Assembly: GCF_031432975.1 (NCBI RefSeq)
Contig: NZ_CP133838.1
Location: 3,782,001 to 3,846,000, forward strand
Length of the DNA stretch: 64,000 nucleotides
DNA from: Buttiauxella selenatireducens
GTDB lineage: Bacteria > Pseudomonadota > Gammaproteobacteria > Enterobacterales > Enterobacteriaceae
Direction of reading: 5' to 3'
Each line of letters opens with the position of its first letter. Position 1 is the first letter of the stretch. Below are positions 1 to 64,000 of this stretch, one piece after another. The position numbers were made by a program, and so were the translations under genes. The notes under the pieces are model-generated. The model ran no database searches, had not been told where the DNA came from, and saw only the letters and a program-made list of their open reading frames with translations.

Positions 1-319
1 GCCAGATTACGAAACGCTGAAAGACAACTATGAGCTGCTGTGGGAACTGCCAAACAATGACGGTTACCTGCAATTAGTCGGTTTGATGCAGAAATTTATC
101 GACCAGTCGATCTCTGCAAATACCAACTACGACCCAACGCGCTTCCCGTCAGGCAAAGTGCCGATGCAACAGTTGCTCAAAGATTTGCTCACCGCCTATA
201 AATTCGGTGTCAAAACGCTTTACTATCAGAACACCCGTGACGGCGCGGAAGATGCGCAAGACGACCTGGCGCCTTCTATCCAGGACGACGGCTGCGAAAG
301 CGGCGCATGTAAGATCTAA
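1..319 (+). CDS. nrdA: Ribonucleoside-diphosphate reductase 1 alpha subunit, C-terminal part only
   Basis: The window opens inside the large, catalytic subunit of class Ia ribonucleotide reductase, which reduces ribonucleoside diphosphates to deoxyribonucleotides. The open frame begins at base 2 and reads in phase to TAA at 317-319, about 105 residues. It ends in CESGACKI, the mobile tail whose two cysteines pass electrons from thioredoxin or glutaredoxin to the active site. The gene continues upstream of the window, so its start and promoter cannot be seen. nrdB and yfaE follow on the same strand in the usual nrdAB-yfaE order. Identity is very secure from the tail and the context. Confidence 0.97.
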   Translation, partial: PDYETLKDNYELLWELPNNDGYLQLVGLMQKFIDQSISANTNYDPTRFPSGKVPMQQLLKDLLTAYKFGVKTLYYQNTRDGAEDAQDDLAPSIQDDGCESGACKI

Positions 320-325
320 TCTTAG

Positions 326-450
326 CCCCCTCACCCTAACCCTCTCCCCAGGAGAGGGAACTCTCTTCCCCCCTCACCCTCAGTGAGGGGCCGGGGTGAG
401 GGAACTCTCTTTCCCCCCTCTCCCTTAGGGAGAGGGCCGGGGTGAGGGGA
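326..450. repeat. Composite palindromic repeat between nrdA and nrdB
   Basis: The 156-bp gap between nrdA and nrdB is filled by three back-to-back GC-rich palindromes built from CCCTCTCC/GGAGAGGG and CCCTCAC/GTGAGGG units (around 340-358, 371-388 and 417-436). GCCGGGGTGAGGG occurs twice and GGGAACTCTCTT occurs twice. In RNA each palindrome would form a stable hairpin. This resembles the REP/BIME-like intergenic repeats found in many enterobacteria. It lies inside an operon, so it could stabilise the upstream nrdA message or lower read-through into nrdB; that role is inference. Confidence 0.75.
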
Positions 451-475
451 AATCGATACCACAGGACTCAAATTC

Positions 476-1606
476 ATGGCTTACACCACTTTTTCACAGA
501 CGAAAAACGATCAGCTCGCGGAACCGATGTTCTTTGGCCAGTCGGTTAACGTTGCACGCTACGATCAGCAAAAATATGACATCTTCGAAAAGCTGATTGA
601 AAAGCAACTTTCCTTCTTCTGGCGCCCGGAAGAAGTGGACGTCTCCCGTGACCGCATTGACTATCAGGCTCTGCCCGATCACGAGAAACACATTTTCATC
701 AGCAACCTGAAATACCAGACGCTGCTGGACTCCATTCAGGGACGCAGCCCGAACGTCGCTTTGCTGCCGCTTATCTCTATTCCTGAGCTGGAAACCTGGG
801 TTGAAACGTGGGCGTTCTCCGAAACCATCCACTCGCGCTCTTACACCCACATCATCCGTAACATTGTTAACGATCCGGCGATTGTGTTTGACGATATCGT
901 GACCAACGAAGAAATCTTAAAGCGCGCGAAAGATATCTCCGGTTACTACGACACGCTGATTGAGATGACCAGCTACTGGCATTTGCTGGGTGAAGGCACG
1001 CACAACGTCAACGGCAAAACCGTGACCGTAAATCTGCGCGCGCTGAAGAAACAGCTTTATATCTGCCTGATGAGCGTGAACGCGCTGGAAGCGATTCGTT
1101 TCTACGTGAGCTTCGCCTGTTCTTTCGCTTTCGCCGAGCGCGAACTGATGGAAGGCAACGCGAAAATCATCAAACTGATTGCCCGCGACGAAGCGCTGCA
1201 CCTGACTGGTACTCAGCACATGCTGAACCTGATGCGCTCCGGTGAAGACGATCCTGAAATGGCCGAAATTGCACAAGAATGCCGCCAGGAATGCTATGAC
1301 CTGTTCGTGCTGGCCGCTGAGCAAGAAAAAGAGTGGGCCAGCTATCTGTTCCGCGACGGTTCAATGATCGGCCTGAACAAAGATATTCTCTGCCAGTATG
1401 TTGATTACATTACGAATATTCGTATGCAGGCTGTCGGCCTGGATCTGCCATTCAAAACGCGTTCAAACCCAATCCCATGGATCAATGCCTGGCTGGTGTC
1501 TGATAACGTACAGGTTGCGCCGCAAGAAGTGGAAGTGAGTTCTTATCTTGTTGGCCAGATTGACTCGAATGTCGATGCTGACGACCTGAGCAATTTCCAG
1601 CTTTAA
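476..1606 (+). CDS. nrdB: Ribonucleoside-diphosphate reductase 1 beta subunit (radical-generating)
   Basis: 376 residues, the usual length for class Ia NrdB. This small subunit carries the di-iron centre and the tyrosyl radical that starts catalysis in NrdA. The radical tyrosine is Tyr123 counting the start Met, in the segment [13 protein letters not shown]. The iron ligands lie in the expected places: Asp85, Glu116 and His119, then a second set in the helix containing ARDEALH. The C-terminal NFQL is the peptide that docks onto NrdA. The start is the ATG at 476. yfaE follows after 3 bases, so the two are almost certainly co-transcribed. Confidence 0.98.
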
Positions 1607-1609
1607 GCC

Positions 1610-1864
1610 ATGAGCCGCATTACATTACGCAAATCCGGCGCACAACTGTTATGCGGGGAAGAACACCCTTCCCTGCTGGCGACGCTTGAATCTCATCAGG
1701 TCACCGTCGAGTATCAGTGCCGGGAAGGTTATTGCGGCTCCTGCCGTACTCGTTTAATTGCCGGAGAAGTGAAGTGGCTTACCGAGCCGTTAGCGTTTAT
1801 TCAACCCGGCGAAATACTGCCCTGCTGCTGTAAAGCGCAGGGCGATATTGAAATCGAGATGTAA
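1610..1864 (+). CDS. yfaE: 2Fe-2S ferredoxin YfaE, NrdB diferric cofactor maintenance
   Basis: 84 residues, one small plant-type 2Fe-2S ferredoxin domain. Cys37, Cys42 and Cys45 form the C-x4-C-x2-C motif, and a cysteine from the CCC run at 72-74 supplies the fourth ligand. In E. coli YfaE reduces the di-iron site of NrdB and so helps to build and repair the tyrosyl radical. It starts 3 bases after the nrdB stop and ends at a bidirectional terminator shared with the convergent glpT. In E. coli inaA and glpQ lie between yfaE and glpT; both are missing here. Confidence 0.95.
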   Translation: MSRITLRKSGAQLLCGEEHPSLLATLESHQVTVEYQCREGYCGSCRTRLIAGEVKWLTEPLAFIQPGEILPCCCKAQGDIEIEM

Positions 1865-1889
1865 AAAAACCTCCCGCGGGAGGTTTTTT
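1864..1889. terminator. Bidirectional rho-independent terminator, yfaE / glpT
   Basis: A perfect palindrome, AAAAACCTCCCGCGGGAGGT followed by T residues, lies between the convergent ends of yfaE (stop at 1862-1864) and glpT (stop at 1895). The CCTCCCGCGGGAGG stem has an A-run on one side and a T-run on the other, so it can end transcription from both strands. Confidence 0.9.
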
Positions 1890-1894
1890 ATTTA

Positions 1895-3253
1895 TTAACG
1901 TAAACTCTCTCTGGCTTTCATTTGTTGGTGATGTTTGTTCTCTCCCACCATCACCACCAGCAGTAGCACAACAGCCAGCACACTGCCGCCAATCATCACC
2001 ATAAAGCCACCGTCCCAACCGAAGAAATCCACGGTATAACCCACAATCGCGCTCGCGGCGACCGACCCGCCCAAATAGCCAAACAATCCGGTGAAGCCCG
2101 CCGCGGTGCCTGCGGCTTTTTTCGGTGCCAGCTCAAGTGCGTGCAGGCCGATTAACATCACCGGGCCATAAATCAGGAAGCCGATGATGATCATGCATGC
2201 CATATCTACACCTGGGTTGCCCGGAGGATTTAGCCAGTACACCACCGTGGCGATAGTCACCAGAATCATAAAGAACACGCCGGTCGCACCACGGTTGCCT
2301 CTGAAGACTTTGTCCGACATCCAGCCGCAAAGTAGCGTTCCTGGAATCCCTGCATATTCATAAAGGAAGTAGGCCCAGGAGGATTTATCCAGCGCGAAGT
2401 GTTTCACTTCTTTCAGATAGGTTGGCGACCAGTCGAGAATGCCGTAACGAAGTAAATAAACGAAAACGTTCGCAATCGCGATATACCACAGCAGGCGGTT
2501 AGGGAAAACGTACTGCATGAAGATCTGTTTGGCGGTCAGTTCTTCTTCCGCGCTTTCGCTGTAGTCGTCCGGGTAATCGTTTTTATACTCTTCTATTGGC
2601 GGCAGCCCGCAAGACTGCGGCGTATCTCGCATTAAAGCAAAAGCAATCAATGCCACCAGAATAGCGGCGAAAGCAGGCATATACAGCGCTGCGTGCCAGT
2701 CGTTAAACCACGCCATCCCCAACAGGAACAGCAGCGGAGGTAACCCACCACCGACGTTATGAGCGCAGTTCCAGATGGAAACAATTCCCCCACGCTCTTT
2801 CTGAGACCACCAATGCACCATGGTACGCCCGCACGGAGGCCACCCCATTCCCTGGAACCAACCGCATAAGAACAGCAGTACAAACATCACAGCAATGCTG
2901 GATGTCGCCCATGGCACAAAGCCCATAAACAGCATGACGGCCGCAGCCAGAATCAAACCAGCAGGTAAGAAAACACGCGGATTGGAGCGGTCAGAAACCG
3001 ACCCCATGATAAATTTCGAGAAACCGTACGCGATGGAGATCCCTGACAGCGCAAAACCCAGGTCGCCACGCGAGAAGCCCTGCTCCACCAAATACGGCAT
3101 CGCAAGGGTAAAGTTTTTACGCACCAGATAGTACGCGGCATAACCGAAGAAAATCCCCATGAATATCTGCCAGCGCAGACGACGATAAGTCGGATCGATG
3201 TGCTCGCTTTTCAGTCGTGACTGGTGCGGGCTAGGTTTGAAAATGCTTAGCAT
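1895..3253 (-). CDS. glpT: sn-glycerol-3-phosphate/phosphate antiporter GlpT
   Basis: 452 residues, the standard GlpT length. This inner-membrane major-facilitator protein of the organophosphate:phosphate antiporter family imports glycerol-3-phosphate in exchange for phosphate, and also admits fosfomycin. About twelve hydrophobic segments are visible. The N-terminal part reads [14 protein letters not shown] and is followed by the conserved cytoplasmic [20 protein letters not shown] region. It is transcribed away from glpABC, and the shared intergenic region holds GlpR and CRP sites. The usual partner glpQ (glycerophosphodiester phosphodiesterase) is not downstream; glpT ends directly at the terminator shared with yfaE. 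Confidence 0.97.
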
Positions 3254-3328
3254 GAATGCCTCCGTGGCAGTTTTTATCAGGCAATTTTCGTTTGCGAGCG
3301 CATGTTAAGGATTATCCCGGTGAGTTAG

Positions 3329-3344
3329 TGTGAAACATCGCACA
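3329..3344. promoter_or_regulatory. CRP site in the glpT-glpA control region
   Basis: TGTGAAACATCGCACA matches the CRP consensus TGTGA-N6-TCACA with one mismatch in the right half. It lies in the 239-bp region between the divergent glpT and glpA starts, where E. coli has CRP activation of glpT and glpA. Called by eye. Confidence 0.7.
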
Positions 3345-3397
3345 ACATATTACATTTTTATTACAAATTATCGAAATAGTGCATCACCTCTCATTTT

Positions 3398-3428
3398 GCT
3401 TTCGATTTATGCTCGAATTTGCTCGATA
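3398..3428. promoter_or_regulatory. GlpR operator cluster between glpT and glpA
   Basis: Repeated half-sites of the TTCGATTTATGCTCGAA type sit at 3400-3417, with another TGCTCGATA half-site directly after, and similar weaker matches upstream (near 3282-3302 and 3370). In E. coli this intergenic region binds the glycerol-3-phosphate repressor GlpR at several such sites and silences both the glpT and the glpABC promoters. The arrangement seen here fits that, but the exact operator limits are inferred. Confidence 0.65.
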
Positions 3429-3492
3429 TCAAACATTAAAAGAGTTAACTGTGGCTGAATAGCACGCAAGAGGATCTTTCCAGGAGAAGAGC

Positions 3493-5124
3493 ATGGCGAC
3501 GGGATGCAAAGAGTGGGATGTGATTATTATTGGCGGAGGTGCGACCGGCGCGGGCATAGCCAGAGATTGCGCTCGGCGTGGTTTACAAACCGTGCTGCTG
3601 GAAAGACATGATATCGCAACCGGCGCAACAGGCCGTAATCACGGTCTACTTCATAGCGGCGCGCGCTACGCCATGACAGACGGCGAATCAGCCAGAGAAT
3701 GTATTGAAGAAAACCGCATCCTTAAACGCATTGCTCGCCATTGTATTGAACGCTCAGACGGTTTGTTTATCACCCTTCCCGAAGATGACTTATCGTTACA
3801 AACAACCTTTATTACCGCCTGTCAGAATGCAGGAATCGACGCCGAACGCCTCGAACCTAAAGACGCTTTACGCCTGGAACCTGCTGCAAACCCTGAACTT
3901 ATTGGTGCCGTACGCGTACCGGATGGCACCGTTGACCCTTTCCGCCTGACCGCTGCCAATATGCTGGATGCTCGCGAACACGGAGCCGAAATTTTGACAG
4001 GCCAGGAGGTCACCGGCCTCATTCGCCAGGGGGACAGGGTATGCGGGGTGCGCGTTTACAACCACCAGACCCGACAACATCACGATTTATACGCAAGCAT
4101 GGTCGTGAATGCTGCCGGGATCTGGGGGCAGCACATTGCTGAATATGCTGATTTAAGCATTCGCATGCTCCCGGCAAAAGGCTCGCTGCTGATCCTCGGC
4201 CATCGTATTAATAACATGGTGATCAACCGCTGCCGGAAACCTGCTGATGCCGATATTTTGGTGCCCGGCGATACCATTTCGCTGATTGGCACCACCTCAA
4301 CGCCTATCGAATATGACCAAATCGACAATATGCGCGTCACGCCGCAAGAGGTCGATATTCTGATACGTGAAGGCTCAAAGCTGTCACCCAAGCTTGCCGC
4401 AACCCGCATTTTGCGTGCTTATGCTGGCGTCCGCCCGCTGGTGGCAAGTGATGATGACCCAACCGGGCGAAACGTCAGCCGTGGGATCGTGCTGCTCGAT
4501 CACGCAAAACGCGATGGGATGGAAGGTTTCATCACCATCACTGGCGGCAAACTGATGACCTATCGCCTGATGGCAGAATGGGCGACTAACGCGGTATGTG
4601 AAAAACTCGGTAATAGCAAAAGCTGCACTACCGCAACCGCTCCTCTTCCGGGTTCAGAAAGTTCATCGGAAGAGACCCTCAGTAAAGTGATTTCGCTGCC
4701 GCCAACTATCCGGCGAAGCGCCGTGTGGCGTCACGGCGATCGGGCAGGAAAACTGCTGGCAGGCGACCGCCTGAGTAACAGCCTGGTGTGCGAATGTGAA
4801 GCGGTGACGGCGGGCGAAGTTCATTACGCGGTTAACCATCTGTCCGTCAGCAATCTTGGCGATTTACGCCGTCGTACTCGTGTGGGCATGGGCACTTGCC
4901 AGGGAGAGCTATGCGCCTGCCGTGCGGCGGGGTTATTACAACGCTTTGGCACCTCCTCACCGGCACAATCACTCGATCAACTCTCTCTTTTCCTCAACGA
5001 ACGCTGGAAAGGCATTCGCCCCATCGCCTGGGATGATGCGCTGCGGGAAAGCGAATTTACCGCCTGGGTTTACCAGGGATTGTGCGGCCTGAAAAATGGA
5101 TCGAAAAAGGGAACACCACAATGA
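3493..5124 (+). CDS. glpA: Anaerobic glycerol-3-phosphate dehydrogenase subunit A
   Basis: 543 residues (E. coli 542). Catalytic FAD subunit that oxidises glycerol-3-phosphate to dihydroxyacetone phosphate when oxygen is absent, passing electrons through GlpB and GlpC to menaquinone. The N-terminal dinucleotide-binding loop is IIIGGGATGAG, followed by the ERHDIATGATGRNHGLLHSG FAD-contact segment. The C-terminal third contains a cysteine cluster (CECEAVT, then GTCQGELCACRAAG), the BFD-like iron-sulfur region of the family. AGGAGAAG lies just upstream of the chosen ATG. The stop overlaps the glpB start as ATGA, so translation is probably coupled. Confidence 0.97.
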   Translation: MATGCKEWDVIIIGGGATGAGIARDCARRGLQTVLLERHDIATGATGRNHGLLHSGARYAMTDGESARECIEENRILKRIARHCIERSDGLFITLPEDDLSLQTTFITACQNAGIDAERLEPKDALRLEPAANPELIGAVRVPDGTVDPFRLTAANMLDAREHGAEILTGQEVTGLIRQGDRVCGVRVYNHQTRQHHDLYASMVVNAAGIWGQHIAEYADLSIRMLPAKGSLLILGHRINNMVINRCRKPADADILVPGDTISLIGTTSTPIEYDQIDNMRVTPQEVDILIREGSKLSPKLAATRILRAYAGVRPLVASDDDPTGRNVSRGIVLLDHAKRDGMEGFITITGGKLMTYRLMAEWATNAVCEKLGNSKSCTTATAPLPGSESSSEETLSKVISLPPTIRRSAVWRHGDRAGKLLAGDRLSNSLVCECEAVTAGEVHYAVNHLSVSNLGDLRRRTRVGMGTCQGELCACRAAGLLQRFGTSSPAQSLDQLSLFLNERWKGIRPIAWDDALRESEFTAWVYQGLCGLKNGSKKGTPQ

Positions 5125-6380
5125 GATTCGATAGTCTGATTATTGGCGGTGGTTTAGCCGGGTTGGTATGCGGTATTCGCCTCGCGGAGGAAGGCCTGCG
5201 TTGTGCCATCATCAGCCGTGGGCAAAGTGCTTTGCATTTTTCATCCGGCTCGCTGGATTTGCTGGCGGAACTCCCCGACGGTACCCCCGTAACATCCCCG
5301 TTAAACGCACTGGAAGCCCTGAATAAACAGGCACCAGAACACCCGTACAGTTTGATGGGAGCGGAAAACGTCCGCCATTTCGCCGCTGAAAGTGAGGCGC
5401 TGCTCGCCCGGTGTCATCTCAATCTGCAAGGGTCTTATCAGCAAAACCATCAGCGCATTACCCCGCTGGGAACGCAACGTGCCACCTGGCTTAGCCCTGA
5501 AGAAATACCCACCGCAACACTTGGTTGGAAGAGAATTACCGTCGTTGGCATTGCGGGGTTTCTGGATTTTCAGCCGGAACTGGTCGCCGGTTCTCTTGCG
5601 GAAAACCATATCGAGGTACGAACAGCCGAGCTCACCCTTCCTGCACTGGACACGTTGCGAAATAATCCCAGCGAATTCCGCGCCGCCAATATTGCCCGAG
5701 TTCTGGATATGCCTGAGCAACAACGCTTGTTGATTGACGAGCTTAAAGCGCTGGCAATTAACACGGATGGCCTGTTTTTACCGGCATGCCTTGGGAGCGA
5801 AGATTCCCAGACCTGGCAAGCAATCAGCCGCCAGTTGCCCTGCCCGCTACGTTTGTTACCGACTCTGCCTCCTTCGGTGCTCGGAATGCGCATGCACCAC
5901 CAATTACGCCGCCGCTTCCTGCAACTTGGCGGAATAATGATGCCAGGCGATGCCGTGCTGAGAACGCAAATAGAGCAGCAGAAGGTCACTGCGGTTTTCA
6001 CGCGCAATCATGCTGAAGTCCCGCTGCAATCAAACAATGTGATTCTTGCCAGCGGCAGTTTTTTCAGCAACGGCCTGGAAGCAAAATTTAGCGGAATACG
6101 GGAACCGATTTTCGGTCTGGATATTCGCGCTCCCGAGCAGCGAGACGCGTGGTGCAAAGAGGATTTTTTCAGCCCTCAACCCTATTTGCAGGCAGGCGTT
6201 ATCGTTGATGAACATTTTCAGCCACGGCTCAACGGGCAGCGTATCGAAAACCTTTACGCCATTGGTTCGATACTCGCCGGATTCGACCCAATCCAGCAAG
6301 GTTGCGGCGCGGGCGTTTCAATGACCGGCGCGCTGCATGTCGCCCGGCAAATTATTGATAATCATGGGGGCAACGCATGA
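5121..6380 (+). CDS. glpB: Anaerobic glycerol-3-phosphate dehydrogenase subunit B
   Basis: 419 residues from the ATG at 5121, exactly the E. coli length. The open frame can be extended upstream to 5082, but the family starts MRFD, and the chosen ATG overlaps the glpA stop by four bases (ATGA). The protein opens with a nucleotide-binding fold, LIIGGGLAGLVCG, and is an FMN/FAD-type flavoprotein that helps to anchor GlpA and relay its electrons towards GlpC. It ends in a second ATGA overlap with glpC, so the three genes form a tightly coupled operon. Confidence 0.96.
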   Translation: MRFDSLIIGGGLAGLVCGIRLAEEGLRCAIISRGQSALHFSSGSLDLLAELPDGTPVTSPLNALEALNKQAPEHPYSLMGAENVRHFAAESEALLARCHLNLQGSYQQNHQRITPLGTQRATWLSPEEIPTATLGWKRITVVGIAGFLDFQPELVAGSLAENHIEVRTAELTLPALDTLRNNPSEFRAANIARVLDMPEQQRLLIDELKALAINTDGLFLPACLGSEDSQTWQAISRQLPCPLRLLPTLPPSVLGMRMHHQLRRRFLQLGGIMMPGDAVLRTQIEQQKVTAVFTRNHAEVPLQSNNVILASGSFFSNGLEAKFSGIREPIFGLDIRAPEQRDAWCKEDFFSPQPYLQAGVIVDEHFQPRLNGQRIENLYAIGSILAGFDPIQQGCGAGVSMTGALHVARQIIDNHGGNA

Positions 6381-7576
6381 GTCTGCTCGATGAAACCCGT
6401 TTTGAAAACTGCATTAAATGCACCGTGTGCACCACCGTTTGTCCGGTAAGCCGGGTCAATCCCGATTATCCAGGCCCGAAGCAATCTGGCCCTGATGGTG
6501 AGCGCCTGCGCCTCAAAGATGCCGCACTTTACGACGACGCGCTTAAATACTGTACCAACTGCAAACGCTGCGAAGTGGCCTGTCCGTCTGATGTGAGAAT
6601 TGGCGATATCATTCAGCGAGCGAAAGCCCGCCACGGTAAAACATCGTTCAACTTAAGAGATGCGATTCTCAGCCACACCGATTTGATGGGCACGCTCTCT
6701 ACCCCGTTTGCACCGTTGGTCAATACCGCGACGTCACTGAAGCCGGTCAGAAACTTGCTCGATAAAACCCTCGGCATCGACAGCCATCGAGCTTTGCCAA
6801 AATACTCATCCGGCACCTTTCGCCAGTGGTATCGCAAGCAGGCAAAGACTCAACAAGCCTTTGCTGAACAAGTCGCTTTTTTCCACGGCTGTTATGTCAA
6901 TTACAACCACTCCCAGCTTGGCAAAGATGTCGTGCGCGTGATGAATGCCATGGGCTTTGGCGTGCAATTGCTGGAGCGAGAAAAATGCTGTGGCGTGCCG
7001 TTGATTGCGAACGGTTTTATCGATAAAGCCAAAAAGCAGGCGGCCATAAATGCGGCGTCTTTAAGCAAAGCGGTGCTGGAGCAAGGGCTGCCTGTGATTG
7101 CCACTTCATCCACCTGCACGTTTACATTGCGCGACGAATACCCGCATGTCCTGGACGTCGATACCCGCCCAATGCGTGATCACATCGAACTGGCAACACG
7201 GTTTATCTGGAAGCAACTGGAAAAAGGACGCGAGTTAAAACTGAAAGCAATGCCGCTGCGTATTGCCTACCACACACCTTGTCATATGGAGAAAATGGGC
7301 TGGTCGTTATACACACTCGATTTGCTGCGCCGCTTGCCAGGTGTCGAACTCGTTATACTCGAGTCTCAGTGCTGCGGTATTGCCGGAACCTATGGATTTA
7401 AAAAGGAAAACTACTCAACGTCGCAACAGATCGGTGCGCCGTTATTTCAGCAAATAGAAGAAAGCGGGGTCGATTTGGTGGTGACAGATTGTGAAACGTG
7501 CAAATGGCAGATCGAGATGTCCACCAGTAAAAAATGCGAGCACCCGATTACGCTGTTAGCGCAGGCGCTCGCATAA
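6377..7576 (+). CDS. glpC: Anaerobic glycerol-3-phosphate dehydrogenase subunit C (Fe-S electron carrier)
   Basis: 399 residues. Two ferredoxin-like clusters are visible near the N-terminus, CIKCTVCTTVCPV and CTNCKRCEVACPS, each binding a 4Fe-4S centre. Two CCG-type cysteine motifs follow in the C-terminal half (EKCCGVP and SQCCGIAG), typical of heterodisulfide-reductase-like membrane-associated subunits. GlpC ties the GlpAB dimer to the membrane and hands electrons to menaquinone. The men genes that make that quinone lie about 7 kb downstream, also as in E. coli. The start overlaps the glpB stop. yfaY converges with a 2-bp gap. Confidence 0.96.
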   Translation: MSLLDETRFENCIKCTVCTTVCPVSRVNPDYPGPKQSGPDGERLRLKDAALYDDALKYCTNCKRCEVACPSDVRIGDIIQRAKARHGKTSFNLRDAILSHTDLMGTLSTPFAPLVNTATSLKPVRNLLDKTLGIDSHRALPKYSSGTFRQWYRKQAKTQQAFAEQVAFFHGCYVNYNHSQLGKDVVRVMNAMGFGVQLLEREKCCGVPLIANGFIDKAKKQAAINAASLSKAVLEQGLPVIATSSTCTFTLRDEYPHVLDVDTRPMRDHIELATRFIWKQLEKGRELKLKAMPLRIAYHTPCHMEKMGWSLYTLDLLRRLPGVELVILESQCCGIAGTYGFKKENYSTSQQIGAPLFQQIEESGVDLVVTDCETCKWQIEMSTSKKCEHPITLLAQALA

Positions 7577-7578
7577 TC

Positions 7579-8775
7579 TTAAATTTCTATGGATTCGACC
7601 ACGTTCACCCAGCCATGCTCGGCGGCGACATCCCAGCCGTTGAGCCAGCGACGCAACATGTTTAACGCCATCATCGCGCAGACTTCCTGACGGGTGCGCA
7701 AAGTGTGGCGGGTGACGCTGAATTTCACTTGTAAACCATAAGTGCCGTTTGGTGTATGGAGGGCGAAGTTAAGGCATTCGTCTTCCAGGCTCCCCACCAC
7801 CAGCGCCAGGGTACTTCCCGCTTGCAGCGCGAAGGTTTTGGCGCGTTCGGTCAGTTGTACCAGCGATTCCGGGCGCGAAGAAAGCACTTCGCTGTTGCCC
7901 AACGGGGCTTGCGCACTCGAAAGTTGTAAACACAATAATCCCGCAGTGAATTGCTCACTCACCGCGATATTCAGCGACTGTGCTCTCAGACGTTCCGCGA
8001 GTTGTGCGGGTAGCCCTGCCGTCCCTTCAAAAATGGCACTTTCACCCGCCACACGCTGCACTTGTGGCCAGACGCGCTCCATCGCCTCGCGCTGGCTTGC
8101 AGGGCCGGTCAGCTTCAACTCAATGATGGGCATGGATGAGCGATAGCCCATTACCGCACCTTCCGGCAACGTCAATGGGTCGAGGCTCTGGGCGAGTTCG
8201 CTTTCAGAACGCCCGAAAGTGGTGAGTCGCAGGCACACTGGCGGCTCCGGCAACACAAAACGCTCGCGCAAACGCGGCATGATTTGTTGGTCAACCATCA
8301 CTTTAAATTCGGAAGGGACGCCTGGGGTGAAAAACATCAGGCAGCGGTTAAGTTGCAGAGCAAATCCGCAGGCAGTACCAACGGGGTTATCGACCATTTC
8401 ACTGGTCGCAGGAATCAACGCTTGCTTACGGTTGCTCGGCGCCATTTCACGCCCACGCTCGGCAAAGAATCGCTCCATTTTCTCAAGCCATTCCTGGTGC
8501 ATCACCAGTTCTACGCCTGCGGCGGTAGCGGCGGCCAGTGCGCTAAGATCATCGCTGGTTGGCCCCAGGCCACCATTTACAATCAGAATATCTGCCTGCT
8601 CGCTGCGCTCTTTGAGCACCGCGATTAAATCGTCGAGACTGTCGCCTACCGTATTACGGCGCGACATCGGTAAACCCTGGTTAAAAAGGTAATCTGCAAG
8701 CCAGGCTGCATTGGTATCAATAATTTGACCATGCAGCACTTCGTCGCCGGTAGACAGCATTTCCACTTTTATCAT
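7579..8775 (-). CDS. yfaY: CinA-like protein YfaY (NMN amidohydrolase-related)
   Basis: 398 residues in two parts. Residues 1 to about 170 are a MoaB/MogA-like molybdopterin-binding fold (VEMLSTGDEVLHGQIIDTN, then GGLGPTSDD). The C-terminal 150 residues are a CinA/PncC-like domain. In active PncC enzymes, which remove the amide of nicotinamide mononucleotide, the motif AESCTGG is conserved; here the equivalent stretch reads SEQFTAG, so the deamidase site looks degenerate. That agrees with E. coli YfaY being regarded as a non-catalytic paralogue. GGAG sits 8 bases before the ATG. Its cellular role is unknown. Confidence 0.88.
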   Translation of the reverse strand: MIKVEMLSTGDEVLHGQIIDTNAAWLADYLFNQGLPMSRRNTVGDSLDDLIAVLKERSEQADILIVNGGLGPTSDDLSALAAATAAGVELVMHQEWLEKMERFFAERGREMAPSNRKQALIPATSEMVDNPVGTACGFALQLNRCLMFFTPGVPSEFKVMVDQQIMPRLRERFVLPEPPVCLRLTTFGRSESELAQSLDPLTLPEGAVMGYRSSMPIIELKLTGPASQREAMERVWPQVQRVAGESAIFEGTAGLPAQLAERLRAQSLNIAVSEQFTAGLLCLQLSSAQAPLGNSEVLSSRPESLVQLTERAKTFALQAGSTLALVVGSLEDECLNFALHTPNGTYGLQVKFSVTRHTLRTRQEVCAMMALNMLRRWLNGWDVAAEHGWVNVVESIEI

Positions 8776-8882
8776 CGTTTTACTCCGCGGGAAGATAACG
8801 ATTCACTATAACTCAAATTATTTTGGGGATTGCCAGAAATGAACAGGCCGCATTTACTGCGGCCTAAGAAATGAATTCAATA

Positions 8883-9016
8883 TAAAAATCCTCAAAGGAT
8901 TTCGTGCTGCAGGAAGGCGGCAAGAGAACGAATCCCGATGAGCTTAGTTTACTAAGTGATTCGGGTGAGCGAACACAGCCAACGCCCCTGCAACATGAAA
9001 GACGAAGAGGATTTTA
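8883..9016 (+). repeat. ERIC element (copy 1), at the 3' end of yfaZ
   Basis: The ERIC core is recognisable: CGAATCCCGATGAGCTTA, TAAGTGATTCGGGTGAGCG, then CAGCCAACGC. It is bounded by an imperfect terminal inverted repeat (TAAAAATCCTC at the left, GAGGATTTTA at the right). The right end coincides with the stop codon of yfaZ (9014-9016 on the minus strand). ERICs are small non-coding, non-autonomous elements of about 127 bp that fold into long hairpins. The exact left end is uncertain because of a small internal length difference. It occupies most of the yfaY-yfaZ gap; nothing else is seen there. Confidence 0.88.
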
Positions 9017-9556
9017 GAAGGAGGCGCTCACACCGACATATGGCCCATCAGCGATCGCATTGTCACGCTCGCCATTTTTATTTTCCATACCGATGTAACG
9101 ATAGCCGGCTTCAATCGCAACAGGACGCAGAATCGTCCAGCGTGCACCCGCGCTCGCTTCCTGGTAGTTTTCTACGCCGCTGGAGAGGGAGTCTGGGGAG
9201 TAATAGTAATCACCGAACACCGAGAAGCTATCGAAAATCTTCCAGCTCAGACCGCCGCCGACTGCCAGCGCATAACCTTCATCGCCATCATTAGGATTCA
9301 GGTAAACCGCACGCCCACCCACTGTTCCCATCAACGGGCCTAATGGCAGGTTCAGACCTAAACCCAGGCCCACAGTATCGCCATCGTCATCGTTATGCGC
9401 ATAGTTACCGGTCATCGCCAGACCTGGAGTGTCGTTACCAAAACCGACTGCAATATTGGTGTATTTTTCACCTGCCTGGCCACTGATACTGATTGCACTT
9501 GCAGATGCAGAAACGAGTGCCAAACCGGCAACGCCAACCATTAATAATTTGTTCAT
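9014..9556 (-). CDS. yfaZ: YfaZ family outer membrane protein
   Basis: 180 residues from the ATG at 9556. A longer frame to 9574 exists, but AGGATCGAAAGC just before 9556 is the better ribosome site, and the family starts MNKL. Residues 1-20 form a signal peptide ending around ASA. The mature part is short amphipathic strands rich in Gly and aromatics (SGQAGEKYTNIAVGFG, VGVSASF at the very C-terminus with a final Phe), typical of a small outer-membrane beta-barrel. The function of the family is not known. The stop codon lies exactly at the edge of ERIC copy 1. Confidence 0.88.
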   Translation of the reverse strand: MNKLLMVGVAGLALVSASASAISISGQAGEKYTNIAVGFGNDTPGLAMTGNYAHNDDDGDTVGLGLGLNLPLGPLMGTVGGRAVYLNPNDGDEGYALAVGGGLSWKIFDSFSVFGDYYYSPDSLSSGVENYQEASAGARWTILRPVAIEAGYRYIGMENKNGERDNAIADGPYVGVSASF

Positions 9557-9707
9557 GCTTTCGATCCTAAGCAAAAAAAGGGATATCCCTGAAAAGAGGC
9601 CGATTCTACAGCCACGAATGATGTAATCAACGTGTTAGAAACTCTTTTCATTAATCGTTTGTAAGAAAATGAAAAAAATTGGCTATGCTGTGACAGGCTA
9701 AATGTAT

Positions 9708-9732
9708 GGCAGGGTTACATCCCTGCCTTTTT
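9708..9732 (-). terminator. Hairpin downstream of tctE
   Basis: GGCAGGG-TTACAT-CCCTGCC lies directly after the tctE stop codon (9731-9733, minus strand). The stem is strong, but the T-run (TTTTT) is on the plus-strand side, and on the minus strand the hairpin is followed only by ATACATTT. It is therefore a weak terminator candidate for tctDE. Confidence 0.45.
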
Positions 9733-11137
9733 ATACCGCTAACAATTTAATTCTCACCAACAATCCCCCCAAAGCCGAACGCAACAACTCAGGCCGTGTG
9801 CGGTGATATCGCGCAATATCATTCACCAGCGCCAGCCCAATCCCTGCCCCACTTTGCTCGGCGCTATTATCTAAGCGATGGAACGGCATCAGCGCGTGAC
9901 GAACTTGCCCGCTCTCAATACCTGGACCGTTATCTTCAATTTCCAGCTCAATCATTTGCGATTCACCCGCGGTCACGCGAATAGTGACCATGCCGTTCTC
10001 TGGGGTATATTTCAGTGCGTTATCCAGCAAGTTGATGCACATTTCCGCCAGCAATAACGGTTCACCCGCAATCCACGCTTCGGGCAACCCTTCATAGCCT
10101 AAATCGATATTTTTACTCCGCGCCTGCGCAAGGCTTGAGTAACAGCACGTCTGGGCGATTTTCACCAAATCAACCGGCTCCATGGCCTGCCCTTCCGTCT
10201 GGTCAAGGCGGCTCAACCGCGAAAGTTGTAATAAACGCTCGGTTAAATGAATGGTGTTATCCAACGTGGATTGCATCGCCACCAGGCTTTCACGCCACTG
10301 CATCGGGTCAGAACTACTCAGCGCGACGGATGCCTGGGTTTTTAGCACCGTAAGCGGCGTGCGCAGTTGATGAGAAGCATCCGCGCTGAAGCGAGATTGC
10401 CTGGCGACTAAACCACGCAGCCTGTCGATATACCGGTTAAACGAAACAATCAATAAGCGCGTTTCCGACCAGGGCAGCAAATCGGGCAACGGCGTGAGAT
10501 CGCCAGGATCGCGGCGCACCATCAGCCCCGAAAGCTGGCGCATCGGTTTGAGGACTCGTCTTAACAATAACCAGGCGAGGGTTAACGTCAGCAGCACCAG
10601 ACCGCCCTGGGTCAGCGTCGCCGAGGCTAACAAACGCACCGCCAGGTAGTGGCGCGATTGCACCGTTTCGGCGACGATAATTTGCGCCATGCCGTTCACC
10701 CCGCCTTCATTGACGGGCTGGAGCAGGCGCGCCACTCGCAGCGTTTGCCCCCGGTAAGTCGCGTCATAAAACCATGCCAGCGCCGGATAAAGCTCCGTGC
10801 CGGGCGTGTTTTTGGGCATATCGGGCAAATCGTCATAACCGGATATCACCTTGCCGTGCGTGTCGGTGACTTTGTAATAAAGCCGGTCGTTCATGTTGCG
10901 CTCAAAACTGTCGAGCACCACCCACGGCACCTCCACGACAAGTTTTCCGTCATGCACCACCAATTGTTCGGCAACGGTGCGCGTCGAGGCTAATAAGGTA
11001 CGATCGTAGGCTTGAGTGGCAGCGTTCATGGCGCTCAGGTAGCCGCTCACCGCAGATAATCCCCACAAAATAAATAACGGCAGCCCGAGAAAAAGCAGCA
11101 GTTGCCCGAATAAAGACTGAGGTTTAATGACCCGCAT
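9731..11137 (-). CDS. tctE: Sensor histidine kinase TctE
   Basis: 468 residues from the ATG at 11137 (MRVIKP), close to the 471 of Salmonella TctE. An upstream frame to 11257 exists but reads back into tctD. Layout: membrane segment 1 (about 9-31), periplasmic sensor domain (about 32-168), membrane segment 2 (about 170-193), HAMP-like linker, HisKA domain with phospho-acceptor His256 in SADASHQLRTPLT, and an HATPase domain (NLLDNALKYTPENG, EDNGPGI, GAGIGLALV). With TctD it controls tricarboxylate uptake in Salmonella. The start lies 14 bases inside tctD, so the pair is translationally coupled. Confidence 0.92.
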   Translation of the reverse strand: MRVIKPQSLFGQLLLFLGLPLFILWGLSAVSGYLSAMNAATQAYDRTLLASTRTVAEQLVVHDGKLVVEVPWVVLDSFERNMNDRLYYKVTDTHGKVISGYDDLPDMPKNTPGTELYPALAWFYDATYRGQTLRVARLLQPVNEGGVNGMAQIIVAETVQSRHYLAVRLLASATLTQGGLVLLTLTLAWLLLRRVLKPMRQLSGLMVRRDPGDLTPLPDLLPWSETRLLIVSFNRYIDRLRGLVARQSRFSADASHQLRTPLTVLKTQASVALSSSDPMQWRESLVAMQSTLDNTIHLTERLLQLSRLSRLDQTEGQAMEPVDLVKIAQTCCYSSLAQARSKNIDLGYEGLPEAWIAGEPLLLAEMCINLLDNALKYTPENGMVTIRVTAGESQMIELEIEDNGPGIESGQVRHALMPFHRLDNSAEQSGAGIGLALVNDIARYHRTRPELLRSALGGLLVRIKLLAV

Positions 11138-11798
11138 CTCTGCACTCCAGCACGTAGCCCAGCCCGCGTAGCGTGGTGATCTGAACGTTACTGGTGATGA
11201 GTTTTTTACGCAGCCGGTGAATATACAGTTCGATACTTTCCGGGCTTGCCTCGTCACTCAAACTAAAAACCTGCTCGAACAGTTGCTGCTTGGGAACCGG
11301 GCGCGTACGGCGATACATCAACATCGTCAGAATGGCGTGTTCACGTGGCGTTAAGGCGAGCGGTTTATTTTCCAGTAGAAAATAGCCGTCATCATGAAAA
11401 GCGAGTTGCCCTAATTGTTGCTGCTCATGGATTTGCCCTTCGCTGCGCCGCACCAGCGCACGTAGTCGTGCATCCAGTTCTTCAAGATCAAAAGGCTTCG
11501 GCAAATAATCATCCGCTCCGGTATTCAACCCTTTCACCCGGTCGCTCACGGTGCTATGCGCCGTCAACAGCAATACGGGCAAGGTCTGCCCGCGTTTACG
11601 CAAGCGCTGCAACACTTCAAGTCCATCCATTCTCGGCATGCCGATATCCATCACCGCGACCGCATAACGTTCGTTTTGTAACAGATGGTCGGCAGACTGG
11701 CCGTCAAATACGCAATCCACCGCAAAGCCCGCTTGTATCAGGGCTTTTTCCAGCCAGTGAGCCAGTTCACGGTTATCTTCCGCCAGTAAGAGACGCAT
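11124..11798 (-). CDS. tctD: Response regulator TctD (OmpR/PhoB family)
   Basis: 224 residues, the same as Salmonella TctD. An N-terminal receiver domain carries acidic residues Glu7/Asp8, phospho-acceptor Asp51 in VMDIGMP and Lys101 in LPKPFD. A C-terminal winged helix follows (LALTPREHAILTMLM, then IELYIHRLRKKL and TTLRGLGYVLE). It activates the divergent tctCBA genes in response to citrate-like acids in Salmonella. Its target is probably the direct repeats just upstream, between tctD and tctC. Confidence 0.93.
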   Translation of the reverse strand: MRLLLAEDNRELAHWLEKALIQAGFAVDCVFDGQSADHLLQNERYAVAVMDIGMPRMDGLEVLQRLRKRGQTLPVLLLTAHSTVSDRVKGLNTGADDYLPKPFDLEELDARLRALVRRSEGQIHEQQQLGQLAFHDDGYFLLENKPLALTPREHAILTMLMYRRTRPVPKQQLFEQVFSLSDEASPESIELYIHRLRKKLITSNVQITTLRGLGYVLECRDAGH

Positions 11799-11826
11799 AT
11801 CACATCCTGTAAAGTTTCAACCCGTG

Positions 11827-11848
11827 TGAAAGGTAAATGAAAGGTTAA
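11827..11848. promoter_or_regulatory. Direct repeat, probable TctD operator
   Basis: Two 11-bp direct repeats stand head to tail: TGAAAGGTAAA (11827-11837) and TGAAAGGTTAA (11838-11848). They lie in the 121-bp divergent region between tctD and tctC. Tandem repeats spaced one helical turn apart are the usual binding pattern of OmpR-family regulators such as TctD. The assignment to TctD is inference from position and spacing. Confidence 0.5.
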
Positions 11849-11919
11849 TGCTTTAACAATCACGCAACCGAGCTACTGCAAGGCGGTTCACATAATTTGA
11901 CGTGAGGATGAAGATAAAA

Positions 11920-12900
11920 ATGAAACGTACTCTACTCTCTGCTTTTACCGCTTCAGCTTTGTTATTAACCGTTTTTAATACACTGGCAGCAGAAGTCCCT
12001 TCCCGCACCGAATGTATCGCCCCGGCCAAGCCTGGCGGCGGTTTTGATCTGACCTGCAAACTGATTCAGGTCAGCCTGCAAGAAACTGGCGTTATCGAAA
12101 AACCGATGCGTGTCACCTACATGCCCGGCGGCGTGGGCGCGGTGGCTTATAACGCAATTGTCGCCCAGCGCCCTGCGGAAGCGGGAACCGTGGTCGCCTT
12201 CTCTGGCGGCTCTTTGCTGAACCTTTCACAAGGTAAATTTGGCCGCTATGGCGTGGATGATGTGCGTTGGCTGGCGAGCGTGGGCACTGACTACGGCATG
12301 ATTGCGGTGCGTGCCGATTCGCCGTGGAAAGATTTGAAATCGCTGCTGGCGGCGATGGAAAAAGATCCGAACAGCGTGGTGATTGGCGCGGGCGCATCCA
12401 TCGGCAGCCAGGACTGGATGAAGACGGCGTTGCTGGCGCAAAAAGCCCATGTCGACCCACACAAAATGCGTTATGTCGCCTTTGAAGGTGGCGGCGAATC
12501 GGTAACCGCATTGATGGGCAACCATGTGCAGGCGGTTTCGGGCGATCTGAGTGAAATGGTGCCGTACCTGAGTGGCGACAAGCTGCGCGTGCTGGCGGTG
12601 TTCTCAGACAAACGCTTGCCGGGTGAACTGGCAAAAATCCCAACGGCCCAGGAGCAAGGTTTTGACCTGGTGTGGCCAATTATTCGCGGCTTTTACGTTG
12701 GCCCGAAAGTCAGTGACGCGGAATACCAGTGGTGGGTGGATACCTTCAACGCGCTCCAGCAAACCGAAGACTTCAAAAAACAGCGCGATCTGCGAGGCCT
12801 GTTCGAGTTCAACATGAGCGGTAAAGAACTGGACGATTACGTGAAGAAACAGGTCACGAGTTATCGCGAGCAAGCCAAAGCCTTCGGCCTGGCTAAGTAA
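11920..12900 (+). CDS. tctC: Tricarboxylate-binding periplasmic protein TctC
   Basis: 326 residues from the ATG at 11920. The frame can start at a GTG (11902) or an ATG (11908), but GAGGATG at 11904-11910 is more likely the ribosome site, and MKRTLLSAFTASALLLTVF is a normal signal peptide that would be cleaved near LAA. The mature protein is a tripartite tricarboxylate transporter solute receptor (TTT family), with the signature CIAPAKPGGGFD and MPGGVGAVAYN near its N-terminus. It binds citrate and related acids in the periplasm and delivers them to TctAB. First gene of tctCBA, divergent from tctDE. Confidence 0.94.
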   Translation: MKRTLLSAFTASALLLTVFNTLAAEVPSRTECIAPAKPGGGFDLTCKLIQVSLQETGVIEKPMRVTYMPGGVGAVAYNAIVAQRPAEAGTVVAFSGGSLLNLSQGKFGRYGVDDVRWLASVGTDYGMIAVRADSPWKDLKSLLAAMEKDPNSVVIGAGASIGSQDWMKTALLAQKAHVDPHKMRYVAFEGGGESVTALMGNHVQAVSGDLSEMVPYLSGDKLRVLAVFSDKRLPGELAKIPTAQEQGFDLVWPIIRGFYVGPKVSDAEYQWWVDTFNALQQTEDFKKQRDLRGLFEFNMSGKELDDYVKKQVTSYREQAKAFGLAK

Positions 12901-12912
12901 CCGGAGGCGATG

Positions 12913-13344
12913 ATGAGCGATCGTATTTTTGCTGGGATCTGGATTGCGCTATGTGTGGGTGGTCTGTTTATCGGCTGGCAAATTCAAAGCGAATATAGCT
13001 ATGAACCCGTTGGGCCACGTCCGTTCCCGGTGGTGATTATCGGCCTGATGCTGCTGTGTTCGATCTTACTACTGCTGCGCCATCCCGACGTAGTGGAATG
13101 GCCGCATCGCCGGACGCTGCAACGTTTGGTGATTTTGGTCATTGCCCTGGCGCTCTACGCCTGGTCATTTGAATGGCTTGGCTTCCCGCTGGCTACGACG
13201 CTCCTCACCGCCTGTGTCGGTTTGCTGTTTGGCGCCACCATTCCGGCGGCATTCATTTCCGGTGCGGTGATGGGCGGGGTGCTGTTCTGGTCATTTGACC
13301 GCCTGTTGGATGTGACCCTTCCCCTCGGCGTTTGGTTGAGTTAA
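12913..13344 (+). CDS. tctB: Tripartite tricarboxylate transporter small membrane subunit TctB
   Basis: About 143 residues with four hydrophobic helices, the normal TctB form. Two adjacent ATGs are possible (12910, 12913). The second is preferred because GGAGG at 12903-12907 is then 5 bases away and the Salmonella protein starts MSDRIFAG. TctB is the small integral membrane partner of TctA in sodium-linked citrate uptake. It follows tctC after 12 bases and precedes tctA in the conserved order. Confidence 0.93.
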   Translation: MSDRIFAGIWIALCVGGLFIGWQIQSEYSYEPVGPRPFPVVIIGLMLLCSILLLLRHPDVVEWPHRRTLQRLVILVIALALYAWSFEWLGFPLATTLLTACVGLLFGATIPAAFISGAVMGGVLFWSFDRLLDVTLPLGVWLS

Positions 13345-13368
13345 CGGCTTAAACTTAAAGGTGTGGTT

Positions 13369-14880
13369 ATGGATACCTGGTTCTATCTATCTCAAGGGTT
13401 TGCCGTGGCGCTGACGCCGGAAAACCTGATGATTGCCCTGATTGGCTGCTTTGTTGGCACCATTGTTGGGTTGCTGCCGGGCCTCGGCCCAATCAACGGC
13501 GTGGCGATTTTGCTGCCGCTGGCTTTCGCCCTGAAATTGCCGCCGGAATCTGCGCTGATCCTGTTGGCAACGGTTTACATCGGCTGCGAATACGGAGGAC
13601 GCATCTCATCGATACTGCTTAACGTGCCGGGAGATGCGGCGGCGATTATGACCGCACTTGATGGCTACCCTATGGCGAAGGAAGGCCGGGGCGGCGTGGC
13701 GCTGTCGATTTCTGCCGTCAGTTCGTTCGTCGGCTCTTTCCTGGCAATCATCGGCATGATCCTTTTTGCACCGGCGCTGGCACAGTGGTCACTGGCATTC
13801 GGCCCTGCAGAATACTTTGCCTTGATGGTCTTTGCCATTGCCTGCCTTGGCAGCATGATGGCGCAAAATCCGCTGAAATCGTTCCTTGCAGCGTTGATTG
13901 GTCTGGGTCTTGCCACCGTCGGAGTGGATGCCAACACCGGGGTCTATCGCTTCACATTTGATAGCGTTCACCTCTCCGACGGTGTGCAATTTATTGTCGT
14001 GGTTATCGGCCTGTTCTCGGTTTCAGAAATTCTGTTAATGCTGGAAAGCACCAGCAGCGGGCAAGTGCTGGTGCGTAAAACCGGGCGCATGATGTTTAAC
14101 ATGAAGGAGGCCGCGCATTGTACCGGAGCCACGCTGCGTTCTTCGGTTATCGGTTTCTTCGTCGGCATTTTGCCGGGCGCGGGGGCGACGATTGCCAGTG
14201 CGATTGCCTATATGACGGAGAAGAAGTTAAGCGGTAATAGCGACACCTTTGGTAAAGGGGATATTCGTGGCGTGGCAGCACCGGAAGCGGCCAACAATGC
14301 CTCGGCGTGTGGCTCGTTTATTCCGATGTTAACGCTTGGCGTTCCGGGTTCCGGTACCACTGCGGTGATGATGGGCGCACTCACGCTCTACAACATTACG
14401 CCAGGCCCGGCGATGTTTACCGAACAACCGGATATCGTCTGGGGACTCATTGCGTCACTGCTGATTGCCAACGTGATGTTGCTGGTGATGAACATTCCGC
14501 TGATCGGATTCTTTACGAAGATGTTGAGCATCCCGCTGTGGTTCCTGGTGCCCGCCATAGCCGCCGTTTCAGCCGTGGGGGTTTACGCGGTACACAGCAC
14601 AACGTTCGATTTGCTGTTGATGGTTGGCCTGGGCGTATTGGGTTACATTTTGCGCAAAATGCACTTCCCAATGTCGCCATTAATTCTCGGCTTCGTGTTG
14701 GGTGAAATGCTGGAGCAAAACCTACGCCGTGCGCTGTCTATCAGTAACGGAGGGTTGAGTATTCTGTGGGAAAGCGGTGTGGCGAAGAGTCTGCTGATTA
14801 TGGCAATTATCGTGATTGTGGTGCCACCGGTTCTGCGTTTGATTCGCCGCCAGCGTAAAGCGGCTGTCGATATCGCGTAA
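13369..14880 (+). CDS. tctA: Tripartite tricarboxylate transporter large permease TctA
   Basis: 503 residues from the ATG at 13369; a GTG at 13363 would add two residues. The protein is very hydrophobic with about a dozen membrane segments. It carries both family signatures: [18 protein letters not shown] near the N-terminus and [17 protein letters not shown] in the middle, the internally repeated GxGPxxG-like motif of TctA permeases. It forms the sodium-driven channel for tricarboxylates. Last gene of tctCBA; it converges on menE, with a GC hairpin between them. Confidence 0.95.
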
Positions 14881-14889
14881 GGTTTAAAC

Positions 14890-14912
14890 GCGCGCCTTAC
14901 GGCGCGCATTTT
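14890..14912. terminator. Terminator between tctA and menE
   Basis: GCGCGCC-TTAC-GGCGCGC followed by ATTTT gives a strong plus-strand terminator for tctCBA. The TAA stop codon of the convergent menE lies within its loop (14897-14899), so the menE message would end through the same hairpin from the other side, with an A-poor tail. Confidence 0.7.
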
Positions 14913-16270
14913 GCCAATGAATCAGCAACCCACTGTTTTAACTGATTTCGTGAAATCTTAATTCCACCCTGTTTGATTTCATCGGGCAGAGGCAACCAGC
15001 GTACCGGCTGCTGAAAACGCGCCACTTTGCCCTGTAGCCATTCGTCGAGCTGCGACAATGCAAAATCGTCATCGGCTTCAACCACAGCAACCGGGCGCTG
15101 CCCAAATTCTGCATCATCAATCGGCACCACAAATACCTGTTTCACGGCCGGATGCTGCACAATAATGCTTTCAACTTCTTCGGGCTGTATCCCTTCCCCG
15201 CCGCTGAAAAACAAGTTGTCGAGGCGGCCAATTATCGTCAGGCGATGATTGTTCAACATACCGCGATCGCGAGTGGCAAACCAGCCTTCAGCATTCACCA
15301 GCGGCAGCACGCTACCCGCTTTCCAGTAACCCGAAGCCATGCTGTTCGCACGGATCCACACCTCTTCATCGACGATTGAGACTTCACGTCCCGGCAACGC
15401 TGTACCCACATCGGGAAGCCCATCAGCACGTTTAGCACACACAGTCGAAGCCAGCTCCGTCATACCGTAACCACACCAGCAGTTGATGCCTTTGGCGATA
15501 GCGGCTTGCGTCAGTTCAACGGGAATAGCGGCACCGCCCAGTAACACTTCGCGCAACGCAAGCGACGGCGATTGTTCCAGCAGACGCCAGAGTTGTGTCG
15601 GCACCAGCGAAGCGTGAGAGCACCCCTGCAACGCCTCGCTCAATGGGTGTAAATCACACACTTTCATGCCCCCACCCGCCAATAACCAGCGCCACAAAAT
15701 GCCCTGACCTGAAACGTGGAACAGCGGTAGTGAAAGCAACCAGCTATCGTGCGCACCATAATCCATCACCGCCAATACCCCGGCAGCACTGGCAAGATGG
15801 GCATCCGCAGTATGAACAACGGCTTTTGGTAAACCTGTCGAACCGGAGGTCAGCGTCATCGACGCATAGCGCGACGGCTGCCATTCAACCTGGTAGCGTG
15901 CTCCTTCGTTCATCGCGAGCGGGTTGATGTTAGCCACGCTTAGCGACGAGCTAAAAGCCAGCGCATGGTGAATGGTTAAATCAGGTAGCAATTGTGCTAA
16001 CAGCGACTCGGGTAACTGCGGATTGAGCGGCAACACACGTGCACCACATTGCAGCAGTGCCAGGAACGAGAAAACCATTTCCGGGCAATTCTTTGCTCGC
16101 AGGGCAACACCTTGCCCATCACGCACACCTTGTTGCCGGAAACCGTCAGCCAACGCATCAACGCGCTGGCATAACTCACGCCAGTTCAGGGTTTTACTGC
16201 CTAGCGTTAACGCGGATTCACAACCGCGATGTTGTGCCCAATGTTGCCAGGGAAAGTCCTGGAAAATCAT
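14897..16270 (-). CDS. menE: 2-succinylbenzoate--CoA ligase
   Basis: 457 residues (E. coli 451). Member of the acyl-adenylate-forming superfamily that activates o-succinylbenzoate to its CoA thioester using ATP, the fourth step of menaquinone synthesis. The P-loop-like motif SMTLTSGSTGLPKAVVH, the adenylate-binding GYGMTELAST region, the RDRG segment and the C-terminal GGIKISRN lysine motif are all present. The start ATG lies 10 bases after the menC stop. It is the last gene of menFDHBCE and runs convergent to tctA. Confidence 0.96.
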   Translation of the reverse strand: MIFQDFPWQHWAQHRGCESALTLGSKTLNWRELCQRVDALADGFRQQGVRDGQGVALRAKNCPEMVFSFLALLQCGARVLPLNPQLPESLLAQLLPDLTIHHALAFSSSLSVANINPLAMNEGARYQVEWQPSRYASMTLTSGSTGLPKAVVHTADAHLASAAGVLAVMDYGAHDSWLLSLPLFHVSGQGILWRWLLAGGGMKVCDLHPLSEALQGCSHASLVPTQLWRLLEQSPSLALREVLLGGAAIPVELTQAAIAKGINCWCGYGMTELASTVCAKRADGLPDVGTALPGREVSIVDEEVWIRANSMASGYWKAGSVLPLVNAEGWFATRDRGMLNNHRLTIIGRLDNLFFSGGEGIQPEEVESIIVQHPAVKQVFVVPIDDAEFGQRPVAVVEADDDFALSQLDEWLQGKVARFQQPVRWLPLPDEIKQGGIKISRNQLKQWVADSLAKCAP

Positions 16271-16280
16271 GCTTGATCAC

Positions 16281-17246
16281 TCACAGTACACGCTCGAGGG
16301 ATTCCAGCGACCAGCAAGGTAACGGGCTGTTTGGCCACTCACGCACCAATTGCGCCTGCATCAATGACAAAGTATCCAAACCGGGAAGAGTTTGCGGTGT
16401 TAACCACGCGGCAATCCTCGCCAGCTGTGTCAAACCGAGGCTTGATTCGATGGAGGAGCTAATGACCGCAGTCAATCCTAACGCATGAATCTGTTCTACT
16501 TGCTGGCGGACTTTTTCCAGACTGCCCGTCAGCGTTGGCTTGATAACCAGCGCCGTAACACCGGGCTCGGCGGCAAACTCAAAGCCAGGCTCGCGCAAAC
16601 TCTCATCCCACGCGATGGCAATCCCCGTTTCACGGGCAAATTCGCGAGATTGCTCGCGGGTTTTGCACGGTTCTTCGATAAACGCAATACGCGGGCGGTA
16701 ATCTGGATTGACGTATTTAGCGAACTGCTGGGCTTTGAGCTGCGTCCATCCACGGTTTGCATCAAGACGCAAACGTAAATCTGGGATGGCCTCCAGCAAC
16801 AAATTCACCACCATTCCGTCGCGCACGGCTTCGTACAACCCCACTTTCACCTTCGCGATTTTCTCGCCAGGGATGGCGTCGAGCATGGCAAACAGTTCAT
16901 CCGGGTCCCCGGTACACAACGGTGCGGCACGGTAATCCGCCGCTTGTGGTAATTCACCGCTGATTTCCGCCAGCGCGCAACTCAGGCCAAATGCCACCGA
17001 AGGCATGTCTGGCAACTCGCCGCCATCGCCCGCTTGCCAGCCCTGCAACCAGCGCAGCGCCGCAGCCTGGGCATCATCGACAGTTTCAGCACTAAAACCC
17101 GGCAATGGCGAAATTTCGCCAAAGCCTTGTTTGTCGCCGTCCGTCAGGCGCACCAGCAGCCCGTCGCGCGTTTTCAGGCGCCGATCGCGCAGCACCACTC
17201 CCGCATCCATCGGCACCTGAAAGCGCCAGAGTTCGACCTGACGCAT
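16281..17246 (-). CDS. menC: o-Succinylbenzoate synthase
   Basis: 321 residues (E. coli 320). Enolase-superfamily dehydratase that turns SHCHC into o-succinylbenzoate. Visible landmarks are the catalytic lysine region KVKVGLYE, the metal ligands [16 protein letters not shown] and AWDESLRE, and the second lysine strand [11 protein letters not shown]. The start codon overlaps the menB stop by one base (TAATG), so translation is coupled. The men genes from menD to menC overlap one another. Confidence 0.96.
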
Positions 17247-18103
17247 TACGGATTCCGTTTGAATTTGCTGAAATCAGGCTGGCGTTTTTGGTTGAACGCA
17301 TTGCGTCCTTCCTGACCTTCTTCGGTCATGTAGAACAACATAGTGGCGTTACCCGCCAGTTCTTGCAGACCCGCCTGACCGTCGCAGTCAGCATTCAGCG
17401 CAGCTTTCAGGCAACGCAGCGCCATTGGGCTGTTTTGTAGCATTTCACGACACCAACGCACGGTCTCTTTTTCCAGATCGGCATTCGGTACCACGGTGTT
17501 CACCAGGCCCATATCCAACGCTTCTTTCGCATCGTACTGACGGCACAGGAACCAGATTTCACGCGCTTTTTTCTGGCCGACAATACGCGCCATGTATGAT
17601 GCGCCCCAACCGCCATCGAACGAGCCGACTTTAGGGCCAGTCTGACCGAATACCGCATTTTCCGCGGCAATAGTCAGGTCGCACATCATATGCAGAACGT
17701 GACCGCCACCGATGGAGAACCCGGCAACCATCGCGACAACAGGTTTTGGACAGGTACGGATCTGGCGCTGGAAATCGAGCACATTCAGATGATGGGTACC
17801 GCTTGCGTCCTGGTAACCGCCGTAATCGCCGCGTACCTTTTGATCGCCGCCTGCGCAGAAGGCTTTTTCACCTTCGCCAGTCAGGATGATGGTGCCGATA
17901 TTGTCGTCATAACGTGCATCAGCCAGCGCATTGATCATCTCTTTCACGGTCAACGGGCGGAATGCGTTGCGAACTTCAGGGCGGTTGATGGTGATTTTAG
18001 CGATGCCATCGGCAGACTTGTGATAGCGGATATCAGTGTAACCTTCCGAGCAATCCTGCCATTCAATCGGGGCATAGAGCATTTGTTCATCTGGGTAAAT
18101 CAT
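17246..18103 (-). CDS. menB: 1,4-Dihydroxy-2-naphthoyl-CoA synthase
   Basis: 285 residues from the ATG at 18103 ([12 protein letters not shown]), identical in length to E. coli MenB. The upstream extension to 18145 reads back into menH and is rejected. Crotonase-fold enzyme that closes the second ring of menaquinone. The oxyanion-hole segments [15 protein letters not shown] and [19 protein letters not shown] are clear, as is the [15 protein letters not shown] loop that binds the bicarbonate cofactor. The start overlaps the menH stop as ATGA. Confidence 0.97.
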
Positions 18104-18882
18104 GGTGTATCCTCGATAGGTTTTCGCAATAAATTGAGCAGGCACGCGCTGAAAGCGGCGGGATTGTCCCGATGCGCGTTGTGGCCTGCGGCAGTAATAA
18201 GATGCGGTGTAAGAGCCAGGCTGTGCGCCACGGAACGAAATTTTTCGTCCAGCTCACCACAAAGATAGTAAAAAGGCTGAGGGATTTGCTGAAGCGCCGC
18301 CCGTAAATCCGGTTGGTTTCCCAACGATGTCGCCTCAAGCATTGCCGCAAGGCTTGCGGCATTATTCTGACTCCGCAAAGCGATAAGTGCCGTGCGTTGT
18401 TGGTCATTAAGCGACTGAAATACCGTTTGTTGATACCAGGCATGGAGCACATCTTGTAGCGCTTCGTTACGTAAACGCTGCCCCCATAGATGGTCACTGG
18501 CCTGTCTTTCACGACGGGCGTCTCCATCCGTAAGACCAGGATGACTCCCTTCGACCACCAGGCCGCACAGACCGGAGTTTTCCCCCTGACAAGCATGGTA
18601 CATCGCGACGCGCCCGCCAAGGGAGTAGCCGATTAACACGTAGTTCAGGATGTTGTAACTAAGCAGCGTTTTTCGCAGAAGTTGATCGACCTGGTGAAAG
18701 TCGCTGACCGTAATATCGGCTGAATTTCCGTGACCGGGCAAATCGATGCGCAGTTGCGGCCAATCGATAAAATTCTCGCTCACCGCATCCCACTCACGCA
18801 GGCTTCCTAAGAAACCATGCAGCCAGACAAGACACGGTAAACGGGCATCACGCCCTTCGCGATAAACCGCATGCAGGATCAT
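18100..18882 (-). CDS. menH: SHCHC synthase MenH (alpha/beta hydrolase)
   Basis: 260 residues (E. coli 252). Alpha/beta-hydrolase that removes pyruvate from SEPHCHC to give SHCHC in menaquinone synthesis. The oxyanion loop LHGFLGS, the nucleophile elbow GYSLGG (catalytic Ser), and the late catalytic His in [10 protein letters not shown] are visible. Its start overlaps the menD stop (ATGA), and its stop overlaps the menB start in the same way. Slightly more diverged from E. coli than its neighbours, which is usual for this gene. Confidence 0.95.
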
Positions 18883-20549
18883 GCCTGGCTAACCTGCGCC
18901 AGTAAATTCTGCAAGGTTTGCGCGCCATCGGTTTCAGCCACGGTCGCCTCGATGATGATGGTTTGCGGGCGCAACCAGGCGTTGCTTACCGCATCCTGCA
19001 ATTCATCCCAGCTTGTCGGGTTGTAATAACTCAGGTTAAACATCGCCGCCGCGTGGGCAAAATTGACGTTTTGCGGCATGCAATAAAAACGTTCGCGTTC
19101 CTCGGCTGGGGTGGGTAATAACGAGAAAATCTGTCCGCCATTATTATTCACGATCAGCAAAACGAACGGCGCGGAAACCTGGCGTAATAGCGCCAGCGAA
19201 TTGAGATCGTACAACGCAGAAAGATCCCCCACGATCGCAAGCGTCGAGCGAGCAGTTGCGCGTTGTACACCCGCAGCAGTCGAGAGCAATCCGTCAATAC
19301 CACTTGCGCCACGGTTGCTGTAAACCGGATAACCCGCAGGCATCTGAGCAAAGGAGTCCACGAGCCGAACAATCAGGCTGTTGCCGACAAACAACTGCCC
19401 ACCATCCGGCAACAATTCAGGTAAACGAGCGGCTATTTGCGCCTCACCAAATTCAACGGTGCCCTTCTTCACCGCCTGCTGCGCAATTTTTGCCAGGGTC
19501 GTTAACTTCTCATCCCATGCGGCGCGTTTTTCTGCCGGATGAAGCTCCAGCCATTGAATAATGTCGCAGGCTAAACGGCGACCACGGTGATTCGCGGGAT
19601 CAAGCCGGTTTGGCAAGTTATCCACGAGCCAGTACTCTTCTGGCTCACACGCAGATTGCCACTGCAAGACGCGTTTTCCAGTCAGGCTGCTGCCAAACTG
19701 GATAATGATTTGCGCCTCGGCAAGTTCAGTGACGGCCTGGCTGTTGCTCAGCCATAAATCCGCGCAGGGCAGCGGCTGCCCGGTTTGCGATAACACATCA
19801 CCAATCAGCGGCCAACCCAATGTTTTCGCCCATGATGCAACCAGTTTTCCCTCATCGGCATTCAAACGCCCGGCGACAACTACGCCGCGTTTTTGCCGCC
19901 AGAAGAACCAGTCGCGCTGTTTTATCACTTCCTGAGCACTGCCCATTCGCAACCAGGGTTTATCACTTTGCCACCAGTCGCCAAGCGCCTGCTGCCAACT
20001 CATGCCCGTTTCATCTTGCTCACCGTATAGCGGCTCAGCAAAGGGGCAATTGATGTGAACGGCGCCACCCATAAGTTGGCCGAGCGCGTTATCAATGGTT
20101 GAAACCAGCCAGCGCGCAGGAATGTCCTGCGTTGGGCGCGGCAAATTAATCGATTGAGTCGGATGGGAACTGAAAATTCCAGGCTGACGAATGGCCTGAT
20201 TGGCACCGCAATCAATAAGCTCTGGTGGACGGTCGGCGGTCAATACCACCAGTTTTTCGCCCGTCAAACCGGCCTCAATAATCGCCGGATAGAGATTGGC
20301 GACGGCTGTCCCGGATGTCACGATGATCGCAACCGGGGCCTGACTGGCTTTTGCCAGACCCAGTGCAAGATGACCTAAACCACGTTCGTCAAAATGCGTA
20401 TGACAGATGAAAGCCCGATTTTCAGCCGCACCAAGGGTAAGCGGAGTAGAACGCGAACCAGGCGCCACGCACACATGGCGGACACCGTGACGGGTTAGCG
20501 CTTCAAGAATTACCGTAGCCCAACGGCGGTTAAATGAGCTTATCGACAT
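18879..20549 (-). CDS. menD: SEPHCHC synthase MenD
   Basis: 556 residues from the ATG at 20549, exactly the E. coli length. An ATG six codons upstream is less likely because AGGA lies at the right distance before [10 protein letters not shown]. Thiamine-diphosphate enzyme joining isochorismate and 2-oxoglutarate. The N-terminal [14 protein letters not shown] and [10 protein letters not shown] segments bind substrate and carry the catalytic Glu. The C-terminal [17 protein letters not shown] and VNNNGGQIF form the ThDP/Mg site. menF lies upstream, separated by ERIC copy 2. Confidence 0.96.
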
Positions 20550-20630
20550 GATTAAGTCCTGAGTCAATTTTGCTGACTCATTATAAATATTGTTAGAACG
20601 GTTATTTTGATATGGGTTAGTTATCTATCT

Positions 20631-20755
20631 ATACCCTAAATAATTGAAGTTGTTTCAAGGTGCCAAACTCATTATTCCCCAGGAGCTTACTTGCGTAAGC
20701 AATTGGGGAGAGTGAGTGCAACCAACGCAGAGACAACGTCAAGTATGACGGGTAT
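20631..20755 (+). repeat. ERIC element (copy 2), between menD and menF
   Basis: ATACCC at the left and GGGTAT at the right bound an ERIC core (CCCCAGGAGCTTACTTGCG, TAAGCAATTGGGGAGAGTGA, then CAACCAACGC). The right end overlaps the end of menF: the last five codons and the TGA of menF (20739-20756, minus strand) lie inside the element. The sequence between menF and menD is therefore mostly ERIC, with about 80 bp left over next to menD. Confidence 0.9.
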
Positions 20756-22046
20756 CTTTCGTCAACAACGTTCGCAATCCCGCCGCTTTATTTTCTATTT
20801 CTTGCCATTCTTCTGCCGCGTCTGACCCCGCAACAATGCCAGCTCCGGCATACAGACGGACAATATTATTGGTGATTTTTGCCGAGCGTAACGCGACGCA
20901 AAATTCAGACTGGCGTTGTGACAAATATCCTGCTGAACCCGCGTACCATTCACGCTCGAAGGGTTCGTTTTTGGCGATAAATTCCCGCGCGACTTCTCGC
21001 GGTAAGCCTGCCACAGCAGCCGTGGGCTGTAACATTGCAAGGCACGCCGCGTCGTCAGGTTGCGCGAGATCGGTCCAAATGCAGCGGCGTAAATGCTGCA
21101 CTTTCCGCAAGCGCACAACTTGTGGCGGCAGCACGTCTATCGCCCCGACCGTTTTATGCAAACGTTGGCAGATATCTTCAACCACCAGCATATTTTCACG
21201 TTGGTTTTTATCATCTTTTAGCAGCCACTGCGCCAGCGTCCAGGCGCGGTGATCGTCAGGGTGATTCGCCACGGTTCCGGCTAATGCCTCAGTGCGCAAT
21301 GCGGTATCGATACGCCGCCACAAGCGTTCTGGGCTTGAACCGAGGAATGCATTGTTGGCATCAAACACGATTAAAAAATGATAACAATTCAGATTCACCC
21401 GACGGCTTGCCGCCATAAATCCAGCCGCAGAAACCGCAGCGGTAAATTGCAGATCGGTGGCCCTCGCGAGAACCACTTTGTCGAGTTCGTGTTGTTCAAT
21501 CGCGGTAATGGCGCGGTCAATCAGCGTCAGCCATTCAGGCTGCGTGGGAATATGTTGTTCGCCCACGCAATTCAGGTGCTGTTGCGGTAGTTGTTTGGCA
21601 GGCAGGAGTTGCTCAAGGAAGGCTTGGGCTGCACGCGCGTCATCCTTTAAGGACGTTTCGCTATAAAGATGCAGATGAAGCTGTGCCCCCCCTCCGGTCC
21701 GTCGCCATTCAAGCCTTGGGATAAATAAAAAACTGTGGTTGGGGTCGAACGCATTGACGCCAGTGATACGAACCGCCGGCTGGTCGGCATAATCATCAAG
21801 AAATGATCTCGCCGCTTCTAATGTATTGAACTGACGTACCAGGCCAAGTGCGGCGATTTCATCATCGCCACTGCGCTGTTGCCAGTAGAATTGAGGATAA
21901 AGACGCTGGGTGGTCAACCACGCAAGAGCATCTGAGGCATCACTCAGAGTTACGGCAAACGATATTTGCTGTAACCCTGGCGCGTCCGCAAATTCTGCGT
22001 TCAATGCAAGCTGTAACTGTTGCAGCGCGACAGAAACTGAATTCAC
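20739..22046 (-). CDS. menF: Isochorismate synthase MenF
   Basis: 435 residues (E. coli 431). Chorismate-using enzyme of the MST family; it makes isochorismate for menaquinone. The catalytic domain shows KVVLARATDL, the FLGSSPERLWRR region, GTVANHPDD, ENMLVVEDIC, and the C-terminal GAGIVAGSDAAEEWQEIENKA-type motif. It starts the men cluster, transcribed towards menD. The final residues DTRHT are encoded within ERIC copy 2 and differ from the E. coli end, so the element has replaced the original stop codon without harming the conserved core. Confidence 0.95.
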   Translation of the reverse strand: MNSVSVALQQLQLALNAEFADAPGLQQISFAVTLSDASDALAWLTTQRLYPQFYWQQRSGDDEIAALGLVRQFNTLEAARSFLDDYADQPAVRITGVNAFDPNHSFLFIPRLEWRRTGGGAQLHLHLYSETSLKDDARAAQAFLEQLLPAKQLPQQHLNCVGEQHIPTQPEWLTLIDRAITAIEQHELDKVVLARATDLQFTAAVSAAGFMAASRRVNLNCYHFLIVFDANNAFLGSSPERLWRRIDTALRTEALAGTVANHPDDHRAWTLAQWLLKDDKNQRENMLVVEDICQRLHKTVGAIDVLPPQVVRLRKVQHLRRCIWTDLAQPDDAACLAMLQPTAAVAGLPREVAREFIAKNEPFEREWYAGSAGYLSQRQSEFCVALRSAKITNNIVRLYAGAGIVAGSDAAEEWQEIENKAAGLRTLLTKDTRHT

Positions 22047-22100
22047 GTTTACCTCACCTTCCCTGAAAACCCCTGATTATACGTGGTCATGGCGGCAAAA

Positions 22101-22163
22101 AAAAATCCCACCCAATGGGTAAGATTTTCTTTAATCGGCACACGGTGAATTTGTGTACCGATT
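22101..22163. terminator. Two hairpins between elaB and menF
   Basis: Two inverted repeats fill the gap upstream of menF: AAAAATCCCACCC-AAT-GGGTAAGATTTT (22101-22130), and AATCGGCACAC with GTGTACCGATT (22133-22163). Both lie just downstream of the elaB stop (22169) and probably end elaB transcription on the minus strand. The first has A and T runs on its two sides. Confidence 0.6.
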
Positions 22164-22168
22164 CTGCT

Positions 22169-22468
22169 CTAGCGTCTGGCTAACAAAAGGCCTAACACTA
22201 AGCCCGCCGCCGCACCGACACCAATGCCTTGCCATGGTTTGTCATGGACGTAATCATCGGCGCGATAAACGACTTTTTTCGCACGATAGTAGTAATTGTC
22301 GGACGCACTACTGACCCGAGCTTTGACGTCACTCAGCGCCCGTTCGGCACGCTCTTTCAGCTCAATATACTTTTGGTCGGCAGGGTCACCAGAGGAACGC
22401 AGTACTTCTTCGAGCGTATCACTCAGTAAAGATAAATCATCATCAAGACGAGATTCATACGGTTGCAT
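22169..22468 (-). CDS. elaB: Stress-associated tail-anchored membrane protein ElaB
   Basis: 99 residues from the ATG at 22468; the codon before it is GTG, and GGAG lies 7 bases upstream of the ATG. The N-terminal two thirds is a charged helical, ribosome-associating-type DUF883 region (LLSDTLEEVLRSSGDPADQ). The C-terminus, GIGVGAAAGLVLGLLLARR, is a single membrane anchor with glycine spacing. In E. coli ElaB is an inner-membrane protein induced by RpoS in stationary phase and under oxidative or heat stress. The ending is highly conserved. Confidence 0.94.
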   Translation of the reverse strand: MQPYESRLDDDLSLLSDTLEEVLRSSGDPADQKYIELKERAERALSDVKARVSSASDNYYYRAKKVVYRADDYVHDKPWQGIGVGAAAGLVLGLLLARR

Positions 22469-22538
22469 CACTGTTCTCCGTGTTTAAAAAATACTCGTCC
22501 GCTAACTATAGACAATACTAATACTTTTCGCTCAGTGA

Positions 22539-22988
22539 TTAACGGTTCGCCATACCAATGTGCGCAATACCGTCTTCATCGTAGATGTCGGTGACAGGTT
22601 TAAAACCAAAATGCGCATAAAACGACTGCAAATGCGCCTGCGCACCTAAATACACCGCTTTTTCCGGCCAATATTGCTGACAGGAAGCCATTGCTTGTTC
22701 CATTAACTGATACCCGAGTTTTTCGCCACGGACACTTTTGTCGATAATGACACGGCCAATCACCACCGGCTCAAATTCGTTTTCGCTTTTCAGGATACGC
22801 GCATAAGCCACCAGCTTACCGTCCTGCCAGCCAAGAATATGGCGGTTTTCACCCACTAAATCGTCGCCATCGATGTCCTGATACGGGCAGTTTTGCTCGA
22901 CAACAAAGACTTCATTGCGCAGTGCCAAAAGTGTGTAGAGATCGGTCACGCTCAGTTCTGAATGGTGTAGATCTTGCCAAATCAACAT
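22539..22988 (-). CDS. elaA: GNAT acetyltransferase ElaA
   Basis: 149 residues from the ATG at 22988 (MLIWQDLHHSEL). The frame runs on to 23132 but crosses a terminator, and AGGG precedes the chosen ATG. GNAT fold: strand and acetyl-CoA loop region GRVIIDKSVRGEKLGYQLM, then YLGAQAHLQSFYAHFGF. The substrate is not known. elaB lies on one side as in E. coli; on the other side E. coli has rbn, whereas here ybfA and the kdp genes follow. The rearrangement junction therefore lies just upstream of elaA. Confidence 0.93.
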   Translation of the reverse strand: MLIWQDLHHSELSVTDLYTLLALRNEVFVVEQNCPYQDIDGDDLVGENRHILGWQDGKLVAYARILKSENEFEPVVIGRVIIDKSVRGEKLGYQLMEQAMASCQQYWPEKAVYLGAQAHLQSFYAHFGFKPVTDIYDEDGIAHIGMANR

Positions 22989-23030
22989 GTTCTGCCCTTT
23001 TTCATGGTTTGAGCCCTTATCTTCACGCAT

Positions 23031-23061
23031 AAAAAAACCGCCAGCAAGTGGCGGTTTTTTT
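23031..23061. terminator. Terminator between ybfA and elaA
   Basis: AAACCGCCA-GCAAG-TGGCGGTTT with A residues on one side and eight T residues on the other. It lies 46 bp upstream of elaA and just downstream of ybfA (stop at 23077, minus strand), so it ends ybfA transcription. It also marks the junction between the two chromosomal regions that are far apart in E. coli. Confidence 0.85.
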
Positions 23062-23076
23062 TCAATTTCAGCGAAC

Positions 23077-23283
23077 TCAGTAAAAATCACCGGAAGCGGC
23101 TTCGGCCTGTGCCATCCAAACCGGTTTCTCACTGGTTTTGGACCACACGCGGTGCAGGTAGCTGTAAAAACGGGCGCGATCTTTCCAGAACAGCATCACC
23201 GGCAGCGTCAGAACGCCTGCTAAAACAACGAATGCGCGACGCAGGAAAACCTGATGCACAGGATAGTCTTTATATAAAGTCAT
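23077..23283 (-). CDS. ybfA: Small membrane protein YbfA (DUF2517)
   Basis: 68 residues from the ATG at 23283, identical in length to E. coli YbfA. GGGAG stands before it; the upstream extension to 23319 is rejected. A single hydrophobic segment ([17 protein letters not shown]) is followed by the conserved [20 protein letters not shown] tail. The function is unknown. It is divergent from kdpF, as in E. coli, which supports the call despite the small size. Confidence 0.9.
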
Positions 23284-23490
23284 AGGTTTCTCCCTCTTTA
23301 TGTGACCGGTAGCAAACACCGGGAAATTAGAACTTGTTATCTGGTGAAAATATTATCGCATTGGCTGAAAGTTTACTACTCCTCCGACCACTTAAAGCCA
23401 CTTTTTGCCACTTATTTACAATCCTGCCTGTAATTAAGTTACAGGCATGTTAAATAAATACTAACCATTAGTTAATTAATGGCTTTTCTC

Positions 23491-23517
23491 ATTTTTATAC
23501 TTTTTTTACACCCCGCC
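23491..23517 (+). promoter_or_regulatory. KdpE binding region / kdpF promoter area
   Basis: ATTTTTATACTTTTTTTACA followed by CCCCGCC is nearly identical, as remembered, to the T-rich KdpE operator of E. coli kdpFABC, and lies 75-100 bp before kdpF. The rest of the 308-bp ybfA-kdpF gap (23284-23591) shows no other gene. KdpE phosphorylated by KdpD would activate transcription here when potassium is low. Confidence 0.65.
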
Positions 23518-23591
23518 CTCAGACTTTTACGACATCTTTGCACCCGAAGTTTCACACTCTCTGCAATTCCTAATAACTGCCGAGGTGGATT

Positions 23592-23681
23592 GTGAGTACA
23601 GGCGTAATAGCTGGCGTGGTGCTGGTGTTTGTGCTGTTGGGATATTTAATTTATGCCCTGATTAATGCGGAGGCATTCTGA
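23592..23681 (+). CDS. kdpF: Potassium-transporting ATPase small subunit KdpF
   Basis: 29 residues, one membrane helix, starting at GTG with GAGGTGG upstream. Predicted sequence: [21 protein letters not shown], then YALINAEAF, matching E. coli KdpF almost throughout. It binds peripherally to KdpA in the membrane and stabilises the complex. Its stop shares one base with the kdpA start (TGATG), so translation is coupled. Confidence 0.93.
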
Positions 23682-25369
23682 TGGCCGCCTCCGGATTTTT
23701 ATTAATTGCCAGCTTCATGCTGGTGCTTTTCGCCCTGGCAAAACCGTTGGGCAGCGTGCTGGCTCGCTTGATTGAAGGCGAATCTGTGCCTGTTGTCGGG
23801 AAAATGGATGCGCTGTGGTGGAAAGTATTGGGGAGTGACTCCACCAGAGAAATGAACTGGAAGCACTATCTGGGAGCCATACTGTTGTTTAACGTGTTGG
23901 GTTTGCTGGTGCTTTTTGTCATCTTAATGACCCAGGGAAACTTGCCCCTCAACCCGCAGCAATTACCCGGCCTCTCCTGGCATCTGGCGCTCAATACAGC
24001 AGTCAGTTTTGTCTCCAACACCAATTGGCAGTCTTACAGCGGTGAAACCACGCTGAGTTACTTCAGCCAGATGGTCGGCCTGACGGTGCAAAACTTCTTG
24101 TCAGCCGCGACAGGGATTGCGGTAGTGTTTGCACTGATTCGCGCCTTCTCTCGCCAAAGTGCTAACACCTTGGGTAACGCGTGGGTCGATTTAACCCGCA
24201 TCACTCTCTACATCTTGTTGCCGATTGCGTTGCTGATTGCGTTGTTCTTTATCAGCCAGGGAACCTTACAGAACATCGCTCCGTATCAACCGTTCACCTC
24301 ACTGGAAGGTGTACACCAGGTGTTGCCGATGGGCCCGGTCGCCTCGCAAGAAGCGATCAAAATGTTGGGCACCAATGGCGGCGGTTTCTTTAATGCTAAC
24401 TCTTCACACCCGTTTGAGAACCCAACGGCGCTGACCAACTTCGTACAGATGCTGGCGATCTTCCTGATCCCCGCAGCACTGTGTTTCGCTTTTGGTGAAG
24501 CCGTCGGGGACCGACGCCAGGGCCGCGCTATTTTATGGGCGATGGCGGTGATTTTTGTTATCTGCGTGGTGGTGGTGATGTGGGCCGAAACTCGCGGCAA
24601 TACGCATTTCACCCTGCTCGGCGCTGACAGCAACATCAATATGGAAGGTAAAGAGAGCCGCTTTGGCATTCTGGCCACCAGCTTGTTCTCGGTGATTACC
24701 ACCGCCGCTTCTTGTGGGGCGGTCAACGCAATGCATGACTCCTTTACTGCGCTAGGCGGCATGATCCCAATGTGGCTGATGCAGATTGGTGAAGTGGTGT
24801 TTGGCGGCGTCGGCTCTGGGCTGTACGGCATGTTGCTGTTCGTTCTGCTGACGGTATTTATCGCCGGATTGATGATTGGCCGCACGCCGGAATATCTGGG
24901 TAAAAAAATCGACGTGGCAGAGATGAAAATGACCGCGATGGCGATTCTGGTGACACCAACGCTGGTGCTGCTCGGCACTGCGCTGGCGATGATGACCGAT
25001 GCGGGTCGTGCAGGGATTTTCAATCCTGGCATTCATGGTTTTAGTGAAGTGCTCTACGCGGTTTCTTCTGCCGCAAACAACAACGGTAGCGCCTTTGCCG
25101 GGTTAAGTGCCAATACGCCTTTCTGGAACATTCTTCTGGCTGTATGCATGTGGTTTGGTCGCTTCGCCGTGATTGTGCCCGTGATGGCTATCGCCGGTTC
25201 GCTGGTCACCAAAAAATCACAGTCAGCAGGCGTCGGTACTTTACCGACTCACGGCCCGCTGTTTATCGGTTTGCTGATTGGCACCGTGTTGTTAGTGGGT
25301 GCACTGACCTTTATTCCCGCCCTCGCATTAGGCCCGGTTGCGGAACACCTTTCCTTAGTGAATTTGTGA
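23681..25369 (+). CDS. kdpA: Potassium-transporting ATPase channel subunit KdpA
   Basis: 562 residues (E. coli 557). Inner-membrane ion-selective subunit of the high-affinity Kdp potassium pump, built from four repeats of a KcsA-like membrane-pore-membrane unit. The selectivity-filter regions are recognisable: [47 protein letters not shown] and [12 protein letters not shown]. It passes K+ from the periplasm to KdpB. kdpB follows after 13 bp. Confidence 0.97.
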
Positions 25370-25382
25370 TTAAGAGGCTTCC

Positions 25383-27431
25383 ATGAGTCGCAAGCAACAG
25401 GCGCTATTTGAACCATCGCTGATTCGTCAGGCGCTAATTGATTCCTTTAAAAAACTGACACCACAAGTGCAGTGGCGTAACCCGGTGATGTTTATCGTTT
25501 GGGTTGGCAGCGTGATGACCACCATTCTGGCGATCGCCATGTTCAGTGGGAAACTTCAGGGTGACGCACCGTTTACTGCCGCGATCGGCGTCTGGCTGTG
25601 GTTTACCGTGCTGTTTGCCAACTTTGCCGAAGCACTGGCGGAAGGCCGCAGTAAAGCGCAAGCCAATAGTCTGAAAGGGGTGAAGAAAACCAGTTGGGCG
25701 CGCAAATTGCGCGCGCCACAACACGATGCTCCGATGGACAACGTCCCTGCCGCTGACTTGCGTAAAGGAGACATCGTGCTGGTTGAAGCGGGCGATATTA
25801 TCCCGTGCGATGGTGAAGTGCTGGAAGGCGGCGCGTCGGTAGATGAAAGTGCGATTACTGGCGAGTCAGCACCGGTTATCCGTGAGTCCGGCGGCGACTT
25901 TGCCTCGGTCACGGGCGGGACGCGCATTCTTTCAGACTGGCTGGTGATTCAGTGCAGCGTGAACCCTGGTGAAACCTTCCTCGACCGTATGATTGCCATG
26001 GTGGAAAGCGCACAACGCCGCAAAACGCCAAACGAAATTGCGCTGACGATTTTACTGGTGGCGCTGACGATTGTCTTTTTACTGGCAACCGCAACGCTTT
26101 GGCCGTTCTCGCAGTATGGCGGCGTGGCGGTCAGCGTCACGGTGCTGATTGCACTGCTGGTCTGTTTGATTCCAACCACCATCGGCGGGCTACTTTCCGC
26201 GATTGGTGTCGCCGGGATGAGCCGTATGCTGGGCGCAAACGTCATTGCCACCAGCGGACGTGCTGTCGAAGCCGCAGGTGATGTCGATGTGTTGCTGTTG
26301 GATAAAACCGGCACCATCACGCTGGGTAATCGCCAGGCTTCTGAGTTTTTACCCGCTCCGGGGATTGAAGAAAAAACCCTGGCCGACGCAGCACAGCTTT
26401 CGTCACTTGCCGATGAAACGCCTGAAGGCCGCAGCATCGTGGTGCTGGCAAAACAGCGCTTTAACCTGCGCGAGCGCGATGTGCAAAACTTGCATGCCAC
26501 CTTTGTGCCGTTCACCGCGCAAACGCGAATGAGCGGTATCAACATTCAGGACCGCATGATTCGCAAAGGTTCGGTTGATGCCATTCGTCGCCACGTTGAA
26601 GCCAACGGCGGCCAGTTCCCGCCACAGATTGATACGCTGGTGGAAGGTGTGGCACGCACGGGCGGAACACCGCTGGTGGTTGCTGAAGGTGCCAATGTGC
26701 TGGGCGTTATCGCGCTGAAAGATATCGTCAAAGGCGGCATCAAGGAACGTTTCGCTCAACTGCGCCAGATGGGCATTAAAACCGTCATGATCACCGGTGA
26801 TAACCGCCTGACGGCTGCGGCGATTGCTGCGGAAGCCGGTGTGGATGATTTCCTGTCAGAAGCGACTCCGGAAGCCAAACTGGCCCTGATTCGCCAGTAT
26901 CAGGCCGAAGGCCGTTTAGTCGCGATGACCGGCGACGGCACCAACGATGCGCCTGCCCTGGCACAAGCGGATGTGGCGGTTGCCATGAACTCCGGTACGC
27001 AGGCGGCGAAAGAAGCCGGCAATATGGTGGACCTGGATTCCAACCCCACCAAGTTGATTGAAGTAGTACACATCGGTAAACAGATGCTGATGACCCGTGG
27101 TTCGCTGACCACTTTCAGTATTGCCAACGACGTGGCGAAGTATTTCGCGATTATCCCCGCCGCGTTCGCCGCCACTTATCCGCAGCTCAACGCGCTGAAC
27201 GTGATGCATCTGCACTCCCCTGCATCCGCGATTTTAAGCGCGGTGATTTTTAACGCGTTGATCATCATCTTTTTGATTCCGCTGGCCTTGCGCGGTGTGA
27301 GCTACAAACCGCTAAGTGCCGCAGCCATGTTACGTCGCAATCTCTGGATTTACGGTCTGGGCGGTTTAATCGTGCCGTTTATTGGTATCAAAGCTATCGA
27401 TTTGATACTGACCATTTTGGGCCTGGTTTAA
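25383..27431 (+). CDS. kdpB: Potassium-transporting P-type ATPase subunit KdpB
   Basis: 682 residues, the E. coli length. P-type ATPase that drives K+ uptake. Asp307 in [12 protein letters not shown] is the residue phosphorylated by ATP. Other landmarks are the A-domain [16 protein letters not shown], the nucleotide-binding [11 protein letters not shown] region, [14 protein letters not shown] and the hinge [18 protein letters not shown]. The membrane region contains the [11 protein letters not shown] helix. All key catalytic residues are intact, so the pump itself looks functional even though kdpD is broken. Confidence 0.98.
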
Positions 27432-27441
27432 GGGGAAAAAA

Positions 27442-28026
27442 ATGACTACCTTACGTCCCGCTATACTGTTACTGATTCTGCTCACCCTGATTACCGGTGG
27501 ACTTTACCCGTTGCTGACCACCCTTTTAGGCCAGTGGTGGTTCCCGGCGCAAGCCAACGGCTCGTTAATCCTTGATACTAACGTCGTACGTGGTTCAAGC
27601 CTGATTGGACAAAATTTTACCCAGCCAACGTATTTGCAAGGCCGCCCTTCTGCTACGGCAGAAACTCCCTATAATCCCATGGCCTCTGGCGGTAGTAATC
27701 TTGCGGGCAGTAACCCCGAGCTCGACAAAGTGATTACCGAGCGTGTAGCAGCGTTGCGCGCGGCGAATCCGCAGGCGAATCCGGCGGTTCCCGTTGATTT
27801 GATAACGGCTTCGGCTAGCGGTCTGGACGGGCAGATTTCCCCAGAAGCGGCAGCCTGGCAGATTCCACGAATTGCCAAAGCGCGCCATTTACCCGTAGAG
27901 CAAGTCACGCGTCTGGTGGCGGAAAATACCACGCAGCCTCTGGTTGGTTTCATCGGTAAACCGGTGGTGAATGTGTTACTGGTTAACCGGGCGTTGGATG
28001 ACTTACAAAGTCACCCAATACCCTAA
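27442..28026 (+). CDS. kdpC: Potassium-transporting ATPase subunit KdpC
   Basis: 194 residues (E. coli 190). One N-terminal membrane helix ([19 protein letters not shown]) and a periplasmic domain with [14 protein letters not shown] and [20 protein letters not shown]. KdpC is needed for assembly and raises the potassium affinity of KdpFAB. The last residues, IP and the TAA stop, come from the end of ERIC copy 3, so the C-terminus is a few residues longer than in E. coli and has an element-derived end. Confidence 0.95.
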
Positions 28027-28142
28027 ATAATTCGAGTTTTGGGTAGGCGGCCAGGGAGCAAATCCCCAGGAGCTTACTAAAGTAAGTGACTGGGGTTTGT
28101 GAGTGCAGCCAACACCCCCACAACTTGAAGTATGACGGGTAT
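28018..28142 (+). repeat. ERIC element (copy 3), between kdpC and kdpD
   Basis: An ERIC bounded by ATACCC and GGGTAT, with the canonical core AAATCCCCAGGAGCTTAC, AAGTAAGTGACTGGGG, then CAGCCAACAC. It begins inside the kdpC stop region and ends 12 bp before the kdpD start. In E. coli kdpC and kdpD are nearly contiguous, so the element is an insertion within the kdpFABCDE operon. As RNA it would form a long hairpin between the pump genes and the sensor genes. Confidence 0.93.
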
Positions 28143-28154
28143 AAAGGAATAGAG

Positions 28155-30841
28155 ATGACAGAAGAACCCCTGCGCCCTAACCCAGATAAATTGCTGGAAC
28201 AGGTCAATCGCCCGACCCGCGGTAAGCTGAAAATATTCTTCGGTGCGTGTGCTGGCGTGGGGAAAACCTACGCCATGTTGCAAGAAGCGCAGCGACTGCG
28301 AGCGCAAGGTCTGGATATCCTGATTGGCGTGGTGGAAACACATGGCCGCAAAGAGACCGCCGCACTGCTGAACGGGCTGGCTATCCAGCCCGCAAAACGA
28401 CTGCACCACCGTGGGCGCTGGGTGCAAGAGTTTGATCTCGACGCGGCACTTGCGCGTAATCCTGCGCTGATCCTGATGGATGAACTGGCACACAGTAACG
28501 CGCCAGGTTCGCGCCACCCCAAGCGCTGGCAAGATGTGGAAGAGTTGCTGGATGCCGGGATCGACGTCTTTACCACCGTCAATGTGCAGCATCTTGAAAG
28601 CCTGAATGACATCGTTGGCGGCGTCACGGGTATTCAGGTACGCGAAACGGTGCCCGACCCAATTTTTGATGCCGCCGATGAAATCGTGTTGGTCGACCTC
28701 CCCCGGACGATTTACGCCAGCGCCTGCATGAAGGCAAAGTGTATATCTCCGGCCAGGCCGAACGCGCCATCGAGCACTTTTTCCGCAAAGGAAATTTGAT
28801 TGCCCTGCGCGAACTGGCGTTGCGCCGCACCGCCGACCGCGTTGACGACCAAATGCGGGCCTGGCGCGACAGCCAGGGGCAGGAAAAAGTCTGGCATACA
28901 CGCGACGCCATTTTACTGTGTATCGGCCACAGTTCCGGCAATGAAAAACTGGTGCGCACGGCTGCGCGGTTGGCTGCAAAATTGGGCAGCGCCTGGCATG
29001 CTGTGTATGTCGAAACGCCACAACTTCACCGCTTACCCGAACATCAACGCCGCGCTATTCTCAGCGCATTGCGCCTGGCTCAAGAATTGGGTGCAGAAAC
29101 AGCCACGCTTGCAGACCCCGCCGAAGATAAAGCGGTTTTGCGTTACGCCCGGGAACATAACCTCGGGAAAATTATTATTGGTCGGCGGACGACACGACGC
29201 TGGTGGAGCCGCGAATCTTTTTCTGACCGACTGGCCCGCCGTGCGCCAGACCTTGATTTAGTGATTGTTGCGCTTGACGACAAACCGTCTGTTGCCTCTC
29301 CTTCGACGCCCGACATGCGCAGTTTCACGGAAAAGTGGCGCGTGCAAATGCGCGGATGCGCTGTCGCGATTGCGCTTTGCGCCCTGACGACGTTTATCGC
29401 AAACCAGTGGTTAATGGCCTTCGATGCCGCCAACCTGGTCATGCTTTACTTGCTCGGCGTCGTCATTGTGGCGCTGTTTTATGGTCGCTGGCCTTCGGTG
29501 CTGGCGACCGTGATAAGCGTACTCAGTTTTGATCTGTTTTTTATTGCGCCACACGGCACGCTGGCCGTCTCTGATATCCAGTATTTGTTAACCTTCGCGG
29601 TGATGCTCACCGTTGGCCTGGTTATCGGTAATCTCACCGCTGGCGTGCGTTATCAGGCGCGAATTGCTCGTTATCGCGAGCAACGCACTCGCCACTTGTA
29701 TGAGATGTCAAAAGCCCTCGCCGCTGAACGCACTCCGCAGGATATTGCGGCCACCAGCGAGCTGTTCATTAATAACAGTTTCCATGCCCGCGCCCAGCTA
29801 TTGTTACCTGACGCGCAGGGTGTGTTAGAGCGAGTCAATGCGCGAGGTGAGCCGCAAAACTGGGATGAAGCCATCGCCCGCTGGAGCTTTGATAAAGGCC
29901 AACCCGCCGGTGCTGGCACCGATACGCTGCCAGGTGTGCCCTATCAAATCCTGCCTCTCAAAACGCCGGAAAAAACCCTTGGGTTGCTGATTGTCGAGCC
30001 GAGTAATTTGCGCCAGTTGATGATTCCCGAGCAACAGCGCTTGTTGGAAACGTTCACGCTGTTGGCGGCCACTGCCCTGGAGCGGCTATTGCTGACCGCA
30101 AGTGAGGAGCAGGCCCGGTTATCCAGCGAACGCGAGCAAGTGCGTAATTCGTTGCTTGCGGCGCTGTCTCATGATTTGCGAACCCCGTTGACCGTACTGT
30201 TTGGCCAGGCAGAAATACTAACGCTGGATTTGGCTTCTGAAGGGTCAAAACACGCCCCACAAGCCAACGACATTCGCCAGCATGTTCTCAATACCACGCG
30301 TCTGGTGAATAATTTACTGGATATGGCGCGTATTCAGTCCGGTGGTTTTAATCTGCGTAAAGAATGGCTAACCCTTGAAGAAGTGGTCGGTAGCGCATTG
30401 AAGATGCTGGAACCGAGCCTCGGCGGGCGGCATATTGCGCTGGCGCTGCCCGACCCACTGATGCTGATTCATGTTGATGGTCCGCTGTTTGAACGCGTGT
30501 TGATCAATTTGCTGGAAAATGCCGTGAAATATGCAGGGTTCCAGTCAAACATTGGCATTCGTGCGCAAGCACTGACTGATAAACTGGATCTTGAAGTCTG
30601 GGACGATGGTCCGGGAATTCCGGCTGGCAAAGAACAGCTCATCTTTGATAAGTTTTCCCGGGGCAATAAAGAATCGGCCATTCCGGGTGTTGGCCTGGGT
30701 CTGGCAATTTGCCAGGCGATCATCGAAGTTCACGACGGGAAGATTTTTGCCGTGAATCGCCCGGAAGGTGGCGCAAGTTTTCATGTTATTTTACCTCTAC
30801 CACCATTACCTGAGCTGGCTGAGATGAACGAGGCGTTGTGA
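28155..30841 (+). pseudogene. kdpD: Sensor kinase KdpD, split by a one-base frameshift
   Basis: Turgor/potassium sensor kinase that controls kdpFABC through KdpE. Two pieces are seen. The first (28155-28799, 214 residues, ATG after AAGGAATAGAG) has the KdpD N-domain with Walker A GACAGVGKT and Walker B LILMDELAHSN, then drifts into unrelated residues after VDLP. The second, in another frame from about 28701 to 30841, resumes at DDLRQRLHEGKVYISGQAERA and carries the universal-stress-like domain, four membrane helices, GAF domain, HisKA (AALSHDLRTPLT) and ATPase domains. One extra C in the C5 run at 28700-28704 would restore an 895-residue protein (E. coli 894). It is a real inactivating mutation, a variable tract or a sequence error. 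Confidence 0.9.
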
Positions 30842-31515
30842 TATCAGTACTGATTGTTGAAGATGAAAAAGAGATCCGCCGTTTCTTGCGCACTGCGCTG
30901 GAGGCTGAGTCATTGCGCGTTCATGAAGCCGAAACCTTGCAACGTGGCTTGCTGGAAGCGGCCACGCGTAAACCTGATTTAGTGATCCTCGACCTCGGTT
31001 TACCTGACGGTGATGGCATTGATTTTATTCGCGACTTCCGCCAGTGGAGCCAAACACCGATTGTGGTGCTCTCCGCTCGTAGCGATGAGCAAGTAAAGAT
31101 AGACGCGCTTGATGCGGGTGCCGACGACTATCTCAGTAAACCGTTTGGCATTGGTGAGCTACAGGCGCGTCTACGCGTCGTCTTACGCCGCCATGCAAGC
31201 CTTGCGCAACCCGATCCGGTTTATCAGTTTTCAAATATTACCGTTGACCTTGCCACCCGTCGCATCACGCGGGATGGCGCAGAAATCCATCTCACGCCGA
31301 TTGAGTTCCGCCTGCTCGCAACCCTTATCAATAATCACGGAAAAGTGCTGACCCAACGCCAGTTACTCAGCCAGGTTTGGGGGCCAAATGCCGTGGAACA
31401 CAGCCATTATCTACGCATTTATATGGGGCATTTACGCCAGAAGCTGGAGACGGATCCGGCGCGCCCAAGCCATCTGCTTACCGAAACCGGAATCGGCTAC
31501 CGTTTTATGCTTTAA
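30838..31515 (+). CDS. kdpE: Response regulator KdpE
   Basis: 225 residues, as in E. coli. OmpR-family regulator: a receiver domain with Glu8/Asp9, phospho-acceptor Asp52 in VILDLGLPDGDG and Lys101 in YLSKPFG, and a winged helix ending GIGYRFML. It activates kdpFABC. It starts at GTG, which overlaps the kdpD stop (GTGA), so its translation would normally be coupled to kdpD. With kdpD frameshifted, coupling would depend on ribosomes starting again in the second kdpD fragment. Confidence 0.96.
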   Translation: MISVLIVEDEKEIRRFLRTALEAESLRVHEAETLQRGLLEAATRKPDLVILDLGLPDGDGIDFIRDFRQWSQTPIVVLSARSDEQVKIDALDAGADDYLSKPFGIGELQARLRVVLRRHASLAQPDPVYQFSNITVDLATRRITRDGAEIHLTPIEFRLLATLINNHGKVLTQRQLLSQVWGPNAVEHSHYLRIYMGHLRQKLETDPARPSHLLTETGIGYRFML

Positions 31516-31524
31516 GCCAGATGT

Positions 31525-31552
31525 AAAAAAGGCGCCTTGCGGCGCCCTTTTC
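31525..31552. terminator. Terminator between kdpE and pgm
   Basis: GGCGCC-TTGC-GGCGCC with AAAAAA before and CTTTTC after, in the 48-bp gap between the convergent kdpE and pgm. It serves both strands, more clearly the pgm (minus) side, where the A-run becomes a T-run. Confidence 0.8.
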
Positions 31553-31563
31553 AAGTCAATTGC

Positions 31564-33207
31564 TTACTTCGCGTTTTTCAGCACTTCGCTGACAATCTCT
31601 ACCGCTTCTTTCTCAATTTGCAGGCGATGTTCGCTGCCTAAGAAACTTTCACAGTAAATTTTGTACGCATCTTCCGTACCGGAAGGACGTGCAGCAAACC
31701 AGCCGTTGTCGGTCATCACTTTAAGGCCACCGATAGAAGCACCGTTGCCTGGAGCGGCCGTTAAACGTGCGGTAATAGGGTCGCCCGCCAATGTGCTGGC
31801 GCTCACCATTTCTGGAGAAAGTTTGGACAGTGCGGCTTTCTGCGCAGATGTCGCGGAAGCTTGCAGACGGTTGTAGCTTGGCGCACCGAAACGGGCAGCC
31901 AGTTCGTCATAATGCTGTTGCGGGTTCTTACCCGTAACGGCGGTAATTTCCGCTGCCAGCAAGCACATGATGATGCCGTCTTTATCCGTTGACCACGGCG
32001 TGCCATCGAAGCGCAGGAAAGATGCCCCAGCACTTTCTTCGCCACCAAAACCGAAGCTGCCATCGAACAGGCCGTCAACAAACCATTTGAAGCCCACCGG
32101 TACTTCTACCAGTTTACGACCCAAATCGTTGACTACACGGTCAATCATTGCAGACGACACCAGAGTTTTACCGACTGCAACATCTTTGCCCCACTGCGGA
32201 CGATGCTGGAACAGGTAGTTAATGGCGACGGCCAGATAATGGTTCGGGTTCATCAGGCCTGCTGGCGTGACGATACCGTGGCGGTCGTAATCCGGGTCGT
32301 TGGCGAATGCCAGGTCGAATTTGTCACGCAGGGCCAGCAAACCTTCCATTGCGCACTCGGACGAGCAATCCATACGGATAGCACCGTCTTTATCCAGATG
32401 CATAAAGCGGAAAGTTTGATCAACATGATCGTTAACAATCGTCAGGTCGAGATTGTAGTGTTTTGCGATACGCTGCCAGTATTCGATACCGGAACCACCG
32501 AGCGGATCAACGCCCAGTTTGAGGCCAGCCTTCTGGATAGCGGCCATATCGACGATATCCACCAGCCCTTCGATAAACGGCTGCACCAGATCTTGTTCCT
32601 GCACATGCCCACTGGCCCATGCTTGATCAAGAGAAAGGCGCTTCACGTCTTTCAAGCCCGCAGCCATCAGCGCGTTAGCACGATCTTCTACCACTTTGGT
32701 GACGTTGGTATCAGCCGGGCCACCGTTTGGCGGGTTGTATTTGATACCACCATCGTCTGGTGGGTTGTGCGAAGGCGTGATAACGATACCGTCTGCCTGC
32801 GCGCCACCGTTTTTGTTATGCGTCAGAATGGCATGCGAGATTGCCGGCGTCGGCGTGTAGCCGTTTGCCTGCTGCACAATGACGTTCACACCGTTCGCAG
32901 CCAGCACTTCAAGAACCGAAATAAACGCAGGCTCAGACAACGCATGAGTATCTTTGCCAACGTAGCACGGCCCGGTAATTCCATTTTTTGCACGATCTTC
33001 GGCAATCGCTTGAGCAATGGCCAGAATGTGGGGTTCGTTAAAGCTATGACGTGCCGCACTACCACGGTGACCGGAGGTGCCGAACTTCACCGCATGTTCG
33101 CTATTACCTGGTTCCGGCTTCAGCACGTAATACTGGGCCGTCAATTGCGCTACGTTAATCAAATCGCTCTGTTGTGCCGGTTGACCTGCACGAGGGTGGT
33201 TAGCCAT
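31564..33207 (-). CDS. pgm: Phosphoglucomutase
   Basis: 547 residues from the ATG at 33207 (E. coli 546); AAGGAAAGG lies just upstream, and the longer frame to 33258 is rejected. Interconverts glucose-1-phosphate and glucose-6-phosphate, linking glycogen, trehalose and UDP-glucose synthesis to glycolysis. The phosphoserine loop is [13 protein letters not shown], the metal loop DPDYDRHG, the sugar-binding loop [10 protein letters not shown], and the phosphate-binding loop [10 protein letters not shown]. It lies 25 bp downstream of seqA, as in E. coli, and is likely co-transcribed with it. Confidence 0.97.
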
Positions 33208-33232
33208 TAGCCTTTCCTTCTGACGCGAAGTG

Positions 33233-33778
33233 TTAGATTGTGCCGCAAACCTTTTCAATCAATTCCGCCGGGAACTGCATTGATTGCATGATGTGTTCGA
33301 TCATGCTGCATTTACGGCCCGTATTGGTGTTAGTAATCACCCAGTATGGTGTGCCTGGAACATGCTTTGGTTTTGTCTGGTTACCATTTTGCAGCAGCGT
33401 TTGCTCGTTACCTGCAAAATAGACCCGCGTACGACCATGCAGCGATTCGGTCGCTTCACCAAAGGCATGTGCGTCGAGGGTATACAGAGTAGAAAGCACC
33501 ATCATAAAACGATTAACGGCTTTCTTTTGCTCCGCATATTCATCGGAGAGCAGCAATTCACGTACCGCACGAATACGATCGCGTGATTTATTTACGGGTT
33601 TGGCTTCCGGAGTAGCAGCAACAGCGGCTGTCTGGCCGGTAATTTCTGGTGTAGCAGGAGTTTGGCCGGCGGTAAATTTCAACATGCGCCGTAAAATGTC
33701 GGACGCGCTTTCACCAATGTGCTGCGTATGGCTGGCAATATAGCGATAGAGCTCGTCATCAACTTCAATAGTTTTCAT
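33233..33778 (-). CDS. seqA: Negative regulator of replication initiation SeqA
   Basis: 181 residues from the ATG at 33778 ([11 protein letters not shown]), exactly the E. coli length; the frame upstream to 33874 is not part of the family. The N-terminal part (about 1-35, [20 protein letters not shown]) makes SeqA filaments. A variable linker rich in Ala/Thr/Pro follows, then the C-terminal domain that binds hemimethylated GATC pairs ([30 protein letters not shown]). It sequesters oriC after initiation. The Dam-methylation dependence is family knowledge. Confidence 0.97.
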
Positions 33779-33962
33779 CTTAATCCAGTGCAATATCTTT
33801 TCTGAATACAAGTTGTTGGGATTATAGGGGCAAATCCCAACCTCGGGTAGCGCCAAGCTTTTGTCACACCACAAAGTCAGACTAAACTGGAAATTTGCGG
33901 CACAGCGGCAGGATGCCGTTATGATACCCTAACCTCACGAAGTAAAAAAAAAGAACTTTGCC

Positions 33963-34739
33963 ATGAAATTGAATGCTCGCCTGCAAACTGCGCAACAATC
34001 GACTAGTAATTCCCCCATCGTCCTGATCCACGGTCTTTTTGGTAGCCTTGATAATCTGGGAGTGCTGGCCCGCGACCTTGGGCAAGAGCATACCTTGCTG
34101 CAAATTGATCTTCGCAATCACGGATTATCACCACGCAGCCCTGAGATGAATTATGCCGCGATGGCGCAAGACGTGGTTGAAACGCTCGATGAATATGGTT
34201 TTGAGAAAGCCATTATTATTGGCCATTCCATGGGTGGCAAAGTGGCGATGGCGTTAACCGCCATTGCCCCTGAGCGCATCGAAAAATTAGTCCTGATTGA
34301 TATCGCGCCTGTGGATTATCACGTCCGCCGCCATGATGAAATTTTCGCGGCAATTAATGCCGTCACTGATGCAGAAGTGAAAACTCGCCAACAGGCCGCA
34401 GCGGTGATGCGCGAACATATAGATGAAGAAGGCGTGATTCAGTTTTTGCTGAAGTCCTTTGCTGACGGTGAATGGAAATTCAATCTGCCGGTGTTGTGGG
34501 AACAATACGAAAATATTGTCGGCTGGCAAACTATCCCAACATGGAATGAGCCAGCATTGTTTATCCGGGGCGGCGCGTCTCCTTATGTTGACGAATCGCA
34601 CCGTGAAACACTGCTTGCACAGTTTCCGCAGGCACGCGCTCATGTCGTTGCCGGTGCCGGGCACTGGGTTCATGCCGAAAAACCTGATGCTGTTTTGCGC
34701 GCAATCCATCGTTTTATCGACGGAACAGCAGCAAACTGA
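33963..34739 (+). CDS. ybfF: Esterase YbfF (alpha/beta hydrolase)
   Basis: 258 residues (E. coli 254). Alpha/beta-hydrolase with HGLFGSLDN oxyanion loop, the nucleophile elbow GHSMGGK and a C-terminal AGHWVHAEKPD carrying the catalytic His. E. coli YbfF hydrolyses short acyl and acyl-CoA-like esters in vitro; its cell role is not settled. Divergent from seqA and followed by ybfE. Confidence 0.94.
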   Translation: MKLNARLQTAQQSTSNSPIVLIHGLFGSLDNLGVLARDLGQEHTLLQIDLRNHGLSPRSPEMNYAAMAQDVVETLDEYGFEKAIIIGHSMGGKVAMALTAIAPERIEKLVLIDIAPVDYHVRRHDEIFAAINAVTDAEVKTRQQAAAVMREHIDEEGVIQFLLKSFADGEWKFNLPVLWEQYENIVGWQTIPTWNEPALFIRGGASPYVDESHRETLLAQFPQARAHVVAGAGHWVHAEKPDAVLRAIHRFIDGTAAN

Positions 34740-34874
34740 TTAAAAACAAACCGACTGGCCGTTAGATGCGGCTAACGCGTTGGCGCGCAAGCCATGCTGA
34801 TGTATGATTGCGCGCTAAAATGCGCCAGAGCACCCCGCTCCGTGCCACCTGAATTCCCTGTCAGTAGTCTAATC

Positions 34875-35156
34875 ATGGCAAAAGAACAAACGGACCGTAC
34901 TACATTAGATCTGTTCGCGGACGAGCGTCGCCCCGGGCGACCAAAAACTAATCCGCTCACGCGTGATGAGCAACTGCGTATCAACAAACGCAACCAGCTC
35001 AAGCGCGATAAAGTACGCGGCCTGAAGCGAGTGGAGTTAAAGCTCAATAACGATGCAGTAGATGCACTTAATCATCTGGCTGAAGCGCGCAATATCAGTC
35101 GTAGTGAGTTGATTGAAGAGATTTTACTCGCACAATTGAAGCAGCATCTCAGTTAA
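34875..35156 (+). CDS. ybfE: LexA-regulated protein YbfE (ribbon-helix-helix type)
   Basis: 93 residues from the ATG at 34875 (MAKEQTDRTTLDLF). The frame is open further upstream to 34794, but that part is not conserved. Highly basic, with a C-terminal segment VELKLNNDAVDALNHLAEA followed by RNISRSELIEEILL, which looks like a CopG/ribbon-helix-helix DNA-binding fold. In E. coli it is a member of the LexA (SOS) regulon with no known function. A LexA-like sequence lies upstream but seems imperfect (see findings). Confidence 0.9.
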   Translation: MAKEQTDRTTLDLFADERRPGRPKTNPLTRDEQLRINKRNQLKRDKVRGLKRVELKLNNDAVDALNHLAEARNISRSELIEEILLAQLKQHLS

Positions 35157-35307
35157 TTTTTATGCTGTAGCCCAGAATGCGATGTTGCAGTCTGTGCACA
35201 TCAGGGTGATAGCAGTTTCCGCAGCGCTTTGTGTTCTGCTATGATTGCCCTATCTGTGGCCGAATAGCAGCCACCATACCATTAAGTTTCAAGAGGTTAT
35301 TTTACTC

Positions 35308-35838
35308 ATGGCAATCGTAGGCATTTTTTTCGGCAGCGACACTGGTAACACCGAAAATATCGCGAAGATGATTCAAAAACAGCTCGGTAAAGACGTTGCT
35401 GAGGTGCATGACATTGCTAAGAGCAGCAAAGAAGACCTGGAAGGCTTCGATATCCTGCTTCTCGGCATTCCAACGTGGTATTACGGTGAAGCGCAATGCG
35501 ACTGGGATGATTTCTTCCCGACGTTGGAAGAAGTTGATTTCAATGGCAAATTGGTCGCCCTTTTCGGCTGTGGCGACCAGGAAGACTACGCAGAATACTT
35601 CTGTGACGCATTAGGTACTATCCGCGATATTATTGAGCCGCGCGGTGCTGCTATCGTGGGTCACTGGCCAACTGCCGGTTACCATTTTGAAGCGTCTAAA
35701 GGTCTTGCTGACGACAATCACTTCGTGGGCCTGGCTATTGATGAAGATCGCCAACCAGAACTGACTGCACAACGCGTTCAACAATGGGTCAAACAGGTTT
35801 CTGAAGAGCTGAACCTGGCAGATATCCTCAACACTTGA
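35308..35838 (+). CDS. fldA: Flavodoxin 1
   Basis: 176 residues from the ATG at 35308, identical in length to E. coli FldA; AAGAGG lies upstream and the longer frame to 35245 is rejected. FMN electron carrier. The phosphate-binding loop SDTGNTENIA is at residues 10-19; the isoalloxazine-contacting segments are around PTWYYGEAQCDWDD and FGCGDQEDYAEYFCDA. It supplies electrons to methionine synthase, pyruvate formate-lyase activation, class III ribonucleotide reductase and IspG/IspH. fur follows, as in E. coli. Confidence 0.97.
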   Translation: MAIVGIFFGSDTGNTENIAKMIQKQLGKDVAEVHDIAKSSKEDLEGFDILLLGIPTWYYGEAQCDWDDFFPTLEEVDFNGKLVALFGCGDQEDYAEYFCDALGTIRDIIEPRGAAIVGHWPTAGYHFEASKGLADDNHFVGLAIDEDRQPELTAQRVQQWVKQVSEELNLADILNT

Positions 35839-35846
35839 TGCTCGGT

Positions 35847-35872
35847 GTGACGCGGCTAGTGGGTCGCGTCAC
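35847..35872 (+). terminator. Hairpin after fldA
   Basis: GTGACGCG with CGCGTCAC, an 8-bp stem around a 10-base loop, starts 8 bp after the fldA stop. The following bases (ATTGATAGATTATT) are A/T-rich but have no clean T-run, so termination is likely only partial, which would allow some fldA-fur read-through. Confidence 0.55.
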
Positions 35873-36051
35873 ATTGATAGATTATTCCGATTAAAATAAT
35901 CGCTACAAATTTTTAACTTTTCAGTTTGTCCCTGTACAATGACCTCCTGACTAACTAGCTAACAAGGCAAATAAATCGCGACTCAGCCGCCATTTTTTAG
36001 CTTGATTATGCATAATACTTGCGGTTCCCATTTAGAATTGACAGTTCTATA

Positions 36052-36120
36052 ATGAGACGCATTCATCTTAACGCTCACCCTGAGTCCGAGCGATCCGTTA
36101 AGCAACAGGACAATTTCCGC
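36052..36120 (+). promoter_or_regulatory. fur leader with an in-frame upstream ATG
   Basis: From the ATG at 36052 there are 23 sense codons (MRRIHLNAHPESERSVKQQD, then NFR) that run straight into the fur ATG at 36121 with no stop. In E. coli this region encodes Uof, a short leader peptide in a different frame that is translationally coupled to fur and is the target of RyhB sRNA. Here the E. coli uof frame contains TAA (36099-36101) 25 bases before its end. The leader may therefore be translated as an N-terminal extension of Fur, or not translated. Confidence 0.45.
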
Positions 36121-36573
36121 ATGACTGACAATAATACCGCATTAAAGAAGGCCGGCCTGAAAGTCACGCTTCCACGATTAAAAATCCTTGAAGTGTTGCA
36201 GGGTCCGGTGAACCACCACGTCAGTGCGGAAGACTTATATAAACGTCTGATTGATATGGGCGAAGAGATTGGTCTCGCCACCGTTTATCGTGTACTAAAC
36301 CAGTTTGATGATGCAGGCATTGTTACTCGTCATAATTTCGAAGGCGGCAAATCCGTATTCGAGCTGACACAACAGCATCACCACGACCATTTGATTTGCC
36401 TGGACTGCGGCAAAGTTATTGAATTTAGTGATGATTCAATCGAAGCCCGTCAGCGTGAAATCGCATCACGCCATGGCATTCGTCTGACTAACCACAGCCT
36501 GTACCTTTATGGTCACTGCGCTGAAGGTGATTGCCGTACCGACGAAAATGCACACGAAATCAGCGAAAAATAA
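36121..36573 (+). CDS. fur: Ferric uptake regulator Fur
   Basis: 150 residues from the ATG at 36121 (E. coli 148); AGGACAATTTCCGC precedes it. Winged-helix N-domain (LKKAGLKVTLPRLKILEVLQ, then the recognition helix GLATVYRVLNQFDDAG) and a C-terminal dimer/metal domain with the His-rich QQHHHDHLICLDCGKV site and Cys pair in YGHCAEGDC. With Fe2+ it represses iron-uptake genes and RyhB. The frame is open in phase to 36019, with a 23-codon in-frame ATG at 36052; the family start is kept as the main start. It ends in a strong terminator. Confidence 0.96.
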   Translation: MTDNNTALKKAGLKVTLPRLKILEVLQGPVNHHVSAEDLYKRLIDMGEEIGLATVYRVLNQFDDAGIVTRHNFEGGKSVFELTQQHHHDHLICLDCGKVIEFSDDSIEARQREIASRHGIRLTNHSLYLYGHCAEGDCRTDENAHEISEK

Positions 36574-36611
36574 TCCGCACATTTGACCACGCTAACCCGG
36601 TGGTCAGATAT

Positions 36612-36646
36612 AAAAAAACCGGTGAGGAAGCTCACCGGTTTTTTTA
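36612..36646. terminator. Bidirectional terminator, fur / chiQ
   Basis: ACCGGTGAG-GAAG-CTCACCGGT is flanked by AAAAAAA and TTTTTTT, so it serves both convergent genes. A smaller hairpin (TGACCAC...GTGGTCA, 36584-36606) lies just upstream after fur. Confidence 0.92.
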
Positions 36647-36663
36647 TTGGCTGAACGCGACAA

Positions 36664-36990
36664 TTATTTATTGTTAGCGCGAATTTCTTGCCAGATTTTA
36701 TCGCATTTAGCTTTAACGGCCTGGTCATTACCGGTACGAGTTGCCTGGATGCAGTTCTGGTAATCAAGAGTACGAACGCTCTCTTTCTGTGCGAACTCCT
36801 GGTGTTCCTTCTCTTGACTCAATACATTCAAAACGCTTTGGCACGCCTGAATTTTATCAGGATTCCCTTCGGCGGTATTGATACAGGCGCTATAAGCTTG
36901 TTTCAGCTTTGAATCCTCTGGTGCTGTTTTAGGCTGTGCACAGGCGCTCAAACCTAAAGCCATCACCGTAACCAAAATGATTTTTTTCAT
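36664..36990 (-). CDS. chiQ: Chitosugar-induced lipoprotein ChiQ (YbfN)
   Basis: 108 residues from the ATG at 36990 (MKKIILVTVMALGLSAC). The lipobox LSAC places the lipidated cysteine at residue 17. The mature part has four spaced cysteines and a conserved AYSACINTAEGNPDKI segment. It lies 47 bp downstream of chiP, and in E. coli the two form an operon controlled by NagC and by the ChiX sRNA. Its exact role is unknown; presumably it helps chitooligosaccharide uptake at the outer membrane. Confidence 0.93.
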   Translation of the reverse strand: MKKIILVTVMALGLSACAQPKTAPEDSKLKQAYSACINTAEGNPDKIQACQSVLNVLSQEKEHQEFAQKESVRTLDYQNCIQATRTGNDQAVKAKCDKIWQEIRANNK

Positions 36991-37037
36991 GCTCGATATC
37001 CTTAACAAAACCGGGCGCGTTAACGCCCGGAATCAAA

Positions 37038-38435
37038 TCAGAAAATGGTAAACGGAGCGATGACGATGAACTTAACATCGCGCTCATCCTGGAAGATGTT
37101 GCCGTAACCACCGCCCCAGCTTGGGATGTCGGAGTGGTTGTCGTATTGAGTGAAGTGCAGTTTAAACAGTGTGCCTTTCGCACGGCCATCCTGAATGGTG
37201 TACAGCGCATCAAGGCTGTACGCAGATTCTTTCAGACGATTGTCGGCATCGTAGTAACCGTCAGTTGTTGGTTTAGAGCTTGGTTTAGCATCCCATGCGT
37301 AAACATAAGAAGCACCTACAGCCCAACCCGCCAGGTTCCAGTTGCTCAGGTCATACATAGCACCTGCGAACAATGATTTTTCACCGTTGGCGTTGAAGTC
37401 AGAACGGTTATCCCACCAGATATCCAGACGACCGTTAGAGGAGGCATAAGTTGGGGTCATACGTTGCAGGAAGTAACCCTGCTGGCCGTCTGCCTTAACA
37501 ATGGTACCTTCAAGACGCATGTCAACCTGGCCCACTCTGTACCCGAAAGTCAAAGCCTGCAACCAGGCAGTACCGTCATACAGATCGTTGACACTGCCGT
37601 CGGAAACTTTGTCACGCGTGCCATAGAATTGATAGCTGGTTGATAACGGGCTGCCAGCCACGTCAAATTTGTAACTTGCTTTGGTGAAGTACTGATCGAC
37701 ATACCCCTGGGCCTGGCCGAATGCAGCTTCAAGAATCAGATTATTTTTGAAGTCATATTTCGCACCCAGCGAGTGTAGATAATCAACATTGGTGTTCTTA
37801 TCGTTTTGATAGAACTTGTCCATTTCCAGGTGCCATGGAGCTTTGTACTCGTTGGTCCACATGTAGGAGAAGCTCAGCGCACCGGCGTCGGCGTAATCAA
37901 AGTTTGCCCCAGCTTCGGCCCCTTGATATGTACCAGGCATGAAGCTCCAGTGCGGCGCTAACAGTGTTTGACCGGTTGGCTGGATGTAACCTGCACGAGC
38001 CCAAACGGGACCGTATTTGAATTTAGCTGCGGCTTTATAAAGACTCACCCCGCTCTTATCGCCGGAGTAATCTTCATCGTAAGCTTTGTTTGAAGAGGAA
38101 AATGCGATTTCGTTCGGGTGGCCGCTGTTGCCATTTTCTGCCATTTCGATAGCAGTAAAGGCCGCGAGATCCAGACCAAACATGTCTGCAGCATAACCAG
38201 ACTGGAAGTCCAGGTTGGCGTTCCATGTAGCGTGTGCGAGGTTAGTTTCGTATTTATCTGTGGTGACGTCTTTACGGTCACGCTCACGCTGCCAGTAATA
38301 AACACCACCGGTCAGTGTTGAATCATCAATAAAACCTGCTGCACTAGCCTGAGGGATGACAACCAGTCCTGAAAGAGCCGTAACACCTGCGATTGCAAGC
38401 GCCAGCGCACTACGTTTGCCACTAAACGTACGCAT
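37038..38435 (-). CDS. chiP: Chitoporin ChiP (YbfM), OprD-family outer membrane channel
   Basis: 465 residues (E. coli 468). An N-terminal signal peptide ([20 protein letters not shown], cleaved around residue 32, QASA/AG) is followed by an aromatic-rich barrel of the OprD family ([19 protein letters not shown]; many alternating Tyr/Trp strands) with a terminal Phe. It lets chitobiose and longer chitooligosaccharides through the outer membrane. AGAGGA precedes the ATG. NagC-like operators lie upstream, so expression should rise when GlcNAc-6-P is present. Confidence 0.95.
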
Positions 38436-38563
38436 ATAAAATTCCTCTTTGACGTATAAATAATCGCCGGACGTTAAAAGACGTCACTAAGCGAAAAAAG
38501 TAAAAATGCCTAACGGCTAAAGCGGTTATAAAAATTTTCCCGCATTACTGCTCACCACAAGAC

Positions 38564-38585
38564 TATTTTTCGCGACGCGAATTAT
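38564..38585. promoter_or_regulatory. NagC operator near chiP
   Basis: TATTTTTCGCGACGCGAATT contains the palindromic core TTCGCGACGCGAA typical of NagC/Mlc sites. It lies about 130-150 bp upstream of chiP. The chiP-glnS gap (38436-38894, 459 bp) holds this site, a second one at 38798-38818, the chiP leader and the glnS terminator; no gene is seen in it. Confidence 0.65.
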
Positions 38586-38797
38586 CAACGATTTTGTAAG
38601 AGTTCATTCCGATATTATGACAGAGAGCACATAATCTATGAGTATTTGTAACAAATGACGACTCAAGATGTTTATGCTGAATATTTAGGCTATTTACAGA
38701 CAAAGCTCGAAATGAGAGCGCTCACACACCCAAACGAAGAATTTATTATGCTCTCAGATTGACCAAATGAAAGAAAAACGGGCGGGGTCTAAATAAC

Positions 38798-38818
38798 ATT
38801 AATTCGCATCGCGAATAT
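38798..38818. promoter_or_regulatory. NagC operator between chiP and glnS
   Basis: ATTAATTCGCATCGCGAATA has the core TTCGCATCGCGAA, again a near-perfect palindrome of the NagC type. It lies about 233 bp from the first operator, a spacing that could allow a DNA loop between the two. In E. coli NagC also binds in this region and influences both ybfM (chiP) and glnS. Confidence 0.65.
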
Positions 38819-38851
38819 GGAAAAATGGATACACAGGTGAATTTAACGCAA

Positions 38852-38880
38852 AAAAAACGCCGCTAATTGCGGCGTTTTTA
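38852..38880 (-). terminator. Terminator after glnS
   Basis: ACGCCGC-TAATT-GCGGCGT with A residues on one side and T residues on the other, 15 bp beyond the glnS stop codon on the minus strand. Confidence 0.88.
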
Positions 38881-38894
38881 TAAGACGATTTCTT

Positions 38895-40562
38895 TTATTC
38901 GCCTATTTTAGCCCAGGTATCACGCAACCCAACGGTACGGTTAAATACCAGTTTTTCAGCGGTTGCATAACGGCTATCCAGGCAGAAATAACCTTCGCGC
39001 TCGAACTGATACGCTTTGCCTTTTTCTGCGTTTTGCAGACTCGGTTCCACGAAACCTTGCTTGATAACCAGAGACTCAGGGTTAATCGTTGCAAGGAAAT
39101 CTTCCGCGCTACCAGGGTTCGCTACGCTGAACAGACGGTCATAAAGACGAATTTCAACAGGTAAAGCGTGTTCTGCGCTGACCCAATGAATGACGCCTTT
39201 TACTTTGCGGCCATCAGCCGGGTCTTTGCTCAAAGTGTCTGGATCATAGGAACAATGCAGCACGGTGATATTCCCTGCTTCATCTTTCTCTACGCGATCG
39301 GCTTTAATCACATATGAATTACGCAGACGGACTTCTTTGCCCAACACCAGACGCTTGTATTGCTTATTCGCTTCTTCACGGAAATCAGCACGATCAATGT
39401 AAATCTCACGGCTGAACGGCACCTGACGGCTACCCATCTCTGGCTTATTCGGATGGTTAGGCATGGTCACCATTTCAACTTCGCCCTGCGGGAAGTTTTC
39501 AATGATCACTTTCACCGGATCGAGCACGGCCATCGCACGCGGGGCGTTCTCGTTCAGGTCATCACGAATACAAGATTCCAAAGACGCCATTTCAACGGTG
39601 TTGTCTTGCTTGGTCACACCAATACGCTTGCAGAACTCGCGAATAGAAGCAGCCGTGTAACCACGACGACGCAGACCAGAAATGGTCGGCATACGTGGGT
39701 CATCCCACCCTTCTACAACCTTCTCCGTCACCAGCAGGTTCAGCTTACGCTTGGACATGATGGAATATTCGAGATTCAGGCGCGAGAACTCGTACTGACG
39801 TGGGTGCGCAGGAATCGTGATGTTATCCAACACCCAGTCGTACAGACGACGGTTGTCCTGGAATTCCAGCGTACACAAGGAGTGCGTAATACCTTCCAGC
39901 GCATCGGAAATGCAGTGGGTGAAGTCGTACATCGGGTAAATGCACCACTTGTTGCCGGTCTGGTGATGGTCGGCGAACTTAATGCGATAGATAACCGGAT
40001 CGCGCATCACGATAAACGGCGAGGCCATGTCGATTTTCGCACGCAGGCACGCAGTCCCTTCGGCAAACTCACCGTTACGCATTTTCTCGAACAACGCGAG
40101 GTTTTCTTCAACGGTACGATCGCGGAATGGGCTGTTCTTCCCAGGCGAGGTCAATGAGCCACGATATTCACGGATTTGCTCTGGAGTCAGTTCATCAACA
40201 TACGCCAGACCTTTATTGATCAGCTCAACCGCGTAGTTGAACAGCTGATCGAAATAATCGGAAGAGTAGCGCACATTGCCTGACCAATGAAAACCAAGCC
40301 ATTCAACATCTTGTTTAATTGATTCTACGTATTCGATGTCTTCTTTTACCGGGTTTGTGTCATCGAAACGCAGGTTGCACTGGCCTTGATAATCTTGTGC
40401 GATACCAAAGTTCAGGCAGATAGATTTTGCATGACCGATATGCAGATAGCCGTTTGGCTCTGGCGGAAAACGGGTGCAAATGCTGTTGTGCTTACCATTA
40501 GCCAAATCTTCATCGATGATCTGGCGAATAAAGTTAGTTGGGCGGGCTTCAGCCTCACTCAT
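38895..40562 (-). CDS. glnS: Glutaminyl-tRNA synthetase
   Basis: 555 residues from the ATG at 40562 ([14 protein letters not shown]), one more than E. coli. The frame is open upstream to 40739 but that stretch is not conserved. Class I aminoacyl-tRNA synthetase: the HIGH motif is in [14 protein letters not shown], and the KMSKS-type loop reads MSKRKLN. The Gln-tRNA acceptor-binding and the two C-terminal beta-barrel anticodon domains follow ([14 protein letters not shown] near the end). It charges the Gln tRNAs that lie about 9 kb further on in this window. Confidence 0.98.
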
Positions 40563-40702
40563 CGCGGGTTCCTCAGTGCATAAACTTTCGTTAACGGCAT
40601 ATGATCTAATAAGCAGGCGTCGGAAACAACCTTTAGTTGCATAAATAAGGATGGGTGACTGGCGGGAAATGATTGAGTAAGTCAGGAAAAGGGCAATAAA
40701 AA

Positions 40703-40731
40703 AGCGGCTGGCGAAAAAGTCGCCAGCCGCT
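40703..40731 (-). terminator. Terminator after nagE
   Basis: A 12-bp stem, AGCGGCTGGCGA with TCGCCAGCCGCT, around AAAAG. On the minus strand it is followed by TTTTTTATT, so it ends nagE transcription 29 bp beyond the stop codon. Confidence 0.9.
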
Positions 40732-40759
40732 GAAGGCACAATCTAAGACTCAGGAGCGA

Positions 40760-42781
40760 TTATTTGCCTTTAATTTCGTACAGAGGAGTCTGCCCCGCAA
40801 CCACTGAACCTTGTGCCTGGATAACCAGACCGCTGTAGTCGTCAATGTTGCTGCAAACCACTGGGCTAATCATGGAGCGAGCATTTGCGTTCAGGAAATC
40901 AAGATCCATTTCCAGAATCGGCTGGCCTGCAACCACTTCAGCACCCTCTTCTACCAGACGGGTAAAGCCCTGGCCGTTCAGTGCTACGGTATCAATGCCC
41001 ATATGGACAACGATCTCGGCACCTTTTTCGGTTTCCAGACAGAACGCGTGGTTGGTATTAAAGATTTTTACGATAGTACCCGCGGCTGGCGCGACAACAG
41101 TTTTCTCTGTTGGCTTAATAGCAACACCGTCACCTACCGCTTTGCTTGCAAAGGCTTCATCAGGAACCTGCTCAAGCGCAACGACATCACCCGTTACTGG
41201 TGAAACCAGCGCGGCGATAGTTACTGCGTTTGGCACAGCCTGTGGTTTTGTCGCAACGGCCGCTGGAGCAACAGCACTAACCGGTGCCGCAGCAGGAACA
41301 TCACCGACTGTTTTCATCGCGTTAGCAATTTTCTCAGCCACAAAACCTACGATAATTTGCACGCTAGTTTTGTTCAGACGGATAACACCGGTTGCACCCA
41401 GACGTTTTGCCAACGCTTCATTAACCAATGAAGAGTCTTTCACGTTCAGACGCAGACGAGTGATACATGCATCAATACCGGTCAAGTTAGCTGAACCGCC
41501 TACCGCCGCAACGTACTGACGAGCCAGTTGAGAAACGTCCTGGTTGGTATTGCCGCTAACATTCACGTCCTGACCATCAGTTTCATCACCCGCAACCGCC
41601 AGTTCACGTCCTGGAGTTAACAGGTTGAACTTGGTGATAGTGAAACGGAACACAACGTAGTAGATAACGAAGAACACGAGGCCTTGTGGGATCAGCATCC
41701 ACCAATGAGTCGCCAGCGGGTTACGGGAAGAAAGCACCATATCCACCAGACCCGCACTGAAGCCGAAACCTGCAATCCAATGCATGCTGGCTGCGATAAA
41801 TACAGAGATACCGGTCAGCACTGCGTGAATCACATAAAGCACTGGAGCCACGAACATGAAGGAGAATTCCAACGGCTCGGTGATGCCTGTAAAGAAGGCA
41901 GCAAATGCACCCGCCATCATAATACCCAGTACTTTCGCTTTATTTTCAGGACGCGCACAGTGATAAATCGCCAGTGCAGCACCTGGAAGGCCGAACATCA
42001 TGATTGGGAAGAAGCCAGCCTGATAACGACCAGTAATACCTACAATACCTGTACCTTCAGCGATAGATTTCGCGCCGCCGAGGAATTTAGGGATATCGTT
42101 GATACCAGCAACATCAAACCAGAATACAGAGTTCAGAGCATGATGCAGACCGACTGGAATCAACAGACGGTTGAAGAACGCGTAAACACCCGCGCCAATC
42201 GAACCCATCTTCTGAATGTGCTCACCAAAGTTCACCAGGCCGCCGAAGACGATTGGCCAGATAAACATCATGATGAATGCCACAGCGATCATGACAAAAG
42301 AGGTGATAATCGGCACCAGGCGACGCCCGCTGAAGAAGGACAACGCTTTCGGCAACTCAACGCTGCTGAAACGGTTGTACAACTCTGCGGAAATAATCCC
42401 GACCAGAATACCCACAAATTGGTTTTGAATTTTAGAGAACGCGAATGGAACCTGATCCAGCGGAATATGCTTGATCATGGAAACAGCCGCTGGTGAACAC
42501 AGCGTTGTCAAAACCAGGAAACCGACAAAGCCGGTTAGTGCAGCAGCACCATCTTTATCTTTGGACATACCGTAAGCCACACCAATGGCAAACAGCACCC
42601 CCATATTATCAATAATTGCAGCACCAGATTTGATGAACAACGCAGCTAATGCGCTATCACCACCCCAGCTAACCGGGTCAATCCAGTAGCCAACACCCAT
42701 TAATATAGCTGCGGCAGGTAAAGTGGCTACCGGCACCATAAGCGCACGGCCAACCTTTTGCATGTAACCTAGAATACTCAC
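40760..42781 (-). CDS. nagE: N-acetylglucosamine PTS permease EIICBA
   Basis: 673 residues starting at GTG, with GGGGGA 8 bases upstream. It imports and phosphorylates GlcNAc to GlcNAc-6-P. Domains in order: EIIC membrane domain (1 to about 370; NRLLIPVGLHHALN, GFFPIMMFGLPGAALAIY, TGITEPLEFSF), EIIB with the phospho-cysteine in GIDACITRLR, an Ala/Pro linker, and EIIA with the phospho-histidine in EIVVHMGIDTV. The EIIA end is almost identical to E. coli. The first 100 residues are longer than and quite unlike E. coli NagE (648 aa) as I recall it, and look more like the Yersinia/Serratia/Vibrio type. Confidence 0.95.
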   Translation of the reverse strand: MSILGYMQKVGRALMVPVATLPAAAILMGVGYWIDPVSWGGDSALAALFIKSGAAIIDNMGVLFAIGVAYGMSKDKDGAAALTGFVGFLVLTTLCSPAAVSMIKHIPLDQVPFAFSKIQNQFVGILVGIISAELYNRFSSVELPKALSFFSGRRLVPIITSFVMIAVAFIMMFIWPIVFGGLVNFGEHIQKMGSIGAGVYAFFNRLLIPVGLHHALNSVFWFDVAGINDIPKFLGGAKSIAEGTGIVGITGRYQAGFFPIMMFGLPGAALAIYHCARPENKAKVLGIMMAGAFAAFFTGITEPLEFSFMFVAPVLYVIHAVLTGISVFIAASMHWIAGFGFSAGLVDMVLSSRNPLATHWWMLIPQGLVFFVIYYVVFRFTITKFNLLTPGRELAVAGDETDGQDVNVSGNTNQDVSQLARQYVAAVGGSANLTGIDACITRLRLNVKDSSLVNEALAKRLGATGVIRLNKTSVQIIVGFVAEKIANAMKTVGDVPAAAPVSAVAPAAVATKPQAVPNAVTIAALVSPVTGDVVALEQVPDEAFASKAVGDGVAIKPTEKTVVAPAAGTIVKIFNTNHAFCLETEKGAEIVVHMGIDTVALNGQGFTRLVEEGAEVVAGQPILEMDLDFLNANARSMISPVVCSNIDDYSGLVIQAQGSVVAGQTPLYEIKGK

Positions 42782-42890
42782 GTTAATTCCCCCTATGAGA
42801 CCCCGTTAAGGCTCGTTCAAAGCAGTTTTATTATTGTTTAACAAACCTTGAAAGCATGACGATGATTCGCCAACTTTATGAGTGTGTGAA

Positions 42891-42916
42891 AAATTAATTC
42901 GTATCGCAAATTAAAC
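42891..42916. promoter_or_regulatory. NagC operator in the nagE-nagB region
   Basis: TTAATTCGTATCGCAAATTA matches the strong NagC operator known between nagE and nagB in E. coli. A second candidate, TTATTTTATCATTCGAAAAA, lies nearer nagB at about 42989-43008. NagC bound at both holds a repression loop that GlcNAc-6-P releases. The 334-bp region (42782-43115) holds no gene. Confidence 0.7.
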
Positions 42917-42926
42917 ACCCTTTTTT

Positions 42927-42942
42927 TGTGATTAAAATCACC
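42927..42942. promoter_or_regulatory. CRP site between nagE and nagB
   Basis: TGTGATTAAAATCACC is one mismatch from the CRP consensus TGTGA-N6-TCACA. It lies between the two NagC-like sites in the nagE/nagBACD divergent control region, where E. coli has a CRP site activating both promoters. Confidence 0.75.
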
Positions 42943-43115
42943 AAATATTGTTATTGCACTCCCCTCTTGCTAGCTATCGACTAAAACTTATTTTATCATT
43001 CGAAAAATCAAGACAGATTGATCCCGTTATGGCCAGTTTGAAACTGGGTTACCCTTAGAGGGGTCGGATAATCAATCTGGCTAAAGTTGTTTTCTATTAA
43101 CTTATGAGGTGAATG

Positions 43116-43916
43116 ATGAGACTGATTCCCCTGGCTACCCCAGCTCAAGTTGGCAAATGGGCAGCACGCCATATCGTTAAGCGTATCAATGCGTTTAATC
43201 CGACTGCGGATCGCCCTTTTGTGCTGGGCCTGCCAACCGGCGGTACTCCTCTCGAAGCGTATAAAGCGCTGGTAGCGATGCACAAAGCGGGCCAGGTTAG
43301 CTTTAAAAACGTCGTCACCTTTAATATGGATGAATACGTTGGCCTGCCAAAAGAGCATCCAGAAAGCTACCACACTTTCATGCACCGTAATTTCTTTGAC
43401 CACGTTGATATTCCAGCGGAAAACATCAACCTGTTAAACGGCAACGCCGACGATGTTGACGCAGAGTGCCGTCGTTATGAAGAAAAAATTCGTTCATACG
43501 GCAAAATTCACCTGTTTATGGGTGGCGTAGGCAATGACGGTCACATCGCGTTCAACGAACCTGCTTCTTCTCTGGCGTCCCGTACCCGCATCAAAACACT
43601 GACTCATGACACGCGTGTTGCGAACTCTCGTTTCTTTGATGGCGATGTGTCTCAGGTCCCTAAATTTGCGCTGACTGTCGGCGTGGGTACGCTGCTTGAT
43701 GCAGAAGAAGTGATGATTCTGGTTATCGGTCATTTGAAAGCGCAGGCTCTGCAAGCGGCTGTTGAAGGCAACGTGAATCACATGTGGACCATTAGCTGTC
43801 TGCAACTGCACCCGAAAGCGGTGGTGGTGTGTGACGAGCCGTCCACCATGGAACTCAAAGTGAAGACGCTGAAGTACTTCAATGAGCTCGAAGCCGAAAA
43901 CATTAAAGATATCTAA
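43116..43916 (+). CDS. nagB: Glucosamine-6-phosphate deaminase
   Basis: 266 residues from the second of two adjacent ATGs (43116), the E. coli length, with AGG 6 bases before it. Converts glucosamine-6-phosphate to fructose-6-phosphate and ammonia. The phosphate-binding loop GLPTGGTP, the catalytic segment [10 protein letters not shown], and the active-site [17 protein letters not shown] with the catalytic His are all visible. First gene of nagBACD; ERIC copy 4 begins at its stop codon. Confidence 0.97.
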
Positions 43917-44040
43917 ACCCAAAATTATTCGAGTTGCATGAAGGCGGCGACGCAGTGAATCCCCCGGAGCTTACTTGAGTAAGTGACTGAGGTGAGCGAG
44001 TAAAGCCAACGCATATGCAGCTCGAAAAATAAAGGGTTTA
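43914..44040 (+). repeat. ERIC element (copy 4), between nagB and nagA
   Basis: A full 127-bp ERIC bounded by TAAACCC and GGGTTTA. Its core reads CAGTGAATCCCCCGGAGCTT, then GAGTAAGTGACTGAGGTGAG, then AAGCCAACGC. The TAA at its left edge is the nagB stop codon, and its right edge is 26 bp before the nagA start. It is an intra-operon insertion that separates nagB from nagACD. Confidence 0.95.
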
Positions 44041-44066
44041 AGCATTAATTTTCACCGGGGGTAACT

Positions 44067-45215
44067 ATGTTTGCATTAACTCACGGTCGGATTTATACCG
44101 GCCATGAAATTCTTGATGATCACGCGGTTATTATCGCGAACGGCCTGATTGAACGCGTCTGTTCGCGCTCAGATCTCCCTGCGGGTATTGAGATTCGCGA
44201 TGTGGGCGGTGCAATCATCGCCCCCGGTTTTATTGATGTGCAGCTCAACGGCTGTGGCGGTGTGCAGTTCAACGATTCCGCCGATGCGGTGACCGTTGAA
44301 ACGCTGGAAATCATGCAGAAAGCCAATGAACGTTCTGGTTGCACCAGCTACCTGCCGACGCTTATCACCAGCAGCGATGAGCTGATGAAGCAAGGCGTGA
44401 AAGTGATGCGCGACTATCTGGCGAAGTATCAGCACCAGGCACTCGGTCTGCATCTTGAAGGTCCATGGCTAAACATGGTGAAAAAAGGGACGCATAACCC
44501 AGGGTATGTGCGTAAACCTGACGCAGAACTGGTCGATTTCCTTTGTCAAAACGCAGATGTGATCACCAAAGTCACTTTGGCACCAGAAATGGTTGAACCT
44601 GAAGTGATTAGTAAACTGGTCGCTGCTGGCATTATCGTTTCTGCCGGCCATTCCAATGCGACAGCAAAAGAAGCCAAAATTGGTTTCCGCGCTGGCATTA
44701 CCTTCGCAACCCACCTTTTCAACGCGATGCCATACATTACTGGCCGTGAACCGGGGCTTGCAGGTGCAATTTTTGATGAGCCAGATGTTTACTGCGGTAT
44801 CATTGCCGACGGTTTACATGTGGACTATGCCAACATTCGTACGGCGAAAAAGGTTAAGGGCGATAAACTTTGCCTGGTCACCGATGCAACTGCTCCGGCA
44901 GGCGCGAATATCGATGAGTTCATTTTCGCAGGAAAAACAATATACTACCGTGATGGTTTATGTGTCGACGAGAACGGCACGCTGAGCGGTTCTGCCCTGA
45001 CGATGATTGAAGGGGTTCGTAACCTGGTCGAGCATGCAGGCATCGCCTTAGACGAAGTCTTGCGTATGGCCACTCTCTACCCAGCCCGTGCAATGGGTGT
45101 TGAGCAACAATTAGGTACTATCGAAGCAGGTAAAGTCGCCAACCTCACGGCCTTTACCCGCGATTTTAAAATCACCAAGACATTCGTTAATGGTAACGAG
45201 GTCGTAACTGAGTAA
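44067..45215 (+). CDS. nagA: N-acetylglucosamine-6-phosphate deacetylase
   Basis: 382 residues, the E. coli length. Amidohydrolase-superfamily enzyme that removes acetate from GlcNAc-6-P, the step before NagB. The metal and active-site motifs are [24 protein letters not shown] and IADGLHVDY, with the catalytic Asp in [20 protein letters not shown] lies before the ATG. nagC follows after 7 bp. By lowering the GlcNAc-6-P level it also controls how much NagC inducer is present. Confidence 0.97.
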
Positions 45216-45222
45216 TTAAGGC

Positions 45223-46443
45223 ATGACGACTGGCGGACAGGCTCAAATTGGTAATGTCGATCTGGTAAAGCAACTGAATAGTGCGGCGGTGTACCGTCTG
45301 ATTGACCAACATGGGCCAATCTCCCGCATTCAGATTGCCGAGCAAAGCCAGCTTGCACCTGCCAGCGTCACAAAAATTACTCGCCAGCTAATTGAGCGCG
45401 GCTTGATCAAAGAAGTTGATCAACAGGCTTCCACCGGAGGCCGCCGCGCTATCTCAATTATCACTGAAACCCGAAATTTCCACGCCATTGGTGTTCGTCT
45501 TGGTCGCCATGACGCCACCATCACGCTATTTGACCTCAGCGCAAAACCGCTTGCCGAAGAGCATTACGCCCTTCCTGAACGTACTCAGGAAACACTTGAG
45601 CACGCGTTGCTCATGGCTATTTCTCAATTTATCGAGCAAAACCAGCGCAAAATGCGTGAGCTGATCGCCATCTCAGTGATACTGCCTGGTCTTGTCGATC
45701 CAGAAAGCGGCGTGATTCGTTACATGCCACATATCCAGGTTAATGACTGGTCGCTGGTCGATAGCCTTGAAAAACATTTCAAAGTGACCTGTTATGTAGG
45801 CCATGACATCCGTAGCCTCGCCCTTGCCGAGCACTACTTTGGTGCGACACACGACTGTGATGACTCCATTTTGGTGCGTGTTCACCGCGGTACAGGTGCT
45901 GGGATCTTATCGAATGGGCGAATTTTTATTGGCCGCAACGGGAACGTTGGTGAAATTGGCCATATTCAAGTTGATCCTCTAGGTGAACGCTGCCACTGCG
46001 GAAACTTCGGTTGCCTGGAAACCATTGCCGCCAACGCAGCAATTGAACATCGTGTACGTCACCTACTTGAACAGGGTTACAACAGCCGCCTGACGCTTGA
46101 ATATTGCGATATCGCTGCTATATGCAAAGCCGCTAACAAAGGCGATCCTCTGGCTTGCGAAGTGATTGAACACGTTGGCCGTCATTTGGGTAAAGCCATT
46201 TCTATTGCGATTAACTTGTTCAACCCGCAAAAAGTGGTGATTGCCGGGGAAATCATCGAAGCCGAGAAAGTGCTTTTGCCTGCTATTGAAGGCTGCATCA
46301 ATACTCAGGTACTGAAAGCGTTTCGTAAAAACCTGCCTGTTGTACGCTCCAAACTCGATGACCGATCAGCCATTGGCGCGTTTGCGTTGGTGAAACGCTC
46401 GATGCTTAATGGCGTGCTGCTGCAGCGTTTGCTGGAAAGTTAG
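45223..46443 (+). CDS. nagC: N-acetylglucosamine repressor NagC (ROK family)
   Basis: 406 residues, identical in length to E. coli NagC and very similar. N-terminal helix-turn-helix (IAEQSQLAPASVTKITRQLI), then a ROK sugar-kinase-like domain with inducer site and the zinc motif CHCGNFGCLE. It represses nagE, nagBACD, chiPQ and others until GlcNAc-6-P binds. The operators for chiP and nagE/nagB are visible in this window. Confidence 0.97.
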   Translation: MTTGGQAQIGNVDLVKQLNSAAVYRLIDQHGPISRIQIAEQSQLAPASVTKITRQLIERGLIKEVDQQASTGGRRAISIITETRNFHAIGVRLGRHDATITLFDLSAKPLAEEHYALPERTQETLEHALLMAISQFIEQNQRKMRELIAISVILPGLVDPESGVIRYMPHIQVNDWSLVDSLEKHFKVTCYVGHDIRSLALAEHYFGATHDCDDSILVRVHRGTGAGILSNGRIFIGRNGNVGEIGHIQVDPLGERCHCGNFGCLETIAANAAIEHRVRHLLEQGYNSRLTLEYCDIAAICKAANKGDPLACEVIEHVGRHLGKAISIAINLFNPQKVVIAGEIIEAEKVLLPAIEGCINTQVLKAFRKNLPVVRSKLDDRSAIGAFALVKRSMLNGVLLQRLLES

Positions 46444-46505
46444 CCCAATAAGCCCCCTTTTTACGCTATAGTTACGCCTTCTTTTCAGGTGAGCCCGAGT
46501 AGTCA

Positions 46506-47258
46506 ATGACCATTCAGAATGTAATTTGTGATATTGACGGCGTGCTAATGCACGACAACGCCGCCGTACCAGGTGCTAATGAATTTTTAGCACGCATCAT
46601 GGAAAAAGGGATGCCGCTGGTCCTGCTGACCAACTATCCGTCGCAAACCGGCCAGGACCTGGCCAACCGCTTTGCCTCTGCCGGAATTAATGTGCCTGAC
46701 AGCGTTTTCTATACCTCAGCGATGGCAACCGCCGATTTCCTGCGCCGTCAGGAAGGGAAAAAAGCCTACGTGGTGGGCGAAGGTGCGTTGATTCACGAGC
46801 TATATAAAGCCGGCTTCACCATCACTGACATCAACCCTGATTTTGTTATCGTCGGTGAAACCCGTTCCTATAACTGGGAAATGATGCATAAGGCCGCCTA
46901 TTTTGTGGCAAACGGTGCGCGTTTTATTGCTACCAATCCGGACACTCACGGCCGCGGTTACTATCCCGCCTGTGGTGCGCTGTGTGCGGGTATCGAAAAA
47001 ATTTCTGGCCGTAAGCCCTTTGTCGTGGGCAAACCAAGCCCGTGGATAATCCGCGCCGCGCTCAACAAGATGCAGGCCCATTCCGAACACACAGTGATTG
47101 TTGGCGATAACCTGCGTACAGATATTCTCGCTGGATTCCAGGCGGGTTTAGAAACGATTCTGGTGCTGTCTGGGGTTTCGACTTTAAACGACATAGATGC
47201 AATGCCATTCCGCCCTTCCTGGATTTACCCGTCAGTGGCTGAAGTCGATATCATTTAA
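46506..47258 (+). CDS. nagD: UMP/ribonucleotide monophosphatase NagD
   Basis: 250 residues. HAD-superfamily phosphatase, subclass IIA. The nucleophile motif is CDIDGVLMHD (first Asp attacked by phosphate), motif II is VLLTNYPSQT, and motif IV is VIVGDNLRTDILAGFQAG. In E. coli NagD hydrolyses UMP, GMP and other nucleotides, with no clear link to amino-sugar use despite its place at the end of nagBACD. A terminator follows. Confidence 0.95.
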   Translation: MTIQNVICDIDGVLMHDNAAVPGANEFLARIMEKGMPLVLLTNYPSQTGQDLANRFASAGINVPDSVFYTSAMATADFLRRQEGKKAYVVGEGALIHELYKAGFTITDINPDFVIVGETRSYNWEMMHKAAYFVANGARFIATNPDTHGRGYYPACGALCAGIEKISGRKPFVVGKPSPWIIRAALNKMQAHSEHTVIVGDNLRTDILAGFQAGLETILVLSGVSTLNDIDAMPFRPSWIYPSVAEVDII

Positions 47259-47267
47259 TTCGTCATT

Positions 47268-47291
47268 CGCCCGGGTTTCGCCGGGCGTTTT
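47268..47291 (+). terminator. Terminator after nagD
   Basis: CGCCCGG-GTTTCG-CCGGGCG followed by TTTT, 10 bp after the nagD stop. The remainder of the 277-bp gap before asnB (47292-47535) carries only A/T-rich promoter-like sequence; no gene is supported. Confidence 0.9.
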
Positions 47292-47535
47292 ACCGATTCA
47301 ACAATCTTTTCCCCTCTCACTGAATGCCAACCAGGTGATTTTACCAAAAATTACCGATCCGCTAATTATCACGCTCATTTCCTCATCATTTTTCAGTAAT
47401 CAACAATCGTCATTGAACTATTTACCCCTGAAAGACTAAAGGACTTGCATTCCCGTCAATGATTGCGCATTTTCATAATCATGCAACGCAACATAACAGT
47501 TTAATGGCTCAAAGAAGCATTACGGAGAGAGTTCT

Positions 47536-49200
47536 ATGTGTTCAATTTTTGGTGTTCTGGATATCAAGACCGATGCGGTCGAATTGCGTAAAAAAGCGCT
47601 CGAGTTATCTCGCCTGATGCGCCACCGCGGCCCTGACTGGTCAGGTGTTTATGCTAACGAAAAAGCCATACTTGTTCACGAACGTCTCTCTATAGTTGAC
47701 GTTAATGCCGGCGCTCAGCCGCTATACAACAAAGCAAAAACTCACGCATTAGCTGTGAACGGTGAAATCTACAACCACCAGGCTCTGCGCGCAGAATACG
47801 GTGACCGTTACGAATTCCAGACAGGCTCAGACTGTGAAGTGATCCTCGCGCTGTATGAAGAGAAAGGCCCGGAGTTCCTCGACGATCTGCAAGGCATGTT
47901 CGCCTTCATTCTGTATGACGAAGCGCAGGATGCATACCTGATTGGCCGTGATCATATCGGCATCATCCCGTTGTATATGGGTTATGACGAGCACGGCAAC
48001 ATGTATGTTGCATCTGAAATGAAAGCCCTGGTTCCGGTCTGCCGCACCATTAAAGAGTTCCCTGCAGGCAGCTACCTGTGGAGCAAAGACGGTGAAATCC
48101 GCAGCTATTACCAGCGTGACTGGTTCGAATACGATGCAGTAAAAGATAACGTTACCGACAAGAATGAATTGCGTCAGGCGCTGGAAGATTCCGTGAAAAG
48201 CCATCTGATGTCTGACGTGCCGTACGGCGTGTTGCTGTCTGGTGGTCTGGATTCATCCGTTATTTCTGCTATCACCAAGAAATTTGCTGCTCGTCGTGTA
48301 GAAGATGAAGAGCGTTCTGAAGCCTGGTGGCCACAGTTGCACTCCTTTGCGGTCGGTCTGGTCGGTTCCCCTGACCTGAAAGCGGCACAAGAAGTAGCAA
48401 ACCACCTGGGTACAGTTCACCACGAAATTCATTTCACGGTGCAAGAAGGCCTGGATGCGATTCGCGATGTTATCTATCACATTGAAACCTACGATGTGAC
48501 GACCATTCGCGCCTCCACTCCGATGTATTTGATGTCACGCAAAATCAAAGCAATGGGCATCAAAATGGTGCTGTCTGGTGAAGGTTCCGATGAAGTGTTT
48601 GGCGGCTACCTGTACTTCCATAAAGCGCCAAACGACAAAGAACTGCATGAAGAGACAGTTCGTAAGCTGCAAGCGCTGCATATGTTTGACTGTGCCCGTG
48701 CGAACAAAGCGATGTCTGCCTGGGGCGTTGAAGCTCGCGTGCCGTTCCTGGACAAAAAATTCCTGGATGTGGCAATGCGTATCAACCCGAAAGACAAAAT
48801 GTGCGGCAACGGTAAGATGGAAAAACATATCCTGCGTGAATGTTTTGAATCCTATCTGCCAGCAAGCGTTGCATGGCGTCAGAAAGAGCAATTCTCTGAT
48901 GGTGTAGGTTACAGCTGGATTGACACCCTGAAAGAAGTGGCTGCGGGCCAGGTGACCGATCAACAGCTGGAAACGGCTAGCTATCGTTTCCCTTACAACA
49001 CGCCAGGCTCTAAAGAAGCCTATTTGTATCGCGAGATCTTCGAAGAGTTGTTCCCGCTGCCAAGCGCTGCGCAGTGTGTTCCAGGTGGCCCGTCCGTTGC
49101 TTGTTCTTCTGCTAAGGCCATTGAATGGGATGAAGCGTTCAAAACCATGAATGATCCATCAGGTCGTGCCGTCGGTGTACACCAGTCTGCTTATAAATAA
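47536..49200 (+). CDS. asnB: Asparagine synthetase B (glutamine-hydrolysing)
   Basis: 554 residues, the E. coli length. Cys2 (MCSIFGV) is the N-terminal nucleophile of the class II glutamine amidotransferase domain (about 1-200). The synthase domain follows with the ATP-pyrophosphatase loop LLSGGLDSSVIS and the SGEGSDEVFGGYLYF segment. It makes asparagine from aspartate, glutamine and ATP. GGAGAG lies upstream of the ATG. The gene stands alone between terminators. Confidence 0.97.
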   Translation: MCSIFGVLDIKTDAVELRKKALELSRLMRHRGPDWSGVYANEKAILVHERLSIVDVNAGAQPLYNKAKTHALAVNGEIYNHQALRAEYGDRYEFQTGSDCEVILALYEEKGPEFLDDLQGMFAFILYDEAQDAYLIGRDHIGIIPLYMGYDEHGNMYVASEMKALVPVCRTIKEFPAGSYLWSKDGEIRSYYQRDWFEYDAVKDNVTDKNELRQALEDSVKSHLMSDVPYGVLLSGGLDSSVISAITKKFAARRVEDEERSEAWWPQLHSFAVGLVGSPDLKAAQEVANHLGTVHHEIHFTVQEGLDAIRDVIYHIETYDVTTIRASTPMYLMSRKIKAMGIKMVLSGEGSDEVFGGYLYFHKAPNDKELHEETVRKLQALHMFDCARANKAMSAWGVEARVPFLDKKFLDVAMRINPKDKMCGNGKMEKHILRECFESYLPASVAWRQKEQFSDGVGYSWIDTLKEVAAGQVTDQQLETASYRFPYNTPGSKEAYLYREIFEELFPLPSAAQCVPGGPSVACSSAKAIEWDEAFKTMNDPSGRAVGVHQSAYK

Positions 49201-49218
49201 GTGAACAATTTTAACCAC

Positions 49219-49245
49219 ACGGGCCTGCGGGCCCGTTTTTATTTC
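49219..49245 (+). terminator. Terminator after asnB
   Basis: ACGGGCC-TGCG-GGCCCGT followed by TTTTATTT, 18 bp after the asnB stop. Confidence 0.92.
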
Positions 49246-49382
49246 TATATTATTCCTCACCCCTGTTCGGGGTTTTTCACTAAATAAAACTACGAAATAA
49301 CCGATAATTGACGAATATTGCACCAAGCTGTTCGGAAGCTGGTCAAACAGACAATTTCAGCCACTTTTCGGGAAAAAATTTG

Positions 49383-49411
49383 TTGACGCTAGAAGTCCAA
49401 CTACGCATAAT
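49383..49411 (+). promoter_or_regulatory. Promoter of the tRNA operon
   Basis: TTGACG (49383-49388), 17 bp, then CATAAT (49406-49411), followed by a GC-rich discriminator GCGCCCCGC. Such a discriminator is typical of stable-RNA promoters under stringent (ppGpp) control. The first tRNA begins 41 bp downstream. Confidence 0.75.
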
Positions 49412-49451
49412 GCGCCCCGCAACGCCGATAAGGTGACGCGAAAAAAAAGAA

Positions 49452-49528
49452 GGCTACTTAGCTCAGCTGGTTAGAGCACATCACTCATAATGATGGGGTC
49501 ACAGGTTCGATTCCCGTAGTAGCCACCA
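49452..49528 (+). tRNA. metT: tRNA-Met(CAT), elongator, copy 1
   Basis: 77 bases including the encoded CCA. The acceptor ends GGCTACT and AGTAGCC pair, the D-loop is AGCTCAGCTGG, the anticodon CAT is at 49486-49488 in CTCATAA, and the T-arm has GGTTCGATTCC. It is the elongator type by resemblance to E. coli metT, and identical in sequence to the second Met gene at 49882. Confidence 0.95.
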
Positions 49529-49545
49529 TTATTCTTTTTTTTAGC

Positions 49546-49630
49546 GCGGGAGTGGCGAAATTGGTAGACGCACCAGATTTAGGTTCTGGCGCCGCAAGGT
49601 GTGCGAGTTCAAGTCTCGCCTCCCGCACCA
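49546..49630 (+). tRNA. leuW: tRNA-Leu(TAG)
   Basis: 85 bases with encoded CCA. Long variable arm typical of leucine tRNA; acceptor GCGGGAG pairs with CTCCCGC. The anticodon TAG is at 49580-49582 in the loop TTTAGGT. It matches E. coli leuW in type and position. Confidence 0.95.
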
Positions 49631-49652
49631 TTTCCTTATAACGTTGCACGGA

Positions 49653-49727
49653 TGGGGTATCGCCAAGCGGTAAGGCACCGGTTTTTGATACCGGCATTCC
49701 CTGGTTCGAATCCAGGTACCCCAGCCA
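49653..49727 (+). tRNA. glnU: tRNA-Gln(TTG), copy 1
   Basis: 75 bases with encoded CCA. Acceptor TGGGGTA pairs with TACCCCA; the anticodon TTG is at 49685-49687 in the loop TTTTGAT. Identical in sequence to the next Gln gene. Confidence 0.95.
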
Positions 49728-49782
49728 ATTTTTTTGACATAGCAGTTTTCGACATAGCACGTTAGTTTTGTGCGCCCTCAGT

Positions 49783-49857
49783 TGGGGTATCGCCAAGCGG
49801 TAAGGCACCGGTTTTTGATACCGGCATTCCCTGGTTCGAATCCAGGTACCCCAGCCA
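49783..49857 (+). tRNA. glnW: tRNA-Gln(TTG), copy 2
   Basis: 75 bases, identical to the gene at 49653, with anticodon TTG at 49815-49817. The 55-bp spacer before it carries a near-direct repeat (TTTTTGACATAGCA and TTTTCGACATAGCA), a sign of local duplication. Confidence 0.95.
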
Positions 49858-49881
49858 GTCGAAAAAATAGTTTTACAATTT

Positions 49882-49958
49882 GGCTACTTAGCTCAGCTGG
49901 TTAGAGCACATCACTCATAATGATGGGGTCACAGGTTCGATTCCCGTAGTAGCCACCA
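49882..49958 (+). tRNA. metU: tRNA-Met(CAT), elongator, copy 2
   Basis: 77 bases with encoded CCA, identical to the gene at 49452; anticodon CAT at 49916-49918. Confidence 0.95.
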
Positions 49959-49964
49959 TATTTT

Positions 49965-50039
49965 TGGGGTATCGCCAAGCGGTAAGGCTCTGGTTTCTGA
50001 TACCAGCATTCCGAGGTTCGAATCCTCGTACCCCAGCCA
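49965..50039 (+). tRNA. glnV: tRNA-Gln(CTG)
   Basis: 75 bases with encoded CCA. Same acceptor and D-arm as the other two Gln genes, but a different anticodon arm (CTGGT-TTCTGAT-ACCAG) with anticodon CTG at 49997-49999, and a different T-stem (CGAGG). It is the last tRNA of the operon; E. coli has a second copy (glnX) that is not present here. Confidence 0.95.
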
Positions 50040-50045
50040 AAAAAG

Positions 50046-50070
50046 AAAAGCTCGCTTCGGCGAGCTTTTT
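50046..50070 (+). terminator. Terminator after the tRNA operon
   Basis: AGCTCGC-TTCG-GCGAGCT followed by TTTT, 10 bp after the last tRNA. The UUCG tetraloop makes the hairpin very stable. Confidence 0.93.
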
Positions 50071-50138
50071 GCTTTTCTGCTTCTGGTAAACATCAGGCAA
50101 AAAAAGAGCGGTTACCCGCTCCTCGATATCTCACTCAA

Positions 50139-51314
50139 TCATAAACCTAATGCATACTTCAGCGCCTGACGTTTAAGCACGCCACCGCGCTCAGCCGCCA
50201 TTAACCCTAAGTTACGGATCACTCGCAGCGGCCCTAAGTTATTGCTGAACCCCGTATAGAACAGGTCCATACCACTCTGCATCAGGAAGTTATCCGCCTG
50301 TCTCCGTGTCTGGTAGCGTTTCAGTACTCTCGCATCTGCCCAGTTCTCACCGTAGCTGCGCGCGTTAATCATTACATCCAACAGCGCTTCCACATCGCGA
50401 TAACCGAGATTCACGCCCTGCCCGGCTAACGGATGAATAGTATGAGCTGCATCGCCAATCAGCGCTAAACCTTGCTGCGTGTAATGCAACGCATGCCGAC
50501 GAGTCAGAGGAAATGCACCGCTGGCAACGGGCATCACTTTACCTAAACGTTCAGGGAAACTGGCTTCCAGCGCTTTTTGTAACTGTGGCATCGACATATT
50601 CTGTAGCTGGCGAATCCGTGCAGGAGAGTCATACCAGACCAGTGAAGCCCAATTATCGAATAACGGTAAAAATGCATGCGGACCAGCAGGCGTAAAATGC
50701 TGCCAGGTGCTGTCGCCGGGTGAAGATTCACACTTCACTGTGATTAACATACAGGACTGGCGATATTGCCACGCATGAATGCCTATTCCTGCCCAACGCC
50801 GAATCTGCGAATTTGCACCATCTGCACCAATCACCATCGGCACAGTTAAGCTCTGCTGTTCAGCAAATTGTAATCTCCACTGCCCTGCTTCACTGTGCAG
50901 ACTTGTCAATTGCGCGGGGCACATCAGCGTAACGTTTGGATGGGCCTCTAGCGCCTGCCAAAGCGCAAGCTGCAAAACCTGGTTTTCAACCATATAACCC
51001 AGCTCTGGCAATCCGAGCTCGTGCGCATTAAAGCTAACGTGTGCGCTTTCCCACTCCCAGGTTTCAAGTTGGCGATAAGCATGGCAGCGCATTGACCGAA
51101 CCGCCTGCCACACGCCGAGAGATTTCAGCAGGCCCACTGACGCACTGCTGATGGCCGAGATACGCACATCGGGTTGGCTTGTGGCATCAAAAGCAGCAGG
51201 AGCCTGATGTTCAATCACCGCCACCTGAAAACCATTTTGCGCAAGACCCAGAGCGGCTGCCGCTCCGACCATCCCTCCGCCGACTACCGCAACATCTATT
51301 GTCTGGTTCAACAT
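50139..51314 (-). CDS. ubiF: 3-Demethoxyubiquinol 3-hydroxylase UbiF
   Basis: 391 residues, the E. coli length. FAD-dependent aromatic hydroxylase that adds the last ring hydroxyl in ubiquinone synthesis (2-octaprenyl-3-methyl-6-methoxy-benzoquinol hydroxylation). The N-terminal dinucleotide loop is VVGGGMVGAAAALG; the mid motif VIGADGANSQ and the second FAD motif LIGDAAHTIHPLAGQGVNLG are clear. It is divergent from miaB and faces the end of the tRNA operon. Confidence 0.95.
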   Translation of the reverse strand: MLNQTIDVAVVGGGMVGAAAALGLAQNGFQVAVIEHQAPAAFDATSQPDVRISAISSASVGLLKSLGVWQAVRSMRCHAYRQLETWEWESAHVSFNAHELGLPELGYMVENQVLQLALWQALEAHPNVTLMCPAQLTSLHSEAGQWRLQFAEQQSLTVPMVIGADGANSQIRRWAGIGIHAWQYRQSCMLITVKCESSPGDSTWQHFTPAGPHAFLPLFDNWASLVWYDSPARIRQLQNMSMPQLQKALEASFPERLGKVMPVASGAFPLTRRHALHYTQQGLALIGDAAHTIHPLAGQGVNLGYRDVEALLDVMINARSYGENWADARVLKRYQTRRQADNFLMQSGMDLFYTGFSNNLGPLRVIRNLGLMAAERGGVLKRQALKYALGL

Positions 51315-51449
51315 GATGATTTTGTCCTTAAATTGTCTATCCTGATTCTACCGGATTTTTACGCAGGTTTCGTAGGCTGGTCACATCAAGGCCAAAGCAT
51401 TACAATACGCGGCCTGAATTCCTGGCTTTAACTGAGCAATGGCAAGTCG

Positions 51450-52877
51450 ATGACAAAAAAACTCCATATAAAAACCTGGGGCTGTCAGATGAACGAATAC
51501 GATTCATCGAAGATGGCCGATCTGCTGAACAGCACGCATGGCTATACCCTCACAGATAATCCAAAAGAAGCGGATGTATTGCTGCTTAATACCTGCTCCA
51601 TACGTGAAAAAGCCCAGGAAAAAGTTTTCCATCTGCTGGGCCGCTGGAAACTCTTAAAGCGAAAAAATCCCGATATCATTATCGGTGTCGGCGGTTGTGT
51701 GGCTTCCCAGGAAGGAAAGTTGATTCGTAGCCGAGCGCATTATGTTGATATCGTTTTCGGGCCGCAGACTCTGCACCGCTTGCCCGAAATGATCAACAAA
51801 GTTCGTGGTAATCGAAGCCCGATAGTCGACGTCAGTTTCCCGGAAATCGAAAAGTTTGACCGTCTGCCAGAGCCGAAAGCAGATGGCCCGACAGCCTTCG
51901 TTTCTATTATGGAAGGCTGCAACAAGTATTGTACTTACTGCGTGGTGCCTTATACCCGTGGTGAAGAAGTGAACCGCCCAGCCGACGACGTGCTATTCGA
52001 AATCGCCCAGCTCGCTGCACAAGGTGTACGCGAAGTTAACTTGCTCGGCCAGAACGTTAATGCTTATCGTGGTCCTTCTTTCGATGGCGGTATTTGTTCA
52101 TTTGCTGAATTGCTGCGACTGGTTGCAGCGATTGACGGTATTGACCGCATTCGCTTCACCACCAGCCATCCAATTGAATTTACTGACGATATCATTGAAG
52201 TTTACCGTGATACGCCAGAGCTTGTGAGCTTCCTGCATCTGCCTATTCAGTGCGGTTCCGACCGCGTACTGAACCTGATGGGCCGTACTCATACCGCGCT
52301 GGAATATAAATCGATTATTCGCAAGCTACGTGCGGTACGCCCTGATATTCAGATCAGTTCTGATTTTATCGTTGGCTTCCCTGGTGAAACCCAGCAGGAT
52401 TTTGAGCAAACCATGAAAGTGATTGCTGATGTTAACTTTGACGTCAGTTACAGCTTTGTGTTCTCAGCACGCCCTGGCACGCCTGCCGCCGATATGGTTG
52501 ACGATGTACCAGAATCAGAGAAATTGCAGCGTCTGTATATTCTGCAAGACCGCATCAACCAACAGGCGATGGAGTACAGCCGCAAGATGGTCGGCACCAT
52601 TCAACGCGTTTTAGTGGAAGGCACCTCGCGCAGAAACGTAATGGAGCTAACCGGGCGTTCCGAACACAACCGTGGGGTCAATTTTGAAGGCACCCCGGAT
52701 ATGGTCGGTAAGTTTGTGGATGTCGAAATTACGGAAGTTGCAACGAACAACTCACTGCGCGGTAAGGTCGTCCGCACTGAAGATGAGATGGGGCTGCGTA
52801 TTGCACAGTCTCCAGAATCTGTCATTGCCCGTACCCGTAAAGAAAACGAAATCGGCGTCGGAATTTATCAGCCATAA
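51450..52877 (+). CDS. miaB: tRNA-2-methylthio-N6-dimethylallyladenosine synthase MiaB
   Basis: 475 residues. Radical-SAM methylthiotransferase that adds the methylthio group at A37 of tRNAs reading UNN codons. The N-terminal MTTase domain has Cys12 in KTWGCQMN and further cysteines in [11 protein letters not shown] and GVGGCVAS. The radical-SAM cluster motif is [16 protein letters not shown], and a TRAM domain ends the protein (about 380-445). The stop is 9 bp before ERIC copy 5. Confidence 0.97.
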
Positions 52878-52885
52878 TTCCACCC

Positions 52886-53012
<127 letters not shown>

Positions 53013-53161
53013 TTCATTGTTTGCACTTGCATTCTGAATCAGCCACCCAAATATCAAAAACCAGGCTTGCACCATCTGCCCTCGCCGTAAATAATCTTTT
53101 TTATGGCCTGCGTTAATGCAGCAATTCCTTCAACTGGCCCAGAGTGACCCCGAGGATAAGT

Positions 53162-54223
53162 TTGAACATCGAAACACGTGAAATTACGCTAGAACCCGCA
53201 GACAATGCGCGTCTGCTAAGCCTGTGTGGCCCATTTGATGACAACATCAAGCAGCTTGAACGTCGGCTGGGTATCGAGATCAACCGTCGCGATTATCACT
53301 TCAAGCTCACGGGCCGCCCGATTTTAGTGAATGCCGCTGCAGATATTCTGCGCAATCTGTACGTGGATACCGCGCCGATGCGTGGCGAAATTCAGGATAT
53401 TTCACCTGAACAAATCCACCTTGCCATAAAAGAGATCCGTGTACTGGAGCAGTCTGCGGAAAGCGTTCCAGAGTACGGTAAAGCGGTAAACATCAAAACT
53501 AAACGTGGCGTTATCAAGCCGCGCACACCAAACCAGGCGCAATATATTGCCAATATTCTCGACCATGACATCACTTTTGGCGTTGGCCCTGCGGGTACGG
53601 GTAAAACCTATCTTGCGGTTGCCGCCGCCGTTGATGCGCTGGAACGTCAGGATATTCGCCGCATTTTGCTAACCCGCCCGGCGGTGGAAGCCGGTGAAAA
53701 ACTGGGCTTCCTGCCTGGTGATTTAAGCCAAAAAGTCGATCCTTATTTACGCCCGTTGTATGACGCGTTGTTTGAGATGCTCGGCTTTGAGCGCGTAGAA
53801 AAACTGATGGAACGTAATGTGATTGAGGTCGCTCCGCTCGCGTACATGCGTGGCCGTACTCTCAATGATGCTTTCATCATTCTGGATGAAAGCCAGAACA
53901 CCACCATCGAACAGATGAAGATGTTCCTGACGCGTATTGGCTTCAATTCCAAAGCCGTGATTACCGGCGACGTCACCCAAATCGACTTACCGAAAAATCT
54001 AAAATCTGGCCTGCGCCACGCGATTGAAGTGCTGGCAGAGGTCGATGAAATCAGCTTTAACTTCCTTAATAGCGAAGACGTCGTACGCCACCCGGTTGTG
54101 GCTCGCATTGTGAATGCCTATGAAGCGTGGGAAAACGCAGAACAGGTTCGTAAAGATGAACTCGCAGCAGAGCGCAAGCGAGAAGCGATGGCGATTAATG
54201 CCGCCGCTCAGGAGAGTAAATGA
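53162..54223 (+). CDS. ybeZ: PhoH-like ATPase YbeZ
   Basis: 353 residues from the TTG at 53162, which has GAGGA 5 bases upstream and gives the family start [12 protein letters not shown]; a GTG at 53144 has no ribosome site. N-terminal KH-like segment, then a PhoH ATPase domain with Walker A GPAGTGKT and Walker [11 protein letters not shown]. It works next to the rRNA endonuclease YbeY, with which it overlaps by ATGA, and probably assists its ribosome and RNA quality-control role. Confidence 0.94.
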
Positions 54224-54687
54224 GTCAGGTTATACTGGATTTACAGGTCGCATGTGAAGACGCAAGCGGCTTACCAACGGAAGTACAATTTCAGGCCTGG
54301 CTTGATGCGGTCATCCCACAGTTTCAGGAAGAGTCAGAAGTGACGATTCGCCTGGTGGACGACGCTGAAAGCCACGATCTGAATCTCACTTACCGTGGGA
54401 AAGATAAATCCACCAATGTGCTTTCGTTCCCGTTTGAAGCCCCTCCAGGCATTGAACTCCCATTATTAGGGGACCTGATTATTTGTCGTCAGGTCGTGGA
54501 GAAAGAAGCAAAAGAACAGCAAAAACCGCTGGATGCTCATTGGGCACATATGGTTATCCACGGCAGTCTACATCTGCTTGGCTATGATCATATTGAGGAT
54601 GAAGAAGCCGAAGAGATGGAATCCCTGGAAACAGAGATAATGCTTGCTCTTGGGTATGCTGATCCGTACATTGCCGAGAAAGAATAG
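54220..54687 (+). CDS. ybeY: Endoribonuclease YbeY (rRNA maturation/quality control)
   Basis: 155 residues, the E. coli length. The zinc motif [11 protein letters not shown] (three His) near the C-terminus is the family signature; [10 protein letters not shown] lies in the middle. YbeY matures the 3' end of 16S rRNA and removes defective 70S ribosomes. The ATG overlaps the ybeZ stop. Confidence 0.97.
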
Positions 54688-54688
54688 T

Positions 54689-54749
54689 CTCTGTAGGGAT
54701 TAACCTACAGAGCAAAGACATACAGGCAGCGTTTCACTAAACTGCCTGT
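54689..54749 (+). other. Two hairpins between ybeY and ybeX
   Basis: Two inverted repeats fill the 99-bp gap: CTCTGTAGG with CCTACAGAG (54689-54712) and ACAGGCAG with CTGCCTGT (54722-54749), the second followed by TTATC. They look like processing or attenuation signals within the ybeZYX-lnt operon rather than a full terminator. Confidence 0.5.
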
Positions 54750-54786
54750 TTATCAGTAACGAACATGAGGCCATAAACCAAACGCC

Positions 54787-55665
54787 ATGAGCGACGACAA
54801 CTCACAAAACAGTGACACGCCTGCCAGTAAGAAGGGATTCTTTTCCCTGATTCTCAACCAGCTATTCCACGGTGAACCTAAAAACCGTGATGATCTGCTG
54901 ACACTTATCCGTGATTCTGAGCAAAATGATCTGATCGATCAGGATACCCGCGACATGCTCGAAGGCGTTATGGATATCGCTGACCAACGCGTTCGCGACA
55001 TCATGATCCCTCGTTCTCAAATGGTAACGCTCAAACACAACCAGACGCTGGACGAATGCCTCGATGTAATCATCGAATCTGCGCACTCCCGCTTCCCGGT
55101 GATCAGTGAAGACAAAGATCATATCGAAGGGATTCTGATGGCTAAGGATCTGCTGCCGTTTATGCGCAGCGATACCGAGCCATTTAGCATGGAAAAAGTG
55201 TTACGTCAGGCAGTTGTTGTGCCAGAAAGTAAGCGTGTTGACCGCATGCTCAAAGAGTTTCGTCAGCAGCGCTACCACATGGCGATTGTGATTGATGAGT
55301 TTGGCGGCGTCTCCGGACTTGTCACCATCGAAGATATTCTCGAACTGATTGTTGGGGAAATTGAAGATGAATACGACGACGAGGAAGACAGCGATTTCCG
55401 CCAGCTAAGCCGCCATACCTGGACGGTTCGTGCTTTGGCCTCAATCGAAGATTTCAACGACACTTTTGCTACCCATTTCAATGATGACGAAGTGGATACC
55501 ATTGGTGGATTAGTCATGCAGGCCTTTGGCCACTTACCTGCCCGTGGCGAAACCATAGAAATTGATGGTTATCAGTTTAAAGTCGCGATGGCAGATAGCC
55601 GCCGTGTTATTCAGGTTCATGTCAGAATTCCGGACGACTCGCCACAACCGAAACTGGAAGATTAA
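54787..55665 (+). CDS. ybeX: CorC/HlyC family protein YbeX
   Basis: 292 residues, the E. coli length. Cytoplasmic protein with two CBS domains (about residues 70-190; [12 protein letters not shown], then [25 protein letters not shown]) and a C-terminal CorC/HlyC transporter-associated domain. Once named CorC for a link with Co2+/Mg2+ efflux; also linked to ribosome assembly through its neighbours ybeZ and ybeY. It ends 7 bp before lnt. Confidence 0.95.
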
Positions 55666-55672
55666 TTCAAAG

Positions 55673-57214
55673 ATGGCTATAGCCTTACTCCTTCAACGCC
55701 AGCGCGTACGCTTGCTGCTGGCGCTGCTTTTTGGTGCCTGCGGAACGCTGGCTTTCTCCCCCTACGATTTTTGGCCTGCCGCGATTATTTCACTGGCAGG
55801 GCTTCAGGGACTGACACTGAATCGACGCCCTATTCAGAGCGCCTGGATTGGTTTCTTCTGGGGACTGGGGCTATTTGGCTCAGGCATAAACTGGGTATAT
55901 GTCAGCATCGCGCAGTTTGGCGGTATGCCAGGCCCGGTGAATGTCTTTTTGGTGGTGTTACTTGCCGCTTATTTATCTTTGTATACCGGTTTGTTTGGTG
56001 GCTTCCTCAGCAAACTATGCCCGAAAACCACCTGGTGGCGAGTAGCCATTGCAGCACCAATGTTGTGGCAACTCACTGAGTTTTTGCGCGGTTGGGTATT
56101 AACGGGCTTCCCGTGGTTACAGTTTGGTTATAGCCAGATTGATGGTCCACTCAAAGGTATTGCCCCGATCCTCGGCGTCGAAAGTGTCACCTTCTTGCTG
56201 ATGATTATCAGCGGACTCGTCGTGTATGCACTACACGAACGAAACTGGCGTCCCGCGTTTATTGCCGCCGCATTGCTGCTTCTGCCATGGCCATTACGTT
56301 CAATTCAATGGTACCAGGCAGAACCCAAACGCGTTGTTGATGTAGCGATGGTCCAGGGCGATATCCCGCAATCCCTGAAATGGGACGAAAACCAGTTGCT
56401 GAATACGCTGAAGATTTATCTTGATAAAACTCAGCCGCAGATGGGGAAATCCCAGCTCATTATCTGGCCTGAGTCCGCAATCCCTGACCTTGAGATAAAC
56501 CAACAGCAATTCCTGACCATGATGGACGGTCTGATGCGCTCTAAGCACAGCTCGCTGATTACCGGTATTGTTGACGCGCGTTTAAATAAGCAAAACCGTT
56601 ACGATACCTACAACACTATTATCACGCTCGGTGAGGGCAATCAGTACAACTACAACAGCACCGATCGTTACAACAAGAATCACCTGGTGCCGTTTGGTGA
56701 GTTTGTGCCTTTGGAGTCCATCCTCCGCCCGCTGGCACCGTTCTTTGATTTACCCATGTCGTCATTTAGCCGTGGTCCGTATGTACAGCCACAGTTAGAA
56801 GCCAACGGCATCAAACTGACCGCGGCAATTTGCTATGAAATTATTCTTGGCGAACAGGTGCGCGATAACTTCCGCCCGGATACCGACTTCTTGCTGACTA
56901 TTTCAAACGATGCGTGGTTCGGTAAGTCGATTGGCCCGTGGCAGCACTTCCAGATGGCACGAATGCGTTCGCTTGAGCTAGGTCGTCCACTGCTGCGTAG
57001 CACCAATAATGGCATTACTGCCGTGATTAATGCTGATGGCGACGTCGATGCGATGATCCCGCAGTTTACTCGCGAGGTGCTGGAAGCGAAGGTCACGCCA
57101 ACAAGTGGTATCACGCCTTACGCCCGTTTCGGTCATTGGCCACTGTGGTTTGTCACGCTGGTCTTTGGTTTCGCGTCTGTTCTGCTGGCACTGCGTAGTC
57201 GCCACAAATCCTGA
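55673..57214 (+). CDS. lnt: Apolipoprotein N-acyltransferase Lnt
   Basis: 513 residues from the ATG at 55673 (E. coli 512); the frame upstream to 55562 lies inside ybeX. The N-terminal 200 residues hold about seven membrane helices ([20 protein letters not shown]); the C-terminal half is a periplasmic nitrilase-fold domain with the catalytic Glu ([11 protein letters not shown]), Lys ([10 protein letters not shown] region) and Cys (AICYEI). It adds the third acyl chain to lipoproteins, the last step before Lol sorting. Ends at a terminator. Confidence 0.96.
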
Positions 57215-57228
57215 TTCTGCATCATCAT

Positions 57229-57258
57229 AAAAAAGGCCAGCGATTGCTGGCCTTTTTT
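57229..57258 (+). terminator. Terminator after lnt
   Basis: AAAAGGCCAGC-GATT-GCTGGCC followed by TTTTTTATTT, 15 bp after the lnt stop. Confidence 0.92.
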
Positions 57259-57263
57259 ATTTC

Positions 57264-57279
57264 TGGCACAACCTTTGCA
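57264..57279 (+). promoter_or_regulatory. Sigma-54 promoter-like site upstream of gltI
   Basis: TGGCACAACCTTTGCA has the -24 GG and -12 GC elements exactly 10 bp apart and matches the consensus TGGCACNNNNNTTGCA closely. It points towards gltI, whose start is about 300 bp away. The lnt-gltI gap (57215-57579, 365 bp) holds this, the NtrC-like site below and the gltI ribosome site, but no gene. Confidence 0.6.
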
Positions 57280-57370
57280 AACATTTACTCATTAGAAACA
57301 AACAAAATGCTGAAGCTAATCCCTATGGGCAGCACGATGCATTGAGTTGCACCAAATAATGACACCGCAA

Positions 57371-57386
57371 GCACCAAAGTAGTGCA
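57371..57386. promoter_or_regulatory. NtrC-like site upstream of gltI
   Basis: GCACCAAAGTAGTGCA fits the NtrC enhancer consensus GCACY-N5-GGTGCA with one mismatch; a second half-site TTGCACCAAA lies just upstream (57348-57357). Both are about 70-110 bp downstream of the sigma-54-like element, which is unusual for an enhancer but not unworkable. Confidence 0.5.
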
Positions 57387-57579
57387 AACAGGTTTTTTTG
57401 CCTTTAAACGGTGCGGCATGGTTCGCAAAAATAAACATCTTCTTAGCAAAATCTTTACATTAAGCTAGGTTAAATGTTAACAAAAGACGAAGAATTGAGC
57501 TTATTCAGTTGCACACAATAACAAAACAACACTCACATCAGGTATCAATGCCCTGTGGCATTAATAAAAGGAGTTGGTA

Positions 57580-58491
57580 ATGCAATTATGTAAACTGGCC
57601 TCGGCTTTGTTGGTTATGGGTTTAGGTGCGGGTATCGCGCACGCTGAAGATGCAAAACCTGCGGCTCAGCAAAGTACTCTTGATAAGATTGCCGCTAATG
57701 GCGTTATTGTTGTCGGTCACCGTGAATCCTCCGTCCCATTCTCTTACTACGATAACGAACAAAAAGTTGTGGGTTATTCACAGGCTTATTCCAACGCCAT
57801 CGTTGAAGCAGTGAAGAAGAAACTCAATAAACCTGACCTTCAGGTTAAATTGATCCCTATTACCTCTCAGAACCGTATTCCATTGCTGCAAAACGGCACT
57901 TTCGATTTTGAGTGTGGTTCAACTACCAACAACCTGGAACGCCAAAAACAAGCGTCATTCTCCGACACCATCTTCGTGGTGGGTACGCGTTTGCTGACTA
58001 AGAAAGGTGGCGAAATTAAAGACTTTGCTGACCTGAAAGGTAAAGCGGTCGTTGTGACCTCTGGCACCACTTCTGAAGTACTGCTTAACAAGCTGAATGA
58101 AGAGAAGAAGATGGATATGCGCATTATCAGCGCCAAAGACCACGGTGACTCTTTCCGCACCCTGGAAAGCGGTCGTGCTGTCGCCTTTATGATGGATGAT
58201 GCTCTGCTGGCCGGTGAACGTGCTAAAGCGAAGAAACAGGATAACTGGGAAATCGTTGGCACTCCGCAATCACGTGAAGCGTACGGCTGTATGTTGCGTA
58301 AAGACGACCCTGACTTTAAGAAGTTGATGGATGACACCATCGCTCAGGTGCAAACGTCAGGTGTTGCCGCTAAGTGGTTTGATAAGTGGTTCATGAACCC
58401 AATTCCACCGAAAAATATCAATATGAACTTCGCTTTGTCTGACGACATGAAAGCCCTGTTCAAAGAACCGAATGATAAAGCACTAAACTAA
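57580..58491 (+). CDS. gltI: Glutamate/aspartate ABC transporter, periplasmic binding protein
   Basis: 303 residues from the ATG at 57580 (E. coli 302), with AAGGAG 6 bases upstream; an upstream TTG (57574) is rejected. Signal peptide MQLCKLASALLVMGLGAGIA, cleaved near AHA, then an amino-acid-binding protein of family 3 (GVIVVGHRESSVPFSYYDN, QNGTFDFECGSTTNN, VVTSGTTSEVLLN). It catches glutamate and aspartate for GltJKL. SroC RNA lies between gltI and gltJ. Confidence 0.96.
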   Translation: MQLCKLASALLVMGLGAGIAHAEDAKPAAQQSTLDKIAANGVIVVGHRESSVPFSYYDNEQKVVGYSQAYSNAIVEAVKKKLNKPDLQVKLIPITSQNRIPLLQNGTFDFECGSTTNNLERQKQASFSDTIFVVGTRLLTKKGGEIKDFADLKGKAVVVTSGTTSEVLLNKLNEEKKMDMRIISAKDHGDSFRTLESGRAVAFMMDDALLAGERAKAKKQDNWEIVGTPQSREAYGCMLRKDDPDFKKLMDDTIAQVQTSGVAAKWFDKWFMNPIPPKNINMNFALSDDMKALFKEPNDKALN

Positions 58492-58528
58492 TTAGAACCA
58501 AGGGCCGGGATGACCCAGCCCTCCCGAT

Positions 58529-58680
58529 TGACGAACTGAAGCTCGGACAGACTATGCGTTGGATGGCCGTTCCCCATCCGGCGTGAAAGTACCCCATAAA
58601 TCTCAGGCAACGACCTGAAATCCGGGTACAAGCTTCTCATCAATCTTCGAGGGTAGCGCTACTGCTACCCTCATTTTTTT
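58529..58680 (+). ncRNA. sroC: SroC small RNA, between gltI and gltJ
   Basis: The gltI-gltJ gap contains a conserved block (GAAGCTCGGACAGACTATGC, GTGAAAGTACCCCAT, AGGCAACGACCTGAAATCCG) ending in a strong hairpin GAGGGTAG...GCTACCCTC and a T7 run (58649-58680). In E. coli and Salmonella this segment is released from the gltIJKL mRNA by RNase E as SroC, an Hfq-binding RNA sponge that binds and destabilises the sRNA GcvB (and MgrR). The 3' end is clear; the 5' end given is approximate. The terminator also limits read-through into gltJKL. Confidence 0.78.
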
Positions 58681-58693
58681 CCTGGAGTATGTT

Positions 58694-59434
58694 ATGTCTA
58701 TTGACTGGAACTGGGGAATATTTCTACAGCCCGCCCCGTTCGGCAACACAACCTATCTGGGCTGGATTTGGAATGGCTTCCAGGTCACCGTCGCCCTGTC
58801 GATCTGCGCATGGATAATCGCCTTCCTTGTCGGCTCATTGTTCGGCATTTTGCGTACGGTTCCTAATAAATGGCTGTCGAGCATGGGCACGCTATATGTC
58901 GAACTATTCCGTAATGTGCCTCTTATCGTGCAGTTTTTTACCTGGTATTTAGTGGTGCCGGAATTACTGCCTGAGAACCTCGGCATGTGGTTTAAATCCG
59001 AGCTTGACCCGAATATACAGTTCTTCCTGTCGTCGATGATTTGCCTCGGCCTGTTTACCGCCGCGCGAGTCTGTGAGCAGGTTCGTGCCGCTATTCAATC
59101 GCTACCGCGTGGACAGAAAAACGCCGCACTGGCGATGGGGCTGACGCTCCCACAAGCCTATCGTTATGTCCTGCTGCCAAACGCCTATCGCGTGATTGTG
59201 CCGCCAATGACATCTGAGATGATGAACCTGGTGAAGAACTCGGCCATCGCGTCAACCATTGGTCTGGTCGATATGGCAGCCCAGGCAGGTAAACTGCTGG
59301 ACTATTCTGCTCATGCCTACGAATCCTTCACGGCCATCACGCTCGCTTATGTGCTGATTAACGCCGTGATTATGCTGGTGATGTATGTGGTCGAACGTAA
59401 AATTCGCCTGCCTGGCAACATGGGAGGTAAATGA
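58694..59434 (+). CDS. gltJ: Glutamate/aspartate ABC transporter permease GltJ
   Basis: 246 residues, the E. coli length. Membrane protein with about five helices and the HisMQ-type permease signature [20 protein letters not shown] (the EAA loop that contacts the ATPase). It forms the inner-membrane channel with GltK. CCTGGAG lies upstream of the ATG. The stop shares one base with the gltK start. Confidence 0.95.
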
Positions 59435-60108
59435 TGTACGATTTTGACTGGACTTCGATTCTTCCCGCCATGCCTTATCTGATCCAGGGGTTGATTATCA
59501 CCCTGAAAATTACAGTTACTGCAGTGATAATCGGTATTGTGTGGGGAACCTTGCTCGCCGTTATGCGTCTATCGCCAATCAAGCCGATTGCCTGGTTTGC
59601 GAGCGCCTACGTCAACGTTTTCCGTTCAATTCCGCTGGTCATGGTGCTGCTGTGGTTTTACCTGGTGGTCCCGGGTTTCTTGCAAAAAGTGTTGGGGCTT
59701 TCACCGCAGACGGACATCCGCCTGATTTCAGCGATGGTCGCGTTCTCAATGTTTGAAGCCGCCTACTATTCCGAGATTATTCGCGCCGGTATTCAGAGCA
59801 TTTCACGCGGGCAGTCCAATGCCGCACTGGCGCTCGGGATGACGCACTGGCAATCAATGAAACTAATTATCCTGCCGCAGGCCTTCCGCGCCATGGTGCC
59901 GCTGCTGTTAACGCAGGGCATCGTATTATTCCAAGATACTTCGCTGGTGTATGTTTTGAGCCTGGCTGACTTCTTCCGTACCGCGACAACCATTGGCGAA
60001 CGTGATGGAACCCAGGTTGAGATGATTCTGTTTGCCGGTCTGGTTTATTTCGTAATCAGTCTTAGCGCCTCGCTGTTGGTCACATACTTGAAGAAAAGGA
60101 CAGTGTAA
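59434..60108 (+). CDS. gltK: Glutamate/aspartate ABC transporter permease GltK
   Basis: 224 residues from the ATG at 59434, as in E. coli (MYDFDW). An adjacent ATG at 59431 is possible, but GGGAGGT is better placed for the second one, and TGATG couples it to gltJ. Five membrane segments and the permease EAA loop [20 protein letters not shown] are visible. The stop shares a base with the gltL start. Confidence 0.94.
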
Positions 60109-60833
60109 TGATTTCCCTGAAAAATGTTTCTAAATGGTATGGTCACTTTCAGGTGCTCGCCGACTGCTCAACAGAAGTGAAGAAAGGCGAAGTGGTCGTG
60201 GTATGCGGCCCATCCGGCTCCGGAAAATCGACGCTGATTAAAACCGTAAACGGCCTGGAGCCTGTGCAAAAAGGCGAAATTGTTGTTAATGGCACGCAAG
60301 TGAATAGCAAAAAAACCAATCTGGCTGAATTGCGCTCGCACGTCGGTATGGTGTTCCAACACTTTGAGCTTTTCCCGCATCTGTCGATTATTGAAAACCT
60401 GACGCTGGCGCAAGTGAAAGTGCTCAAACGCAATAAAGAAGAGTCGCGTAAAAAAGGGCTTAAATTGCTTGAGCGCGTGGGGCTGACGGCTCATGCCGAT
60501 AAATTCCCAGCCCAGCTTTCCGGCGGCCAGCAGCAACGTGTGGCGATCGCGCGCGCGTTGTGTATGGATCCGGTAGCGATGCTGTTTGACGAACCGACCT
60601 CAGCACTTGATCCCGAGATGATCAACGAAGTACTGGACGTTATGGTCGAGCTGGCAAATGAAGGGATGACCATGATGGTGGTCACGCACGAAATGGGCTT
60701 TGCTCGCAAAGTGGCGAACCGCGTCATCTTTATGGATGAAGGGAAAATTGTCGAAGACTCAAACAAAGAGGACTTCTTCAATAATCCGCAATCGGAACGC
60801 GCGAAAGACTTCCTGGCAAAAATCCTGCATTAA
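60108..60833 (+). CDS. gltL: Glutamate/aspartate ABC transporter ATP-binding protein GltL
   Basis: 241 residues, the E. coli length. ABC ATPase powering uptake by GltIJK. Walker [10 protein letters not shown] (near residues 36-44), Q-loop [10 protein letters not shown], signature LSGGQQQR, Walker [13 protein letters not shown] and switch VVTHEMGF are all intact. The start overlaps the gltK stop (TAATG). Confidence 0.97.
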
Positions 60834-60845
60834 TCATACGAGAAA

Positions 60846-60880
60846 CCGCGTAATCACTTGCCTTGAAGGTGATTACGCGG
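60846..60880. terminator. Hairpin between gltL and the TRAP binding protein
   Basis: CCGCGTAATCAC with GTGATTACGCGG, a perfect 12-bp stem around an 11-base loop, lies between the convergent gltL and the gene at 60890. No T-run follows on either strand (GGTATTACTT on plus), so it may act as a weak bidirectional terminator or RNA end protector. Confidence 0.55.
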
Positions 60881-60889
60881 GGTATTACT

Positions 60890-61939
60890 TTACTTCATTG
60901 TTTCCTTCAACAACGTATCCTTTAACAACACGGTGACTTTTTGCATCGTCGGACGAACGTCTTTCACGCCCTGACTCTCTTGTTCCTTGAGCCATTTTTC
61001 CTGTACTTGCTGATAGTGCGTCGTGTTTTCCCACTGAGCGACTTCATTAGAGGTAAGCTCGCGGACATTCGCACCGTTGTTACGCAAATCTTTGATCATC
61101 GCGTCATAGCCACTATCCATCACCGAACCTAAACTTTGGTAAGCTTTTGCCGCCGCGCGTTGGATTGCCTGTTTATCTTCTTCGGCCAGCTTGTCCCACG
61201 TGTTTTTATTCATCACCAGCGGGTAAACATGCCCCAGCCACAGATCTTTTGAGATAAGGATATTAGGGGCCGTTTTATGGACGTTGAGTTGATAGCCACT
61301 ATCCACATTGACCATTAACCCATCCAGACGCCCTGCTTTAAGAGCATCATAAATTGCGTCACCCCATGGCATTGAAACAGGAATTGCCCCGCTGTTTTTT
61401 AAGAAGTCCTGATGCCAGAAGCTGGCTGAACGCCATTGAGTCCCTTTGATATCATCAAGATGATTCAAAGGTTTGGTACTGAAGAACGCAACGGGATAAC
61501 CGGTTGCCAGGAAGATGTTAACGACATTTTGTTTCGTTAATTCAGCCTGGAACTCAGGGATAGTGGCGTAGGCTTTGCGGAAAAACTCGACTTGTTGATC
61601 CCCGGTCGGCCCTGTAGGGAAACTTTTGAAAATCTGCTGTAGGGGGAACTCTTTCGGCGTGTATTCAGGCACAACGGTCGCTATATCAGCCACTTTGCCC
61701 TCTTTCACCGCCCCCAGAGCATCGTAGCTGCGTGCCAGTTCACTATCCCAGTGTTCTTCTATTTTCAGGCGACCCTGCGATTCCTTCTCAATTTCAGCAA
61801 AGAAAACATCCTTAATGAAGCGAGTGCGCATCCCGCCCAGCGGTTCATGATCGGAATATTTCAGGATTTGGGCTGCTGATACCGTGGTCGGTATCAGCAG
61901 CGCGGACAGAGCGATAGCTAACATCTTGCCTGACTGCAT
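60890..61939 (-). CDS. TRAP transporter solute-binding protein (DctP family), orphan
   Basis: 349 residues. Signal peptide MQSGKMLAIALSALLIPTTV, cleaved near VSA, then a TRAP-type extracytoplasmic receptor fold (DctP/SBP_bac_7): LGGMRTRFIKDVFFAEIEKES, ELARSYDALGAVKEGKVADIA, and the family arginine/Asn region IKGTQWRS and DAIYDALKAGRLDGLMVN. Such proteins catch organic acids, sugar acids or sialic acid for a DctQM membrane pair. No DctQ or DctM gene is beside it, so its partner must lie elsewhere, or it has another role. The ligand cannot be told. AAGGAACCGCA precedes the ATG. It occupies the space where E. coli has rihA-hscC-djl genes. Confidence 0.85.
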   Translation of the reverse strand: MQSGKMLAIALSALLIPTTVSAAQILKYSDHEPLGGMRTRFIKDVFFAEIEKESQGRLKIEEHWDSELARSYDALGAVKEGKVADIATVVPEYTPKEFPLQQIFKSFPTGPTGDQQVEFFRKAYATIPEFQAELTKQNVVNIFLATGYPVAFFSTKPLNHLDDIKGTQWRSASFWHQDFLKNSGAIPVSMPWGDAIYDALKAGRLDGLMVNVDSGYQLNVHKTAPNILISKDLWLGHVYPLVMNKNTWDKLAEEDKQAIQRAAAKAYQSLGSVMDSGYDAMIKDLRNNGANVRELTSNEVAQWENTTHYQQVQEKWLKEQESQGVKDVRPTMQKVTVLLKDTLLKETMK

Positions 61940-61966
61940 TGCGGTTCCTTCGCTTTATGGTGGGAA

Positions 61967-62449
61967 TTATGGCTCAAATGGCCGACGACTAAATTGGTTA
62001 TGCCCACATTTCGGGCAAACAGGCAGCACATCCGGGGTATAAATCGCCAGGTGGAAATGGCAGTTCTCACAGACCAGATTCCCAAGCCCCACTACTTCCC
62101 CGCTGTGATACACGCCGTGATGATTCAGGTCCTGAAAGACTTCACGCCACTCAAGTTGAGTTTTGTCAGTGATATCCGCCAGTTCCTGCCAGAGACTTTC
62201 CTTAATGACGCGCATAAAAACGCTGTCAGTAAATTCGTTCTGGCTTTCGTTGTAGCTACGCGCAAACTCTTCCAGATCACGGCGGACTGCGCGCGTCACT
62301 TCATCAACTTCAGTACGCGTCAGCTCCCCGGTTTCGTTCATGCTTTTGCGCGCACTGGCGACCAGTTCATCAATATCACGCTCACCGTTACGTAATCGCT
62401 CGGTGAGTGAGGCCACCAGTTCACGGTAAAATTGAGCAACCTTGTTCAT
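61967..62449 (-). CDS. ybeL: Zinc-ribbon protein YbeL (DUF1451)
   Basis: 160 residues from the ATG at 62449, the E. coli length; the frame to 62482 is open but not conserved. The N-terminal half is helical and charged (YRELVASLTERLRNGERDID). The C-terminus has a zinc ribbon (CENCHFH ... CPKCGH). Function unknown. It lies 27 bp upstream of the TRAP-protein gene on the same strand and is divergent from leuS, as in E. coli. Confidence 0.94.
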   Translation of the reverse strand: MNKVAQFYRELVASLTERLRNGERDIDELVASARKSMNETGELTRTEVDEVTRAVRRDLEEFARSYNESQNEFTDSVFMRVIKESLWQELADITDKTQLEWREVFQDLNHHGVYHSGEVVGLGNLVCENCHFHLAIYTPDVLPVCPKCGHNQFSRRPFEP

Positions 62450-62658
62450 CGTCTGCCTGCCTCCATGAAGAGTTTCCTGCATTCTTAGCTCATGTAACCT
62501 GCTCTAATAGTAGACCTTAATCCGCTACCACTTTGTTAGTTTGCACACATGCAGCGTAAATAACTGCAAATGAGAAATGGACATGGCAGCTGTTGAAAGG
62601 CTGTTTTGCAGCACTCTTATCGGCTATGCTATGCGGATCTGAAACCTAATACGTTAAA

Positions 62659-64000
<1,342 letters not shown>

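Follow-up and report, generated by a model that had tools for sequence, protein, structure and literature searches.

The window analysed here, a stretch of 64,000 nucleotides from Buttiauxella selenatireducens, spans bases 3,782,001–3,846,000 of a 5,218,828-base single-contig genome and contains a kdpFABCDE operon. In the deposited sequence, kdpD (28155–30841, plus strand) loses its reading frame at a run of five C residues. The genes upstream, kdpFABC, and downstream, kdpE, are all open and complete, as a first-pass annotation of this DNA had stated, with kdpF recognized by position and sequence only. The features of the locus are as follows.

23592–23681, plus strand: kdpF, 29 amino acids, open; named by position and sequence, without a family call
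23681–25369, plus strand: kdpA, intact
25383–27431, plus strand: kdpB, intact; Ser162, the target of the KdpD serine kinase according to the excerpted text of PMC11018627, is kept
27442–28026, plus strand: kdpC, intact
28155–28799, plus strand: ORF of the kdpD 5′ fragment, 214 codons, of which 183 are native (with Walker A and Walker B) and 31 are out of frame; stop TGA at 28797–28799
28700–28704, plus strand: C5 run marking the frameshift; Buttiauxella sp. A111 has C6
28706–30841, plus strand: 3′ part of kdpD in the downstream frame, with the end of PF02702, Usp, DUF4118, GAF, HisKA and HATPase_c; first listed start GTG 28739
28796–28798, plus strand: candidate restart site, a TTG (E. coli residue 215) that is read in the downstream frame and overlaps the TGA closing the 5′ fragment; AAAGGA precedes it at 28787–28792
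30838–31515, plus strand: kdpE, intact

In the list of open reading frames, the frame that begins at the ATG at 28155 closes after 214 codons, and a different frame carries the remainder of KdpD, without a stop, as far as 30841. A profile search finds PF02702 complete in neither frame: profile positions 2–165 lie in one and 163–210 in the other, and the two matches meet at 28700–28709. The earlier assignment of the break to the C5 run was thus correct, as confirmed by this two-frame match and by the single indel that separates the gene from that of A111. The earlier statement that the kinase part is cut off from the Walker A/B domain did not hold, since the break lies within the N-terminal PF02702 domain itself, at about position 165 of 210. 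Usp, DUF4118, GAF, HisKA and HATPase_c follow in order, all in the downstream frame.

The KdpD of E. coli is a tandem serine/histidine kinase (PMC11018627), with which the present locus shares the kdpFABCDE gene order, the domain order, Walker A and Walker B, and Ser162 of KdpB. According to the same paper, E. coli KdpB is phosphorylated at Ser162 by residues 1–230 of KdpD, an atypical serine kinase whose activity requires Walker A, the Walker B residues D109/E110 and the pair W39/R190; W39 is said to contribute to holding the ATP adenine in place. In an alignment with the E. coli protein, the frame here is broken at residues 183–184, within the serine-kinase domain, and the equivalent of R190 falls just 3′ of the break. 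The first fragment retains Walker A and Walker B but lacks the final ~45 positions of PF02702, which include the R190 equivalent, and no single chain carries Walker A/B together with this arginine. Codon 39 (28269–28271) encodes Tyr where E. coli has W39. The first fragment matches one solved structure, 2r8r (a 228-residue chain), and the match spans 3–186.

The nearest relative that we found, Buttiauxella sp. A111 (L026, NZ_BJFN01000003.1), is 97.6% identical over 7,777 aligned bases of the kdp region. The sole indel in these bases is the C run, which has five residues here and six in A111, where kdpD is one open frame. Aligned with a single gap, the A111 gene would comprise 2,688 nt, or 895 codons plus a stop, the length that the first-pass annotation had obtained for kdpD by adding one C; as it had also noted, this is one codon more than in E. 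coli, whose KdpD (strain E69) has 894 amino acids. The comparison with sister strains that it had proposed extends this picture, as kdpD is open in a single frame in all 11 other Buttiauxella genomes (19 rows; 899–938 codons from stop to stop). At the C run, each of the 100 aligned rows from relatives, among which some genomes recur, has one base more than the window.

In a pairwise count against A111, synonymous differences number 19 nucleotides in the 5′ part of kdpD (543 nt) and 67 in the 3′ part (2,133 nt), and changed codons 5 and 7, respectively. The gene carries a single lesion, with 86 synonymous nucleotides and 12 changed codons overall and no excess of amino-acid changes. Since amino-acid changes are few in both parts, any inactivation must be very recent, and an old pseudogene was set aside because of the low count. 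A patch of kdpD at 29000–29126 has 25 differences from A111 in 126 nt and is closest to Buttiauxella sp. B2 (15 differences); A111 is closest in this interval to B. agrestis and to genome G010 (16 and 17 differences, respectively). The patch looks like a short recombination tract. We also considered import of a broken allele by recombination and rejected it, because the mosaic patch (~29000–29126) is downstream of the break and its frame stays open.

Among 198 genomes of the family, PF02702 is present in 109, this genome included, and is found as two pieces in different frames only here and in G054. G054 is a single contig in which kdpD is spread over several frames, and in G188, also a single contig, kdpD is likewise matched in different frames. 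However, these assemblies are rated 49% (G054) and 91% (G188) complete and contain several kdpD frame changes, whereas the present genome is rated 100% complete and contains one. Short open kdpD frames occur in G188 (393 codons), G130 (L222; 362), G106 (L225; 745) and G137 (L224; 814). E. coli KdpD is matched in several frames in G054, G188 and G130; in G137 the frame changes near KdpD residue 794, and in G106 the match stops at residue 642. In G013, one TGA was counted within the PF02702 match. Across E. coli genomes, kdpD was found in 5,368 of 5,426, with at least 80% of the query covered in 5,363, although these survey rows are blind to one-base indels and give no frameshift rate. A plasmid search with kdpD returned a single match (75% identity), to the Klebsiella aerogenes record LR134125.1, a 770-kb sequence filed as a plasmid in which kdpD is annotated in three pieces (kdpD_1 to kdpD_3). 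Among the matches listed by literature searches on kdpD frameshifts or pseudogenes and on kdpD phase variation, no report of the present lesion was seen, and the one paper matching a search on kdpD with Buttiauxella concerns Chryseobacterium.

Run lengths elsewhere in the assembly were compared with A111 over 921,560 aligned bases (593 kb and a second region of 329 kb; 97.7–97.8% identity). Under a strict filter, which kept only indels flanked on both sides by 12 nearly identical bases without gaps, one-base differences in C/G runs of at least 4 were one-sided, with 14 runs shorter here and 1 shorter in A111 (binomial p 0.001); for A/T runs the counts were 22 and 15 (p 0.32). Under a loose filter, in which only the two flanking bases had to match and differences of any size were counted, 16 C/G runs of at least 4 were shorter here and 3 in A111 (p 0.004), and 29 and 15 A/T runs, respectively (p 0.049). 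The C/G excess is thus present under both filters, and the contrast between C/G and A/T under the strict filter only. Run shortening in this assembly is one-sided, and more weakly so for A/T.

A similar tendency is seen within genes, with ORFs called mechanically, longest first and at least 120 codons long, so that assignment to ORFs is approximate. Inside ORFs of both genomes, 9 isolated one-base indels are shorter here and 2 are shorter in A111 (p 0.065); elsewhere the counts are 47 and 34. C/G runs of at least 3 contain or adjoin eight of the 9 and one of the 2, and in two of the eight an A is missing between GGG and GGG. Over all indels, the test for C/G context gives p 0.09, which, like the 9-to-2 count, is no more than suggestive. 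At one of the nine, at 2,580,884, the ORF is longer here and not broken, and at one of the two, at 2,239,203, the ORF is shorter in A111. In the 593-kb region, 483 of 533 A111 ORFs are full length here and 6 are split, compared with 485 of 643 full length and 4 split in the reverse direction; in the 329-kb region, 251 of 307 are full length and 5 split, and in reverse 252 of 308 and 5. These split rows include several antisense and start-region ORFs, such as the one antisense to kdpD, and are not counts of broken genes. The clear split genes of the 593-kb region are kdpD and two ORFs near 3,708,985 and 4,081,139, which from a reading of their sequences, without a family call, we take to be methyltransferase-like and enolase-superfamily-like, respectively. 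All three are one base shorter in the present genome. Outside the window, one-base ORF shortenings relative to A111 in or beside G/C runs, with split matches, are at genome positions 3708985 and 4081139, the two sites just named, and at 2559590, 2316653 and 2263709; two of the five have an A missing between GGG and GGG.

Most C/G runs are nonetheless unchanged. Inside ORFs of the first 593 kb, 17 of 18 six-base runs and 180 of 181 five-base runs keep their length, and a general collapse of C6 runs was set aside on the former count; over the 922 kb, 44 C/G runs of length 6 have the same length in both genomes and 4 are shortened here. In the first 593 kb, shortened C/G runs of at least 5 make up 5 of 75 outside ORFs and 2 of 200 inside. 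Since shortening is relatively commoner outside ORFs, and error would be blind to this distinction, part of the bias is real evolution filtered by selection. Over-calling of some runs in A111 may also contribute, but does not apply to kdpD, whose frame is open there. We read the run bias as a moderate technical bias combined with real evolution.

How, then, should the break in kdpD be interpreted? The frameshift is genuine in the deposited sequence, but the organism itself most likely lacks it. With a probability of roughly 60%, we attribute the break to residual base-calling or assembly error, in which the C6 of an intact kdpD would have been written as C5. A base is missing relative to A111, the relatives have open frames, and runs are shortened in one direction; because other runs, too, tend to lack one letter here, an error in sequencing is more probable than a genuine loss. 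The bias is probably technical in part and may have produced the C5 at kdpD. Base-calling error, which the first-pass annotation had raised as a possibility, is now the best-supported reading, with C/G runs of at least 4 shortened 14 to 1 under the strict filter and 16 to 3 under the loose one. According to an excerpt of PMC12007338, long-read errors are mostly homopolymer indels and, in the assembly studied there, were mainly false deletions. Where singleton frameshifts are confirmed by homology, sequencing errors are expected rather than genuine indels (PMC3711429, excerpt). Several points count against an error: in PMC12007338 it was A/T stretches that most often carried deletion errors, the genome has a completeness rating of 100%, most runs are unchanged, the C/G-only character depends on the filter, and the 9-to-2 count reaches only p 0.065. 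If the C6 was under-called, as other runs in the contig presumably were, the strain would have an ordinary KdpD, whose histidine kinase would control kdpFABC expression via KdpE and whose serine kinase, by homology with E. coli, would phosphorylate KdpB Ser162. More generally, homopolymer frameshifts may persist even in a single-contig genome rated complete, and alignment to a close relative can reveal a run bias without reads.

The main rival is a real, recent null mutation of kdpD by slippage in the C6 run, which we regard as possible and hold only tentatively. Loss of one base by slippage is an ordinary event in a C6 run, and the need for kdpD is conditional. The difference between C5 here and C6 in the sister strain A111, together with the mostly unchanged C/G runs of this assembly, is consistent with such an event. 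The one-sided run shortening argues against it, and the few amino-acid changes in both parts of kdpD would require the null to be very recent. The genome also contains two TrkH-family matches and one Kup-family match without internal stops, so loss of kdpD should be tolerated in ordinary potassium. If the mutation is real, the position of R190 just 3′ of the break, in a kinase whose activity in E. coli requires Walker A/B and W39/R190 (PMC11018627), suggests what would be left: a 214-amino-acid N-terminal fragment in which the serine-kinase domain has lost its end and the Arg that binds adenine, and hence no complete serine kinase. Little or no histidine kinase would be inserted in the membrane, kdpFABC would be poorly induced at low potassium, KdpB Ser162 would stay unphosphorylated, and Trk and Kup would carry potassium uptake. 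Such a strain would be a natural test of potassium homeostasis without KdpD serine-kinase control of the Kdp pump.

Could a broken kdpD be tolerated through recoding or restart? The ribosome might slip by −1 on the C run, or might stop at the TGA at 28797–28799 and restart at the overlapping TTG at 28796, so that residue 215 onward would form a histidine-kinase polypeptide of its own; we find this scarcely credible. Judged from the sequence, the TTG at 28796–28798 would be the best-placed new start for the 3′ part: it overlaps the stop, AAAGGA ends 3 bases before it, and Usp, DUF4118, GAF, HisKA and HATPase_c are all encoded 3′ of it. In E. coli, potassium limitation still elicits a response from a KdpD in which the N-terminal region and the first two membrane spans are missing, and loss of residues 12–228 or 12–395 deregulates the phosphatase (PMC2714519). 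However, the motif lies within a stretch that codes for RKGNLIA, also present in E. coli KdpD, and thus need not be an adaptation for restart. The restart polypeptide would also lack the SRP-binding residues 22–48; in E. coli, membrane insertion was impaired when the 50 N-terminal residues were deleted (PMC2440551). Programmed frameshifting was set aside since the run is not conserved: a C run of at least 5 occurs in 24 of the 100 relative rows and none longer than 3 in the other 76, and every row exceeds the window by one base there. Naturally split KdpDs with separate serine-kinase and histidine-kinase chains exist (PMC11018627), and two polypeptides would here too jointly cover KdpD. In those systems, however, the KdpD domain is whole, and the commonest natural split described, into a KdpD/Usp protein and a TM/GAF/kinase protein, leaves uncut the serine-kinase domain that is cut here. 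That KdpD is really split inside this domain, with post-translational control of KdpFABC lost, the histidine kinase supplied by reinitiation at TTG 28796 and the two activities uncoupled, is in our view a highly improbable proposal.

We consider it equally improbable that the C run is a phase-variable switch whose length changes reversibly, toggling KdpD, as the first-pass annotation had considered possible. The difference between C5 here and C6 in A111 would fit such a switch, and a C10 tract in kdpD of Bordetella pertussis is listed among significant homopolymeric tracts in the excerpt of PMC1891110. However, a tract of 5–6 nt is below the 7-nt minimum given for such repeats (PMC3711429), and phase variation was set aside because the tract is too short. 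The C6 run is also confined to A111 among the 11 other Buttiauxella genomes; at this site the C run is at most 3 in 76 of the 100 relative rows, 5 in 16, 6 in 6 and 7 in 2. Nor do the C/G runs of length 6, with 44 equal in both genomes and 4 shortened, suggest a readily changing length.

Two further features of the region lie around the 5′ end of kdpD. On the minus strand, an antisense ORF of 314 codons extends over kdpD at 28077–29021. As it matches A111 DNA in two frames that meet at the break, it was opened by the kdpD frameshift and is no gene. Between kdpC and kdpD, a repeat at 28021–28145, which from its sequence we take to be ERIC-like, has 42 matches in the genome, itself included. The segment 28020–28160 folds strongly as RNA (−51.8 kcal/mol, z −4.9), and the kdpC–kdpD spacing equals that of A111 and exceeds that of the 17 other relatives measured.
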